From an uncultured Woeseiaceae bacterium (GTDB lineage Bacteria; Pseudomonadota; Gammaproteobacteria; Steroidobacterales; Woeseiaceae), in the NCBI GenBank assembly GCA_945787845.1, contig CALZJH010000002.1, positions 62,001 through 126,000 on the forward strand: DNA of 64,000 nt, read 5' to 3'. The translations under genes and the position numbers were made by a program. How positions within the stretch are numbered: the stretch's first letter is position 1; every line of letters begins with the position of its first letter. Shown piece by piece: positions 1-64,000 of this stretch. The notes beneath the pieces were generated by a model. It was not told the DNA's origin. It searched no databases and saw only the letters and a program-made list of their open reading frames with translations.

Positions 1-288
1 ACGGGCAAGATCGAAGAAAGCCGCACAATACGGCGCTTCTTCTCGCGCACGGGCCAGGCGCTCGCGCAGCCCTGGATGATCGAAATGGTCAAACGCATGT
101 TGCGTGGTCTGCCGATCGGAATGCTGACGCGTATGGGGCTTGCAACACTGGTCGCGCCTAAGACGAACGACTGGTGGCAAGCATCTGCTGCGATCCAGGA
201 TTACATTGACGAACAACACGAGAAACAGGTGCAGGCATTGAGTCTTGCCGAGTTGGTTGAAACAGCCAAACAAGACGTGGCTGCCTGA
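1..288 (+). CDS. HdrC-like (sHdr subunit C2-type) protein, 3' partial
   Basis: Frame 1 is open from base 1 (TGKIEESRTIRRFFSRTGQALAQPWM...) to the stop at 288; directly upstream of an HdrB-like gene, the usual C-B order. Confidence 0.6.
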   Translation, partial: TGKIEESRTIRRFFSRTGQALAQPWMIEMVKRMLRGLPIGMLTRMGLATLVAPKTNDWWQASAAIQDYIDEQHEKQVQALSLAELVETAKQDVAA

Positions 289-299
289 CGGGAACTTAG

Positions 300-1232
300 A
301 TGACTACCAAAGACAAGTACAAGAAGGTCGCTTACTACCCGGGCTGCGCGCTCGAGGGGTCCGGCCATTCTTATAATCGTTCCACCAAGGCTGTTGGCAA
401 GGCGCTGGGTCTCGATCTCGTTGAGGTCAAGAACTGGAATTGCTGTGGCGCGATGGAGGTCAAGAACATCGACCCCAAGATCCAGACCTATTTGTCGTCG
501 CGCGTGATGTCGACGGCAGCCAACGAAATGGATATGGACGTGGTCATGGCACCGTGCAACGGTTGCTACCACAACCTGAAGAAGGCCGAGTACGATCTCG
601 CCAACGACAAGGAGTCGGCGGACGTCGTTGATCGGTTGTCGAAGAAGGCCGGTCACAAAACCTACGAATCCGGACAGGTCGAAACGATTCACGCGCTCGA
701 CTGGATCAGGGAGTCGATTGGTGAAGAGGGACTCGCCGAGCGCGTCAAGAACTCCTTATCCGGCATCAAGGTTGCCAACTACTACGGCTGTATGTACACG
801 CGGCCGCGCCATATCTTCCCCGAGAAAGACCAGGGCCCGGGCAGTGAATCGACCTCGAAGCCGCATTTCATGGATGACCTGCTCGCTGCGGCGGGCGCTG
901 AAAATGTCGACTTTCCGCTCAAAACAGCCTGTTGCGGCGGCGCCCACACCTTATCCGACAGCGATACGTCAACGAAGCTCGTACTCAACATCCTGAAGGC
1001 GGCCAAGCTCTCCGGTGCAGACGTCATCGCCACGGAATGCCCCACCTGTCATTCGGGTCTCGAAATGCACCAGATACGTGCAGAGAAAACGCTGGGCGAA
1101 AAGGTCGATATCAAGATCCTGTATTTCACGCAACTTCTCGGCATGGCGCTGGGGCTGAAGGCGAGAAAAGTCGGCGTGCATGAAAACATTAGCGACTCGA
1201 TCAGGTTCCTCAAGGAAAAGGGGCTCGGATGA
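300..1232 (+). CDS. HdrB-like heterodisulfide reductase subunit B (sHdr B2-type)
   Basis: Two CCG-type cysteine motifs: YYPGC...NCCGA...CNGC and YYGC...ACCGG...CPTC. Confidence 0.85.
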   Translation: MTTKDKYKKVAYYPGCALEGSGHSYNRSTKAVGKALGLDLVEVKNWNCCGAMEVKNIDPKIQTYLSSRVMSTAANEMDMDVVMAPCNGCYHNLKKAEYDLANDKESADVVDRLSKKAGHKTYESGQVETIHALDWIRESIGEEGLAERVKNSLSGIKVANYYGCMYTRPRHIFPEKDQGPGSESTSKPHFMDDLLAAAGAENVDFPLKTACCGGAHTLSDSDTSTKLVLNILKAAKLSGADVIATECPTCHSGLEMHQIRAEKTLGEKVDIKILYFTQLLGMALGLKARKVGVHENISDSIRFLKEKGLG

Positions 1233-1657
1233 CGACGCTCGCCGAGCTTGAGTCGGTCTTCGATGAAGCTCCCACGACAGCGGATTCTCGGGCAGCGGCC
1301 GAGGAACTGTTGCGTGCCAGTGAGGAAGTGATCGAACACTGGATCATGGCGCGGGGGGAAATACCTACCGAAGAGACTCGCGAAGGCTTCCGCCTGCTGG
1401 CACTGCATCGGCAGGGGGCGAAAGGGGAACCGAGCTTCAATGCCTGTCGCGAGACCTGTCGCGAAGTCGTCTACCACTACAACCTGATCACGATGCAGCC
1501 CGAACATTCGGATATTACGGATCGCTTATATATGATGGGTTTGGTATCCAAGCACCTGTATTTATTCATCAGTGGGAAGCTGCAGGTGGCCGGGCTCGGC
1601 GAGTTTTGCTGTTCGTCGAAGCCGATCCGCTCCGCCACTGAGTCGCAACAACCATAG
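1229..1657 (+). CDS. Uncharacterised protein of the sHdr operon
   Basis: ATGA overlap with the hdrB-like stop, 17 bp before the lbpA-like gene; no family recognised; CRETC and terminal CC motifs. Confidence 0.7.
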   Translation: MTTLAELESVFDEAPTTADSRAAAEELLRASEEVIEHWIMARGEIPTEETREGFRLLALHRQGAKGEPSFNACRETCREVVYHYNLITMQPEHSDITDRLYMMGLVSKHLYLFISGKLQVAGLGEFCCSSKPIRSATESQQP

Positions 1658-1674
1658 ATTGAGGAGGCACAGGT

Positions 1675-2115
1675 ATGCCATCTGTAAGGGGATGTAACCT
1701 TCCTGACGAACTGCTTTACGATGTCGACAACCATATCTGGTTTACGGAGATGGGAGACGGCACGGTCAAGATCGGGATGACGGCGGTCGCCACCGCGATG
1801 GCCGGCAAGCTTGTTGCCTTCACACCCAAAAAGGTCGGACGCAGCGTTCGCGCAGGAAAGTCCTGCGGCACACTCGAGTCGGGCAAGTGGGTTGGACCTG
1901 CGAAGTCCCTGGCTGGCGGCGAAGTCGTCGCAGTGAACGATGACATGGTCGGCGATCCCAGCATCGCCAATGACGACCCGTACGAGAAGGGCTGGTTGCT
2001 CATCCTGAAGCCGGACGACTGGGACAGTGTCAAGGGTGCCCTGGTCACCGGAGACGGCATCGCGGCCCCGTACGAGGCCAAGATGGAATCCGAGGGCTTT
2101 GGTGGGTGCGAATGA
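1675..2115 (+). CDS. lbpA: LbpA, GcvH-like lipoate-binding protein of the sHdr pathway
   Basis: GcvH fold signature with predicted lipoyl lysine in GTLESGKWVGP; N-terminal VRGCNLPDELLYDVDNHIWF; adjacent to hdrCB-like genes. Confidence 0.85.
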   Translation: MPSVRGCNLPDELLYDVDNHIWFTEMGDGTVKIGMTAVATAMAGKLVAFTPKKVGRSVRAGKSCGTLESGKWVGPAKSLAGGEVVAVNDDMVGDPSIANDDPYEKGWLLILKPDDWDSVKGALVTGDGIAAPYEAKMESEGFGGCE

Positions 2116-2462
2116 GCACGGAAGAGACCGTGAACAACATCGGCGACTTCGACAAGCTCTCGGAGTTGCACGACAAGGCGTCACACGCCGTCGAGCTTCT
2201 CAAGGCGATGGCCAACGAATGGCGCCTGATGATTCTTTGCCAGCTGTCCGAAGGGGAGAAGACGGTCAGCGAGTTGCAGGAGATTCTCGGTCTCAGCCAG
2301 TCGGCGCTGTCACAGCATCTCGCGGTGTTGCGACGGGAAAAAATTGTTAAAGCCAGAAAGCATGCGCAGTCCGTCAGCTATTCGCTGGCCGGCGACGATG
2401 CGCCCAAGGTAATGCACACGCTACACGAAGTATTCTGCGAAACGCAGGGAGAAAAGAAATGA
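2112..2462 (+). CDS. ArsR-family HTH regulator, BigR/SqrR-like
   Basis: wHTH (SELQEILGLSQSALSQHLAVLRREKIV); Cys in LMILCQLSEGE and EVFCET, 66 residues apart; ATG overlaps the lbpA stop (ORF track begins at GTG 2106). Confidence 0.85.
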   Translation: MSTEETVNNIGDFDKLSELHDKASHAVELLKAMANEWRLMILCQLSEGEKTVSELQEILGLSQSALSQHLAVLRREKIVKARKHAQSVSYSLAGDDAPKVMHTLHEVFCETQGEKK

Positions 2463-3943
2463 GGTTCAAAGCTAGTAAGGTCACAGCGGCACTGGTGGCC
2501 ACGGGATTGTTCGCCTTCAGCAGTGCTGCGATGGCGACAAACGGTTATTTCACGCACGGTGTTGGCACGGCCTCCAAGGGTATGGCGGGTACGGGTGTCG
2601 GTTCGAATGCCGACATGGGCCCCATCATTAGCGCCTCCAATCCGGCGCTGGGTGTCTTTACGAGCGACAAGTGGGAGGCGGGCATTGCGGTTTTCAGTCC
2701 GCGGCGTAGCTATGAGGCAGGCCCGACCCAGCAGCCGTTTCCCGGCGCATTCATCGACCTCGGCGGTTGTGATCCAATAAATAGCCCGGAACTTTGCTTG
2801 CCATCGCACACGCTCAGCGAGGGCAAGATCGACAGCAGCAGCGAGTATTTCCCGATTCCCTATGTTGCCAAGAACTGGAGCCTCGAAGGCGATGCCAACG
2901 TTACCGCAGTTTTCTATGGCCGCGGCGGCATGAACACGAACTGGGATGATCCGAATGCAGGAGCGACGTCCTATTTCTGCGGCGGCGGTGACCCTCTGAC
3001 AGGACTGCCAAACTCCGGTACCGGCCCCTACTGCGCGGATCGGACCAGCAGCACGGGCGGTGTGGCCGGCGTCAACCTGATGCAGGCTTTCATCGCGGTC
3101 AATTACTCGAATATGGTGAATGAAAACTTTGCCTGGGGCGCTGGACCGGTGTTTGCCGTCCAGTTGTTTGAGGCCAAGGGTGTCCAGACGTTTGCGCCTA
3201 TCACGAAGTCCTTCGTACAGGACGGCGTCTTTCCGTCAACGGCGCTGTCGAATAACGATGCAGACACCTCTTTCGGCTTTGGCTTTGCCGCCGGCCTTTG
3301 GTGGGGCATCACGGACACGGTTAGCCTCGGTCTTGCGTACCAGTCCAGGATGTACATGGGCGAGTTCGACGATTATGCGGACCTGTTTGCCGAAGCCGGA
3401 GATTTCGACATCCCGTCCAGCATTAAGGTCGGGCTGTCGTTCAAGGCCAGCGATCAGCTGCGTGTCAATTTCGACATCGAGCACACAGCGTTTGGCGAAG
3501 TAGATTCCATCGCTAATCCGATGTCGAATATGCTTGGCTGCCCGGGTTTGCCGCTCGGTGGCACGGACGTCGAGAGCTGCCTTGGTGGCGAAAACGGTGC
3601 CGGTTTCGGCTGGGAAGACATGACCACTTACAAGCTGGGCTTCGAGTGGGCGCAGAACGAAACCAACACCTGGCGCTTCGGCTATAGCTACGGCGAGCAG
3701 CCGATCCAGGCAGCGGACGTGCTGTTCAATATCCTGGCGCCGGGCGTCATGGAGCAGCACATCACGTTCGGTCTTACGCGCCAGATGGATAGTGGCGGTG
3801 AGTTGAGCTTCTCGTTCATGTACGCGCCGGAAAATTCGGTGACCGGTGGGAGTTTCTTCGATCCGGGTCCCGACTTCATTTCACCACAGTTGATCGAACT
3901 GACGATGAGCCAGCTCGAGTTCGAAGTTGCTTATCGCTTCTAG
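2459..3943 (+). CDS. FadL/OmpP1-family outer-membrane transport protein
   Basis: Signal peptide, mature N-terminus ATNGYFTHGVGTASKGMAGTGVG typical of FadL-like proteins, C-terminal beta-barrel ending in YRF. Confidence 0.85.
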   Translation: MRFKASKVTAALVATGLFAFSSAAMATNGYFTHGVGTASKGMAGTGVGSNADMGPIISASNPALGVFTSDKWEAGIAVFSPRRSYEAGPTQQPFPGAFIDLGGCDPINSPELCLPSHTLSEGKIDSSSEYFPIPYVAKNWSLEGDANVTAVFYGRGGMNTNWDDPNAGATSYFCGGGDPLTGLPNSGTGPYCADRTSSTGGVAGVNLMQAFIAVNYSNMVNENFAWGAGPVFAVQLFEAKGVQTFAPITKSFVQDGVFPSTALSNNDADTSFGFGFAAGLWWGITDTVSLGLAYQSRMYMGEFDDYADLFAEAGDFDIPSSIKVGLSFKASDQLRVNFDIEHTAFGEVDSIANPMSNMLGCPGLPLGGTDVESCLGGENGAGFGWEDMTTYKLGFEWAQNETNTWRFGYSYGEQPIQAADVLFNILAPGVMEQHITFGLTRQMDSGGELSFSFMYAPENSVTGGSFFDPGPDFISPQLIELTMSQLEFEVAYRF

Positions 3944-3949
3944 GAGTAC

Positions 3950-4981
3950 ATGATGAAGGCCAGGATGTTAATGGCCGTAATCACGATTGCGGCGCTGGTT
4001 TCAGCGCCGTTTTCGTTTGCGGCGGATGACGAGATCGGTATTTTCGAGGCGTTGCGCGCCTCGTCAGTATCATTTGAAGAAACGACGGCAGCACTGGACG
4101 CGGCGTTTGCGGTTTCAGGACTGGTGTTGCATGCGACACATGATGTACGGGTTCCCGAGGATAAGCACCGGGCCCGTGTCTACGTGCTGACGTCGCCGGC
4201 GTTTGCCGAGGCGGCCAGCGAGGAATCGGCGCGCACGATTTCGGCGCAGATTCTGCGTGTCGCGGTTTACACGCGAGGTGACGATCAGGCTACGTACATC
4301 AACATGGCGAATCCGGTCGCACATGCCATGGTGTTCTACGCCGATTCGCCCAACTACGATACGCTGCTTACGGCCGCGGCCGAAGCCTCCGGCGAAATCC
4401 GCGAAGCGGTCTCGGCCGTGCCCGGTGAGGCATTGTGGGAACAGCAGGAGCCGAGGCGGGCGGAAAAGCATTATCGCGCGTTCAAGGGAGACGGTCCTGC
4501 GCGGATGATGGCGAAGTTCCGGACCTTCAGGAAAAGCCAGCTTGAGATTATCGAAGACACGGCTGACAATTTCGATGCGGTCGTCGACAAGGTAACGGCG
4601 GCATTGTCCGCACGCGAAGTCGCAGCGGCGGACGAGTCCGAGGGCTGGGAACAGCTTACGCTGGTTCGGGTGCGTGACGATGCAATCTATATCGGCGTGA
4701 CGAATCCGTATATCGAGGACAAGATGGTTCGAATCAACTCCCGGTTCCGCAAGGATGGCAAGAGCGAGTTGTCGCCTTATCCCGGCGTCGATCACGTCGC
4801 CGCATTGCCGGCCGAGATCCTGATCGTCAAGGACGGCGACGAAACCAGGGTCCTGCACTACGGACAGATGTGGCGCATGCAGCTGTATTTCTGGGATTCG
4901 GGTTACCGGGCGTTCACTGCCAATGTGGGCGTGCCGAGTACGATAGCCAATTCGATTGATGACACGGTCAATCCGGATTAG
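3950..4981 (+). CDS. Exported uncharacterised protein, possibly two DUF302-like repeats
   Basis: Signal peptide (MLMAVITIAALVSAPFSFAA); two internally similar halves of the form F(E/D)xx(T/V)xx(L/V)xxA. Confidence 0.5.
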   Translation: MMKARMLMAVITIAALVSAPFSFAADDEIGIFEALRASSVSFEETTAALDAAFAVSGLVLHATHDVRVPEDKHRARVYVLTSPAFAEAASEESARTISAQILRVAVYTRGDDQATYINMANPVAHAMVFYADSPNYDTLLTAAAEASGEIREAVSAVPGEALWEQQEPRRAEKHYRAFKGDGPARMMAKFRTFRKSQLEIIEDTADNFDAVVDKVTAALSAREVAAADESEGWEQLTLVRVRDDAIYIGVTNPYIEDKMVRINSRFRKDGKSELSPYPGVDHVAALPAEILIVKDGDETRVLHYGQMWRMQLYFWDSGYRAFTANVGVPSTIANSIDDTVNPD

Positions 4982-5002
4982 GTAAAAACAGGCATAATAT
5001 AG

Positions 5003-5053
5003 CCGGGAACGACAGGCCTGCTGCGCGCCAGTGGGCTTGTCGTTCCCGGTTTT
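5003..5053 (+). terminator. Rho-independent terminator
   Basis: ccgggaacgacaggcct / gggcttgtcgttcccgg arms (about 16 bp stem) followed by TTTT. Confidence 0.85.
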
Positions 5054-5089
5054 CGTTCACACATCAGGCGTCCAGGACCTTTATTGACT

Positions 5090-6796
5090 ATGAGCAAGGC
5101 GAAGCTCGATCCCGTATACCTGCGTCAACAGATCGTTGGCGTCGATTCGACATTTGAGACGCCATTCGGCGAACGTCTCATGGTTTATTGCGACTACACG
5201 GCATCAGGGCGTTGCCTGCGCTTTGTCGAGTCCTACCTGCAGAGCCTGCAGCGCGTCTATGCCAATACGCATACCGAAGACGATATCACCGGGCGCAGCA
5301 TGAGCCAGTTGCTGCATGAAGCCGAGGAGGCGATCAAGCGATCAGTTAACGCGGGCCCCGAAGGACGAATAATCGCCTGTGGTACCGGCGCGACAGGGGC
5401 CATCGACAAGCTGCAGCAGATCATCGGCGTGACGCTGGCGCCGGCAACGCGCAAGAACCTGCGTGACTCGCTGGATGACGAGAAACTGTCCAAAACGCAG
5501 CCGGTCGTTTTCATCGGTCCCTATGAACATCATTCAAACGAGATTTCCTGGCGGCAATCGCTGGCCACCACAATACAGGTGCGCCTGGATGCGGGGGGCA
5601 ACGTCGACCTGGCCCATCTCGAATCATTGCTGCAGGATCCACGCTACCAAGGCCGTCAGCGCATTGGTTCGTTCTCGGCCGCCTCGAACGTCACCGGTAT
5701 ACGGGCGGATGTTCGGAGGATCGCCAGTCTGCTGCACAAGTATGACGCGATCGCCTGCTTCGACTACGCGGCGTGCGCGCCGTATGTGCCGATCGACATG
5801 AACCCTGCGCCCGAATCAGCGGGGGACGACCCAAGTATCGATGCCATTTTCATATCCCCTCACAAGTTTCTTGGGGGCCCGGGGTCGAGTGGTGTGCTGG
5901 TCTTCAATGAACGTATCTACGATCGTGAGTTGCCGCCCAGCATGAGTGCCGGCGGGACTGTCGATTACGTCGGGATGACTGACCAGGATTTTATTTCAAG
6001 CATCGAAGAACGCGAGAAAGCCGGCACGCCCGGCGTATTGCAGACGCTCAAGGCCGGTCTTGTCTTCCAGATCAAGGATGCGGTTGGCACCGATGTAATT
6101 AACAAGCGTGAGCATGAGTTCACCGACCGCGCCCTGCGGAGCTGGGGCGAGAACAGCGACATCGAAATTCTTGGGAACCCGGACCCCGGGAGCCGCGTCG
6201 GAATTATCTCGTTTAATATCAAGAATGCGAACGGTAAGTACCTGCATCACAAATTTCTTACGGTGCTCCTCAACGACCTGTTCGGCATTCAGTCGCGCGC
6301 GGGATGTTCCTGCGCCGGGCCGTATGGCCATCGTCTGTTGGATATCGATATTGCTACATCCGAAAAATACCGCGCCGCGGTGCAGCAGGGCCATTGCGGC
6401 CTGAAACCCGGTTGGTGTCGCGTGGGTCTGCACTGGGTCATGGACGATGCGGAAGCAAACTATGTCATCGATGCTGTGAATTTTCTCGCGCGCGAGGGTC
6501 ACCACTTCCTGAGTCTCTATGACTTCGACCTTGCGACCGGAACCTGGGTGCACAAGTATACGGCGGGTCAGCTACCCGAGTTCTCTCTCGAGCAGGCGCT
6601 GAACATTGAAGAGGGTGAGGCAGCAACGCTTTCGCTGCCGTTGCGTCAGCAGCTCTATCGTCACTACATGACCGAGGCACAGAAAATCGCCGACCGGCTT
6701 AGAAACGAGCCGGAGGCGAAGCTTGCGTCGCTAGGCGGCGACCTCGGTGAGTTGCAGTTCTTTGCGATGCCCGAGGACGAGCGCCAGCCGCACTGA
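5090..6796 (+). CDS. Class-V aminotransferase-fold PLP enzyme (cysteine desulfurase-like)
   Basis: PLP-lysine motif FISPHKFLGGPGSSGVLVF; SRAGCSCAGPYG motif; ~570 aa. Confidence 0.75.
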   Translation: MSKAKLDPVYLRQQIVGVDSTFETPFGERLMVYCDYTASGRCLRFVESYLQSLQRVYANTHTEDDITGRSMSQLLHEAEEAIKRSVNAGPEGRIIACGTGATGAIDKLQQIIGVTLAPATRKNLRDSLDDEKLSKTQPVVFIGPYEHHSNEISWRQSLATTIQVRLDAGGNVDLAHLESLLQDPRYQGRQRIGSFSAASNVTGIRADVRRIASLLHKYDAIACFDYAACAPYVPIDMNPAPESAGDDPSIDAIFISPHKFLGGPGSSGVLVFNERIYDRELPPSMSAGGTVDYVGMTDQDFISSIEEREKAGTPGVLQTLKAGLVFQIKDAVGTDVINKREHEFTDRALRSWGENSDIEILGNPDPGSRVGIISFNIKNANGKYLHHKFLTVLLNDLFGIQSRAGCSCAGPYGHRLLDIDIATSEKYRAAVQQGHCGLKPGWCRVGLHWVMDDAEANYVIDAVNFLAREGHHFLSLYDFDLATGTWVHKYTAGQLPEFSLEQALNIEEGEAATLSLPLRQQLYRHYMTEAQKIADRLRNEPEAKLASLGGDLGELQFFAMPEDERQPH

Positions 6797-6797
6797 G

Positions 6798-7196
6798 CTA
6801 GTTGTTCTTCGCGCCCTGGTCGATCCAGAGTCCAATCAATTCGATCGTCTCGGCCGAAAGCATCACGCCGCGGCCCTCAGCGAAAGACTCGTCGTTATGC
6901 GGTGGCATTCGAATTTCCGGTGCCGTCTTGCCGGCGACGACCAGGTACAACGCACTCGACATCCTGCTGCCCGGAACCACGACTCTGCCGTGGGCCGTAC
7001 CTTTCATCACGTTGTTGTAGTCGGTCATCAGGTACGCGCTCACCGTAGCGCCTTCGCCGGATTCACTGTGACAACTGACGCAGTGTTTCTGAAAGACAGG
7101 GTCAATGTCGTCGGCGAAGCTGACTTCGCCCTTGCCGCATCCGCTCAGCACGACAGCCGGCACGAGCAGCAGCACAAGTCGCAGCATGGATTTCAT
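6798..7196 (-). CDS. Predicted c-type cytochrome lipoprotein
   Basis: Lipobox VVLSGC and a single haem motif CVSCH. Confidence 0.75.
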   Translation of the reverse strand: MKSMLRLVLLLVPAVVLSGCGKGEVSFADDIDPVFQKHCVSCHSESGEGATVSAYLMTDYNNVMKGTAHGRVVVPGSRMSSALYLVVAGKTAPEIRMPPHNDESFAEGRGVMLSAETIELIGLWIDQGAKNN

Positions 7197-7271
7197 AGCA
7201 TTTACCTCTCAAGGGCTCTTCAACGCCGAGTCGACGTATACGGAGACTATGAAAGGTGAAGCGAACGAGGG

Positions 7272-8177
7272 TCAATTCGTGGAAGTACGCACCCGGAATA
7301 TCTGCCCGCGTACGAGCGGATTTGCGAGGGCCGCAGCGGTATCCGGAAAGCCCGGGGAATCCGCGTACTGGCGGTAGAGTGGCATGAAGACGGGTTCATC
7401 GATGAGATCGTCGAATCGGGCGAACAGTTCGGTACCCGTCCAGCGTCGGTCTGATGGCAGGCAACAGTGTTGAAAGCGACCCAGAACAGTATCCAGGGAC
7501 TCCGTCCCGCCGGAGCGCTCGCGAAGCCGGATATCGGCGAGGAGTGCGATCGCTGCACCGCTCCAGTAAATTTTGTAGCGCGCGCGGCGTATGCCTTCCT
7601 TCGCGGCGTCATTGGGTGACAGCTCCGGTCGCGAGGCCCGCCCCCGACCAAAGCCCTCCGACAGCTTGCGAACAGCTTGTGCGGTTGTGTACTGGCCAGC
7701 GCGCGCCATGAGCACATTCTGGTAGTAGCTCGCGAAGCCCTCGGAAATCCACCGCTGACGCCAGCTTATTCCTGGTAACAGTAAGTGACTGAACTCATGG
7801 GTAGCCGTCCAGTCGGCATACATGTCTTCAATGGGCCGGTCGACGTCGACGTAGAGCTCCACCGTCTCCCCACCGCGCCGCGTCACGCGGCCGAAAGGAA
7901 CCGGGGAATTGCGACCGCCGGCCCCGGCTGGCGTGGGAATGACAACAATGCGAGGCGAGTCGATGGGGAAGCGCCCGTACGGCATGCTGACCTGGTCGGC
8001 GACGTGGTCCAGCCAGGCAGTAATATCGCGCGAGGTGGCCGCGTCGACTTTCGTTGCGAACTCCACGGAGAGCATCGCACCCGGGGCGGCGATTTGTGTC
8101 GTGGCTCGCTCCGCCGAGGCTGGCGAGAAAGCCAGCAAGCCGTGCAGAGCGAGGAGAAGAAAACTGAATGAGCGCAT
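7272..8177 (-). CDS. Exported gluzincin-like (peptidase MA-type) protein
   Basis: Signal peptide; HEFSH motif followed by WISEGFASYYQ. Confidence 0.65.
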   Translation of the reverse strand: MRSFSFLLLALHGLLAFSPASAERATTQIAAPGAMLSVEFATKVDAATSRDITAWLDHVADQVSMPYGRFPIDSPRIVVIPTPAGAGGRNSPVPFGRVTRRGGETVELYVDVDRPIEDMYADWTATHEFSHLLLPGISWRQRWISEGFASYYQNVLMARAGQYTTAQAVRKLSEGFGRGRASRPELSPNDAAKEGIRRARYKIYWSGAAIALLADIRLRERSGGTESLDTVLGRFQHCCLPSDRRWTGTELFARFDDLIDEPVFMPLYRQYADSPGFPDTAAALANPLVRGQIFRVRTSTN

Positions 8178-8226
8178 AGTCAGTCCTGACATCTTCAGGA
8201 CTTCGACCGAAAAAACGAAGCTGAGT

Positions 8227-9669
8227 TCAGGCGTGGCCGAGTTCTTTTGCGGCGGCCTTCTTCAGTGCCGCGAGCGACGCGTCGATGCATTCGACAAAGA
8301 ACTGAATATCAGGGAGCGTTTCACGCGTGGAAGTAACATTGAACGTGATCTTGCCGTTGTAACTCGGTGTCGCGATGAACAGGCCCATACCGTCAACCAG
8401 CGGGGCGATGCCGTACGTCGCGATTTGCCTGGCACCGTTCATGTACATGGGGACTTGCGGCCCAGGCACGTTCGAAACGAACAGGTTGCAGATGTTTGCG
8501 GCCATGCCTGCCTTTAACACCAGCCGGCCGGCCGCTACGAGGGTTGCCGCGGGTACGTGCTGACTCAGGTCCGTCATCAGTCGTGCCGAAACACCGGACT
8601 TGGCTTCCTTGCTCTTGCGCGTCGACTTGTGGATGCGACGCAGGCGCCTCAGCGGATTGGAAACGTCCGTGAATATGCGCGTCGTCATCGCCGTAATCCG
8701 GTTGCCTCCGCCTTCTTCGGGTTCCTTGCCGGCGGCCGGGCGAGCGTTGATGGGCACCCACGCGACGAGGGACTCGGCGGGCAGTTCCTTGTGGCGCAGC
8801 AGGTACTTGCGCAGTGCACCGGCGCAAATACACAGTACGACATCGTTAATCGTACTGCCCGGAACGGCCTTGCGCACCGCCTTGAGATCGTCGAGATCGA
8901 ACGTCGTCGCATCGAACATCTTGTGCGGCGACGCGCTGCAATTGAAACGTGTGTCGGGAACCGGGTCAGACGCAGACGGTTCCCGTTGTGACGTCAGGGC
9001 CTGTTGTGCAAGCTGATAGAGTGTCGGCGCCGAGCGCAATACTGCATCCGTCATCCCGATCGGCGAGCGAACCGCGTTGAAAACGGCGCGGCCTGCCATA
9101 CCCAGCAGGCTGGGTCGCTCGCCGCTCGACTCTGCGACAACGTCGAGTGGGACTGCCGGGGTGCCCTTGTTGTCGATATCGACCAGGCCACGGTAGAAAT
9201 TGACGATCGACGCCCCGTCGGCCGCGGCGTGATGCAGCTTGGTGGCAATGGCGTAACAGTTCTTCGGCAATCCCTCCACGTTGTCCAGGCCCCCGATAAC
9301 GAGCATTTCCCAAAGCGGGCGGGACATATCGAGTTGCCGTGCATGAAAGCGTGAGAGCTGAATGCAAAGCTGGCGCCAGTCACCGGGCTTCGGCAAACGC
9401 GCATGCTGGACGTGGTACTCGAGATCAAAGTTCTCGTCGTCGGCCCAGTACGGGAAGTCGAGTTCCAGTGGAACGCGCACCAGCCGACGCTTGAACAGCG
9501 GGCTCATGTGCAGGCGCTTTTCGATGTGCGCCAGTATTTGCTTGAAGCGCACGACTTCGCCGCCGGGCACCGTCGACGGGTCGAAAATGGCGACGGCCGT
9601 TACCTGGATATGGTTGTTTTCCGATTCGAAGTAGAGGAACTGGGCGTCCTGCGGGCTGAGCTGGTCCAT
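8227..9669 (-). CDS. WS/DGAT wax ester synthase/diacylglycerol acyltransferase
   Basis: Catalytic HHxxxDG (LHHAAADGAS), N-terminal MDQLSPQDAQFLYFES. Confidence 0.92.
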   Translation of the reverse strand: MDQLSPQDAQFLYFESENNHIQVTAVAIFDPSTVPGGEVVRFKQILAHIEKRLHMSPLFKRRLVRVPLELDFPYWADDENFDLEYHVQHARLPKPGDWRQLCIQLSRFHARQLDMSRPLWEMLVIGGLDNVEGLPKNCYAIATKLHHAAADGASIVNFYRGLVDIDNKGTPAVPLDVVAESSGERPSLLGMAGRAVFNAVRSPIGMTDAVLRSAPTLYQLAQQALTSQREPSASDPVPDTRFNCSASPHKMFDATTFDLDDLKAVRKAVPGSTINDVVLCICAGALRKYLLRHKELPAESLVAWVPINARPAAGKEPEEGGGNRITAMTTRIFTDVSNPLRRLRRIHKSTRKSKEAKSGVSARLMTDLSQHVPAATLVAAGRLVLKAGMAANICNLFVSNVPGPQVPMYMNGARQIATYGIAPLVDGMGLFIATPSYNGKITFNVTSTRETLPDIQFFVECIDASLAALKKAAAKELGHA

Positions 9670-11135
9670 TATTTCTTGACGACCTTGAGTGGCTGGACAA
9701 TCTGTGCGGGGCGATTCTGTCCCAATGCTGTGAGATAGAGGTCACGCACCTCTTCGACGTGTTCGTCAATCGTCTCGACCGACCAACTGTCCGTCGGTAT
9801 GGGCGGCAGGACCTCGACCTGAACGGTGGCGGGCCGATAGATCATCTCGCCTTTGGGCATGATATCGCTGGAGTTTCGAATGACGATCGGCACGATTGGC
9901 ACACCGGCCTGCATTGCCAGGTGAAAGGCACCTTTCTTGAAGGGCGCGAGTTTGGGCGTCACAGAGCGCGTGCCTTCAGGCGACATGCAGACGGACTTGC
10001 CCTCGACCATCATCGTGTCGACCAGGCTCTTCATGGTCTGGATGGCTTTCTCCGTATCGTGGCGATCAATGAGCACAACGCCTGAGAATTCGAGAACGCG
10101 GCCAATGAGCGGCATGTTGCGAATTTCTTTCTTGCCGACGCCGCTAATATCGCGTCGCAGGAGTCGCGCAATGATGACCATGTCCACATTGCTCTGGTGA
10201 TTGAAGATAAACACCGCCGGACGGTGCGACCAGAGATGATGTTCGCCGTCGATCTTTAGATTCAGGCCGATCAGGGCGCTCGCGGTGTCCGCGAAGACCG
10301 ACAGCGAGAAATTCATCGCGTCTCGCTTGGAGCCCGTCAGGGCCCAGATCGGAAGGCCCGCAAAAAAGGACCCCACAAGGCTGGCAGGTACCATTGCGGT
10401 GCGAATCCAGTCGGTCGGCTTCGGACGTCCACGGCTGGCAAAACGCCTTGCAGGCCATCCCCGAGCCTCGGCGATTGCGCGCAGGCGGCCGCTCGGGTTC
10501 AGCGGACGCGGATTGCCGACACGCTCGAGTAGTTCCAGATCGTCCGTGCTGTCCGAATAGAAAAAGCTCTTGTCGAGGTCGATCTTGTATTTCTTGGCGA
10601 GCCTCTCCGCGGCAATGACCTTGCCGTGGCCGAAGCATATCGGCCGGATCACGGCGCCCGTGAACTCCCCGTCCTCGACCCGCAGCCCGGTGCAGAGTAC
10701 GTGTTCAATGTCCAGGTCGCGGGCCGCAGGCGCCACCTGGTAAGGCGTCGCGGACGAGATGATGGCGACCGTGTGCCCCTTTCGCATGTGCGCTTTGATC
10801 AGCGCGCGCGTTTCGGGATAGACCTGGCGAGCGATGTGCGACTTGAAGACTTCTTCGCCAAACGCCGCGTAACTGTCTTCGCGGACGCCACGCAGAAACT
10901 GTGAGGCCGCGAGCATCAGTGCCGGGAATCCCAGGATTCCGATCCCGAAGCTGGCCATGACGCTGAGGAGCTCCACGAAGTCGCGAGGCGACAGGTGGCC
11001 GCGCTTGAGTTGCTCCTGGAAGAACGCAACCGCCGAATACCCGGAGATGATGGTCCCATCGAAATCGAACAATGCGCCGATTTCCGGACCATCCGGAAGT
11101 CGTTCGATCTCTGCGACTACGTCTTGATATGCCAA
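9669..11135 (-). CDS. HAD-IB phosphatase / PlsC-type acyltransferase fusion
   Basis: HAD motif FDFDGTI at the N-terminus; acyltransferase NHQSNVD and PEGTRS motifs in the C-terminal half. Confidence 0.9.
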   Translation of the reverse strand: MAYQDVVAEIERLPDGPEIGALFDFDGTIISGYSAVAFFQEQLKRGHLSPRDFVELLSVMASFGIGILGFPALMLAASQFLRGVREDSYAAFGEEVFKSHIARQVYPETRALIKAHMRKGHTVAIISSATPYQVAPAARDLDIEHVLCTGLRVEDGEFTGAVIRPICFGHGKVIAAERLAKKYKIDLDKSFFYSDSTDDLELLERVGNPRPLNPSGRLRAIAEARGWPARRFASRGRPKPTDWIRTAMVPASLVGSFFAGLPIWALTGSKRDAMNFSLSVFADTASALIGLNLKIDGEHHLWSHRPAVFIFNHQSNVDMVIIARLLRRDISGVGKKEIRNMPLIGRVLEFSGVVLIDRHDTEKAIQTMKSLVDTMMVEGKSVCMSPEGTRSVTPKLAPFKKGAFHLAMQAGVPIVPIVIRNSSDIMPKGEMIYRPATVQVEVLPPIPTDSWSVETIDEHVEEVRDLYLTALGQNRPAQIVQPLKVVKK

Positions 11136-11227
11136 GCCAGACTCCTGTTAATGCCCCATTCTAAGGTCAGTAGGGTGGGCTGCACTAGGTATTTTTACGG
11201 GAAATTGCCGGATCGCGGTGCCACCAT

Positions 11228-12220
11228 TTGAATAATTGCCCGGTGATGCGCGATAGTAGCGCCGTGATTTCCGTAGCCCCAATGATGGACTGGACGGACC
11301 GGCATTGCCGCTACTTCATGCGCCTGCTGAGTCCATCGGCGCGCCTGTACACGGAAATGGTGACGGCGGCAGCCATTGTGCACGGTGACGCCGAACGCTT
11401 CCTGCGCTTCAACGAGGAAGAGCACCCTGTCGCCCTGCAGCTCGGCGGGAGCGAGCCTGACTGGATGGCGCAGGCGACAGCCCGAGCATCCGAGTTTGGC
11501 TACGACGAGATCAACATAAACGTCGGTTGCCCGAGCGACCGTGTACAAAGCGGACGGTTTGGCGCCTGCCTGATGGCCCACCCCGATGTGGTCGCGGACT
11601 GCTTCCGGGCGATGCGGCGCGAGACCGATGTGCCGGTTACGGTGAAGACCCGCATCGGTATCGACGACAAGGACAACTACGACTTCCTGCAGGGTTTTGT
11701 CGACGCGCTCGCCGCGGCCGGCTGCCAGAAATTCATTGTGCATGCGCGTATTGCGATCCTCGAGGGCCTGAGCCCCAAGGAGAATCGCAGTGTGCCACCC
11801 TTGAATTATGAGCGGGTATACCAGCTGAAGCAGGACTTTCCCGATCTCACGATCGACATCAACGGCGGGCTGACCAGCCTGGAGCAGGTCGATACCGTTC
11901 TGCAGCACGTTGACGGCGCGATGATCGGCCGGCAAGCCTATCACCAGCCCTATTTCCTGGCAGAACTGGAGCGGCATTTCAATCCGGACCAGGCTGTGCC
12001 GTCCCGCCAGGATGTCGTTGACAGGATGCTGCCTTACGTCGACCGGATGATCGCCGAGGGCGTATCGCTGAACAGCATGACGAGGCACATGCTTGGCTTA
12101 TTTGCCGGAAGGCCGGGCGCGCGCGCCTGGCGCCGCTACATCAGCGAACACGCGCACCGCGAAGAGGCGGGATCGGAAGTCCTGGTGAATGCATTAAACG
12201 CTATGCCTCTGGCGGCCTAG
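11228..12220 (+). CDS. dusA: tRNA-dihydrouridine synthase A
   Basis: APMMDWTDRHCRYFMR, NVGCPSDRVQSGRFGACLM, DINGGLTSLEQ. Confidence 0.95.
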   Translation: MNNCPVMRDSSAVISVAPMMDWTDRHCRYFMRLLSPSARLYTEMVTAAAIVHGDAERFLRFNEEEHPVALQLGGSEPDWMAQATARASEFGYDEININVGCPSDRVQSGRFGACLMAHPDVVADCFRAMRRETDVPVTVKTRIGIDDKDNYDFLQGFVDALAAAGCQKFIVHARIAILEGLSPKENRSVPPLNYERVYQLKQDFPDLTIDINGGLTSLEQVDTVLQHVDGAMIGRQAYHQPYFLAELERHFNPDQAVPSRQDVVDRMLPYVDRMIAEGVSLNSMTRHMLGLFAGRPGARAWRRYISEHAHREEAGSEVLVNALNAMPLAA

Positions 12221-12270
12221 ACGGATACAATGCTCGACCCGGAAACCCCACGAAAGGACCTCGGAATTCG

Positions 12271-13095
12271 ATGAGAGCGAAATCTGCCAGCAAGCACCCC
12301 ACCATGGCCGAGCAGGCCGACATTCATGAGCTGTATGAATTGTCGGTCCAGAACGTCGAGAATGAAGTCGAGTTCCTGCAGACCACTTTCCAGTCGTTGA
12401 CCGGGCGTACAGCGTACCTGTTCCGTGAAGATTTCTGCGGCACCGCGAGTGCCTCCTGCCAATGGGTGTGTCAGGGTGCCGAGTACCAGGCCATCGGCGT
12501 CGATATCGACCCGTCGGTACTCGAGTGGGGGCGCGAAAACCGCGTCGGTCGACTCGATCCGGAGGACCGGACGCGCGTCAGCCTGATCGAGTCGGACGTC
12601 ATGACCGTCGAGACGCCCAAAGTGGACCTCCTGGCGGCGTTTAATTTCAGTTACTTCATTTTCGACACGCGCGACACACTGCGCGCGTACTTCAAACGCG
12701 CTTACGACGCCATCAAGGACGACGGCGTATTCTTCTGCGATATGTTTGGCGGACCGGAGGCTCAGGAAGAGACCAAAGAGCGCACCAAGCATAAGAAACA
12801 CGGCTTTAGCTATATCTGGCACCAGGCGAAATTTCACCCGGTCACCAACTTCATTCGCTGCCACATCCACTTCAAGTTCAAGGACGGTTCGAAAATCAAG
12901 AAGGCGTTTACCTACGAATGGCGGCTGTGGTCGGCGCCGGAGCTGCGTGAACTGCTGCTCGAGGCCGGGTTTCGCAAGGCTACCGTGTACTGGGAAGGCG
13001 AGGACGAAGATGGCGACGGCAACGGCGAGTTCACGCCGAACGAAAAAGGTGAGGCAGACCTTGCGTGGATCGCCTATATTGTCGCCGAAAAATAG
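12271..13095 (+). CDS. Class I SAM-dependent methyltransferase
   Basis: FREDFCGTASASCQWV...IGVDIDPSVLEWG motifs. Confidence 0.8.
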   Translation: MRAKSASKHPTMAEQADIHELYELSVQNVENEVEFLQTTFQSLTGRTAYLFREDFCGTASASCQWVCQGAEYQAIGVDIDPSVLEWGRENRVGRLDPEDRTRVSLIESDVMTVETPKVDLLAAFNFSYFIFDTRDTLRAYFKRAYDAIKDDGVFFCDMFGGPEAQEETKERTKHKKHGFSYIWHQAKFHPVTNFIRCHIHFKFKDGSKIKKAFTYEWRLWSAPELRELLLEAGFRKATVYWEGEDEDGDGNGEFTPNEKGEADLAWIAYIVAEK

Positions 13096-13138
13096 TAGTA
13101 TTATTAACTGCTTGGGATAGGAATCTGTAGGCCGGGTT

Positions 13139-14035
13139 ATGGCAAAGGATCTTGAAGTCGCAATCGTGTTTGCTGACGTTGTCGGCAGTACACAGCTGTA
13201 CGACAAGTTTGGCGATACCAAGGCCAGCGAGACCGTCGCCCTGTGTCTCGACGTCATGAAGGACGCGACCTACCAGTTCAACGGCACGGTCATCAAGACG
13301 ATCGGCGACGAAGTCATGTCGACCTTCGATACGGTGGACGAGGCGATGGGTGCCGCGGTCATGATGCAGTCGCGCGTAACGACCGAAACGAAAAAAGGGG
13401 ACGGTATTCCGGTGTCGATACGCATCGGCTGCCACTACGGGCCCGTCGTCCAGGAACAAAACGATATTTTCGGGGCGGCCGTCCACACGGCGAATCGAAT
13501 GACGTCGCAGGCCAAGGCCAAGCAGATCGTCATTTCCGGTTTCACCGTCGAGCAGATGAGTCCCGAGTTGCGCAACCAGACGCGTCAGATCGATGTCGCC
13601 ACCGTTCGCGGTCGCCTCGATGAGGTCGCACTGTATGAGCTCGTCTGGCAGCCCGACGAAGCGACCAGCATGCTGCCGACGATCGAGTGGGAGAACAAGG
13701 ACCGCCGTGCGCAAAAGCTGCTGTTGAATTTTCGTGACACGACCGTTGAGGTGTCCGACCAGCGTAAGTCGATCAACATGGGGCGGGCCGATGACAACGA
13801 TCTCGTGGTCAAAGGCAACCTGATCTCACGTATTCATGCCAAGATTGAAATGCGCCGTGGCAAATTCATGCTGATCGACCAGAGTACCAACGGCACGTTT
13901 CTGCAGAACCTGCAGGGACGCGAGACCTTCGTCCGTCGGGATTCCACGGAACTGGTTGGCGAGGGCACCATTGGCCTCGGCCGGGCCGAGAATCCGGGCT
14001 CCAGCCTGGCGATCTACTACAAGACGATCGACTAG
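13139..14035 (+). CDS. Class III nucleotide cyclase with C-terminal FHA domain
   Basis: FADVVGSTQLYDKFGD and TIGDEVMSTF cyclase motifs; C-terminal MGRADDNDLVVKGNLISRIHAKIE FHA signature. Confidence 0.88.
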   Translation: MAKDLEVAIVFADVVGSTQLYDKFGDTKASETVALCLDVMKDATYQFNGTVIKTIGDEVMSTFDTVDEAMGAAVMMQSRVTTETKKGDGIPVSIRIGCHYGPVVQEQNDIFGAAVHTANRMTSQAKAKQIVISGFTVEQMSPELRNQTRQIDVATVRGRLDEVALYELVWQPDEATSMLPTIEWENKDRRAQKLLLNFRDTTVEVSDQRKSINMGRADDNDLVVKGNLISRIHAKIEMRRGKFMLIDQSTNGTFLQNLQGRETFVRRDSTELVGEGTIGLGRAENPGSSLAIYYKTID

Positions 14036-14039
14036 CGTC

Positions 14040-15803
14040 TCAGGACGCTTTGGCGAGGCTCTCGTCCAGCGCCTCGGCAATCATCTTCTGCTGACGTCTC
14101 AACTCATCTGGCAGGCGCTCGCCGTAGGTTTCCAGGTACTCGAGAATTGATGCTATTTCTGCACGCCACTGCTCGATGTCGACCGTCGTCAGTTCTTCCA
14201 GCGCGCTCGCCTCGATGTCGAGGTCATTGATATTCAGATCCTCGACATGTGGCAGGAACCCGATGGGCGTCTCTTTCGCGCCGGCGCGATGTTCGACACG
14301 GTCGACGATCCACTCCAGGACCCGGATGTTCTCCCCGAAGCCGGGCCACAGGAAATTCCCGTCGTCGTCCTGGCGGAACCAGTTGACGTGGAAGATCTTG
14401 GGCAGATGCTCGGAGCGCGCCGGGAACGACAGCCAGTGCGCCCAGTAGTCAGCGAAGTTGTAGCCGCAGAACGGCTTCATCGCCATCGGATCGCGTCTCA
14501 CAACCCCGACTTCGCCTACCATGGCGGCCGTGGTTTCAGACGCCGTGCCCGCGCCGACCAGAACGCCGTGCTCCCAGCTCTTGGTTTCATACACGAGCGG
14601 TGCGACCTGCTTGCGGCGACCGCCAAATACGATGGCTGAAATCGGCACGCCTGTGGGCGCGTCCGCGAGACTCGAGTAAGCCGGGTTGTTGGTCGCGGAC
14701 ACCGTGAAGCGAGAATTCGGATGGGCAGCCGGGCCGGCCGTCTCGTCGTAAGTGCGACCTTGCCAGTCCCTGACCGGCGTTCCGTCTTTCTTTCCTTCCC
14801 ACCAGGGTTGGTTGTCTTCCGTGGTCGCGACATTGGTGAAGATCGCATCATGCTGGATCATGTCGTATGCGTTCTTGTTCGTTTTCTCGTTGGTGCCGGG
14901 AACGACGCCGAAATAGCCAGCTTCCGGGTTGATCGCGCGGAGCTTGCCGTCCTCATCGAGATGCAGCCATGCGATGTCATCGCCGAGCGTCCAGGTCTTC
15001 CAACCTTTCATCGATTCGGGCGGAATCAGCATGGCCAGATTGGTCTTGCCGCACGCTGACGGAAACGCACAGGCGATGTAGTGAACGTCACCGTCGGGAT
15101 TTTCGAGTCCGACGATCAGCATATGCTCGGCCAGCCAGCCTTCCTGGCGACCCTGGTAACTGGCGATACGCAATGCGTGGCATTTCTTGCCGAGCAGGGC
15201 GTTGCCGCCGTATCCCGAGCCATAGCTCTTGATCGAGAGTTCCTCGGGAAAATGCACGATAAAACGCCGCTCCGGGTCGAGTTCACCCGTGGAGTGCAGT
15301 CCGCGAACAAAGCTCCCCTCTCTTTCAATTCGAGCAAGCGCCTTGTTGCCCATCTTCGTCATCAGCTTCATGTTGGCAACGACATAGGCACTATCGGTGA
15401 TCTCGACACCGCAGCGTGAATACGGCGAGTCGATGGGGCCCATGCAGTAGGGAATCACGTACATGATCCGGCCCTTCATGCAGTCCTTGAAAAGGTCGTC
15501 CATCTTTTCGTGGGCTTCAGCCGGATCCATCCAGTTGTTGTTGGGACCGGCATCGTCCTCTTCAGGCGTACAAATGAAGGTCAGGTGCTCAACACGAGCG
15601 ACATCATTCGGGCTGGAAAGGTGCAGGTAGCAGTTCGGGTGAGTTTCCCGATTCAGCGTGGTCAGGGTACCGTGCGCCAACATCATTTCGATGAGGTCCT
15701 GGTACTCCTCCTCAGTGCCGGTGCACCAGTGAACAGCTTCGGGTTGCGTGTGGGCCGCGACCTGGTCTACCCAGGACTGCAGGGACTCGAGTTTGCTTGT
15801 CAT
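14040..15803 (-). CDS. pckG: Phosphoenolpyruvate carboxykinase (GTP)
   Basis: FPSACGKTNLAMLIPP, GDDIAWL and overall GTP-PEPCK length and motifs. Confidence 0.95.
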   Translation of the reverse strand: MTSKLESLQSWVDQVAAHTQPEAVHWCTGTEEEYQDLIEMMLAHGTLTTLNRETHPNCYLHLSSPNDVARVEHLTFICTPEEDDAGPNNNWMDPAEAHEKMDDLFKDCMKGRIMYVIPYCMGPIDSPYSRCGVEITDSAYVVANMKLMTKMGNKALARIEREGSFVRGLHSTGELDPERRFIVHFPEELSIKSYGSGYGGNALLGKKCHALRIASYQGRQEGWLAEHMLIVGLENPDGDVHYIACAFPSACGKTNLAMLIPPESMKGWKTWTLGDDIAWLHLDEDGKLRAINPEAGYFGVVPGTNEKTNKNAYDMIQHDAIFTNVATTEDNQPWWEGKKDGTPVRDWQGRTYDETAGPAAHPNSRFTVSATNNPAYSSLADAPTGVPISAIVFGGRRKQVAPLVYETKSWEHGVLVGAGTASETTAAMVGEVGVVRRDPMAMKPFCGYNFADYWAHWLSFPARSEHLPKIFHVNWFRQDDDGNFLWPGFGENIRVLEWIVDRVEHRAGAKETPIGFLPHVEDLNINDLDIEASALEELTTVDIEQWRAEIASILEYLETYGERLPDELRRQQKMIAEALDESLAKAS

Positions 15804-16044
15804 TAGAGGATTTCTCTGCGAATTTGAGGTGTGTCAGCCGATGATTTCGAACGAAACAATATTGCCTTGCAATTATACGTGGCATGCCGTCAGAGTCAGT
15901 ACCCTGTTAGGGATAGTTGCGGTATGAAAACGTTGTCATCACGCTATTTGCGACGAATGTCTATGCCTGGCTGCAAACGACGCTTCGCCGACGGCGTAAT
16001 TCAGGTTTTCGCGCGAAAAGCGGTGGGCTTGGCGGGCCCTTAGC

Positions 16045-17979
16045 GTGTACTCTTGCGCCGTGACCGACCTGACCGAATTCTTTGGCCCGAACAGCCCCCT
16101 GAAAGCCCATCTGCCGGGTTTCCAGCCGCGTGCCGGACAGGCCTGGATGGCCGAGGCCGTGGCCGAGGCGATTGCGGGTTCAGGCAAGCTCGTGGTTGAG
16201 GCAGGTACCGGCACGGGCAAGACATTTGCCTACCTGCTGCCGGCATTGCTGAGTGGTCGCAAGACCATCATCAGCACCGGTACCAAGGCATTGCAGGACC
16301 AGCTGTTCCACCGCGATTTGCCGCTGATTTGCAAAACGATCGGCCGACCGGTGACAACGGCGTTGTTAAAGGGCCGGGCCAATTATCTGTGTCTGCATCG
16401 CCTCGACCAGGTCACGGAGCCCGCGGCTGCGATCGCCGACGACCTGAACGCCGTGTCCGAGTGGCGCTACCGGACGGACACCGGGGATAAGTCCGAGCTT
16501 GTTGACGTACCTGAAGACGCGCCGGTATGGCCCCTGGTAACGTCAACGGCCGACAACTGCCTCGGCCAAAAATGTCCGGAGTATTCCAAGTGCCACGTCG
16601 TCAAGGCGCGCAAGGCGGCTCAGGAAGCGGACCTTGTCGTCGTCAATCATCATCTGCTACTCGCCGACCTGGCCATGAAAGAAGAGGGCTTTGTCGAGTT
16701 CCTGCCCGGTGCCGAGGCGGTGATTATCGATGAGGCCCATCAGCTTCCGGACCTGGCCGTGCAGTTTTTTGGCGTTGCGCTGGGCAGCCGTGAAATCGAT
16801 CGTGTACTCGACGAATTGCGTGCCGCCACGTTGCCGTATGCACAGGCGGAGCTGAATCGTCGCGTGGACAAGCTGCAGACGGCCATTCGCACCTTGCGTG
16901 CCGACGCGCCGCGCAAGGAGGGGCGGTACGAGCTTGGAGAAGTTATCGGCGATATCCGGAGCGCGCTCGACGAGCTTGCGCATGCGCTGCACGACGTTCA
17001 GGTGGCCATCGCGGATATGGGTGACGCGTCGATCGAACTCGAGAAATTGCATGAGCAATTGATTGGCCTGGGCGAACGTCTCGGCATACTGATCAGTGAC
17101 GACGCCTGGGACGGGCTTCGCTGGCTCGAAGTCAATCCGCGAAGCCTGCGCCTGAACCTCACGCCGCTCGACGTATCGTCGAAGCTGAATGCGCTCATCG
17201 ATAACGACTACCAGTCCTGGGTGTTCACGTCGGCCACGCTGGCGGTTGGCGAGGACTTCACCCACTTCGGGGCGCGCATGGGCCTGGCCGGTGTTGCCGG
17301 ACTCACGTTTCCCAGCCCGTATCGGGTCGCGGAGAACGGCCTCATATTTCTTCCGCCGGGGCTGCCACCGCCCTCGGATCCGAGTCATACGGACGAGATG
17401 CTCGAGATTGTCACGCAGCTGCTGGACATGACTGACGGCGGGATGTTCTGCCTGTTCACGAGCCACCGCGCACTCAACAATGCGAAGAAGTGGTTCAAGA
17501 CCCACAAGTCCGTGCTCGGCGGGCGCAAGTTGCTGGTGCAGGGCGACGCACCGCGCGATGACCTGCTGCGCCGATTTCGTCAAAGCGGCAACGCCGTGCT
17601 GCTCGGCACGGGCAGCTTCTGGGAAGGCGTGGACGTTCGGGGTCCCGCGCTCAGCGTGGTGGCTATCGATAAACTACCGTTCGCGTCGCCGGCCGACCCG
17701 CTCATGATGGCGCGACTCGAGTACATTCGGCGCGAAGGTGGCAACGGCTTCATGGATCACCAGCTGCCGCAGGCAGCATTGTCTCTCAAGCAGGGGGCCG
17801 GCCGCCTGCTGCGCGATGACAACGACTTCGGTGTCGTTGTTTTGTGCGACCCGAGAATTTCAGGCAAGCGCTACGGCAGCAAATTCCTGGAGGCGCTTGC
17901 GCCGATGCCGTCAACGTCGTCGCTCAGGGATGTCGCCTCATTCCTCGCAGCGCATGAGCGCAAAGGCAGGGTCGCGTGA
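16045..17979 (+). CDS. DinG/YoaA-family ATP-dependent helicase
   Basis: Walker A VEAGTGTGKTFAYLLP, DEAH box IIDEAHQLPD, four-Cys cluster region; start may be GTG 16060. Confidence 0.9.
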   Translation: MYSCAVTDLTEFFGPNSPLKAHLPGFQPRAGQAWMAEAVAEAIAGSGKLVVEAGTGTGKTFAYLLPALLSGRKTIISTGTKALQDQLFHRDLPLICKTIGRPVTTALLKGRANYLCLHRLDQVTEPAAAIADDLNAVSEWRYRTDTGDKSELVDVPEDAPVWPLVTSTADNCLGQKCPEYSKCHVVKARKAAQEADLVVVNHHLLLADLAMKEEGFVEFLPGAEAVIIDEAHQLPDLAVQFFGVALGSREIDRVLDELRAATLPYAQAELNRRVDKLQTAIRTLRADAPRKEGRYELGEVIGDIRSALDELAHALHDVQVAIADMGDASIELEKLHEQLIGLGERLGILISDDAWDGLRWLEVNPRSLRLNLTPLDVSSKLNALIDNDYQSWVFTSATLAVGEDFTHFGARMGLAGVAGLTFPSPYRVAENGLIFLPPGLPPPSDPSHTDEMLEIVTQLLDMTDGGMFCLFTSHRALNNAKKWFKTHKSVLGGRKLLVQGDAPRDDLLRRFRQSGNAVLLGTGSFWEGVDVRGPALSVVAIDKLPFASPADPLMMARLEYIRREGGNGFMDHQLPQAALSLKQGAGRLLRDDNDFGVVVLCDPRISGKRYGSKFLEALAPMPSTSSLRDVASFLAAHERKGRVA

Positions 17980-18668
17980 AGCTGCTTGCCATTGACACGT
18001 CGTCGGTAGCCTGTTCCGTTGCGCTGCAAGTCGAAGCAAAAATTTTCGAGCGTCACGAGGAGCAGGCGCGTGAACATACGCGACTGCTGATGCCGATGGT
18101 GCGCGCGGTCCTGGACGAGGCAGCGATCGTGACGGAGCAGCTGGATGCGATCGTCCTTGGCAACGGGCCGGGCTCGTTTATCGGCATGCGGATTGCGGCG
18201 TCGGTCGCCCAGGGCATTGCGCACGGGGCGGAGATTCCTATCGTGCCGGTGTCGTCCCTGGCCGCGGTGGCGGCACAGGCTTTTGACGAGACCGGGGCGA
18301 GCGAGATTGTCGTCGCGCAGGATGCTCATATGAACGAGGTGTACCTGGGCGCGTTCAGGCAAGGCCCGGAAGGCGTGCCGATGCCGCTGTTTGCGGAACG
18401 CCTGCAAACACAGACGCAAATCGACGACCTGGATCCGGCGTCCGCCAGCGCCAGGGCATCGGCTGGCTTCGGCTGGGAGCGCTATCCGGAGCTGGCTGCG
18501 GTCAACGACACGCTCATCGGGGCTCACTCGACGGTGACGTATCCGCGAGCGCGATTCCTGTTGCCCATTGGCCGGGCAGCACTCGCGAACGGCACTGAAA
18601 TCCGGCCGCAGGACCTGGTGCCGGCCTATCTGCGCAGCAAGGTGGCCGCTATACCGTCGCAGAACTGA
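17976..18668 (+). CDS. tsaB: tRNA threonylcarbamoyladenosine biosynthesis protein TsaB
   Basis: LLAIDTSSVACSVAL, GNGPGSFIGMRI. Confidence 0.92.
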   Translation: MKLLAIDTSSVACSVALQVEAKIFERHEEQAREHTRLLMPMVRAVLDEAAIVTEQLDAIVLGNGPGSFIGMRIAASVAQGIAHGAEIPIVPVSSLAAVAAQAFDETGASEIVVAQDAHMNEVYLGAFRQGPEGVPMPLFAERLQTQTQIDDLDPASASARASAGFGWERYPELAAVNDTLIGAHSTVTYPRARFLLPIGRAALANGTEIRPQDLVPAYLRSKVAAIPSQN

Positions 18669-18680
18669 ACCGTAACAGTT

Positions 18681-18700
18681 CTGTAATATACTGCTGTTAA
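18681..18700 (+). promoter_or_regulatory. Weak Pho-box-like sequence before phoB
   Basis: CTGTAATATACTGCTGTTAA resembles the Pho box but half-site spacing is off. Confidence 0.25.
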
Positions 18701-18709
18701 AGAAGCAGC

Positions 18710-19402
18710 ATGAGCCCACAGAAAATACTAATCGTTGAAGACGAACAGGCGATTCGCGAGATGACCGCGTTTCACCTGTCACGGGCTGGTTACGAGATTT
18801 TCGAGGCTCGGGACTGCCGTGAAGCCCGTGAGTTGCTTGCTGACAAGCAGCCCGACCTGGCCCTCATCGACTGGATGCTTCCGGATATGAGCGGCCTGGA
18901 GCTCACCCGAAATCTCAAGCGCAATAAGGATTTTGAGGACCTCGCGATCATCATGTTGACGGCGCGCGCCGAGGAGCATGACAAGGTCTCCGGCCTTGAG
19001 GGTGGCGCTGACGATTACATCACCAAGCCGTTCTCGCCGCGTGAGCTTGTCGCACGCATTCAGGCTGTGTTGCGGCGGGCCAATAGCACGAACGAGGAAG
19101 TCCTGACCGCGGGTGTGCTGACGCTGGATGCAGCCGGACATCGCGTGTCGTCCTCGGGCGTGGAAATCAAGGTCGGCCCGACCGAGTATCGTCTCCTGCA
19201 TTTCCTGATGACCCATGCCGAGCGCGTGTACAGTCGTGCGCAGTTACTCGATCGCGTCTGGGGTGCGAATGTGTACGTTGAAGAGCGCACCGTCGATGTC
19301 CACGTGCGCCGCTTACGCAAGGCGCTCGCTGACCCGGGGGCAGACAGCTACATCCAGACGGTACGTGGCGCCGGTTACCGGTTTTCCTGTCGCGATGTCT
19401 GA
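18710..19402 (+). CDS. phoB: Phosphate regulon response regulator PhoB
   Basis: Receiver domain (ILIVEDEQAIREM, IDWMLPDMSG) plus winged-helix output; followed by phoR. Confidence 0.93.
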   Translation: MSPQKILIVEDEQAIREMTAFHLSRAGYEIFEARDCREARELLADKQPDLALIDWMLPDMSGLELTRNLKRNKDFEDLAIIMLTARAEEHDKVSGLEGGADDYITKPFSPRELVARIQAVLRRANSTNEEVLTAGVLTLDAAGHRVSSSGVEIKVGPTEYRLLHFLMTHAERVYSRAQLLDRVWGANVYVEERTVDVHVRRLRKALADPGADSYIQTVRGAGYRFSCRDV

Positions 19403-20699
19403 GGCCGCTCGCAAATTCGTCATTGGCACGGTGCTGTTTCTCCTGGCCGGCACTGCGATCGGCTGGCTGTACGACCGGCCGGCGGCGGGCTTGCTGGCAG
19501 CAGCTCTCATCGCTCTGTTGTGGCAGATTCGTCAGCTGCTCAGTTTCGACCGCGCGTTGCGGACCGGGGATTTCGACGACTTCCGGCAAGGCGAGGGGAT
19601 CTGGGAACAAATATTCTCTCGCTTTCGATACGAAAACGAAAAATCAGCGCGGCGCAAGCACAGCTATCGCCAGTTGCTGCGCGAAGTCCGGAAATCAACC
19701 AATGCAATGCCCGACGGCGCCGTCATATTGAACGTCGAGAATGAAATCATTGCGTGCAACAGGGCCGCCAAACACCTCGCTGGTTTGAAGCGCAAGAAGG
19801 ACCGGGGCCAGCGCGTCGATAATATTCTGCGCGATCCAGAGTTAACGCGCCTCGTACATTCTGATGATCAATCCCTGACCGTCGAGATGGCCTCGCCCGT
19901 CAAAGACGGAGACTGGCTGAACTGTCGCGTTGTGCCCTACGGAGCCGATCAGAAGCTGCTGCTGATTCGTGACATCACAGAGCGCATGCGCCTGAGCAAA
20001 ATGCGCAGGGACTTCGTCGCCAATGCGTCGCACGAGTTGCGATCCCCATTGACTGTGATTGCCGGGTATCTGGACAGTCTCGCCGACGACGCTGAAATGC
20101 CGCCCGGGTGGAGGAAGCCCGTGGAGCAGATGCAGGGACAGGCTCGACGCATGCGCCACATACTCGGCGAGCTGCTCGAGCTGTCGCGCCTGGAAAGCGC
20201 GGGTAAAGCGCAGACGGACGAGCCGGTTGACGTCGGTGGCCTGTTCGAAGAAGCGCGGAGTGCGTTCGAAGGTCACGCAGACATAGCAAGCATCGTTGTC
20301 GATGTGCAGTCCACCGCGCAGCTTCGCGGCAATGCGGCCGAGATCGAAACTGTGGTCGTTAATCTGCTGTCAAACGCCGTGCGCTTCACGCCGCAGGACG
20401 GCCGCATCACGCTTCGCTGGCGATTGGATGCAGACGGGGCGGAACTCAGCGTTGCGGACACGGGCGAGGGTATCGACCCCCAGCACCTGCCGCGGCTGAC
20501 CGAGCGGTTCTTCCGCGTTGACAAGGGCCGCAGCCGTGACAACGGTGGCACCGGCCTGGGGCTTGCTATCGTAAAACACGTATTGGCGCGTTACGACGCG
20601 GAGTTGATCATCAGCAGCGAGCTCGGTGAAGGTAGTGAGTTCCGGTGCCGTTTTCCCGTCGATTGCGTCATCGTCGCGCCTCCCGTCGCCCTGTCATAA
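19395..20699 (+). CDS. phoR: Phosphate regulon sensor histidine kinase PhoR
   Basis: H-box DFVANASHELRSPLTVIAGYLD and GTGLGLAIVKH; in-frame ATG 19395 gives MSEAARKFV (upstream extension overlaps phoB). Confidence 0.92.
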   Translation: MSEAARKFVIGTVLFLLAGTAIGWLYDRPAAGLLAAALIALLWQIRQLLSFDRALRTGDFDDFRQGEGIWEQIFSRFRYENEKSARRKHSYRQLLREVRKSTNAMPDGAVILNVENEIIACNRAAKHLAGLKRKKDRGQRVDNILRDPELTRLVHSDDQSLTVEMASPVKDGDWLNCRVVPYGADQKLLLIRDITERMRLSKMRRDFVANASHELRSPLTVIAGYLDSLADDAEMPPGWRKPVEQMQGQARRMRHILGELLELSRLESAGKAQTDEPVDVGGLFEEARSAFEGHADIASIVVDVQSTAQLRGNAAEIETVVVNLLSNAVRFTPQDGRITLRWRLDADGAELSVADTGEGIDPQHLPRLTERFFRVDKGRSRDNGGTGLGLAIVKHVLARYDAELIISSELGEGSEFRCRFPVDCVIVAPPVALS

Positions 20700-20730
20700 A
20701 ACTGCAATATTTCTGTCATATAAGCGACAT
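20691..20730 (+). promoter_or_regulatory. Tandem Pho boxes (PhoB-binding sites) upstream of porin gene
   Basis: CTGTCATAAAACTGCAAT (20691-20708) and CTGTCATATAAGCGACAT (20713-20730), 22 bp apart start-to-start. Confidence 0.85.
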
Positions 20731-20809
20731 GCGGCATCGTTAACGTGCCGCTGACTTTCCCGAAACATGACAGAAACTAAGGGCATCGCCCCGATTAGGA
20801 ATACCAACA

Positions 20810-21889
20810 ATGAAACTACTTACTCCGATGGCATCTGCTCTGTTAGTACTGATGCTCGCAGCTACGCCTGCGGCAGCCCAGGAGAGCTGGACTGATCGCA
20901 TAAAATTCAAGGGCGATGTGCGTTTGCGTTACGAGACCATTGACCTTGAGGGTGTTGAAGATCGTGAGCGTATGCGGTTTCGGACCCGCTTCGGCCTGAC
21001 AGGAAAAGTCTCCGACGATGTGAAATTCGTCTTCCAGCTTGCCTCTGGAGGCGGCGACCCGGTGTCTACAAACCAGACATTTGACGATGGTTTTTCGACG
21101 AAAGACATCGGTATCGATCTTGCCTATATCGACTGGAAGATTCGTGACGGATTGAACTTCTATGGCGGCAAGATGAAGAATCCGCTGTTCAAGGCGGGGG
21201 GTGTACCGCTCATTTGGGACAGCGACTTGAACCCCGAAGGCGTTGCTATGAAGTACACGTCGGGCGGTTTTTTTGGCACGGCGGGCGCCTTTTCCGTCGA
21301 GGAGCGATCAGTAGCAGACGATTCATTGCTCTTTGCGGTACAGGCCGGTTATAAGTTCCCATTAGGCGACAGCGGCAGCGTGACAGCCGGTGTCGGTTAT
21401 CTTGCCTACACCAACACCATTGGTAATTTCCCGTTCTACAATGGCCGTCCCAAGGGCAATACAGTCGACATCGACAATCGGTACGTATACGACTACAAGA
21501 ACACCGAGGCTTTCGCCCAGTTCGATACAAGAATCGGCGACTGGCCGTTCAGGGTTTACGCGCACTTCACCCAGAACAACGAGGTGAGTGTTGAAGATAC
21601 CGGTTACGCGGTCGGGGCGAAGATCGGATCGGCCAAGAGCGACGGCCAGATGGAATTCAGCTGGACGTACCAGGATATCGAAGCCGACTCTGTAATCGCG
21701 ACCTACAATGACTCAGACTTCGGCGGTGGCGGTACCGATTCGGACGGTCACATGCTCAAGGCGAAGTACGCCGTGTCGAAGAAGATTTCACTGGGTGGTA
21801 GTTTATTCATCAACACGGTCGATAAATTCCTGGCTGTTGAGCGCGACTACAATCGTCTGCAGCTTGACGTAGAATTCAAGTTCAATTGA
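20810..21889 (+). CDS. Putative outer-membrane porin of the Pho cluster
   Basis: Signal peptide; beta-barrel pattern (IKFKGDVRLRYETIDLEG...); preceded by Pho boxes. Confidence 0.8.
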   Translation: MKLLTPMASALLVLMLAATPAAAQESWTDRIKFKGDVRLRYETIDLEGVEDRERMRFRTRFGLTGKVSDDVKFVFQLASGGGDPVSTNQTFDDGFSTKDIGIDLAYIDWKIRDGLNFYGGKMKNPLFKAGGVPLIWDSDLNPEGVAMKYTSGGFFGTAGAFSVEERSVADDSLLFAVQAGYKFPLGDSGSVTAGVGYLAYTNTIGNFPFYNGRPKGNTVDIDNRYVYDYKNTEAFAQFDTRIGDWPFRVYAHFTQNNEVSVEDTGYAVGAKIGSAKSDGQMEFSWTYQDIEADSVIATYNDSDFGGGGTDSDGHMLKAKYAVSKKISLGGSLFINTVDKFLAVERDYNRLQLDVEFKFN

Positions 21890-21916
21890 GCCAAAGACAA
21901 CGGCTGGAGTGCCACC

Positions 21917-22621
21917 ATGGAAGCATCTGGACTGGGCGATCATATTTCCCGACGTTTCAACAAAGACATCGAGGACCTGCGCAATCACGTTCTCGCCATG
22001 GGTGGGCTGGTTGAATCACAGCTGTCGCTGGCGATCTCGGCGATTGTCAGCGGCGACAGCGAGCTTGGGCTCAAGGTTGCCGAAGACGATTACAAGGTCA
22101 ATAACTTCGAGGTCAATATCGATGAGGAGTGCGGGCGCATTCTCGCGACCCGCGCACCTGCTGCCGGCGACCTGAGGCTCATTGTAGCGATCATCAAGAC
22201 GATCACCGATCTTGAGCGGATTGGCGACGAGGCGGAAAAAATCGGATTCCTCGCGTCGAAACTCGCGGCCATGGACAGGCCGTCGGACTCGTACCGGGAA
22301 CTGAAGACGCTGGGTCATCACGTGGCCCACATGGTGCGGGACGCCATGAACGCATTCGCGCGGCTCGATGTCGAGGAGGCCTGGGAGGTTGTTCGGGAAG
22401 ACGAACGTGTGGACGAAGAGTACGAGGCCATTCAGCGCCAGTGCATCACGTTCATGATGGAGGACCCCCGTTCAATCAAGCGCGTAATGAACGTCACCTG
22501 GTGTGCCCGCTCGCTGGAGCGGATTGGTGACCACGCCAAGAACATTTGCGAGTACGTAATCTATATGGTGCAGGGCAGGGATGTACGTCATACTGCCATT
22601 CCCGAAACAGCTGATTCATAA
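21917..22621 (+). CDS. phoU: Phosphate transport system regulator PhoU
   Basis: HISRRFNKDIEDLRNHVLAMGGLVESQL; DLERIGDEAEKIG repeats. Confidence 0.95.
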   Translation: MEASGLGDHISRRFNKDIEDLRNHVLAMGGLVESQLSLAISAIVSGDSELGLKVAEDDYKVNNFEVNIDEECGRILATRAPAAGDLRLIVAIIKTITDLERIGDEAEKIGFLASKLAAMDRPSDSYRELKTLGHHVAHMVRDAMNAFARLDVEEAWEVVREDERVDEEYEAIQRQCITFMMEDPRSIKRVMNVTWCARSLERIGDHAKNICEYVIYMVQGRDVRHTAIPETADS

Positions 22622-22624
22622 GCG

Positions 22625-23116
22625 ATGACACTACCGAATCGACGCCTGCTGAATCTCGCAGGTTTTCTTGCCTGCGCGGGCATGATGGGCTTCGCGCTGT
22701 ACGCTCAGTATGTTCTCGTGCTCGACCCCTGTCCGCTTTGCGTATTCCAGCGGATCGCTACAATTGTGCTGGGTTTCGTGTTCCTGCTTGCGTTCCTGCA
22801 TAACCCGGGCAATACGGGTTCGAAGGTGTACGCTGCGCTGGTAACGCTGACTGCCGGGTTCGGGGTCGGTGTCGCAACCTGGCACGTGCGGCTCCAGAAC
22901 ATGCCCAAAGATGAGGTGCCGTCATGCGGCCCGGGATTCGAGTACATCATGGACAACTTCGCGTTGTTCGATGCGCTCAGCCTGATCTTCAAGGGCTCCG
23001 GCGAGTGCGCTGATGTGGTATGGCGGTTCCTTGGCCTGTCGATGCCCACCTGGGTGGTCATCGGTCTTGGGGGTCTGGGTATTGCCGGAATCTGGAACAA
23101 CTTCCGCAAGGCCTGA
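22625..23116 (+). CDS. dsbB: Disulfide bond formation protein DsbB
   Basis: CPLCVFQRI motif, four TM segments, periplasmic Cys pair. Confidence 0.92.
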   Translation: MTLPNRRLLNLAGFLACAGMMGFALYAQYVLVLDPCPLCVFQRIATIVLGFVFLLAFLHNPGNTGSKVYAALVTLTAGFGVGVATWHVRLQNMPKDEVPSCGPGFEYIMDNFALFDALSLIFKGSGECADVVWRFLGLSMPTWVVIGLGGLGIAGIWNNFRKA

Positions 23117-23122
23117 GCGGCC

Positions 23123-24265
23123 CTAGAGCAGCATAAGTTCCATGATGCGCCGGTACATGCCGGTCAATGCCACGACGTCGTCGACTTTGACGTGCTCGTC
23201 AATTTTGTGGATCGATGCGTTCACGGGCCCCAGTTCGACCACATCGACCCCTGCCGGTGAAATAAAGCGGCCGTCGGACGTCCCGCCGCCCGTCGACAAT
23301 TCAGGTGCATTGCCCGTCAGTTCGGTCACCGCCTGGTGCACGGCATTAATGAGCTTTCCGGGCTGGGTCAGGAACGGTTCGCCCGACAGGTGCCAATTGA
23401 GTTCGTAGTCGATATCGTGTGCGTCGAATACGGCGTGAACTTTTTCCTGAAGTGACTCGTGTGTCCACTCCGTGGAATAACGAAAATTGAAGCGCGCCGA
23501 CAGATCCCCCGGCGTCACGTTGGGCGCGCCAATTCCGGCACGAACATCGACAACCTGGAAGCTCGTGGGCGGGAAGTACTCGTTGCCGTCGTCCCAGACG
23601 ATTTCATGCAGTTCAGCGAGAACCGGCGCGAAACGCCGGATTGGATTATCCGCAAGATGGGGATAGGCCACATGCCCCTGGACGCCGTTAACGGTGAGCA
23701 TGCCGCTCAGTGAGCCGCGTCGCCCGACGCGGACGATGTCACCCAGCACATCCTGGCTAGATGGTTCGCCGAGGACGCACCAGTCGATATGCTCATCACG
23801 GGCTGTCAGCGCCTCGATGACCTTCAGCGTGCCGTCGCGGGCGCGGCCCTCCTCATCGCTCGTGATTAACAGGGCAATACTGCCCGCAAAATCGGGGTGT
23901 GCACCCAGGAACTCCTCGATGGCGACGATCATTGCGGCGAGGCCGCTCTTCATATCGGCCGAGCCCCGGCCGTAGAGCAGTCCATCCTTGAACGTGGGCT
24001 CGAACGGATCCGTATTCCATTGGGTCTCATCGCCCGGGGGAACGACGTCGGTATGGCCGGCAAAACACAAGACCGGCGATGCATCACCGCGGCGTGCCCA
24101 GAGGTTCGTGACGTCGTTGAACTGCAGGGTCTCGCAGGTGAAGCCAAGCTTTGCCAGACGGGCGGCCAGCACCGCCTGGCACCCCGCATCATCGGGCGTG
24201 ATCGAGCGTCGCCTGATCAGGTCGCACAAAAGGTCGATTGCCGGGTCTGTGAGTTCGTTGGTCAT
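23123..24265 (-). CDS. dapE: Succinyl-diaminopimelate desuccinylase
   Basis: CFAGHTDVVPPGD, GRGSADMKSGLAAM, LLITSDEEG. Confidence 0.95.
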   Translation of the reverse strand: MTNELTDPAIDLLCDLIRRRSITPDDAGCQAVLAARLAKLGFTCETLQFNDVTNLWARRGDASPVLCFAGHTDVVPPGDETQWNTDPFEPTFKDGLLYGRGSADMKSGLAAMIVAIEEFLGAHPDFAGSIALLITSDEEGRARDGTLKVIEALTARDEHIDWCVLGEPSSQDVLGDIVRVGRRGSLSGMLTVNGVQGHVAYPHLADNPIRRFAPVLAELHEIVWDDGNEYFPPTSFQVVDVRAGIGAPNVTPGDLSARFNFRYSTEWTHESLQEKVHAVFDAHDIDYELNWHLSGEPFLTQPGKLINAVHQAVTELTGNAPELSTGGGTSDGRFISPAGVDVVELGPVNASIHKIDEHVKVDDVVALTGMYRRIMELMLL

Positions 24266-24422
24266 CGCTCTAAGAAGTGTTTATAAAGTATTGAAATATA
24301 TAATAAAAATATCAGTTAACGTCTGGTTGCAAGATCGTCGTTTACCCCTGTTGTTGCAACAATTCGGTAACATTCCACGCTTAAGCTTTGCGCATGATTT
24401 CCATACACCCCGGAGAACTCAA

Positions 24423-25487
24423 TTGAGTAATCATCGCAAATTCCTATCCCTTGCTGTTATCGCGACTATCGGACTCTCGATGTCGGCTGGCGCGCTTGCG
24501 CAGTCGGGCCGCGACTATGTCTATATCGTTGGATCGTCGACAGTCTATCCGTTTGCCACGGTCGTTGCCGAACGATTCGGGCGCAGCAGCGAATTCAAAA
24601 CGCCCAAGGTCGAGTCCACCGGTTCCGGCGGCGGCCTGAAGCTTTTCTGTGACGGCGTCGGCGTGGACTACCCGGACGTGGCGAATTCGTCACGCGCTAT
24701 CAAACAGTCTGAAGTCGACAGCTGTGCGGCAAACGGCGTTACGGACATCATCGAAGTGAAGATCGGGTACGACGGGATCGTGTTTGCGAACGCGATCAAG
24801 GCCGAGACCATGACGCTCAGCCGTGCCGATATCTTCCTGGCGCTGGCCAAGGAAGTGCCGGGTGAGGCTGAGGGTGAACTCATCGAGAATCCTTACCAGA
24901 CCTGGGCCGACGTAAACCCGGACCTGCCCGCGATCAAGATCGAGGTTCTCGGACCACCTCCTACGTCAGGTACGCGCGATGCATTCGTCGAACTGGCCAT
25001 GGAAGGCGGATGCAAGAAGACGCCGTGGATTGCCGCTCTCAAGAGTTCTGACAAGAACAAGTACAAGGCAATCTGCCACACGATTCGCGAAGACGGACAT
25101 TTCGTCGAAGCTGGCGAGAATGACAATCTGATTGTCCAGAAGCTGCAGGCCAACCCCGACGCGTTCGGCATCTTCGGCTTCAGTTTTCTTGACCAGAACA
25201 TGGAAAAGGTCAAGGGCTCGCTGGTCGACGGTGTAGAGCCGACGTTTGATGCCATCGCTGACGGTGAGTACCCGGTATCGCGTCCTTTGTACTTCTACGC
25301 GAAGAAAGCCCACGTCGACGTCATCCCGGGCCTGCGAGGCTTTCTCCGGGAGTTCACGAGTGAGCGCGCCTGGGGCGAGGAGGGCTACCTGTCGGATCGT
25401 GGACTCATCCCGATGCCGGATGCAGAGCGGAAAGCGGTTGCGACCGCCGTCCGCGACCTGACGCCGCTGTCGATGGCTGCAGAATAA
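24423..25487 (+). CDS. pstS: Phosphate ABC transporter substrate-binding protein PstS
   Basis: TTG start gives LSNHRKFLSLAVIATIGLSMSAGALAQ signal peptide; VGSSTVYPFATVVAE; SGTRDAFVELAM. Confidence 0.9.
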   Translation: MSNHRKFLSLAVIATIGLSMSAGALAQSGRDYVYIVGSSTVYPFATVVAERFGRSSEFKTPKVESTGSGGGLKLFCDGVGVDYPDVANSSRAIKQSEVDSCAANGVTDIIEVKIGYDGIVFANAIKAETMTLSRADIFLALAKEVPGEAEGELIENPYQTWADVNPDLPAIKIEVLGPPPTSGTRDAFVELAMEGGCKKTPWIAALKSSDKNKYKAICHTIREDGHFVEAGENDNLIVQKLQANPDAFGIFGFSFLDQNMEKVKGSLVDGVEPTFDAIADGEYPVSRPLYFYAKKAHVDVIPGLRGFLREFTSERAWGEEGYLSDRGLIPMPDAERKAVATAVRDLTPLSMAAE

Positions 25488-25552
25488 GACGGTAAACTCC
25501 CGAGCCAGGCGGCGATCCGAACAGGGTCGCCGTCGTTCGTTACCAGAGCCAG

Positions 25553-26944
25553 ATGATGCAAAGCACTACCCTCATTCTCATGCTCGGCTTCATGGCGATA
25601 ACTGCGTTCTTCTACGGGCGCAGGCGATCGCTTGCGCTGGTGGGCGGACACGGCCATGGCATGGCATTGCATTCACTGCCGGGCTACTACGGCTACTACG
25701 TCGCAATCTGGGCGGTGCTTCCGGCGCTTGCGCTCCTCCTGGTCTGGGTGATGGTCGAACCGCGGGTTATCGTCGCGCTGGTCGTCAACGGCTTACCGGA
25801 TGCTTACAGGAACCTGCCGCCTGGCGAACTCAATCTGCTCGTTAACAACATCCAGAACCTCGCGGCGGGCGATGTCGTCAGTGTCGACGTCGACGATGTC
25901 TTGCAGAACGCGGCCACGATGTTCAACGCTTATGTCGAGAAGAGCCGACAGTTCCTCGCCGTCCTGGTGCTGGGCATGGCCGGGCTTGGCGGCGCCATGG
26001 CCTGGCGCCGTATTCATCCAGACCTGCGTGCGCGAAATCGTGTAGAGCGAGTTATCCGCTGGTTCCTGATCGCGGCATCGAGTATCGCAATCCTGACGAC
26101 GATCGGCATCGTACTGTCCGTGTTGTTTGAGGCCATCCGTTTCTTCCAGAAGGTGCCGTTGACCGAGTTCCTTTTCGGTCTGAACTGGAGCCCGCAAACG
26201 GCGATTCGAGCCGACCAGGTCGGGTCTTCCGGAAGCTTTGGCGCCGTTCCCCTGTTCACAGGCACTTTGCTGATCACGAGCATAGCGATGGTCGTGGCGG
26301 TTCCGGTTGGACTGATGACGGCGATCTATCTCGCCGAGTATTCGAGCGCCCGTATCCGCGGCATCGCCAAACCTCTGCTGGAAGTTCTCGCGGGCATTCC
26401 GACCGTTGTGTACGGGTTTTTTGCCGCGCTGACCGTTGCGCCATGGATACGCAGCGCAGGCGAGTCCGCAGGTATCCAGGTGGCGTCGGAGAGCGCATTG
26501 GCGGCCGGCATTGTGATGGGCATCATGATTATCCCGCTGGTTTCGTCCCTGGCCGATGACGCGATCAACGCTGTGCCTAGCGCGATGCGTGACGGCGCGC
26601 TCGGGCTCGGATCCACGCGCTCCGAGACGATGACCAAGGTCATACTTCCAGCGGCGCTGCCCGGCATCGTGGGCGGCATCCTGCTCGCGGTATCGCGAGC
26701 TATCGGTGAGACGATGATCGTCGTCATGGCTGCCGGCCTCGCGGCAAACCTGACGGCAAATCCATTCGAGGCGGTAACCACCGTGACCGTGCAGATCGTC
26801 ACCTTGCTCGTCGGTGACCAGGAGTTTGACAGCGCCAAGACGCTTGCCGCATTCGCACTCGGACTCATGCTGTTTGTAGTGACGCTTATCCTGAACGTCA
26901 TCGGCCTCAGCGTGGTGCGCAAATACCGGGAGCAATACGACTAG
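25553..26944 (+). CDS. pstC: Phosphate ABC transporter permease PstC
   Basis: Permease domain ending in standard PstC motifs (PTVVYGFFAAL, AIGETMIVVMAAG) with N-terminal periplasmic insertion. Confidence 0.93.
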   Translation: MMQSTTLILMLGFMAITAFFYGRRRSLALVGGHGHGMALHSLPGYYGYYVAIWAVLPALALLLVWVMVEPRVIVALVVNGLPDAYRNLPPGELNLLVNNIQNLAAGDVVSVDVDDVLQNAATMFNAYVEKSRQFLAVLVLGMAGLGGAMAWRRIHPDLRARNRVERVIRWFLIAASSIAILTTIGIVLSVLFEAIRFFQKVPLTEFLFGLNWSPQTAIRADQVGSSGSFGAVPLFTGTLLITSIAMVVAVPVGLMTAIYLAEYSSARIRGIAKPLLEVLAGIPTVVYGFFAALTVAPWIRSAGESAGIQVASESALAAGIVMGIMIIPLVSSLADDAINAVPSAMRDGALGLGSTRSETMTKVILPAALPGIVGGILLAVSRAIGETMIVVMAAGLAANLTANPFEAVTTVTVQIVTLLVGDQEFDSAKTLAAFALGLMLFVVTLILNVIGLSVVRKYREQYD

Positions 26945-26947
26945 ATC

Positions 26948-28231
26948 ATGGCTACGTCAGATACCAAAACGACCCGGCAAAAAGTAGAGGCCGGACTGCC
27001 GCGTCGCCGCCGCAAGGAATTTACTTTCAAGCTGTTGGGAATGTTTGCGACAGCGATCGGTATTGTTTTTCTCGGCCTGTTCTTTGCGAGCCTGATTGCG
27101 GAAGGAACCTCCGCGTTCAAACAGACGTTCCTCAAGCTCGATATCGAGCTGAGTGAGGACGTGCTGGCGCCCGGTGGTGAACTGGACCTTGCGTACGCAG
27201 ATTTCGACGGACTCGTACGGACGGCGCTGCGGGCGGAAATTCCCGAGGCGTCGGGTCGTCAAGACCGCCGTGAACTCTATCGTATTGTCAGTGTTGGCGC
27301 CGCTTACCAGCTTCGCGATCTGATTGCGCAGAACCCGGACCTGATGGGAACAATACAGTCCCTGTGGGTACCGGCCTCGTCCAATGTTGACATGCTCATC
27401 AAGGGCAACATCGACGCCAATATCGAAGAAGCGCTGCGACCACTGTCAGACAAGCAGATTGGCTGGGTACGGCAGCTACAGGATAAAGGGCGCCTTGAAA
27501 GCCGCTTCAACAGGGCACTGTTTACCAATGGTGATTCACGTGAACCTGAGCTGGCCGGAATCAAGGGTGCGGTGATGGGTTCGGTCTACATGCTGCTCGT
27601 GACCATGGTGTTGTCGTTTCCAATTGGTGTTGCTGCGGCGATTTACCTGGAGGAATTTGCGCCACGCAATCGCTGGTCGGACCTGATCGAGGTGAATATC
27701 AACAACCTCGCGGCGGTGCCGTCGATTGTATTCGGATTGCTCGGCCTGGCGGTGTTCATTAACTGGGCGGCCCTGCCACGTTCGGCGCCGCTGGTAGGCG
27801 GGCTCGTACTGACCCTGCTCACGTTGCCTGTGATCATCATTGCTTCGCGCGCCGCGATCAAGGCAGTGCCGCCGTCCATTCGTGAGGCGGCGCTGGGTCT
27901 CGGGGCTTCGCAGACGCAGGTGGTCTTTCACCATGTACTCCCGCTTGCGTTGCCGGGAATGCTCACGGGCGCCATTATCGGAATGAGCAGGGCGCTGGGC
28001 GAATCCGCGCCATTGTTGATGATCGGCATGGTGGCATTTATCGTCGACGTTCCTGGCAGCCTGACCGATCCTGCCACGGCCTTGCCAGTACAGATCTTTC
28101 TATGGGCCGACAGCCCGGAGCGCGCGTTCGCCGAGCGAACGTCTGCCGCAATCATTGTACTTCTGGGTTTTCTGCTGGTCATGAACCTGACCGCTGTAAT
28201 TCTCCGGAAGCGCATGGAGCGCAGATGGTAA
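26948..28231 (+). CDS. pstA: Phosphate ABC transporter permease PstA
   Basis: AVPSIVFGLLGLAVF, ALGESAPLLMIG motifs; N-terminal extension. Confidence 0.93.
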   Translation: MATSDTKTTRQKVEAGLPRRRRKEFTFKLLGMFATAIGIVFLGLFFASLIAEGTSAFKQTFLKLDIELSEDVLAPGGELDLAYADFDGLVRTALRAEIPEASGRQDRRELYRIVSVGAAYQLRDLIAQNPDLMGTIQSLWVPASSNVDMLIKGNIDANIEEALRPLSDKQIGWVRQLQDKGRLESRFNRALFTNGDSREPELAGIKGAVMGSVYMLLVTMVLSFPIGVAAAIYLEEFAPRNRWSDLIEVNINNLAAVPSIVFGLLGLAVFINWAALPRSAPLVGGLVLTLLTLPVIIIASRAAIKAVPPSIREAALGLGASQTQVVFHHVLPLALPGMLTGAIIGMSRALGESAPLLMIGMVAFIVDVPGSLTDPATALPVQIFLWADSPERAFAERTSAAIIVLLGFLLVMNLTAVILRKRMERRW

Positions 28232-28261
28232 GGGTAGCGATTGTGCTATTTAGGTACCTGT

Positions 28262-29176
28262 ATGAGAATGACTGCAATGACTGAAACGAGCACAGACAAG
28301 CCAGTTCCACCAGCGGCTGAGCCACAGGCGGAGCCGGTGGTCGAGGCTGCGGTACTGCACGAGGTGCCTGAGCGCGTGACCGAGCTCGGTGGCGCCACGG
28401 TCGGCAACACGCGTTGCGAGAACCCGTTCATGGTGGCCGAGGACGTAAACGTCTATTACGGCGACAATCACGCGATTCAGAACGTATCGCTAGAAATCGG
28501 CAAGAAGGAAGTCATTGCATTGATCGGTCCGTCGGGTTGCGGCAAGTCGACCTTCCTGCGATGCCTGAATCGCATGAATGACACGATCGAAACCGCACGT
28601 GTGACCGGAAATATCACTCTGGATGGCAAGGATATCTACCGCAGTGAACAAGACCCGGTCGCGTTGCGTGCGCGTGTCGGTATGGTGTTCCAGAAGCCAA
28701 ACCCCTTTCCCAAGAGTATCTACGACAATGTCGCCTACGGCCCGCGAATTCATGGCCTCGCGGCGGATCGTGCGGAACTCGACAATATCGTGCATACGAG
28801 CCTCGAACGAGCCGGCCTGATCAACGAGGTCAAGGACCGGCTCGACGAGCCGGGGACCAGTCTGTCGGGAGGACAGCAGCAGCGCCTGTGCATAGCCCGT
28901 ACGATTGCAGTGAATCCCGAGGTGATCCTGATGGACGAGCCCTGTTCGGCACTCGATCCCATTGCCACGGCGCGTATCGAAGATCTCATGGATGAGCTAT
29001 GCGAGGACTACGCCATCGTCATCGTCACGCATTCGATGCAGCAAGCCGCTCGCGTCTCAAGACGCGTCGCGTATTTCCATCTCGGGTTGCTGGTCGAAGT
29101 GGACGAGACTGACCGTATTTTCACCAATCCCCAGCATAAGCTGACCGAGGACTACATCACGGGCAGGATTGGCTAA
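28262..29176 (+). CDS. pstB: Phosphate ABC transporter ATP-binding protein PstB
   Basis: Walker [13 protein letters not shown], signature [13 protein letters not shown]. Confidence 0.95.
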
Positions 29177-29533
29177 TCAGCTGTGGGCTTTTGCCCAGTA
29201 GTCACCAAAGCGTTTTTCCGAAAAGCCGACGGCCATGAACCGCTCTGACTCCAGCACGGGGCGCTTGACGAGGGTTGGCTGATCCAGCATCAGCGCAAAG
29301 GCGCGGTCTTTCGTCACGTCTTCCTTGTCAGCCTCGGGTATCTTCCGCCAGGTCAGGCTCTGCCGGTTCAGCAGCTTTTCCCATTCAATCCGGGCGGCCC
29401 AGCGTTCCAGCATCTGGATATCGAGGCCATCATCACGGACGTCGTGAAATCGAAACTCAATGTCGTTTTCGGCGAGAAATTTGCGTGCTTTTCGGCACGT
29501 ATCGCAACTCTTGATGCCATATACCGTGAGCAT
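29177..29533 (-). CDS. ArsC/Spx-family reductase-like protein
   Basis: VYGIKSCDTCRKARKFL; LVKRPVLE. Confidence 0.88.
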   Translation of the reverse strand: MLTVYGIKSCDTCRKARKFLAENDIEFRFHDVRDDGLDIQMLERWAARIEWEKLLNRQSLTWRKIPEADKEDVTKDRAFALMLDQPTLVKRPVLESERFMAVGFSEKRFGDYWAKAHS

Positions 29534-29537
29534 AGTG

Positions 29538-30356
29538 TCAGTCCAGGTTTCGCAGCAGGTCGTTCAGGCCGGTCTTCGCGCGTGTCTTGGCGTCAACCCG
29601 CTTGACGATGACGGCACAATATAACGAGTATTTTCCGTCGGCGGAGGGCAGATTGCCAGGCACCACGACGGACCCCGCGGGAATGCGGCCATAGGAGACT
29701 TCTTCCGTCAGGCGATTGTAGATTCGCGTACTTTGTCCGAGATAGACGCCCATCGAAATCACCGATCCTTCCTCAACGATGACGCCCTCGACGACCTCGG
29801 AACGAGCGCCGATAAAGCAATCATCCTCGATGATCGTCGGGCCTGCCTGGATGGGTTCGAGGACGCCGCCAATGCCCACGCCACCGGACAGGTGCACGTT
29901 CTTGCCGATCTGGGCACAACTGCCGACAGTCGCCCAGGTATCCACCATGGTGCTGCTGTCGACGTACGCGCCGATATTGACGTAACTCGGCATCAGGACG
30001 ACATCAGGCGCCACGTAGGCACCCTTGCGCACAATCGCATCGGGAACGACGCGCACACCGTCCTTACGAAACTGTTCCTCGCTGTACTCGGCATACTTCA
30101 TCGGGACCTTGTCGTAGAAGCGGCTGTGGCCACTTTCAATGACCTTGTTTCCGGTCAATCCAAAGCTCAGTAGTACGGCCTTCTTGAGCCATTGATTGAC
30201 ATGCCAGTCGCCGTTTTTCTTCTCGGCCACCCGCGCCTCGCCTGAATCGAGCAGAGCAATGGCCTCCTGCACGGCCGCCTCGATACGCGGTCGGTCCTCG
30301 AAACCCTGTGCGCGGTTGTCAAAGGCCGCTTCGATGATCTGTTCCAAATCTTGCAT
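29538..30356 (-). CDS. dapD: Tetrahydrodipicolinate N-succinyltransferase
   Basis: Hexapeptide-repeat transferase: [40 protein letters not shown]. Confidence 0.95.
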
Positions 30357-30372
30357 AGTTTCGCTCTTGTCC

Positions 30373-32961
30373 TTACGTGGCGCCGCGATCCAGCTCGCTC
30401 AGCAGCGCCTGTCCCAGTGCCTTTTGTTGCGTTTCGTCCAGGGCGCCGCCGCCGGACTCGAGGCATACGTAGAATACGTCTTCTGCTCGCTCTCCAATAG
30501 TCACGATCTTAGCGGCCTCGATATCAATTCCCTGCTCGATGAATACGTGCCCGATCGTGCTCAGAAGTCCCGGCCTGTCCGCGGCCCGGAGTTCGAGGAC
30601 CGTCTGGTCGTCGGACGTCGTACGGCTGAAGTCCACCGTGGTCTGCGTGGTGAACATCCTGGCCTGCCGGGGCAGGGTGCGCGTCACGGAGGCGACCTTG
30701 TCGCTCGGGGCTGTGAGAATGCGCGTCAGGGAACGGCGGACTTTGCTGATACGCCTCTCATCGCTTTCGACGCGGCGGTCCAGTTCCATGAAGACCAGGG
30801 TCACGATGCTACGGTCGTTGTCGAGCGGCACAATGCGCGCGTCCACGATGGTCATGCCGAGTTCATCGAGTACCGCCGTCGCGTGCGCGAATGTCCGCTT
30901 TTCGCGAGGTGTGTAAAGAACTGCTTCGACGCCGTCGCCGGTGTGGCGGCGGCGCACGTCAACGAGCCCGATTTCGGATTCGGTGTCGGAGTCTGCGAGC
31001 CATTCCGTATGCCACGTGATTTCTTTAACGCGGTGCTTGATGAAGTAGTTGTCATTGAGTAGCGCCCAGACCTGGTCGATGCGCTCCGCGGGAATTCCGC
31101 GATCCCGGAGAATCGTGCGCGCTTCTTCCTGCTTCTCGTTCAGCAGCAGGTCGCGATCGATCGGGTTTTCGAGACCGCGCCGCAGCGCCCGGCGCGTCAG
31201 CGCGTACAGGTCGTAGAAAAGCTGCGCTTTCCATGAATTCCAGAGCTTTGGGTCCGTGCCACGAACATCTGCGACGGTGAGCAGGTACAGATAGTCGAGA
31301 TGTAAGGGATCGCCAACGAGCGTCGCGAACTCATTGATGACATCCGGGTCGTGGATGTCTTTCTTCTGGGCCGTCATCGAGAGCGCAAGATGATTGCGCA
31401 CCAGCCAGGCGACAATACCGGCCTGGTACTTGCTCAGGCCGTGCTCGAGACAGAAGGCCTCGGCGTCCACAGCGCCAAGCTCTGAGTGATCGCCGCCGCG
31501 TCCCTTCGCGATGTCGTGGAACAAGCCGCTGAGGTAGGCGATTTCGGGCTGCTCGATTGCCTGCATGATGTCGCTGCAGTGCGGAAACTCCTCGTCGAAG
31601 CGGGAGAGGGCGAAACGCCGCAGGTTGCTGACGACGAACAAGGTGTGCTCATCCACCGTGTAGGCGTGAAACAGATCGTATTGCATACGCCCGACGATGC
31701 GGCCGAACGCGGGGATATACAGACCCAGCACGCCGTACAGGTTCATGCGCCGCAACTGATGCGTGACGCCTGCGGGTGCCCGCAGAATCGACAGGAACAG
31801 GCGGTGGTTTCGAGGGTTCTGCCGAAATTCGTCGTCAATCAGATGGAGGTGCCGTTTGATCAGCCCGACGGTGAACGCGCTGACGCCACGAATCTCGGAG
31901 TTCTGCTGCAGTAACAGGAAGAGTTCCAGCAAGGCGGATGGGTCGTCGCGAAACACGTTGTCATCGACGGTCTGGAGAAAGCCGTTCTTGACCTGGAAGC
32001 GTTCATTGAGCGGTTCTGCCGGCGCATCGGGATCCATCAGGATGGCCTCCTCGAACAGCTGCAACAGCATTTCATTGAGGCGGCTGAGATCCATGACCGT
32101 GCGGTAGTAGCGCTGCATGAGCTGTTCGACGCCGAGCGTGTAGGTCGCGTCCTCGTAGCCGAGCATTGCCGCGAGGTTCTTCTGATGGTCGAAAAGGAGG
32201 CGATCTTCGCGTCGCCCCGTGAGAATGTGCAGTGCAAAGCGGATGCGCCAGAGGAATTCCTGCCCGTCTTCGAGGAGCCTGAGCTGGCCCGGAGTCAGGA
32301 AGTTATGGTCCACCAGCTCTGCCAGCGTCGCTGCACCGAAGTGCCGTTTGGCGACCCAGCCGATCATCTGGATGTCGCGCAGGCCACCGGGGCTTCCCTT
32401 AACGTTGGGCTCGAGGTTGTATGCCGTATCGTGGTAGCGATGATGGCGCACAATCTGCTCTTTGCGCTTTTCCTCGAAGAATCGGTCCGAAGGCCACATG
32501 TTCTCCGGGGCGATTTCCTGCAGCATAGCCATGAACAGGGTATCGGGGCCGGCCAGCAGCCGGGCCTCCATCAGGGTCGTTGCCACGGTGAGGTCGTTTG
32601 CCGCCTGCTCGCGGCACTGGGCGACGGTGCGCACGCTGTGGCCGATCTCAAGGCCGATATCCCACAGGGCCGTCACGAACGCAGACAGCGCGTCATTGCT
32701 GCAGTCAGGCAGCTCATCGGGCAGGAGCAGCAGCACATCGACGTCCGATGACGGATGGAGCTCTCCGCGCCCGTAGCCGCCCACGGCGACCAGCGCTACC
32801 CCCAGCTCTCCGAGGTGCTCCTGCCAGAGCCCGATGAGTGCATCGTCGATGAGAGCCGCCCTGGCATGCACCAGGCCGACGACCGACTCACCGGCTAGAA
32901 AGCGCGCACGCAAGTCTTCCCCGGCATTTGCCAGCGATTCTCGAAGTTCAGCGTAACCCAT
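30373..32961 (-). CDS. glnD: [Protein-PII] uridylyltransferase / UTP-GlnB uridylyltransferase
   Basis: [21 protein letters not shown] NTase motif, HD domain, C-terminal ACT repeats. Confidence 0.95.
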
Positions 32962-32988
32962 TGAAAAACTCTATTTTATTCTGATCGC

Positions 32989-33756
32989 TTACTGGCGATC
33001 AGCGGCGCCGAGAGTCAACACCTCAAAGCCGTCGGCTGTGACCAGGCAGGTATGTTCCCACTGCGCGGACAGACTGCGGTCCTTCGTCACGACCGTCCAG
33101 CCGTCGGGCAGTAAACGGACCCCGGCCTTGCCGGCGTTCACCATGGGCTCGACGGTCAGGGTCATGCCTTCGCGGAGTTCCATACCAGTGCCGCGCTTGC
33201 CGTAATGCAGGACCTGCGGATCTTCGTGAAACACCTGGCCGATACCGTGACCGCAATACTCGCGTACTACCGAATACCGGTGTGACTCCACGTGTTTCTG
33301 GATGGCTTCGCCGATATCGCCGAGACGCTTGCCGGGTCCGAGCTCCCCGATGCCCAGCCACATGGCTTCCCTGGCGATCGTCGAGAGCCGTTTCGCGAGG
33401 ATATTTTCCTTACCAACCATGAACATACGGCTGGTATCACCATGGAACCCATCCTTGATGACCGTAATGTCGATATTGACGGCGTCGCCTGATTTCAGGG
33501 TCTTGTCCCCGGGAATACCGTGGCAGACCACGTTGTTCACGGACGTGCAAATCGATTTGGGGAAGCCGCGATAGTTCAACGGGGCAGGGATAGCGTCCTG
33601 CTCCCGGGTGATGAACTCATGGCAAATCCGGTCGAGCTCTTCGGTGGTGACACCGGGTTTGACATAATCACCGATCATATCGAGGACGTCGGCGGCGAGC
33701 CGGCCGGCTACGCGCATCTTGTCCTGCTGCTCAGGTGTCTTGATAGTTACAGTCAT
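32989..33756 (-). CDS. map: Methionine aminopeptidase type I
   Basis: GHGIGQVFHEDPQVLHYG, MTLTVEPMVN. Confidence 0.95.
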   Translation of the reverse strand: MTVTIKTPEQQDKMRVAGRLAADVLDMIGDYVKPGVTTEELDRICHEFITREQDAIPAPLNYRGFPKSICTSVNNVVCHGIPGDKTLKSGDAVNIDITVIKDGFHGDTSRMFMVGKENILAKRLSTIAREAMWLGIGELGPGKRLGDIGEAIQKHVESHRYSVVREYCGHGIGQVFHEDPQVLHYGKRGTGMELREGMTLTVEPMVNAGKAGVRLLPDGWTVVTKDRSLSAQWEHTCLVTADGFEVLTLGAADRQ

Positions 33757-33766
33757 TGAAAAGGGG

Positions 33767-33795
33767 TTACCGTCGAGGGCGCGCTATGGTATAAA
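33767..33795 (+). promoter_or_regulatory. Candidate sigma70 promoter of rpsB with extended -10 and GC-rich discriminator
   Basis: TTACCG-N17-TATAAA with TGG directly upstream of the -10, followed by GCGCGCGCGCCGGG. Confidence 0.6.
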
Positions 33796-33929
33796 GCGCG
33801 CGCGCCGGGAGCAACTTATGTTTTCCGGTGACACTAAATCACACGCATATCGACACGTTCTGCTGGGTGCCCTGTCTGAAAAGGGGTTGTGGAATGGGGT
33901 ATGCGGAGGCCTAACCCGGAGAATTCGAA

Positions 33930-35045
33930 ATGGCAGACGTAACCATGCGCCAGATGCTAGAGGCTGGCGTGCACTTTGGTCATCAGACCCGTTACTGGAA
34001 CCCCAAGATGGCACCGTTCATCTTCGGCGAACGTAACAAAATCCACATTATCAACCTCGAAAAGAGCCTGCCTTTGGCGCGCGAAGCCAGCGCGTTTGTA
34101 AAGGCAACCATCGCTGACGGTGGCACCGTCCTCTTTGTCGGCACCAAGCGTGCAGCGCGAGAAGCAGTCCGTACGCACGCCGTGCGCTGCGAGATGCCGT
34201 TTGTATGCCAGCGCTGGCTCGGCGGCATGCTGACCAACTACAAGACAATCCGGCAGTCGGTCAAGCGCCTCAAGACGCTTGAGGCGATGTCCGAGGATGG
34301 AACTTTCGAGGGTCTTACCAAGAAAGAAGTCCTGGGTCTTTCCCGTGAGCAGGAGAAGCTCGAGCGCAGTCTCGGTGGCATCAAGGACATGCGCTCTCTC
34401 CCGGACGTCATGTTCGTCGTCGACGTCGATCACGAAGACATCGCGATTCGCGAAGCCCGCAAGCTGGGTATTCCCGTGGTCGCTATCGTCGACACGAACT
34501 GCTCTCCCGAAGGCGTCGATTACGTCATACCAGGTAATGACGATGCCATGCGTGCCATCGAGCTCTACTCGGGCCTGATCGCTGACGCGGTTCTTGACGG
34601 TAAGGCGTCGTTACCTGAGGTCGTTTTGGGTGAAGACGAGTTCGTCGAGCTCGACGAAGACGGCAAGCCGAAGAAAACGCGGGGCCGCAAGAAAGCAGCC
34701 AAGAAGCCGGCTTCCAGGAAGAAAGCCGCGAAGAAGACCGCTGCCAAGAAGGCACCGGCGAAGAAGGCTGACGCGGACGACAAGACCGACGAGAAGAAGG
34801 CTGACGAGAAAGCAGAGGCCAAGGCTGACAAAGCTGAAGAGAAAGCCGAAAAGAAGGTAGAGGCCAAGGCTGACAAAGCTGAGGAGAAAGCCGAAAAGAA
34901 AGTAGAGGCCAAGGCTGACAAGGCTGAAAAGAAAGCCGAAAAGAAGGTAGAAGCCAAGGCTGAGAAGGCCGAAGAGAAAGCAGAGGCCAAGAAGGACGAA
35001 AAGCCGGCTGCAGCGAAAGCTGACGATAAGGCGGAGGAAAAGTAA
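33930..35045 (+). CDS. rpsB: Ribosomal protein S2 with long Lys/Ala/Glu-rich C-terminal extension
   Basis: [27 protein letters not shown], canonical S2 body, then ~125 aa low-complexity tail. Confidence 0.96.
34815..34982 (+). repeat. 45-bp tandem repeat inside rpsB 3' end
   Basis: Units at 34815-34859, 34860-34904, 34905-34949 plus a partial fourth encode ([15 protein letters not shown])n. Confidence 0.9.
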
Positions 35046-35893
35046 TGTCGATCACTGCATCCATGGTGAAAGAACTTCGCGAGCGCACTGGCGCTGGCAT
35101 GATGGAGTGCAAGAAAGCGCTCGTGGAAGCAAACGGCGATCTCGACGCGGCGGCGGAAGCGCTGCGCAAGTCGGGCCAGGCCAAAGCCGATAAGAAAGCC
35201 GGGCGCGTTGCCGCCGACGGTCGTGTGGTTATTAAGGCGAACGGCAGCAAGGCAGTCATTGCCGAGGTGAATTCCGAGACCGATGCGGATGTCGCCCTGT
35301 CTTCCGGTATCACCGACGCCGCTGAACTGGCCAACGCATCGATGGGCGATTTGACGGTCGAGGCCGCACGGACCGAACTCGTGCAGAAAGTCGGTGAAAA
35401 TATTTCGGTGCGCCGCGCCGACATTATTGAGAGCAATGGGCCGATCGGCTACTACACGCACGGTGCGCGCATCGGCGCGGTTGTCGCCCTCGAGGGCGGT
35501 GATGAAGGCCTGGCGCGCGATATCGCAATGCACGTTGCGGCTATCAACCCAACCTGCATCGACGAGTCGGGTGTGCCTTCTGAAACGCTGGAGCGCGAGA
35601 GACGCATTTTCACCGAACAGGCTGCCGAATCTGGCAAGCCGCCGGAGATCATCGAGAAGATGATTGGCGGCCGGATTAACAAGTTCCTCAAGGAAATCAC
35701 CCTGGTTGGCCAGCCGTTCGTCAAAGACGACAAGCAGTCTGTCGGGCAGCTGTTAAAGAGTGCCGGAGCCAGCGTTATCTCGTTTGTCCGCTTCGAAGTC
35801 GGAGAGGGCATCGAGAAGAAGGTAGAGAACTTCGCAGATGAGGTCATGAAGCAGATCGAGGATGCGAAGAAAGATGATGACGACGACTCGTAA
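35045..35893 (+). CDS. tsf: Elongation factor Ts
   Basis: SITASMVKELRERTGAGMMECKKALVEANGDLDAAAE. Confidence 0.97.
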   Translation: MSITASMVKELRERTGAGMMECKKALVEANGDLDAAAEALRKSGQAKADKKAGRVAADGRVVIKANGSKAVIAEVNSETDADVALSSGITDAAELANASMGDLTVEAARTELVQKVGENISVRRADIIESNGPIGYYTHGARIGAVVALEGGDEGLARDIAMHVAAINPTCIDESGVPSETLERERRIFTEQAAESGKPPEIIEKMIGGRINKFLKEITLVGQPFVKDDKQSVGQLLKSAGASVISFVRFEVGEGIEKKVENFADEVMKQIEDAKKDDDDDS

Positions 35894-35906
35894 GAGCTCG
35901 TGTTAA

Positions 35907-35968
35907 GCCGTTGATTTTAATGGGTACCCTTAGTGAACATCAGCGGGTACTACGCTAGAATCAACGGC
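35907..35968. repeat. Inverted repeat / stem-loop between tsf and pyrH
   Basis: gccgttgatttta (35907-35919) pairs with tagaatcaacggc (35956-35968), one mismatch. Confidence 0.75.
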
Positions 35969-36004
35969 CTTTGGCCACGGGACGCAAGCGAATGAGGGCA
36001 GTGT

Positions 36005-36727
36005 ATGAGTGACGGTCCGGTTCCATACCGACGTGTATTGCTGAAACTCAGCGGTGAAGCGCTGATGGGAGAACTGGATTACGGCATCGAGCCGCGGGTC
36101 ATTCAACGCATTGCTGCCGAAATTGCGACAGCGCGCAAGGCCGGTCTCGAAATTGCCATCGTCATCGGCGGCGGCAATATATTTCGTGGGGCCGGGCTGG
36201 CGCGGGCCGGCATGGATCGCGTTACCGGCGATTATATGGGCATGCTGGCGACGGTCATGAATGCGCTGGCCATCCAGGATGCGCTCGAGTCGCTCGACGT
36301 CTTTGCGCGCGTCATGTCGGCGCTGCAGATCCACGACGTCTGCGAAGACTACATTCGCCGGCGTGCGGTGCGACATCTTGAAAAAGGCCGCGTCGTGATT
36401 CTCGCGGCGGGTACGGGCAACCCTTTCTTTACCACGGATACCGCGGCCAGCCTGCGGGCGATCGAAATCGGCGCCGACATGCTGCTGAAGGCAACCAAGG
36501 TCGACGGTGTCTACGACTCGGACCCGGTCACGAATCCCGACGCGAAACGCTTTGACGTCGTGTCTTATGATCAGGTAATTGCTGACAAACTGAATGTCAT
36601 GGATGCAACGGCTATTGTCATGTGCCGCGACAATAATTTGCCACTGCGTGTCTTCGACCTGACGCGTTCCAACGCGCTGGTGCACGCCATGGCGGGTGAC
36701 GAAGTAGGCACACTGGTATCTGCCTGA
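36005..36727 (+). CDS. pyrH: UMP kinase
   Basis: [23 protein letters not shown]. Confidence 0.96.
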
Positions 36728-36766
36728 GGCGTTTCCGGGCAAAGAGCAACAGAAGAGGGCCATATC

Positions 36767-37324
36767 GTGTTGGATGAAATCATGAAAGATGCCGGCGTAC
36801 GCATGTCCAAGAGCGTAGCCGCACTGCAGACGGAGTTGACCAAGATTCGAACGGGCCGCGCGCACACGAGCCTGCTGGACCACATTACCGTGGAGTACTA
36901 CGGCTCCCAGGTTCCTCTCAACCAGGCCGCAAATGTGGGCGTGGAAGACTCGCGCACGTTGACCATAACGCCTTGGGAAAAGGACATGGTGCAGGTTATC
37001 GAAAAGGCGATCATGGCATCGGATCTTGGTTTGAATCCGGCCACGGCCGGAACAATTATTCGCGTGCCGCTGCCTGCCCTGACAGAGGAACGCCGTAAGG
37101 ACATGATCCGTATCGTGCGTCACGAGGCGGAGGGCGGCCGCATAGCGGTTCGCAATATTCGCCGCGATGCGATGCACGACGTGAAGGAACTGCTGAAGGA
37201 AAAGATGATCGGCGAGGACGAAGAGCGGCGTGCCGAGACTGAGATCCAGGCCATCACCGACAAATATGTCGCCGAGATCGACGAGGTCCTCGCGGTCAAA
37301 GAGGCGGAGCTGATGGAAATCTGA
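36767..37324 (+). CDS. frr: Ribosome recycling factor
   Basis: [33 protein letters not shown] start. Confidence 0.96.
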
Positions 37325-37347
37325 CGGCTGGTCCGTCGCTTCTTCCC

Positions 37348-38088
37348 GTGTCTGTCGAGCCACACAATATTCCGACGCACGTTGCAGTCATCATGGACGG
37401 CAACGGTCGCTGGGCGCGAGCACGGGGCAAGGCGCGCCATGCGGGGCATCGCGCCGGCGTAAAGGCGGTTCGGGCGACCGTTGAGGCGGCTGCTGAAAAG
37501 GGCGTAGGCTACCTGACGCTATTTGCCTTCAGCAGTGAGAACTGGGCCCGGCCGGCAGAGGAAGTCAGCAGCCTGATGAGCCTCTTTGTCGAGGCATTGC
37601 GACGAGAAGTCGCCGAGCTGCATCGTAATAATGTAAGGCTGCGTTTTGTCGGCGCTCTGGATAAATTGAGCGGCGGCCTGCAGAAGAAGATTGCCGAGGC
37701 CGAGAGAAAGACGGCCGGTAACTCAGGCTTGTTCTTGAATGTTGCGGTTGCGTTTGGCGGCCGCTGGGACATTGTAAATGCGGCGCGGTCTTTGGCATCG
37801 AGAGCGGCGGCAGGTGATATCGACGTTGCGTCTATTGATGACGAGACGTTCGCGAGAGGTTTGCAGCTCTCCGATATTCCGGACCCCGACCTCTTGATCA
37901 GGACAGGCGGCGAGCAGCGTATCAGCAATTTTCTGTTGTGGAATCTTGCGTACGCCGAACTCTGGTTTACCGACGTGCTGTGGCCTGAGTTCGACAAGGC
38001 GGAATTCGACAAGGCGCTGGCGTACTTTGCCGGCAAGCAGCGGCGTTATGGCCATACAGGCGAACAGGTAGAGGCGGCAGAATGCTAA
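37348..38088 (+). CDS. uppS: Undecaprenyl diphosphate synthase
   Basis: HVAVIMDGNGRWARARGKARHAGHRAG, TLFAFSSENWARP. Confidence 0.96.
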   Translation: MSVEPHNIPTHVAVIMDGNGRWARARGKARHAGHRAGVKAVRATVEAAAEKGVGYLTLFAFSSENWARPAEEVSSLMSLFVEALRREVAELHRNNVRLRFVGALDKLSGGLQKKIAEAERKTAGNSGLFLNVAVAFGGRWDIVNAARSLASRAAAGDIDVASIDDETFARGLQLSDIPDPDLLIRTGGEQRISNFLLWNLAYAELWFTDVLWPEFDKAEFDKALAYFAGKQRRYGHTGEQVEAAEC

Positions 38089-38867
38089 AAACCCGAATTG
38101 TCACCGCGCTTGTGTCGCTGGTATTGATCGGCGTCGTTGTGTTTGTGGTGCCTGCGCAGTATGCGGAATGGCTTATTGGTCTCTTGCTGATCGTGGGCGC
38201 TTGGGAATGGTCCGGGTTCCTGGAGCTCTCAGCCACGGCCGCACGGATTGCCTATACAGCGGTGATCGGCGTTTGTATCGCGCTCGTGTATTTCGTCGCG
38301 CCCGAGACGACGCCGCTTATTCTGCAGATTGCCTGCATCTGGTGGATGATCGCCTTCTTCTGGAACCTCAGGTTCCCGACCGCGATCCCGCATCCGGTTC
38401 GCTGGTTCTGCGGGTTGCTGGTTATCGTGCCGCTGTTTGCGGCCCTCATACTGCTTTTCCGTCTCGGTATTGAGTACCTGTTTTTCACCCTTTTGATTGT
38501 CTGGGCAGCCGATGCAGGTGCCTATTTTGCCGGCAAGGGCTTTGGTCGGGTAAAACTCGCACCGGCGATCAGTCCCGGCAAGACCTGGGAGGGCGTGATC
38601 GGCGGGCTATTACTCGTCGGGGCACTCGCGGTTGCCGTGGGCATCTGGCGCGACCTCAACGTCGCTGTCTTCCTGCCGTTTTGCCTGGCCGTGGCCGCGC
38701 TGTCCGTGGTCGGTGACCTGACGGTCAGCATGTTCAAGCGCACGGCCGGCGTCAAAGACAGCGGTTCCCTGTTTCCCGGCCACGGTGGCGTGCTGGACCG
38801 TATTGACTCTGTGGCAGCCGCCGCGCCGTTATTTGCGCTGGGCGTCGGCTGGCTGGGGCTGGTCTGA
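38082..38867 (+). CDS. cdsA: Phosphatidate cytidylyltransferase
   Basis: C-terminal signature SMFKRTAGVKDSGSLFPGHGGVLDRIDS. Confidence 0.95.
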   Translation: MLKTRIVTALVSLVLIGVVVFVVPAQYAEWLIGLLLIVGAWEWSGFLELSATAARIAYTAVIGVCIALVYFVAPETTPLILQIACIWWMIAFFWNLRFPTAIPHPVRWFCGLLVIVPLFAALILLFRLGIEYLFFTLLIVWAADAGAYFAGKGFGRVKLAPAISPGKTWEGVIGGLLLVGALAVAVGIWRDLNVAVFLPFCLAVAALSVVGDLTVSMFKRTAGVKDSGSLFPGHGGVLDRIDSVAAAAPLFALGVGWLGLV

Positions 38868-38960
38868 TGGGTCATTCAGGAGCCGTTCATTGTGTGCGAC
38901 ATAGCGTAGCGTGCAACGCTGCGGGAACTGTGGCCTCGGGCATCAGTCAACAAGGAGAGA

Positions 38961-40301
38961 TTGCAGTTGATGGGTAGTGCGCTGACAAACCTCCTGGCAT
39001 TTATTGTGGCAATCAGTGTTCTGGTTGCCGTGCACGAATTCGGGCATTACATAGTCGGTCGCTGGGCCGGCATGAAAGTGCTGCGGTTCTCTATTGGTTT
39101 TGGCAAGCCGATCTGGTCGCGTCGTGCCGGCGCAGACGACACCGAGTACTGTATTGCGTCGATTCCGCTCGGCGGCTACGTGAAGTTCCTCGACAGCCGC
39201 GAAGGGCCCATTGACCCAGCCGACGAGGGACGCGCATTCGACCAGCGGCCGATACCCGCGCGCATTGCCGTGCTGCTGGCCGGTCCGGCCTTTAACTTCT
39301 TCTTTGCGATTATCGCGTTCTGGTTCCTGTTTATGGACGGCGTGCCCGCGTTCCGGCCGACGATCGGCGAAGTTGCGCCGGATTCGTACGCGGCGGCGGC
39401 CGGCCTCAGGGAAGGCGAACAGATTGTGCGCATTGGGGAAAAGGACGTGCGGGCCTGGGATGGCGCACTGATCGGTATCCTCGACGGCCTGGTCTCCGAG
39501 CGCCGGATACCGCTGACGCTCGAAGATGCTTTCGGGAAGCGGCGCGAGGCGGTCATAGAAATTCCCGCGGACGCAGCTGCAGGTCTGACTGAGCCGGGCG
39601 TGTTGTTTGATGGGCTCGGCTTTGCGCCGGGTCCGTCCCCGGCTGTCATAGGCAATTTACAGGAAGGCGGGGCGGCCATAGAGGCCGGGCTGCAGGAAGG
39701 CGACCGCATCGTCACGATCGATAATCAGCCGATCGCGCATTTTGGGGAGTTGGTCGAGGCCGTCGAACCGCTGGCAGGCCGGCGGGTCGCCATTGAATAC
39801 GTACGCGACCAGGTGCGGCGCACCATGTACCTGACCCTGGGCGAGCGCACGACCGATGGCGTGACGACGGGATATCTTGGTGTTGGCATCCTGATGGACA
39901 ATATTGGTCCGGGCAGGTCCTTTGTTTCGGCCATTGAGCAGACCTGGGCCAAGTCGGTCTTTACGGTACAGATGCTGGGTCGAATGTTGACAGGGGACGT
40001 CTCGATCAAGAACATCAGCGGCCCGATCAATATCGCGCAATTTGCGGGTGAGTCGGCTGAGCGCGGTCCGCGTTATTTCGTCGACTTTCTCATCCTTATC
40101 AGTATCAGTCTCGGCATCCTCAATCTTTTGCCGATCCCGGTGCTGGATGGAGGCCAGATTGTCTACCAGGTTGCGGAATGGGTGAAAGGCAGCCCGTTGA
40201 CTGATCGGGCGCAGATTATTGGTCAGCAGGTGGGCATACTGGCGTTACTCTTGTTGATGAGTTTCGCGTTTTACAACGATATTGCGAGAATCCTGGGTTA
40301 A
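38961..40301 (+). CDS. rseP: RIP metalloprotease RseP
   Basis: HEFGHYIVGRWAG zinc motif, PDZ domains, NLLPIPVLDGGQI; ATG alternative at 38970. Confidence 0.95.
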   Translation: MQLMGSALTNLLAFIVAISVLVAVHEFGHYIVGRWAGMKVLRFSIGFGKPIWSRRAGADDTEYCIASIPLGGYVKFLDSREGPIDPADEGRAFDQRPIPARIAVLLAGPAFNFFFAIIAFWFLFMDGVPAFRPTIGEVAPDSYAAAAGLREGEQIVRIGEKDVRAWDGALIGILDGLVSERRIPLTLEDAFGKRREAVIEIPADAAAGLTEPGVLFDGLGFAPGPSPAVIGNLQEGGAAIEAGLQEGDRIVTIDNQPIAHFGELVEAVEPLAGRRVAIEYVRDQVRRTMYLTLGERTTDGVTTGYLGVGILMDNIGPGRSFVSAIEQTWAKSVFTVQMLGRMLTGDVSIKNISGPINIAQFAGESAERGPRYFVDFLILISISLGILNLLPIPVLDGGQIVYQVAEWVKGSPLTDRAQIIGQQVGILALLLLMSFAFYNDIARILG

Positions 40302-40321
40302 CCAGGACGGACGGAAATACA

Positions 40322-42703
40322 TTGCAGATTAGAGTTACATTGTTCGCGTTGCTGATTTTGTTGCCATTCACTTCAATGGCCGCAGAACCCTTCGTCGTCA
40401 AGGATATGCGCGTCGAGGGGCTGCAGCGTATTTCTGAAGGCACGGTATTCAATTACCTGCCGATCAACATCGGCGACACGGTTGACGGTGTGCGTATCGG
40501 CGAGGCGATTCGTGCACTGTACGGTCAGAATCTTTTCGATAACATTGAAATGCGTCGTGATGGTGAGACTTTGCTGATCGTTGTTCGCGAGCGCCCTTCG
40601 ATCGAGAGTTTTTCCATCGACGGCAACAAGGACATCAAGACCGAGGACCTCATGGACTCGCTGCGCAGTGTTGGCCTGGCGCGCGGCCGCACGTTCGATC
40701 GGTCTGTCCTCGACAACGTCGAAATGTTCCTGCGCGAGCAGTACTACGATCGCGGCAAGTATGGCGTCTCGATTGACACGGAGATAACGGATCGTCCGAA
40801 CAACACGGTCCGTATCCAGGTCAACGTCAAGGAAGGGGACCGCGCGAAGATTCGCCAGGTCAACATCGTCGGCAACAATACCTTTGGCGACGATGAGATT
40901 CGCGCTGACTTCACGCTCGACACAGCTAACTGGCTGTCGTGGATTCGCCAGGACGATCGCTACGCGAAAGAGGCACTGGAAGGCGATCTCGAAGTCCTGC
41001 GCTCGTTCTACATGGATCGTGGCTACGCCGACTTCAAAATAGACTCGACGCAGGTCGCAATTTCACCGAACAAGAAAGACATTTTCGTGACGATCAATGT
41101 TGATGAAGGGGATCTCTATACGATTTCCGAAGTCAAGCTTGTGGGCGACATGGTGATTAGTGAGGCGTACCTGCGTAGCCTGATTCTTGCGCAGCCCGGC
41201 TCGGTGTTTAACCAAAACCTGCTGACCCAGACCGCGGACCTCATGAATTTCCGACTCGGCGAGGAGGGCTACGCCAACTCGGAGGTTGAGCCGGTTCCCG
41301 AACTCGATCATGAGAAGAAGGAAGCCTCGATTACCTTCTACGTGAATCCGAAGAGTCGCGTTTACGTACGTAACATCAATTTCCGCGGCGTCGACCAGGT
41401 CGATGACGAAGTGCTGCGCCGGGAGATGCGGCAGCTGGAAGGTTCCTATCTTTCCAATCTGCTGGTCGACCGTTCCAAGATCCGGCTGCAACGTCTGCCG
41501 TTCGTCGAGAGCGTCGAGGTCGATAACACGCCGGTGCCGGGCAGCCCGGACCTGGTCGACGTAGATTTCGACGTTGAATACCGCATGCCGGGTCAGTTCT
41601 CGGGCGGTATCGGCTACTCCGATTCACAGAAAGTCATGTTGAACGGCAGCATCGTGCACACGAATTTCCTGGGAACCGGCGATCGCGTCGCAGTCGAGTT
41701 GAATTCCGGACGCTTCCAGAAGCTCTACAGCATTTCGCACTCCGACCCGTACCGCACGATGGATGGTGTTCGCCGCACCCTTAGCGTCAACTACCGGGAC
41801 ATTACGCAGTTCACCTCCGCGGCATCCGACTTCTCGACGACCAGCGCTGGTGCGACAGTGGATTACGGTTACCCGATTTCGGAATACCAGACGCTGTCTT
41901 TCGGCGCGACGTTCCAGCATTCGGAATTGCTGTCGTCGACCAACAGCACGCGGCAGGCTCAGGAATGGGTGGCCAACAACGGTAACCCCTTCATTGAGGA
42001 TGTGGGTTTCGGCGCGACGTTCTTCGGCACCGAATTCGACACCTTCGAGCTGATCGCCGGGTGGAGCTACGACAGCCGCAACCGCGCGCTGTTCGCCAAC
42101 CGCGGCACGCGGCAGCAGTTGTTCCTGTCGGTGGCGGTTCCGGGCAGTGACGTCGAGTTTTTCCAGGCGCGCTACAATTTTACGAAATACATACCGCTCT
42201 GGAGCAATAAATGGACGCTGCGCTTCAATGCGGAACTGGGCCTCGGCGAGGCCTTGGGCGATACGACGGCATTGCCCCCGTACAAACAGTTCTACGGCGG
42301 TGGACCCCAGTCCGTACGCGGCTACAAGGAGTCTTACCTCGGACCCCGGGACAGCTTTGGCCGACCCTATGGCGGCAACATGTTGGTTGCCAGTCAGGTA
42401 GAGCTTATACTCCCGCTTCCGGACAAATGGGCAAGCCAGGCAAGGGCGAGCCTGTTCTATGATGTCGGCAATGTGTTCAATACGGGTGAGGTGGAGTTTA
42501 CGGACAGACTCGGTTCGCCGATCGAGTATAAACCGGACTTCGACGAGCTGCGCTCGTCGGTGGGAATTGGCGTACAGTGGCTCGCGCCGCTGGGTCTGTT
42601 CCGCTTTAGTTATGCCTATCCGCTGAACGCGTATGACGGCAATGACAGGTACTTCGGTGATGAGCTGGAACGCTTCCAGTTCTCCATCGGACAAGCATTT
42701 TAA
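40322..42703 (+). CDS. bamA: Outer membrane assembly factor BamA
   Basis: Five POTRA-like repeats and Omp85 barrel ending in FQFSIGQAF. Confidence 0.96.
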   Translation: MQIRVTLFALLILLPFTSMAAEPFVVKDMRVEGLQRISEGTVFNYLPINIGDTVDGVRIGEAIRALYGQNLFDNIEMRRDGETLLIVVRERPSIESFSIDGNKDIKTEDLMDSLRSVGLARGRTFDRSVLDNVEMFLREQYYDRGKYGVSIDTEITDRPNNTVRIQVNVKEGDRAKIRQVNIVGNNTFGDDEIRADFTLDTANWLSWIRQDDRYAKEALEGDLEVLRSFYMDRGYADFKIDSTQVAISPNKKDIFVTINVDEGDLYTISEVKLVGDMVISEAYLRSLILAQPGSVFNQNLLTQTADLMNFRLGEEGYANSEVEPVPELDHEKKEASITFYVNPKSRVYVRNINFRGVDQVDDEVLRREMRQLEGSYLSNLLVDRSKIRLQRLPFVESVEVDNTPVPGSPDLVDVDFDVEYRMPGQFSGGIGYSDSQKVMLNGSIVHTNFLGTGDRVAVELNSGRFQKLYSISHSDPYRTMDGVRRTLSVNYRDITQFTSAASDFSTTSAGATVDYGYPISEYQTLSFGATFQHSELLSSTNSTRQAQEWVANNGNPFIEDVGFGATFFGTEFDTFELIAGWSYDSRNRALFANRGTRQQLFLSVAVPGSDVEFFQARYNFTKYIPLWSNKWTLRFNAELGLGEALGDTTALPPYKQFYGGGPQSVRGYKESYLGPRDSFGRPYGGNMLVASQVELILPLPDKWASQARASLFYDVGNVFNTGEVEFTDRLGSPIEYKPDFDELRSSVGIGVQWLAPLGLFRFSYAYPLNAYDGNDRYFGDELERFQFSIGQAF

Positions 42704-42709
42704 TCAGGT

Positions 42710-43261
42710 ATGGATTTTTTTATGAAGTTTGTAACGCAACAACTGGCAAAGGCTCTTCTGGGCGTTGCCCTCGTCTGTGCATTTGCACTCCCTGCAATGG
42801 CACAGGAAATGAAAATCGGCGTCGTAAGCTTGCCGGCATTGATTGAACGGGCTCCGCAGACCAAAGTCGCTATGGACGCTTTGCAGGAAGAGTTCGCGCC
42901 ACGTCAGCGTGAATTCCAGGCGAAGCAAAAAGAGTACGAGGACATGGCGGCCAAGGCTCAGAAGGACGTTGCTGTCATGGGTGAGACGGAACGCCGTAAC
43001 CTTGAGAAGGACCTGCGTGAACTGCAGCGTGACCTCACGCGCTTGCAGAACGAATTCCAGGAAGATCTGAACGTACGTCAGAACGAGGAATACGGTCTGC
43101 TGCAGCGTGCCATGCTCAAGCAGGTGCAGGACTATGCCGAGGCCCAGGGTTATGACCTTATCGTCGGTGACGGCGTGCTCTACGCAAACAGCGCGGCGAA
43201 TATTACCGACGACGTATTGCGTGCGGTTGAGGCCAACTACCAGGCTACGAGCGCAAACTAA
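42710..43261 (+). CDS. skp: OmpH/Skp family periplasmic chaperone
   Basis: Signal peptide plus coiled-coil Skp body; bamA-skp-lpxD synteny. Confidence 0.88.
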   Translation: MDFFMKFVTQQLAKALLGVALVCAFALPAMAQEMKIGVVSLPALIERAPQTKVAMDALQEEFAPRQREFQAKQKEYEDMAAKAQKDVAVMGETERRNLEKDLRELQRDLTRLQNEFQEDLNVRQNEEYGLLQRAMLKQVQDYAEAQGYDLIVGDGVLYANSAANITDDVLRAVEANYQATSAN

Positions 43262-43272
43262 GATCTCCCCCA

Positions 43273-44277
43273 ATGCCGATCAGCCTCGGAGAACTTGCCA
43301 CACGGTTTGGCTGTGAGCTAATCGGCAACCCTGACTCTGTTGTCAGCGGCGTCGCCACGTTGCCGAACGCCACCGCGGAGTCACTGACGTTTCTTGCCAG
43401 CAAGGCATACAAGGAGCAGCTGTCTTCCACGAAGGCGGCTGCTGTTGTATTGCGTCCAGGCGATGCGGCCGATTCTCCGGTCGCCACGCTGTTACACGAT
43501 GACCCGTATGCCTGCTATGCGCGCATGGCAACGGTCATTTGTCCGCCGCCGGCCTACGCGCCCGGTGTGCATGCTTCGGCGGTCGTTGATGCGACAGCCT
43601 CTGTCTCCAAGAGTGCACATATTGCCCCGCACGTTGTCATTGGCGAACGCTCGAAAGTTGGCGACAACGTGTATCTCGGCCCCGGCACCGTTGTCGGTCC
43701 GGACTGCGAGATTGGTGACGATTGCCGCTTTATTGCCAACGTAACACTCGCGCGTGCCGTAGTGATCGGCAAGCGCGGCATTTTTCATCCCGGAGTGGTG
43801 CTGGGTGCTGACGGCTTTGGCAACGCCATGTCGGCAGAGGGGTGGATCAAGGTGCCACAGGTTGGCGGCGTTCGTATCGGTGACGACGTCGAGATTGGTG
43901 CCAATACGACTGTGGACTGCGGCGCAATTGAGGATACTGTTATCGAGGATGGCGTCCGCATCGATAACCTGTGCATGATCGCTCACAATGTCCATGTTGG
44001 CGCGCACACGGCCATGGCCGGGATGTCCGGCATTGCGGGCAGCACGACCATCGGCAAGCGTTGCATGTTCGCAGGCATGGGTGGCGCCGTGGGGCATATC
44101 TCGATTTGTGACGATGTCATCATCGGCGCAAAATCCTACGCGTCCAAGGACATTACCGAGCCCGGGACTTACCTGGCCAGCTTTCCCGCGGAACCGGCCA
44201 GGGATTGGGCGAAGAAGGTCGGGAGATTCAGGCGCATTGAAGCGCTGCAGGCTCGAGTCAGGAAGCTGGAAAAATAG
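43273..44277 (+). CDS. lpxD: UDP-3-O-acylglucosamine N-acyltransferase
   Basis: Hexapeptide repeats, N-terminal LpxD domain. Confidence 0.95.
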   Translation: MPISLGELATRFGCELIGNPDSVVSGVATLPNATAESLTFLASKAYKEQLSSTKAAAVVLRPGDAADSPVATLLHDDPYACYARMATVICPPPAYAPGVHASAVVDATASVSKSAHIAPHVVIGERSKVGDNVYLGPGTVVGPDCEIGDDCRFIANVTLARAVVIGKRGIFHPGVVLGADGFGNAMSAEGWIKVPQVGGVRIGDDVEIGANTTVDCGAIEDTVIEDGVRIDNLCMIAHNVHVGAHTAMAGMSGIAGSTTIGKRCMFAGMGGAVGHISICDDVIIGAKSYASKDITEPGTYLASFPAEPARDWAKKVGRFRRIEALQARVRKLEK

Positions 44278-45047
44278 TGATTCATTCGACAGCAATAGTA
44301 TCGGACAAGGCAGTAATTGCTGACGATGTCGAGGTTGGTCCCTATGCCATTATTGGCGACCATGTAGAGATCGACAGCGGTACGCAAATAGACAGTCACG
44401 TGGTGATTAACGGTCCGACAAGGATCGGTAAAGAGAACCGCATCTACCAGTTTGCGTCGATTGGCGACGACCCCCAGGACAAGAAATATGCCGGTGAACC
44501 GACACGTCTGACCATCGGTGATCGCAACACCATTCGCGAGTTCTGCACCCTGAGCCGGGGAACCACGCAGGACCTGGGCGATACGGTTATCGGCGATGAC
44601 AACTGGATCATGGCGTATGTGCATATCGCGCATGATTGCGTCGTAGGTAACAAGACGATCATGGCAAATAACACGACGCTGGCCGGCCATGTGCACGTCG
44701 GTGACTGGGTTATTTGTGGTGGTTTCTCCGGTATCCACCAGTTCTGCAAGATCGGGGCGCATGCATTTCTTGGCATGTACACGGGCGTCAATCGCGATGT
44801 ACCGGCCTACACGATGGTCTCGGGGCAGCCTGCCGTGGCGCGGGGTATCAACAGTGAAGGCCTGAAACGGCGTGATTTCTCGACTGAGCAGATTCGCAAT
44901 ATCAAGAATGCCTATCGGATCACGTTCCGAAAGGGCAAAAAGAAAGCCGAAGCCATCGACGAAATCGCCGAGCTCGCAAAGACGCAACCCGAGCTCGACC
45001 TGTTTCTCGAATCACTGCGCTCGTCCGAGCGCGGTCTGGCGCGCTAG
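44277..45047 (+). CDS. lpxA: UDP-N-acetylglucosamine O-acyltransferase
   Basis: IHSTAIVSDKAVIADDVEVGPYAIIG; GTG start overlaps the lpxD stop. Confidence 0.95.
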   Translation: MIHSTAIVSDKAVIADDVEVGPYAIIGDHVEIDSGTQIDSHVVINGPTRIGKENRIYQFASIGDDPQDKKYAGEPTRLTIGDRNTIREFCTLSRGTTQDLGDTVIGDDNWIMAYVHIAHDCVVGNKTIMANNTTLAGHVHVGDWVICGGFSGIHQFCKIGAHAFLGMYTGVNRDVPAYTMVSGQPAVARGINSEGLKRRDFSTEQIRNIKNAYRITFRKGKKKAEAIDEIAELAKTQPELDLFLESLRSSERGLAR

Positions 45048-45056
45048 ACTCCAGTA

Positions 45057-46193
45057 ATGAAAATTGGACTGGTTGCTGGCGAGGCATCCGGCGACGTACT
45101 TGGCGCCGGACTGATTCGTACCCTGCGTGCGCGCTATCCAGACGCGGTCATCGAAGGTGTGGCCGGACCCCGGATGATCGAGGCGGGTTGCGATTGCTGG
45201 GAGCCCGCCGAGTCGCTTGCTGTAATGGGCCTCGTCGAACCCCTTGTGCATATCCCGCGCTTGCTGCGGCTGCGCCGCGAGCTCGCCCGTCGCTGGATAG
45301 AATCGCCGCCGGACGTGTTCGTCGGCATCGATTCACCCGACTTTAACCTCGGCCTCGAGAAAAAGCTCCGCAAGGCGGGCATCAGGACCGTGCACTACGT
45401 CAGTCCCTCCATCTGGGCGTGGCGCCCGGGGCGAGTCAAAAAGGTGAAAAAGGCCGCAGACACGGTTCTTTGTATTCTGCCGTTCGAACCGGCGTTGTAT
45501 GAGAGGCACGGCGTGAACGCCGTTTTCGTCGGCCATCCCAGCGCACACGGAGCGCCGGATCGTATCGACGTCGCTGCGGCGCGCGCGCAGCTGAACATCG
45601 AAGCTGATGCCGTGGTGGCTTTACTGCCGGGCAGTCGCGCGGGTGAGATTCATCGTGTCGGCGGTATTGTCGCCGCCGCCGCCGCAAACATCCTCGCAGC
45701 CAGGCCGGGCGTGCGCTTCGTCACGCCGGTCGCGGCCCCTGGTCTCAGATCGTTAATCGAGGCGCAGCTGGAGGATGCGGGCATTGCCGATGTCGTCACG
45801 CTGGTCGACGGCAAGTCCGATCTGGCCATGACAGCCGCGGATGTCGTGCTTTTAGCTTCGGGTACCGCCGTGCTCGAGGCGGCAATGCTGCGCAAGCCGG
45901 CGGTGGCGACGTATCGCGTGGCGTTCCTGAGCTACTTCATTGCGATCAAGTTGGGGATGGTCAAGCTCACGCACTATACGTTGCCAAACCTCTTGACCGA
46001 GGAACCGCTGGTGCCCGAGTTCATGCAACACGATGCCCAGCCGGCCGCGATCGCCAACGCCGTTATCGAGCTCCTCGACGACCCGCAACGACGGCGATTC
46101 ATTAGCGAGAGATTTGATAGACTGAGAACGGAGCTGGCACTGGATTCAGACCAGCACGCCGCCGCTGCCGTTCTCAAGCTGGCGCGGCGCTAA
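45057..46193 (+). CDS. lpxB: Lipid-A-disaccharide synthase
   Basis: [30 protein letters not shown]. Confidence 0.95.
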
Positions 46194-46215
46194 CGGGGCA
46201 ATTCTCACACCACCC

Positions 46216-46818
46216 ATGCAGCAGGCAAGACTGTTTGAATTAGGCGAACTCGTGGCCGGAGTCGACGAGGCGGGACGCGGACCACTCGCGGGTCCGGTCG
46301 TGGCGAGCGCCGTCATCCTGCGGCCCGATGACCTTATTCCGGGTCTTGCGGATTCCAAAAAGCTCTCAGCCGCACGCCGCAACGCACTCGCGCGCGAAAT
46401 TCGCGAACGCTCCCTGTCGTGGTCGGTGGCCTGGGCCGATCCCGGGGAGATTGATGAGCTGAATATTCTCGCGGCGACGATGCTGGCGATGCGGCGAGCG
46501 ATCGGTTTCCTGTCGGTGACGCCAACGGGCGTGCAGGTCGATGGCAACCGTCTGCCCGACCTGGAGTTTGATGGTTTACAACTCCAGGGCGAGGCTATAG
46601 TGGGTGGCGACGGCAAGATTCCCGCCATCAGTGCTGCATCGATCATTGCGAAAACCACGCGCGACGGGATCATGGAGTTTCTCGATCGAGTGCACCCCGA
46701 ATACGAGTTCGCACGGCACAAGGGCTACGGGACGAAGATTCATTGTGATCTCCTGCGCAGCCACGGGCCGTGCGAGCAGCATCGTTACAGCTTCGCACCC
46801 GTGAGGGCAGCATCGTGA
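46216..46818 (+). CDS. rnhB: Ribonuclease HII
   Basis: [29 protein letters not shown]. Confidence 0.95.
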
Positions 46819-49800
46819 GTACGCCGACCTTCGTGCATTTGCATGTCCACACCGAGTATTCGATGGTGGACAGCACGGTCCGAATTCCGGCGTTGATGAG
46901 TCAGTGTGCCGAGCACGGCATGCCGGCCGTTGCCCTGACGGACCAGAACAACCTCTTCGGTCTCGTGAAGTTCTATCGCAAGGCGATTGCCGCCGGCGTC
47001 AAGCCGCTGATAGGCCTCGACCTGCGTATCCTGAACGAGGACGAGCCGGACCGCCCCTATTCGCTGCTCCTGCTGGTGCAGACCAACGACGGATATCGCA
47101 ACTTATCCGAACTCGTGACGCGCAGTTACATCGAGGGCCAGGTTCGTGGTGAGCCGCTCGCAAGGCGCGCATGGCTGACCACTGAAAGCTGCACAGGACT
47201 GCTGGCCCTGTCCGGCGGCCTGCACAGCGATATCGGTCATGCACTGCATGCCCAGCATGCGGAACAGGCTCGCGAACGTCTCGAAGAGTGGAAAGCCGTA
47301 TTTCCGGACCGTTTCTACCTCGAACTCATCCGCACCGGCCGTGCGGGCGAGGAAGACTGCGTGCATGCCAGTCTCGAACTTGCCAGCCGGACGGACACTC
47401 CCGTGGTGGCGACCAACGATGTACGCTTTTTAAGTCGACGCGATTTCGATGCGCACGAGGCGCGCGTCTGCATCCACGACTCCCGGGTACTGGCGGATAC
47501 CGAGAGGCCGCGAATGTACAGTCCGCAGCAATACCTGCGAACGCCTGAAGAGATGGCGGAGCTGTTTGCGGATGTGCCCGAGGCGCTGGCGAATACCGTC
47601 GAAATTGCGCGGCGCTGCAACCTGGATCTCACGCTTGGCGAGAGCGTGCTCCCTGCGTTTCCGGTGCCCGAGGGACAGACCGAAGCGGACTTCCTCGAAG
47701 TTGAAGCGCGGCGCGGACTACAAGTCGCTCTCGAGACGATTTTCGATACCCGCGAGATCCCGGAAAACGAACGTGCCGCGTTCAGCGCGCCGTACCTGGA
47801 ACGCCTGCAGAGTGAGCTCGATGTCATCCAGTCGATGGGTTTCCCCGGTTACTTCCTTATTGTCGCGGACTTCATTCGCTGGGCGAGAGAGAACGAGGTG
47901 CCCGTCGGACCGGGGCGCGGGTCCGGGGCGGGCTCGCTGGTTGCCTGGATACTCCGGATCACGGACCTCGACCCTCTGGAACACGATTTGCTGTTCGAGC
48001 GCTTTCTCAATCCGGAGCGTGTTTCCATGCCTGACTTTGATGTCGACTTCTGCATGGAAGGACGCGACGACGTCATCGACTACGTGGCCGAGCGCTACGG
48101 GCGGGAGCGCGTATCGCAGATTATTACCTTTGGCACCATGGCGGCAAAGGCCGTCATTCGCGACTGTGGCCGGGTGCTAAGCCAGCCCTACGGTTTCGTC
48201 GATCGGATCGCGAAACAGGTACCTTTCGAAATCGGCATGACGCTCGAGAAGGCGCTCGAGCAGTCGGACGAACTGGCTTCGATGTATCGCGATGACGAAG
48301 AGGTGACCGCCATCATCGATCTCGCGATGTCGCTCGAGGGACTGGTGCGCAATGCCGGCAAACATGCCGGCGGGGTGGTTATCTCGCCCGGCCCCCTGAC
48401 CGATTTCGCGCCGCTGTACTGCGAAGAAGGCGGTACGAACGTTGTCACCCAGCTCGACAAGGACGACGTTGAGGCCGTGGGCCTTGTCAAATTCGACTTC
48501 CTCGGCCTCAAAACCCTGACAATCATCGACTGGGCCGTGCGCATCGCCAAAGAGACCAATCCGGGCCTGGAGCTCGACGTCAGTCGCATACCGGCACACG
48601 ATGTGAAAACGTTCGAGCTGCTGCGCAGCACCAGGACCGCGGCTGTATTCCAGCTCGAGTCGAGCGGTATGCGCGACCTGATCAAGCGGATGCGGCCCGA
48701 TCAGTTTGACGATCTCGTGGCCCTCGTTGCCCTGTTCAGGCCGGGTCCGCTGCAGTCCGGCATGGTTGACGATTTCATCACGCGCAAACACGCGTCCAAC
48801 AAAGCCGACATCGACTATCTGCATCCGGACCTGAAACCGGTACTCGAAGAGACCTACGGCGTCATTCTTTACCAGGAGCAGGTGATGCAGATTGCCCAGG
48901 TCCTGGCCGGGTACACGCTTGGCGGTGCGGACTTGTTGCGTCGTGCCATGGGCAAGAAGAAGCCCGAAGAAATGGCGAAACAACGCGAGATCTTCGTCAC
49001 GGGTGCTACCGAACGCGGCGTCGCGCAGGAAACGGCAACGCGCATTTTTGACCTCATGGAGAAATTCGCAGGCTACGGCTTCAACAAGTCGCATTCGGCT
49101 GCGTATGCGGTCTTGTCGTACCAGACAGCGTATCTCAAGGCACATTATCCGGCCGCTTTCATGGCCGCCGTCATGAGCGCAGACCTGCAGAATACGGATC
49201 GGCTGGTCACGCTCAAGGACGATTGTCGCCAGCTCGGCCTGGAGCTGCAGGGACCGGACATTAACAGCTCGTCCTATCATTTCAGCGTGTCAGCTGCCGA
49301 TACGATTCTCTATGGCCTGGGTGCCATCAAGGGTGTGGGGCGGGGCGCCGTGGAGTCGCTGATTGCCGATCGTGAGGTTAACGGGCCGTACACGAGCCTC
49401 GCTGAATTCTGCCGCCGCGTCGACCACGAAAAGATCAACCGGCGTACGTTGGAAGCAATGGTCAAGTCGGGCGCGATGGACTGTTTCGGGGAAACACGTC
49501 GCGGTCTGATGCACCATGTTCCCGAGGCGCTGCGGAGTGCGGACCAGCAGGCGAAAGCAGCCGCGGCGGGGCAGAATGACATGTTCGGGCTGGGCGACGT
49601 GGTAGAGACCGAAGAAGTCCGGATGAAACCCGTGCAACTGGCCGAGTGGCAGGAGCGCCTGTTCCTGAGCAATGAAAAAGAGGCGCTGGGCCTGTACCTG
49701 ACCGGGCACCCCTTCGATGCTGTGCGACACGACGCGCGCTTCTTTGTCGATGGCAAGCTCGGCGACATCACGGCGGAACCGGCGCCGCAAACCAACAAAG

Positions 49801-50336
49801 GTGAGCGTGACTATGCTGCGCGGCGCGAGGCGACCGTTGCCGGCCTGATCGTTGACGTCCGCAAGCGCGGCAATCGCGTCAGCGTGGTTCTCGACGACGA
49901 CACGGGCCGCATGGAAATCAGCCTGTTCAGCGAGGCCTTCCAGGAGTTCAGTCACCTGCTGGTGAAGGACGAAATCGTCGTGATCTCGGGCGCTCTTCGA
50001 TACGACGACTTCATCGGCAGCTGGACCGTGAACGCCAAGAACGTGCTGCATATCGATCGGGTCATCGAGTCCCGGGCCAAGAGCCTGGTCCTCAGCATCG
50101 CGACGAACGGGCAGGGCGACGCCATCCTCACCCAGCTTCACGATGTATTGCTTCCCTACCGCGAAGGCAGCTGCGATGTGTCGGTGCGCTACGTCGGGAC
50201 CAGTGCGTCGGCCCGGCTGTCGCTGGGGCCCGAGTGGGCCGTGCGGCCCAGTCGCGAGTTGCGTGACAAGTTGACGGAGCTACTCGGGACCAATAATGTT
50301 CGTCTTCTCTACGCACCGACACGGGAACTGAACTGA
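46815..50336 (+). CDS. dnaE: DNA polymerase III subunit alpha
   Basis: [22 protein letters not shown] domain, [22 protein letters not shown] 46815 preferred over 46770. Confidence 0.96.
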
Positions 50337-50364
50337 GGCTGCAATCGCCGCAACAGAACTGCCT

Positions 50365-51324
50365 ATGGATATGAAATTTCTTGATTTTGAGCAGCCCATC
50401 GCCGAACTGGAGGCGAAGATCGAGGAGCTGCGCTATGTTGGTGACGATTCCGAGATCAATATTAATGAGGAAGTCGCGCGCCTGAAGGCGAAGAGCGAGT
50501 CGCTCACCAAGAGCATCTTCGCGAAACTCAGCCCCTGGCAAATCGCGCGCGTGGCACGCCACGAATCGCGACCCTACACCCAGGACTACCTCAGCCTGAT
50601 CTCTCCGGATTTCCAGGAGCTGCACGGCGACCGCATGTACGCCGACGACCCGGCGATTATCGGCGGCGTCGGCCGCATCGACGGCCGTGCAGTCATGTTC
50701 ATCGGTCACCAGAAAGGCCGCGATACGAAGGAGCGTGTGCGCCGCAACTACGGCATGCCGAAACCCGAGGGTTATCGAAAAGCGCAACGCCTTATGCGCA
50801 TGGCGGAAAAGTTCTCGATGCCGGTTGTGACCTTGATCGATACCCCGGGAGCCTATCCTGGCGTCGGCGCGGAGGAGCGCGGCCAGAGCGAGGCCATTGC
50901 GTACAGCCTGTTCCTTATGGCGGGTCTGAAGACGCCGATCATCAGCGTGGTGATCGGGGAAGGCGGCTCCGGCGGCGCATTGGCCATCGGCGTCAGCGAT
51001 CGTCTGCTGATGCTGCAATACAGCATCTACTCGGTCATTTCCCCGGAAGGCTGCGCCTCGATCCTCTGGAAAAGTGCGGAAAAGGCAGAGGATGCCGCCG
51101 AAGCCATGCGCATTACGGCATCGCAACTGAATGAGTTCAACCTGGTCGATGAGGTGCTTGAGGAGCCGCTGGGCGGCGCTCACCGTAACCCGGGTGAAGC
51201 CGCGGGGGTCATCCGGAACGCCTTGCTCAAGAGTCTGGACGAACTCGGTTCGATGTCGACAGAGCAGCTACTCGAGGAGCGGCAACGGCGACTCTCGAGC
51301 TTCGGCAGATTCAAAGAGGCGTGA
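50365..51324 (+). CDS. accA: Acetyl-CoA carboxylase carboxyltransferase subunit alpha
   Basis: [40 protein letters not shown]. Confidence 0.96.
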
Positions 51325-52640
51325 GCTTCACCCCTGAGCAGCTGCTCGAGCGACTTGCGGCGTTTGAACAACAGGCCGAGCGCCCGGCCCGCTATCTGAT
51401 CGCATTCAGCGGCGGTCTGGATTCTTCCGTACTGGCGCATGCGCTGTCCGCCGCCGACATTCCCGTGATCGCGATACATATCGACCACGGGCTGCAACAA
51501 CAATCCGAAGAATGGAGCCGCCACTGCGAGGCCTTCGCCAGGTCGCTGGGTATCAGCTTCCGCGGCCGGAAGGTGGCCGTGCAGCTGGAGTCGGGAAGGG
51601 GCCCGGAGGCGTCCGCGCGCGAAGCGCGGTATAGCGCCCTGCATGCCGAAATGGAGCCCGGCGACTGGCTCATGAGTGCGCACCATCGCGAAGACCAGGC
51701 CGAGACCCTGTTGCTCAACCTGGTGCGCGGTAGCGGTCCGGCGGGCATCGCCGGTATCGGTGCGGTGCGCCGCTTCGGTCCGGGCTGGCTGATTCGCCCG
51801 CTGCTGTACTTCGATCGGGCCGACCTCGAGGCGTATGCACGGTCCCACGACATTCACTGGATTGATGACCCCTCAAACGCCGACAAGCGCTTTGACCGTA
51901 ATTTCCTGCGGCACGACGTCCTGCCACGCCTCAAGACGCGCTGGCCGGATATCGCGTTGCGCCTGCAGCGATCTGCGATGCACGCCAGTGAAGCGACGAG
52001 CTTGTTGATCGATCTCGCGAGGATCGATCTCGAGGCCCTGGGCGGGCATAGTGAGCGGCTGCCGGTCGCCGCCTTGCTCGCGTTGCCGAGGCCTCGACGG
52101 AAGAACCTGATACGGCACGCATTGCGCCTGTGCGGACTGACCTTACCCACGGCGCTGCAGCTCGACGCCATCCTGGACGAAGTCCTGCGTGCGCGTGACG
52201 ATGCGCAACCGCAGGTGCGCTGGCCCGGCGGTTCTGCCCGGCGTTATCGCGATGGACTGTATTTCCTGCCGGCAGAACTGGCCGACGCCCTGCCGGAAGG
52301 CCCGATTTCAGGCAGCAAGATCAGGCTCGGTAACGGACTCGGCATCCTGCACTTCGAACCCGGTGTGGATCGTGGCATCGATCCCGCCCTTGTCGGGCCC
52401 AAATTGCGGCTCGAGTCTCGCAAGGGTGGGGAGAAAATTCGCATTGATGGTCAACGACATACGAAGACATTGAAGAAACTACTTCAAGAAGCCGGGATCG
52501 TGCCCTGGATGCGTGACCGGGTGCCGCTGGTGTACTCGGGCAATCAGCTTGTCGCGGTCGGTGACCTGTGGATCGCCGACGGCGCGGCGGCATCGCCCGG
52601 TGTGGCAGTGCGGTGGAGCGATCGTCCCGCCCTGCATTAG
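51321..52640 (+). CDS. tilS: tRNA(Ile)-lysidine synthetase
   Basis: PP-loop [28 protein letters not shown]. Confidence 0.95.
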
Positions 52641-52647
52641 GCATTAG

Positions 52648-56617
<3,970 letters not shown>

Positions 56618-56648
56618 CAACGCGATAGCAGCCAATTTTGGGGAAGCA

Positions 56649-56945
56649 ATGAGCGGTTCACGCTGGTTACTGGTTTTGTTGGCACTCGCCGGGCTCGGTC
56701 TGCAGGCCGAGCTCTGGCTGTCCGAGGACGGCTACCGCAAGACCATCAAGCTGCGCACGGCGGTCGCCGAGCAGCGCGAACTGAATGAAGCCCTGCGCGA
56801 ACGCAATGCCGCCCTCGATGCTGAGGTGGTCAACCTCAAGCAGGGTCGCGACGCGGCGGAGGAGCGCGCCCGTACCGACCTCGGCATGATCGGCCAGTCA
56901 GAGACCTTCTACCAGGTCGTGCCAGTCGCCAGCTCGTCCAACTAG
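56649..56945 (+). CDS. ftsB: Cell division protein FtsB
   Basis: Single TM plus coiled coil, downstream of eno; ERARTDLGMI motif. Confidence 0.88.
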   Translation: MSGSRWLLVLLALAGLGLQAELWLSEDGYRKTIKLRTAVAEQRELNEALRERNAALDAEVVNLKQGRDAAEERARTDLGMIGQSETFYQVVPVASSSN

Positions 56946-56953
56946 GTTCCCTC

Positions 56954-57973
56954 ATGCCACTCCCTGACTGGGCCCGCGCACACGGCGGCCCGCTGCTTGC
57001 CGCCGGGATTCGTTCGCAGCCGGAAGACTTCCAGGTCACCGAGGAACTCGGCTACGCGTTCTCAGGCGATGGCGAGCACGACTTCCTCTGGATTGAAAAA
57101 AACGGCGCGAACACCGAATGGGTCGCGAGGCAACTCGCGCGTCATGCCGAGGTTCCGGCTAAAGACATCGGTTATTCCGGCCTGAAAGACCGGCATGCTG
57201 TGACCCGGCAGTGGTTCAGCATCCCGCGCTGGCACGCGCCCGACTGGCAGGCCCTCGACATCGACGGCGTCAGGGTCCTCGACGTCCAGCGTCATCAAAA
57301 GAAGCTGCGCCGCGGCGCGCACAAGGCGAATGCCTTTCGCATTGTGCTGCGCGCGAAGCAGCTGTCCAAGCACTCGGCGGCGCTTGAACAACGCATGCGG
57401 TTGATACAGGAGCAGGGCGTGCCGAATTACTTCGGCGAGCAGCGCTTTGGTCGTGCGGGCAACAACCTGGAACTCGCTGATGGGTTTGCGGCTGGCAAGC
57501 GGCTGCCGCGGCACAAGCGCAGTATTGCGATCTCGACGATGCGTTCGCTGGTTTTCAACGAGCAGCTCGACGAACGCGTTCGCGCAGGAACCTGGAACCA
57601 GGTGCTCGCCGGCGACAAGGCGAACCTCGATGGAACCAACAGCGTTTTTGATGTTGAAACAGTCGATGAGGATTTGCGTCGTCGCTGCAAGACCCTGGAT
57701 ATTCATCCGGCCGGCGTGCTTATTGGAGACGGTTCGACTCGCGGTCCTGATGCCTGGCTGGCCGCCCTGGCCAAGGCACGCGTCGAACCGGGGACAAGGG
57801 GCCTGCGTCTGCGTGTCGGTGACCTGGCATGGGGCATAACCGACGATGCCGTGGAATTGTCATTCCGTCTCGGCCGCGGCGCTTTTGCGACCGTGGTCCT
57901 GAGGGAGTTGGTTACGGTCGAGGATGTGTCCAGAAGAAGCGGGCACTCCCAAACAGTGCCACGGCCAGGCTGA
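56954..57973 (+). CDS. truD: tRNA pseudouridine(13) synthase
   Basis: RSQPEDFQVTEELGYAFSGDGEHDFLWIEKNGANTEWVAR; GYSGLKDRHAVTRQWFS. Confidence 0.96.
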   Translation: MPLPDWARAHGGPLLAAGIRSQPEDFQVTEELGYAFSGDGEHDFLWIEKNGANTEWVARQLARHAEVPAKDIGYSGLKDRHAVTRQWFSIPRWHAPDWQALDIDGVRVLDVQRHQKKLRRGAHKANAFRIVLRAKQLSKHSAALEQRMRLIQEQGVPNYFGEQRFGRAGNNLELADGFAAGKRLPRHKRSIAISTMRSLVFNEQLDERVRAGTWNQVLAGDKANLDGTNSVFDVETVDEDLRRRCKTLDIHPAGVLIGDGSTRGPDAWLAALAKARVEPGTRGLRLRVGDLAWGITDDAVELSFRLGRGAFATVVLRELVTVEDVSRRSGHSQTVPRPG

Positions 57974-58343
57974 CGTCCAGCATGACCACACCAAGCAGAG
58001 CGGGATAGGAACCGAGCGCGAGCCTGGAGAGCACGGCGGCAAACAGCACCATCGTTGCGAGAAACAGGTAAAAGCGGGTTCTGAATGCCTGCCATGGGCG
58101 CGGCTCGTCCAGCGCCGCAATCCTGTCGAGGTTTCTGCGGCAGAACCGCCCAAAAATGAAGTGAGCCTTGAGGGCGCCGATCAGGATAGCCGCGATCACG
58201 GCTATCCATGACCAGGTACTGCCCGGTCGCAACATTTCGGCCGCGGCAAAGAGCTCGCGGGCCTTCAAGGCCAAGATTATTGCGCCGCCAAGCCAGATCG
58301 TTCCGGCGATGACCTTTAGCGTGGATTTTGAAGTCTGAGACAC
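57912..58343 (-). CDS. Conserved integral membrane protein
   Basis: Four hydrophobic segments; GTG 58343 (MSQTSKSTLKVIAG) more plausible than the track start 58439. Confidence 0.6.
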   Translation of the reverse strand: MSQTSKSTLKVIAGTIWLGGAIILALKARELFAAAEMLRPGSTWSWIAVIAAILIGALKAHFIFGRFCRRNLDRIAALDEPRPWQAFRTRFYLFLATMVLFAAVLSRLALGSYPALLGVVMLDVSLAVALFGSARFFWTHPRP

Positions 58344-58535
58344 GGTAGTGATTATATAACTAATTGACTTATATAAAAAAAATATGATCGACCCAGCCTG
58401 CAACAGAACGCAGTTGCCGAGCCAGTTGAACGTCCGCAATGCTGCGGGAAGCGGCGGCTCGCATGATAGTCTTTATATGGCTGCTTTTGATCCAAAGCAG
58501 ACGTTGGTTTCTTTCGTCAGTTCAGGAGTGCGCGC

Positions 58536-59780
58536 ATGAAACTTGACCATTCCACCTGTCTTTCCTGCGGGCTGCTGTTGACGTTGGTCATGTTCGGAAA
58601 CGCTGCCGCCGAAATCGTAGTGGGCGATCGTAGTGTGAGCTGTGCCGAGGACCCGGCCTGTATTAACCGCCTTCACCCCGACATCCCAATGGTTGCCAAA
58701 GCGGATCCCGGCGAGCGCATCGTATTCCTCGGCCGCGATGCTTTTGACCTGACCCTCGACCCGGACAAGTTCTCAATCGCGAAGACCATACCCCGAGAAG
58801 GGGTCGGCATTGTCCATGCACTGACCGGGCCGGTCTTTATTAACGGCGCGGAAGCGGGCGATGTGTTAGCAGTAACCATCGAGGGGCTCGAGCCTGACGA
58901 TGTCGGCTGGACCGAGGCTGGACCATTTGGGTTCGCCGGCGATCAGTTCGGAACAGATGAGCGATTCATCGTATGGCGCATCAATGGCGATTTTGCCACT
59001 AGCGATGCTCTGCCGGGCGTGCGTATTCCGAACGCGAGTTTTCCAGGCGTCGTCACGACCTTACCCGGCGAAAAGTTGCTCGCCGATGTGCTGGCGCGAG
59101 AGGCTCAGCTGCTCGAATCGGGCGGCGCCGTGATGAACCCCGATCCCGACGAGGCAGAGCCGGCAATGCTGTGCGGAGTGGAAGGGACGAAATCGTCGGA
59201 GTGCCTCCGGACGATTCCGCCACGTGAGCACGGGGGCAACATGGACATCCGCTATATCACGACCGGTACCACCGTGTACCTGCCGTGTTTCATCGATGGC
59301 TGCGGTCTGGCGGTTGGTGACTTCCACTACGCGCAGGGCGATGGAGAGGTGGCAGGCACGGCGATCGAGATGGGCGGCAGGATGACAGTCACCGCCCGCG
59401 TAGTCGAGAGCCCACCCGATTTGTCTTACGGCCCTCACTATGAGGGCCCGGCGTCGGTGTTGAGGATACCGTCAGAGCGCTTTTACGCCGTGACCGGTTT
59501 CCCGATCAAGGAAAAAGGCGACGTACCCGCAGACCTCGCCTACCTCGACTCCCCAAAAATTGCGGGTCTAAGCAACCTGTCGAGCGATATCAATCTTGCG
59601 GCACGAAATGCGCTGGCCGCCATGATTGACCACATCGTGTCGGAGTATGGTTATGACCGGACGCAGGCCTACATGATCGCGAGTGTTGCTGTCGATATGC
59701 GGATCGGCCAGTTGGTTGACGTTCCAAACGTCGGCGTAACCGCGGTACTACCGTTGGACATTTTTGTCGGGCGCGATTGA
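58536..59780 (+). CDS. Exported acetamidase/formamidase family protein
   Basis: Signal peptide; FmdA/AmdA motifs (ITGPVFINGAEAGDVLAVTIEGLEP-like, GFAGDQFG, GDFHYAQGDGEV). Confidence 0.85.
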   Translation: MKLDHSTCLSCGLLLTLVMFGNAAAEIVVGDRSVSCAEDPACINRLHPDIPMVAKADPGERIVFLGRDAFDLTLDPDKFSIAKTIPREGVGIVHALTGPVFINGAEAGDVLAVTIEGLEPDDVGWTEAGPFGFAGDQFGTDERFIVWRINGDFATSDALPGVRIPNASFPGVVTTLPGEKLLADVLAREAQLLESGGAVMNPDPDEAEPAMLCGVEGTKSSECLRTIPPREHGGNMDIRYITTGTTVYLPCFIDGCGLAVGDFHYAQGDGEVAGTAIEMGGRMTVTARVVESPPDLSYGPHYEGPASVLRIPSERFYAVTGFPIKEKGDVPADLAYLDSPKIAGLSNLSSDINLAARNALAAMIDHIVSEYGYDRTQAYMIASVAVDMRIGQLVDVPNVGVTAVLPLDIFVGRD

Positions 59781-59842
59781 CCCTATTTTCGAATGACTCG
59801 TACGGCTGCTTCTGGCCGAGTCCAGCCTGTCGAGTTACTTCA

Positions 59843-60574
59843 CTAGCCGACCTGGCGGGGATAAGTTAGCAGTAGCGCTCCAACCTGCAGCCCATCGTAG
59901 AGCACATGCGCAATGATCAGGGGCAGCAGTCGACGGCGATGGAAGTAGAAAGCGCCTATCACGATACCCTTGATGGCAATCGTAACGATACCGTACGGGC
60001 CCTGGCTCCAGTGCGTTACGCCGACCAGCACTGCGGCAATCAGGATAACCATCGAAATCCAGAGTTTGCTCGCCGAGAACGACCATAACTCGGACAGCAA
60101 GAATGTCCGCACCAGCTCTTCGTACAGTGCGATGCCTATCCAGAGGACGGGACCGAACCAAAGCACAACCATCCACGGACTTTCCCGCATGTCCAGCATC
60201 AATCCCAGGAGCTCTCGGTTTGGCGTGAAGGCCAGAAGGTCGCTCAATGTGAATCGTGCGGCGAAGAACAGCACAAAGTAAATCACCGTAAGCACGATCC
60301 CCCAGGCGATATCGGTGACGATGCCACCTTCTCCGGAGTTCAGAGCAGATAAATGCTCTCCGAGGAAAAAGTGCTTCAGTAACCAGATCACGAGGATCCC
60401 GAGGCCGCCAAACACCAACGGATAGACAATCAGTTCGATCGAAGCGAAGCCGGTCGACTGGTGCATCCTGTACCAGACCATCAACACAGCGGGAGCGCCG
60501 GCAACGGCCAGGAGCGCAATCAGTCGCCTTGCTCCTACGCGTTTAGCCTCGTGCCTGTCGAGATCGAATGCCAC
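59843..60574 (-). CDS. CPBP family intramembrane metalloprotease
   Basis: ALYEELVRTFLL (EExxR) and a second His motif in TM helices; GTG 60574 avoids overlap with the smr gene. Confidence 0.8.
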   Translation of the reverse strand: MAFDLDRHEAKRVGARRLIALLAVAGAPAVLMVWYRMHQSTGFASIELIVYPLVFGGLGILVIWLLKHFFLGEHLSALNSGEGGIVTDIAWGIVLTVIYFVLFFAARFTLSDLLAFTPNRELLGLMLDMRESPWMVVLWFGPVLWIGIALYEELVRTFLLSELWSFSASKLWISMVILIAAVLVGVTHWSQGPYGIVTIAIKGIVIGAFYFHRRRLLPLIIAHVLYDGLQVGALLLTYPRQVG

Positions 60575-60579
60575 GGTTG

Positions 60580-61107
60580 TCAGGTTCGCTGCAGTAGCAC
60601 GTAGACCGCGCCGGTGCCGCCATCGACCTGCCGAGTCGAAACGAATGCGAGCACACTGTCCCATTTGCGCAGCCAGCGATTGACGGCGTTCTTCAGGACG
60701 GGACCGCGATCGCCGGACCCCAGCCCTTTGCCGTGAACCACGCGGACACAGTACTTGCCCTGGGAGGCGCTGTAGTCGATAAAGTCAGCCAGGCGCTGCC
60801 GGGCTTCATCGACGGTCATGCCGTGCAGGTCGATCTCGGCTTGTACGCTGTAGCCGCCACGCTGAAGTTTGCGCATGGTGCGTTTGCCGACGTGCTGGCG
60901 GTGGAAGCGCAGGGCCGCTCCATAGCCATGCTCGAGCGTGTCGATGTCGTCCTGGAGACTCTCGGCGAGGGCCTGCCGCTCGTCCGCCTTGGTAAACCGG
61001 GCTTTGGGCTTCGGTCTGGTCTTTGCCTCGGGCACGCGCTTTTCGGCCCGCAAGGGCTTTGCGCCTCGAATTGCGCGTCGAAAGTCGTCGATGTCTTTCT
61101 CGTTCAC
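60580..61107 (-). CDS. Smr domain protein
   Basis: [32 protein letters not shown]. Confidence 0.92.
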
Positions 61108-61185
61108 AGCCGGTATAGTGTGCGCGTCTTACAAGCCAATCAAGGCTGCGCGCGTCGAATTCCAGAATGGAAAGCCTATCCTAGA

Positions 61186-61944
61186 ATGAAAATCCTCGTA
61201 AGTAACGACGACGGGTATCTCGCCACGGGAATCAATGCACTGATCGATGCGCTCGAACAGGTCGCCGATGTCGTCGTGGTGGCGCCGGACCGCAATCGGT
61301 CGGCGGCCAGCAACTCACTGACGCTGTCGACGCCGCTGCGGGTGTCGCAATACGGCGAGAATCGCTTCAAGGTTGACGGTACGCCGTCGGACTGTGTGCA
61401 CCTCGCGGTGACGGGCCTGCTCGATGAAGAGCCCGACCTGGTCGTCTCCGGGATCAATCACGGCGCGAACCTCGGGGACGACGTGATTTACTCCGGCACG
61501 GTGGCGGCCGCGATGGAGGGAAGATTCCTGGGGTTGCCGACGATTGCCGTGTCGCTGGTCGGGAAGACCCTGGTCGGCGCCAAGCTGACGCATTTCGAAA
61601 CGGCCGCGAAGGTGGCGGTAGAACTCGTCGACAAGATCGAACGGGCCGGGCTGGCTCCGGACACGGTGCTCAACGTCAATGTCCCGGATCTCCCCTATGA
61701 GGAGCTCAATGGAATTCGCGCTACGCGGCTCGGCTTCCGCCACAAGTCGGAGCAGATCCTGAAAGACACCGACCCGTATGGCCGTCCGATCTACTGGGTC
61801 GGCCCGGCGGGTGAGGGTCAGGACACGGGCGAGGGCACGGACTTCCACGCCATTGCCCAGGGTGCCGCCGCGGTCACGCCGCTAAAGGTAGATCTGACCC
61901 GGCACGAAGCGGTACCCGATATCGCCAAGTGGCTGAAGAAGTGA
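61186..61944 (+). CDS. surE: 5'/3'-nucleotidase SurE
   Basis: [19 protein letters not shown] start at 61186; [19 protein letters not shown]. Confidence 0.96.
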
Positions 61945-62600
61945 TCGACGTTCGGAAGGGCATCGGCATGACCTCGGCGCGCACCCGCGATCGCCTGGTG
62001 CAGCGACTGCGGGACCAAGGTATCCGCAACACAGCCGTGCTGGAGCAGATCCGCAATGTACCGCGGCATCTGTTCGTCGATGAAGCGCTGGCGAGCCGGG
62101 CGTACGAGGACACGGCGCTGCCGATCGGCCTCGGCCAGACGATCAGCCAGCCCTACGTTGTGGCGCGCATGACCGAGGCGCTGCTCGATGGCTTCGAGGG
62201 AGAAAAGGTGCTCGAGGTCGGGACAGGCTGCGGCTACCAGACGGCCGTGCTGGCGCCACTCGTCAAGAAGATCTACACGATTGAGCGCATACCCGAACTG
62301 TTGCGGAAGACCCGGCAGAGGTTGCGCGATCTCGATATCTACAACGTGCAGTTCAAACCCGGCGACGGCTGGGAGGGCTGGCGCAAATATGGCCCCTACG
62401 ACGGCATTATCGTCACGGCCGCGCCCGATGAAGTCCCCGAGAAACTACTGGAGCAGCTGGCACCGGGCGGGAGGCTGATTATTCCCGTTGGTCCGCCGGG
62501 CATTCAGGATCTCGTCAAAATCACGAAGCGCGACGATCACTTCGAGCAGGTCTCACTCGGCGCGGTCAGTTTTGTACCACTGGTAAAGGGGCGCTCATGA
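61929..62600 (+). CDS. pcm: Protein-L-isoaspartate O-methyltransferase
   Basis: [37 protein letters not shown]. Confidence 0.95.
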
Positions 62601-63181
62601 CCTTGTTCAGGCCCTGGTATGACCGCGTGCTGCGCTGGTCGCGGCACAAACATGCGGAGCGCTATCTTGGTGCCATGAGTTTCGCGGAGTCGTCGTTCTT
62701 CCCGATCCCCGTCGACGTCATGCTGGCGCCGATGTGCCTCGCGGACAGGGAGCGGTGGGCACGCTACGCGCTGATTGCCACAGTGTTTTCGGTGCTCGGC
62801 GGCCTGGGCGGCTATGCCATCGGTTGGGGAATGTTCGAGGCGATCGAGCCATGGCTCCGTGAGTCGCACTACTGGGACGCTTACCTGACGGCCAGGAGCT
62901 GGTTCGATGACTACGGTGTCTGGGTCGTCTTCGTCGCCGGCTTTTCGCCGATTCCCTACAAGGTCTTCACAATTGCTGCTGGTGTTGCGGCGCTGAGCCT
63001 GCCCGGGTTCTTCATCGGGTCGCTGATAGGGCGCGCCGCGCGCTTTTTCCTGGTCGCGGGACTGGTGCGTATGGGCGGCAAGCGCTTCGAGTCGACGCTG
63101 TCGAAGCATATCGAGCGGATCGGCTGGGCACTGGTCGCCGTTACTGTGATTGTTATTGCGTGGCTTATGATGCGGGGCTAA
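62597..63181 (+). CDS. YqaA/DedA-like membrane protein
   Basis: [34 protein letters not shown]. Confidence 0.9.
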
Positions 63182-63864
63182 TGAGCTTCCGCGTTTGCAT
63201 CATTCTGTTCCTTTCCCTGGCGCTCGCGTCTTGCGGGGGGCGTTCGACGTGGCAGGACACGCCGCAGACACATATTGTACGCAGGGGCGAGACGCTGTTT
63301 TCCATCGCCTGGCGATACGGCAAGGATGCGGACTCGCTCGCGAGCTGGAACCGCCTGGGGGATGGCTCGCTGATCCATCCCGGCCAGGTCATTCGGCTGA
63401 CGCCGCCGAGCGGAGCGAGTAGCCGGAGCACCGCGAGCAGCAGTTCTCCAAGGCCGTCCACGCGGCCGCTGCCGCCGATCCCGGCCCAGCCCAGCCCACG
63501 GTGGACCTGGCCTACGAGCGGTCGAATCAATGTCGAATTTGGCGCAAAGCCCGGCCCGGGAACCGGTGTCCTGATCAATGGCCGAGTCGGGCAGCCCATT
63601 ACTGCTGCGGCTTCGGGACGCGTGGTATACGCGGGAAGTGGACTGATCGGATACGGGCAGCTTATTATTCTTAAACATAATGACACCTACCTGAGTGCCT
63701 ACGGGTACACCGCGTCGCTAAGGGTCAAAGAGGGACAAGAAGTAAAAAAAGGCCAGCGTATAGCGACGATGGGGGAGGGGCCGGAACGCAAGCCGCGACT
63801 GCATTTCGAGATCAGGCGCAATGGCCAGCCGGTTAACCCGCGACAGTTTCTGCCAGCGAGGTAA
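63181..63864 (+). CDS. nlpD: LysM/M23 lipoprotein NlpD
   Basis: Lipobox LALASCGG, LysM HIVRRGETLFSIAWRYGKD, C-terminal M23 domain; pcm-nlpD-rpoS synteny. Confidence 0.92.
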   Translation: MSFRVCIILFLSLALASCGGRSTWQDTPQTHIVRRGETLFSIAWRYGKDADSLASWNRLGDGSLIHPGQVIRLTPPSGASSRSTASSSSPRPSTRPLPPIPAQPSPRWTWPTSGRINVEFGAKPGPGTGVLINGRVGQPITAAASGRVVYAGSGLIGYGQLIILKHNDTYLSAYGYTASLRVKEGQEVKKGQRIATMGEGPERKPRLHFEIRRNGQPVNPRQFLPAR

Positions 63865-63890
63865 CTGACACGATCTCAGGCAAAAGCGCC

Positions 63891-64000
63891 TTGTCACAGA
63901 CTGGGGGGTTTGTTTTGGGACAGTTGCTGGATCCAACACGACAGTACCTCGACGAGATCGGCATCTCGCCGCTGCTCACTGCCGACGAAGAAAAAATGTA
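63891..64000 (+). CDS. rpoS: RNA polymerase sigma factor RpoS, 5' partial
   Basis: Frame reads LSQTGGFVLGQLLDPTRQYLDEIGISPLLTADEEKM, matching RpoS region 1.2; start codon uncertain. Confidence 0.8.
   Translation, partial: MSQTGGFVLGQLLDPTRQYLDEIGISPLLTADEEKM

Follow-up and report, generated by a model that had tools for sequence, protein, structure and literature searches.

Gene content and order show that positions 1-4981 of the window form the 3' end of a complete predicted sHdr/LbpA sulfur-oxidation operon, the last genes of which encode a two-cysteine ArsR-type repressor, a FadL-type outer-membrane channel and a secreted protein with a tandem DUF302 fold. The window is the whole 64,000-nucleotide stretch of DNA that we analysed (C2:62001-126000), and it belongs to a 3.68-Mb genome that is 99.8% complete and derives from MAG data. 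By sHdrB2, the nearest named relatives are MAGs labelled Woeseiaceae, 'Chromatiales' and 'Gammaproteobacteria', which places the genome in Woeseiaceae. Comparison across genomes showed that FadL and the tandem DUF302 protein recur as a predicted accessory of gammaproteobacterial sulfur oxidation, beside sHdr systems of two architectures and beside Sox, TusA/DsrE2 and persulfide-dioxygenase (PDO)-like engines. The reading that we favour, with a probability of roughly 0.6, is that the operon end carries this cassette, a general sulfur-oxidation accessory, in which FadL would admit hydrophobic zero-valent sulfur and ArsR would be released by sulfane sulfur. A stronger form of the proposal, that FadL and the tandem DUF302 protein constitute an outer-membrane and periplasmic system dedicated to the entry of zero-valent sulfur as S8 or polysulfanes, interchangeable among sHdr, Sox and other engines and supplying the missing outer-membrane step, is tentative, and we would put it a little short of even odds.

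The features of this part of the window are the following.

1-288, + strand: C-terminal part of sHdrC2, with 4Fe-4S domains (the gene begins at L003:17521 in the upstream flank)
300-1232, + strand: sHdrB2, a CCG-domain heterodisulfide-reductase-like subunit (CCG Pfam match, 2.7e-24)
1229-1657, + strand: ORF X, a conserved all-helical protein
1675-2115, + strand: LbpA, lipoate-binding protein (GCV_H Pfam match; lipoyl lysine K71 in LESGKWVGP)
2112-2462, + strand: ArsR-type repressor (HTH_5 Pfam match; Cys43/Cys109)
2459-3943, + strand: FadL/TodX-type outer-membrane channel (Toluene_X Pfam match, signal peptide, N-terminal NPA motif)
3950-4981, + strand: secreted tandem DUF302-fold protein, the partner of FadL (343 aa; assigned by fold match)
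5001-5051, + strand: intrinsic terminator hairpin from a predicted fold, followed by TTTT
5084 or 5090 to 6796, + strand: class-V aminotransferase of SufS-like type, 570 aa, which keeps the PLP lysine (K261) and Cys408/Cys410

The sequence-only reading had described seven consecutive genes ahead of the terminator. All seven were found, together with the ATGA overlaps that it placed at 1229, 2112 and 2459, and the remaining gaps are 11, 17 and 6 bp; the exported protein, given there as 344 aa, has 343 aa. The CCG, GCV_H, HTH_5 (ArsR) and Toluene_X (FadL) matches all exceed the Pfam cut-offs, and sHdrB2 is 66-69% identical to the B2 of other sHdr loci. ORF X occupies the same place, after shdrB2 and before lbpA, in Gamma-, Alpha- and Betaproteobacteria alike, and its cysteines Cys73, Cys77, Cys127 and Cys128 are invariant or nearly so. 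A Pfam search with ORF X returned zero matches, and a fold search gave no significant match (best E 0.1, TM about 0.5), a result that we took as uninformative. The strong terminator that had been placed at 5003-5053 proved to be a 23-bp unbroken stem at 5001-5051 (-42.9 kcal/mol, z -5.5). As the end of the operon it holds for this genome only, whereas in many congeners the SufS-like gene overlaps the last cassette gene or lies within 63 bp of it and continues the conserved cluster. Because the SufS-like gene is such a conserved close neighbour, the terminator does not mark the end of the conserved cluster.

The upstream flank (L003, positions of which minus 18000 give those of the window) contains, all in one direction, an HDAC-like gene and the genes for LipS2, LipS1, sLpl(AB), a LipX-like amidotransferase, DsrE3, sHdrC1, B1, A, Hyp and C2. 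Flank and window genes together make a 17-gene run of 15.3 kb, the first gene of which, the HDAC-like one, begins about 10 kb before the window. Since the 17 genes are co-directional and the largest gap is 50 bp, the run very probably represents a single operon. Divergent from it across 95 bp are DsrE2, TusA, YeiH and a molybdopterin sulfite-dehydrogenase-like gene, and an operator search of this 95-bp intergenic region gave one weak inverted repeat (10-nt, 90%). The upstream genes (shdrC1-B1-A-hyp-C2, dsrE3, slpl, lipS1/S2 and lipX) confirmed the sHdr-LbpA identification that had been made from the window alone, with the shdr, dsrE and lipoate-assembly genes inside the operon and tusA in the divergent group. 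They are bacterial sHdr genes, neither archaeal-type Hdr nor unrelated, and with the accompanying lipoate assembly they rule out a methanogen-type Hdr. The locus has the traits by which Group I sHdr clusters are defined (PMC6067878), namely the gene order shdrC1-B1-A-hyp-C2-B2, a linked LbpA with its lipoyl lysine (K71), and slpl, lipS1 and lipS2 within the same operon. A search of this genome for SoxB found none, the best match scoring 51 bits compared with at least 900 for the true SoxB of congeners.

FadL-family channels pass hydrophobic small molecules, mostly fatty acids or hydrocarbons. The window FadL matches the PF03349 profile at 48.4 bits, above the curated cut-off of 29.7, and is the only PF03349 match found in this genome. 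Its nearest solved relatives are TodX, the best match, and CymD, while comparison with E. coli FadL revealed no significant similarity. The N-terminal NPA motif and two late cysteines (mature positions 336 and 349) are each kept in 22/22 Woeseiaceae orthologues. Among 61 congeners, sHdrHyp was found in 23, and FadL is present in all 23 of these (in one, only 90 bp of it at the edge of a contig) compared with 8 of the 38 sHdrHyp-negative congeners (Fisher p 3e-10, for counts of raw genomes with relatedness ignored). FadL is the next gene after ArsR on 21/21 Woeseiaceae contigs that extend past ArsR, and the exported protein follows it in 17 of the 21 Woeseiaceae loci, being missing in four (L024, L058, L070 and L072). 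The linkage of FadL to LbpA loci thus extends throughout Woeseiaceae and, at another position, to part of a second sHdr type (see below), but it does not extend to same-type sHdr loci of other taxa: FadL was found in 0/21 such loci of Lysobacterales, Alpha- and Betaproteobacteria in which 8 kb or more are available beyond LbpA. These loci have the same gene arrangement as far as OrfX-LbpA, in many cases together with ArsR, and the absence of FadL from all 21 implies that sHdr in itself does not require the channel.

The AlphaFold model of the exported protein (pLDDT 80.5, pTM 0.82) consists of one alpha/beta unit repeated twice in succession. Foldseek returned the DUF302 structure 1q9u as the top PDB match (prob 1.00, E 6.6e-4, TM 0.74 on the target), followed, one implausible match aside, by TT1751 (1j3m) and 7tj1. 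A Pfam search that included DUF302 (PF03625) gave no match at E 0.001, and the profile of the exported protein found nothing significant among PDB sequences; with a fold match and no Pfam sequence match, we therefore describe it as a DUF302-fold protein that does not belong to DUF302 by profile. Distant homology links it to exported proteins of ~305 aa whose genes, in other families, come immediately after FadL. When the profile of the ~305-aa proteins was run against 9,729 ORFs, the best outside matches were in Woeseiaceae (E 2e-6; reciprocal 6e-4), and a profile-profile alignment of the window family with them ran end to end at 20% identity. The mature exported protein is free of cysteine in 23/24 orthologues, which makes a role as a covalent persulfide carrier unlikely.

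The pairing with FadL recurs across the class. The exported-protein family profile had matches in 87/370 gammaproteobacterial genomes and few elsewhere in the phylum. At least 41 of the 101 near-full-length family matches lie directly downstream of a same-strand FadL, in 41 genomes, against a chance expectation of about 0.04 such pairs, and 30 of the 41 paired genomes listed gave no sHdrHyp match. We also inspected 20 further cassettes picked blind to their neighbours. TusA, DsrE2 or Sox genes, found by single-sequence searches, lie within about 8 kb of 14 of them and of 1 of 20 control windows, mostly from the same genomes (Fisher p 4e-5; these and the other cassette counts take genomes as independent and ignore relatedness). 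Four of the six cassettes that had no sulfur neighbours (L223, L226, L229 and L230) are cut by contig ends.

Further investigation of sHdr-negative congeners showed the channel beside other engines. In two of them (G014 and G017), FadL-ArsR flanks one side of a Sox cluster and the exported protein the other; the cluster runs SoxC-D-X-Y-Z-A-(103 aa)-B, with SoxY, SoxZ and SoxA named by Pfam and SoxC/D/X/B by domain and order. In another (G028), the order is SufS, a thioredoxin-like gene, a DUF302 gene, FadL and ArsR, followed by a metallo-beta-lactamase gene, which its sequence and neighbours mark as probably PDO-like. No lipoate genes were seen in view at the FadL loci of G014, G017 and G028. 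In the FadL tree, the channels of G017 and G028 nest inside the sHdr-linked clade beside the window FadL (enclosing forks 98/97 and 99/89), with G014 basal, so that one channel lineage switches its oxidation engine within a genus. The closest FadLs outside Woeseiaceae adjoin DsrE2/TusA, Sox, rhodanese, YeeE/SoxT, ArsR or LipS genes. Since FadL and the exported protein also accompany Sox, TusA/DsrE2 and PDO-like genes, the idea of outer-membrane sulfur entry gains independent support. Zero-valent sulfur is the substrate that we propose for FadL because the oxidation of sulfane sulfur is common to all these contexts and S8 is hydrophobic. The sequence-only reading is therefore upheld in part: the sHdr-LbpA identity stands and outer-membrane sulfur entry is strengthened as an idea, but the description 'complete uptake-to-oxidation module' was overstated, as the operon contains no inner-membrane importer and some congeners lack the exported protein.

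The regulator fits the same context. Cys43 and Cys109 of the window ArsR are spaced by 66, as are Cys50 and Cys116 of Hyphomicrobium denitrificans sHdrR (positions from PMC12423496), so that it has the cysteine pair of sHdrR-type sulfane-sulfur repressors. Both cysteines are also present in 9/9 ArsR proteins checked behind LbpA of other taxa (L104, L105, L110, L118, L119, L128, L134, L154 and L157). In the mechanism that we propose, hydrophobic zero-valent sulfur would diffuse through FadL across the outer membrane as S8 or polysulfanes, and possibly also as small organic polysulfides, and the cysteine-free DUF302 protein would receive or solubilise it in the periplasm through non-covalent binding. 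An inner-membrane importer of the YeeE/SoxT type, encoded elsewhere, would then deliver sulfane sulfur by way of TusA/DsrE to sHdr, which would oxidise it to sulfite with LbpA as the lipoate carrier. A split YeeE-family transporter gene is present elsewhere in the genome, and its product could provide the inner-membrane passage. Sulfane sulfur entering the cell would release ArsR, so that uptake and oxidation would be switched on together.

The main rival, chiefly for other sHdr loci, is that FadL is not a sulfur channel but a LipY-type importer of free octanoate or lipoate for the lipoylation of LbpA by sLpl(AB)-LipS1/S2. In Tanabe et al. 2023 (PMC10332631), lipY of the lipoate-assembly cluster is named a 'putative fatty acid transporter', and sLpl(AB) is stated to take free octanoate or lipoate only. 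Consistently, there is a second gammaproteobacterial sHdr architecture (TusA-DsrE2-C1 ... LbpA1-DsrE3-LbpA2-LipS2-Lpl-LipS1), and in 9/16 of these TusA-first loci with room a co-directional FadL stands directly behind LipS1, within about 0.5 kb. A homologue of the window exported protein follows FadL in five of the 9, and in L026, L034 and L042 an LplA-like ligase comes after FadL and the DUF302 protein, an arrangement in part of this second type that suits lipoate import. However, 9/11 FadLs of the second type form a separate distant clade in the tree, and two join the window's wider clade. The window's own FadL lineage adjoins Sox or PDO-like genes in congeners with lipoate genes not in view, and most of the listed FadL-DUF302 genomes (the 30 of 41 given above) are without detected sHdr, so FadL does not occur only with lipoate-assembly genes as a LipY-type channel should. 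Other same-type sHdr loci, moreover, possess slpl, lipS1 and lipS2 yet no FadL. We consider lipoate import unlikely as the explanation of the window FadL, and a lipoate-only role in this genus is made unlikely by the Sox- and PDO-linked relatives.

It is quite unlikely that the cassette imports hydrophobic organosulfur compounds (e.g. dimethyl disulfide or organic polysulfanes) as a source of sulfur for oxidation by sHdr or Sox. For some organisms the sHdr route has been tied to volatile organic sulfur compounds (PMC6067878), and the channel is closest to small-molecule channels of the TodX/CymD type, but neither the operon nor the inspected neighbourhoods showed a recognisable organosulfur-cleaving enzyme, and small volatile compounds may need no channel. 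We regard as improbable a role of FadL-DUF302 in coping with sulfur stress of the envelope or with sulfur-damaged lipids, or in exporting excess sulfur, as opposed to importing a substrate. The targets of this group of two-cysteine ArsR repressors also include detoxification genes and efflux pumps (PMC12423496). The PDO-like gene beside the G028 cassette would agree with such a role, but in the window genome the cassette forms the last part of an oxidation operon. Such a role is also at odds with the nearest solved relative, TodX, a toluene uptake channel. Chance hitch-hiking of a generic FadL gene is hardly credible: FadL genes are common (139/370 class genomes), but this one is the sole member of its Pfam family found in the genome and holds its place on 21/21 Woeseiaceae contigs, and FadL recurs together with the DUF302 protein and beside sulfur engines of four kinds.

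The entry of zero-valent sulfur through FadL would address a step that is open in sulfur oxidisers, the crossing of the outer membrane by poorly soluble sulfur, and the cassette is a specific candidate for it; a published study of inner-membrane import by SoxT does not discuss the outer membrane. The two-gene cassette keeps its identity while the neighbouring oxidation machinery varies, and it lends itself to deletion and assay. Members of the Woeseiaceae occur widely in marine sediments. The uptake step, if true, would bear on which organisms consume zero-valent sulfur there, and Woeseiales MAGs with sHdr and Sox have already been reported from marine sediments (PMC12345210). Our literature searches, with subscription journals outside their scope, found no work pairing FadL with DUF302 in sulfur oxidation and nothing relevant on FadL with elemental or zero-valent sulfur, including S8 as a FadL-family substrate. 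The single elements are known, namely the sHdr-LbpA system, its control by ArsR, channels of the FadL family and the occurrence of DUF302 near sox genes (PMC6067878, PMC12423496, PMC5037610); the recurrent, putatively engine-independent cassette of FadL and tandem DUF302 protein was not found in the literature searched.

Compared with the Group I sHdr-LbpA clusters of H. denitrificans and Thioalkalivibrio, the operon has the same co-directional set of shdrC1-B1-A-hyp-C2-B2, lbpA, dsrE, slpl, lipS1, lipS2 and lipX and keeps the lipoyl lysine. It differs in the FadL and tandem DUF302 genes appended behind a two-cysteine ArsR and in ORF X between B2 and LbpA, and lipT was not recognised here. The ArsR resembles the sulfane-sulfur repressors sHdrR, SoxR and BigR in family and in its two cysteines 66 residues apart, but its gene lies inside the shdr operon, whereas a survey found two-cysteine regulators rarely near shdr genes (PMC12423496). 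Like lipY of the sLpl(AB)-LipS1/S2 clusters described by Tanabe et al. 2023, the window FadL is a putative fatty-acid-type transporter gene linked to sHdr and lipoate genes; unlike it, FadL follows arsR and not lipS1, and its lineage also stands beside Sox or PDO-like genes. With the FadL/TodX family (PF03349; TodX and CymD) it shares an above-cut-off match, the NPA motif, a signal peptide and TodX as best solved relative, and it is set apart by its sulfur-oxidation operon context and two conserved late cysteines. The exported protein, finally, is like DUF302 (PF03625; 1q9u, TT1751/1j3m) in its fold match, and a DUF302 gene was noted earlier inside the Thermithiobacillus sox cluster (PMC5037610); in contrast to DUF302, it has no sequence-level Pfam match and is a tandem repeat of ~340 aa, secreted and paired with FadL.

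The sHdr operon opens with a histone-deacetylase-like gene that is conserved in the Woeseiaceae and in several other taxa, and two further genes lie directly behind its 3' end, where the FadL gene and the gene for the exported tandem DUF302-fold protein form a cassette.

L003 (flank upstream of the window) 7727-8830: histone-deacetylase-like (AcuC-type) gene, first gene of the sHdr operon
Window 5084-6796, same strand as the cassette: gene for a SufS-like protein with the PLP lysine and Cys-x-Cys at the active-site position
Window 6798-7196, opposite strand: gene for a small exported protein with a match to PSCyt1 (Planctomycete cytochrome C)

The SufS-like protein (570-580 aa) proved to be a conserved neighbour of sHdr loci, found in the window and at six loci of other genomes (L108, L114, L123, L126, L132 and L140). 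In Woeseiaceae its gene follows the cassette on the same strand, and in Lysobacterales and related MAGs it stands beside LbpA on the opposite strand. The protein may act as a sulfur donor dedicated to lipoyl or sulfur relay. Several close relatives likewise carry the gene for the small PSCyt1-matching protein next to that for the SufS-like protein.

In three sHdr loci of families other than Woeseiaceae, an LplA-like ligase gene comes after the FadL and DUF302 genes (L026, 18145; L034, 13647; L042, 17849), which may mark a true lipoate-scavenging version. In the Woeseiaceae congener G239 (L024/L084), the FadL and SufS-like genes are several kb apart with other sequence in between. The exported protein is missing there, and the arrangement suggests that sequence was inserted or replaced.

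A candidate for importing sulfur across the inner membrane is encoded outside the operon, on another contig of the source genome.

G000:C4:10859-12069: two adjacent genes for the parts of a split YeeE/YedE-family sulfur transporter

Almost every locus of the window's sHdr type (L078-L157, spanning three proteobacterial classes) has ORF X (window 1229-1657) between shdrB2 and lbpA. At two loci, L116 and L130, the operon is interrupted, since about 6 kb of other sequence separates ORF X from LbpA. One sHdr operon (L141, CAMDRJ010000125.1) sits on a contig labelled as a Klebsiella pneumoniae MAG; this contig is almost certainly either wrongly labelled or a contaminant. The ORF X product is predicted to be all-helical, carries four conserved cysteines (73, 77, 127 and 128) and gave no match to known families and folds; as far as we could find, it represents an sHdr component that had not been described earlier.
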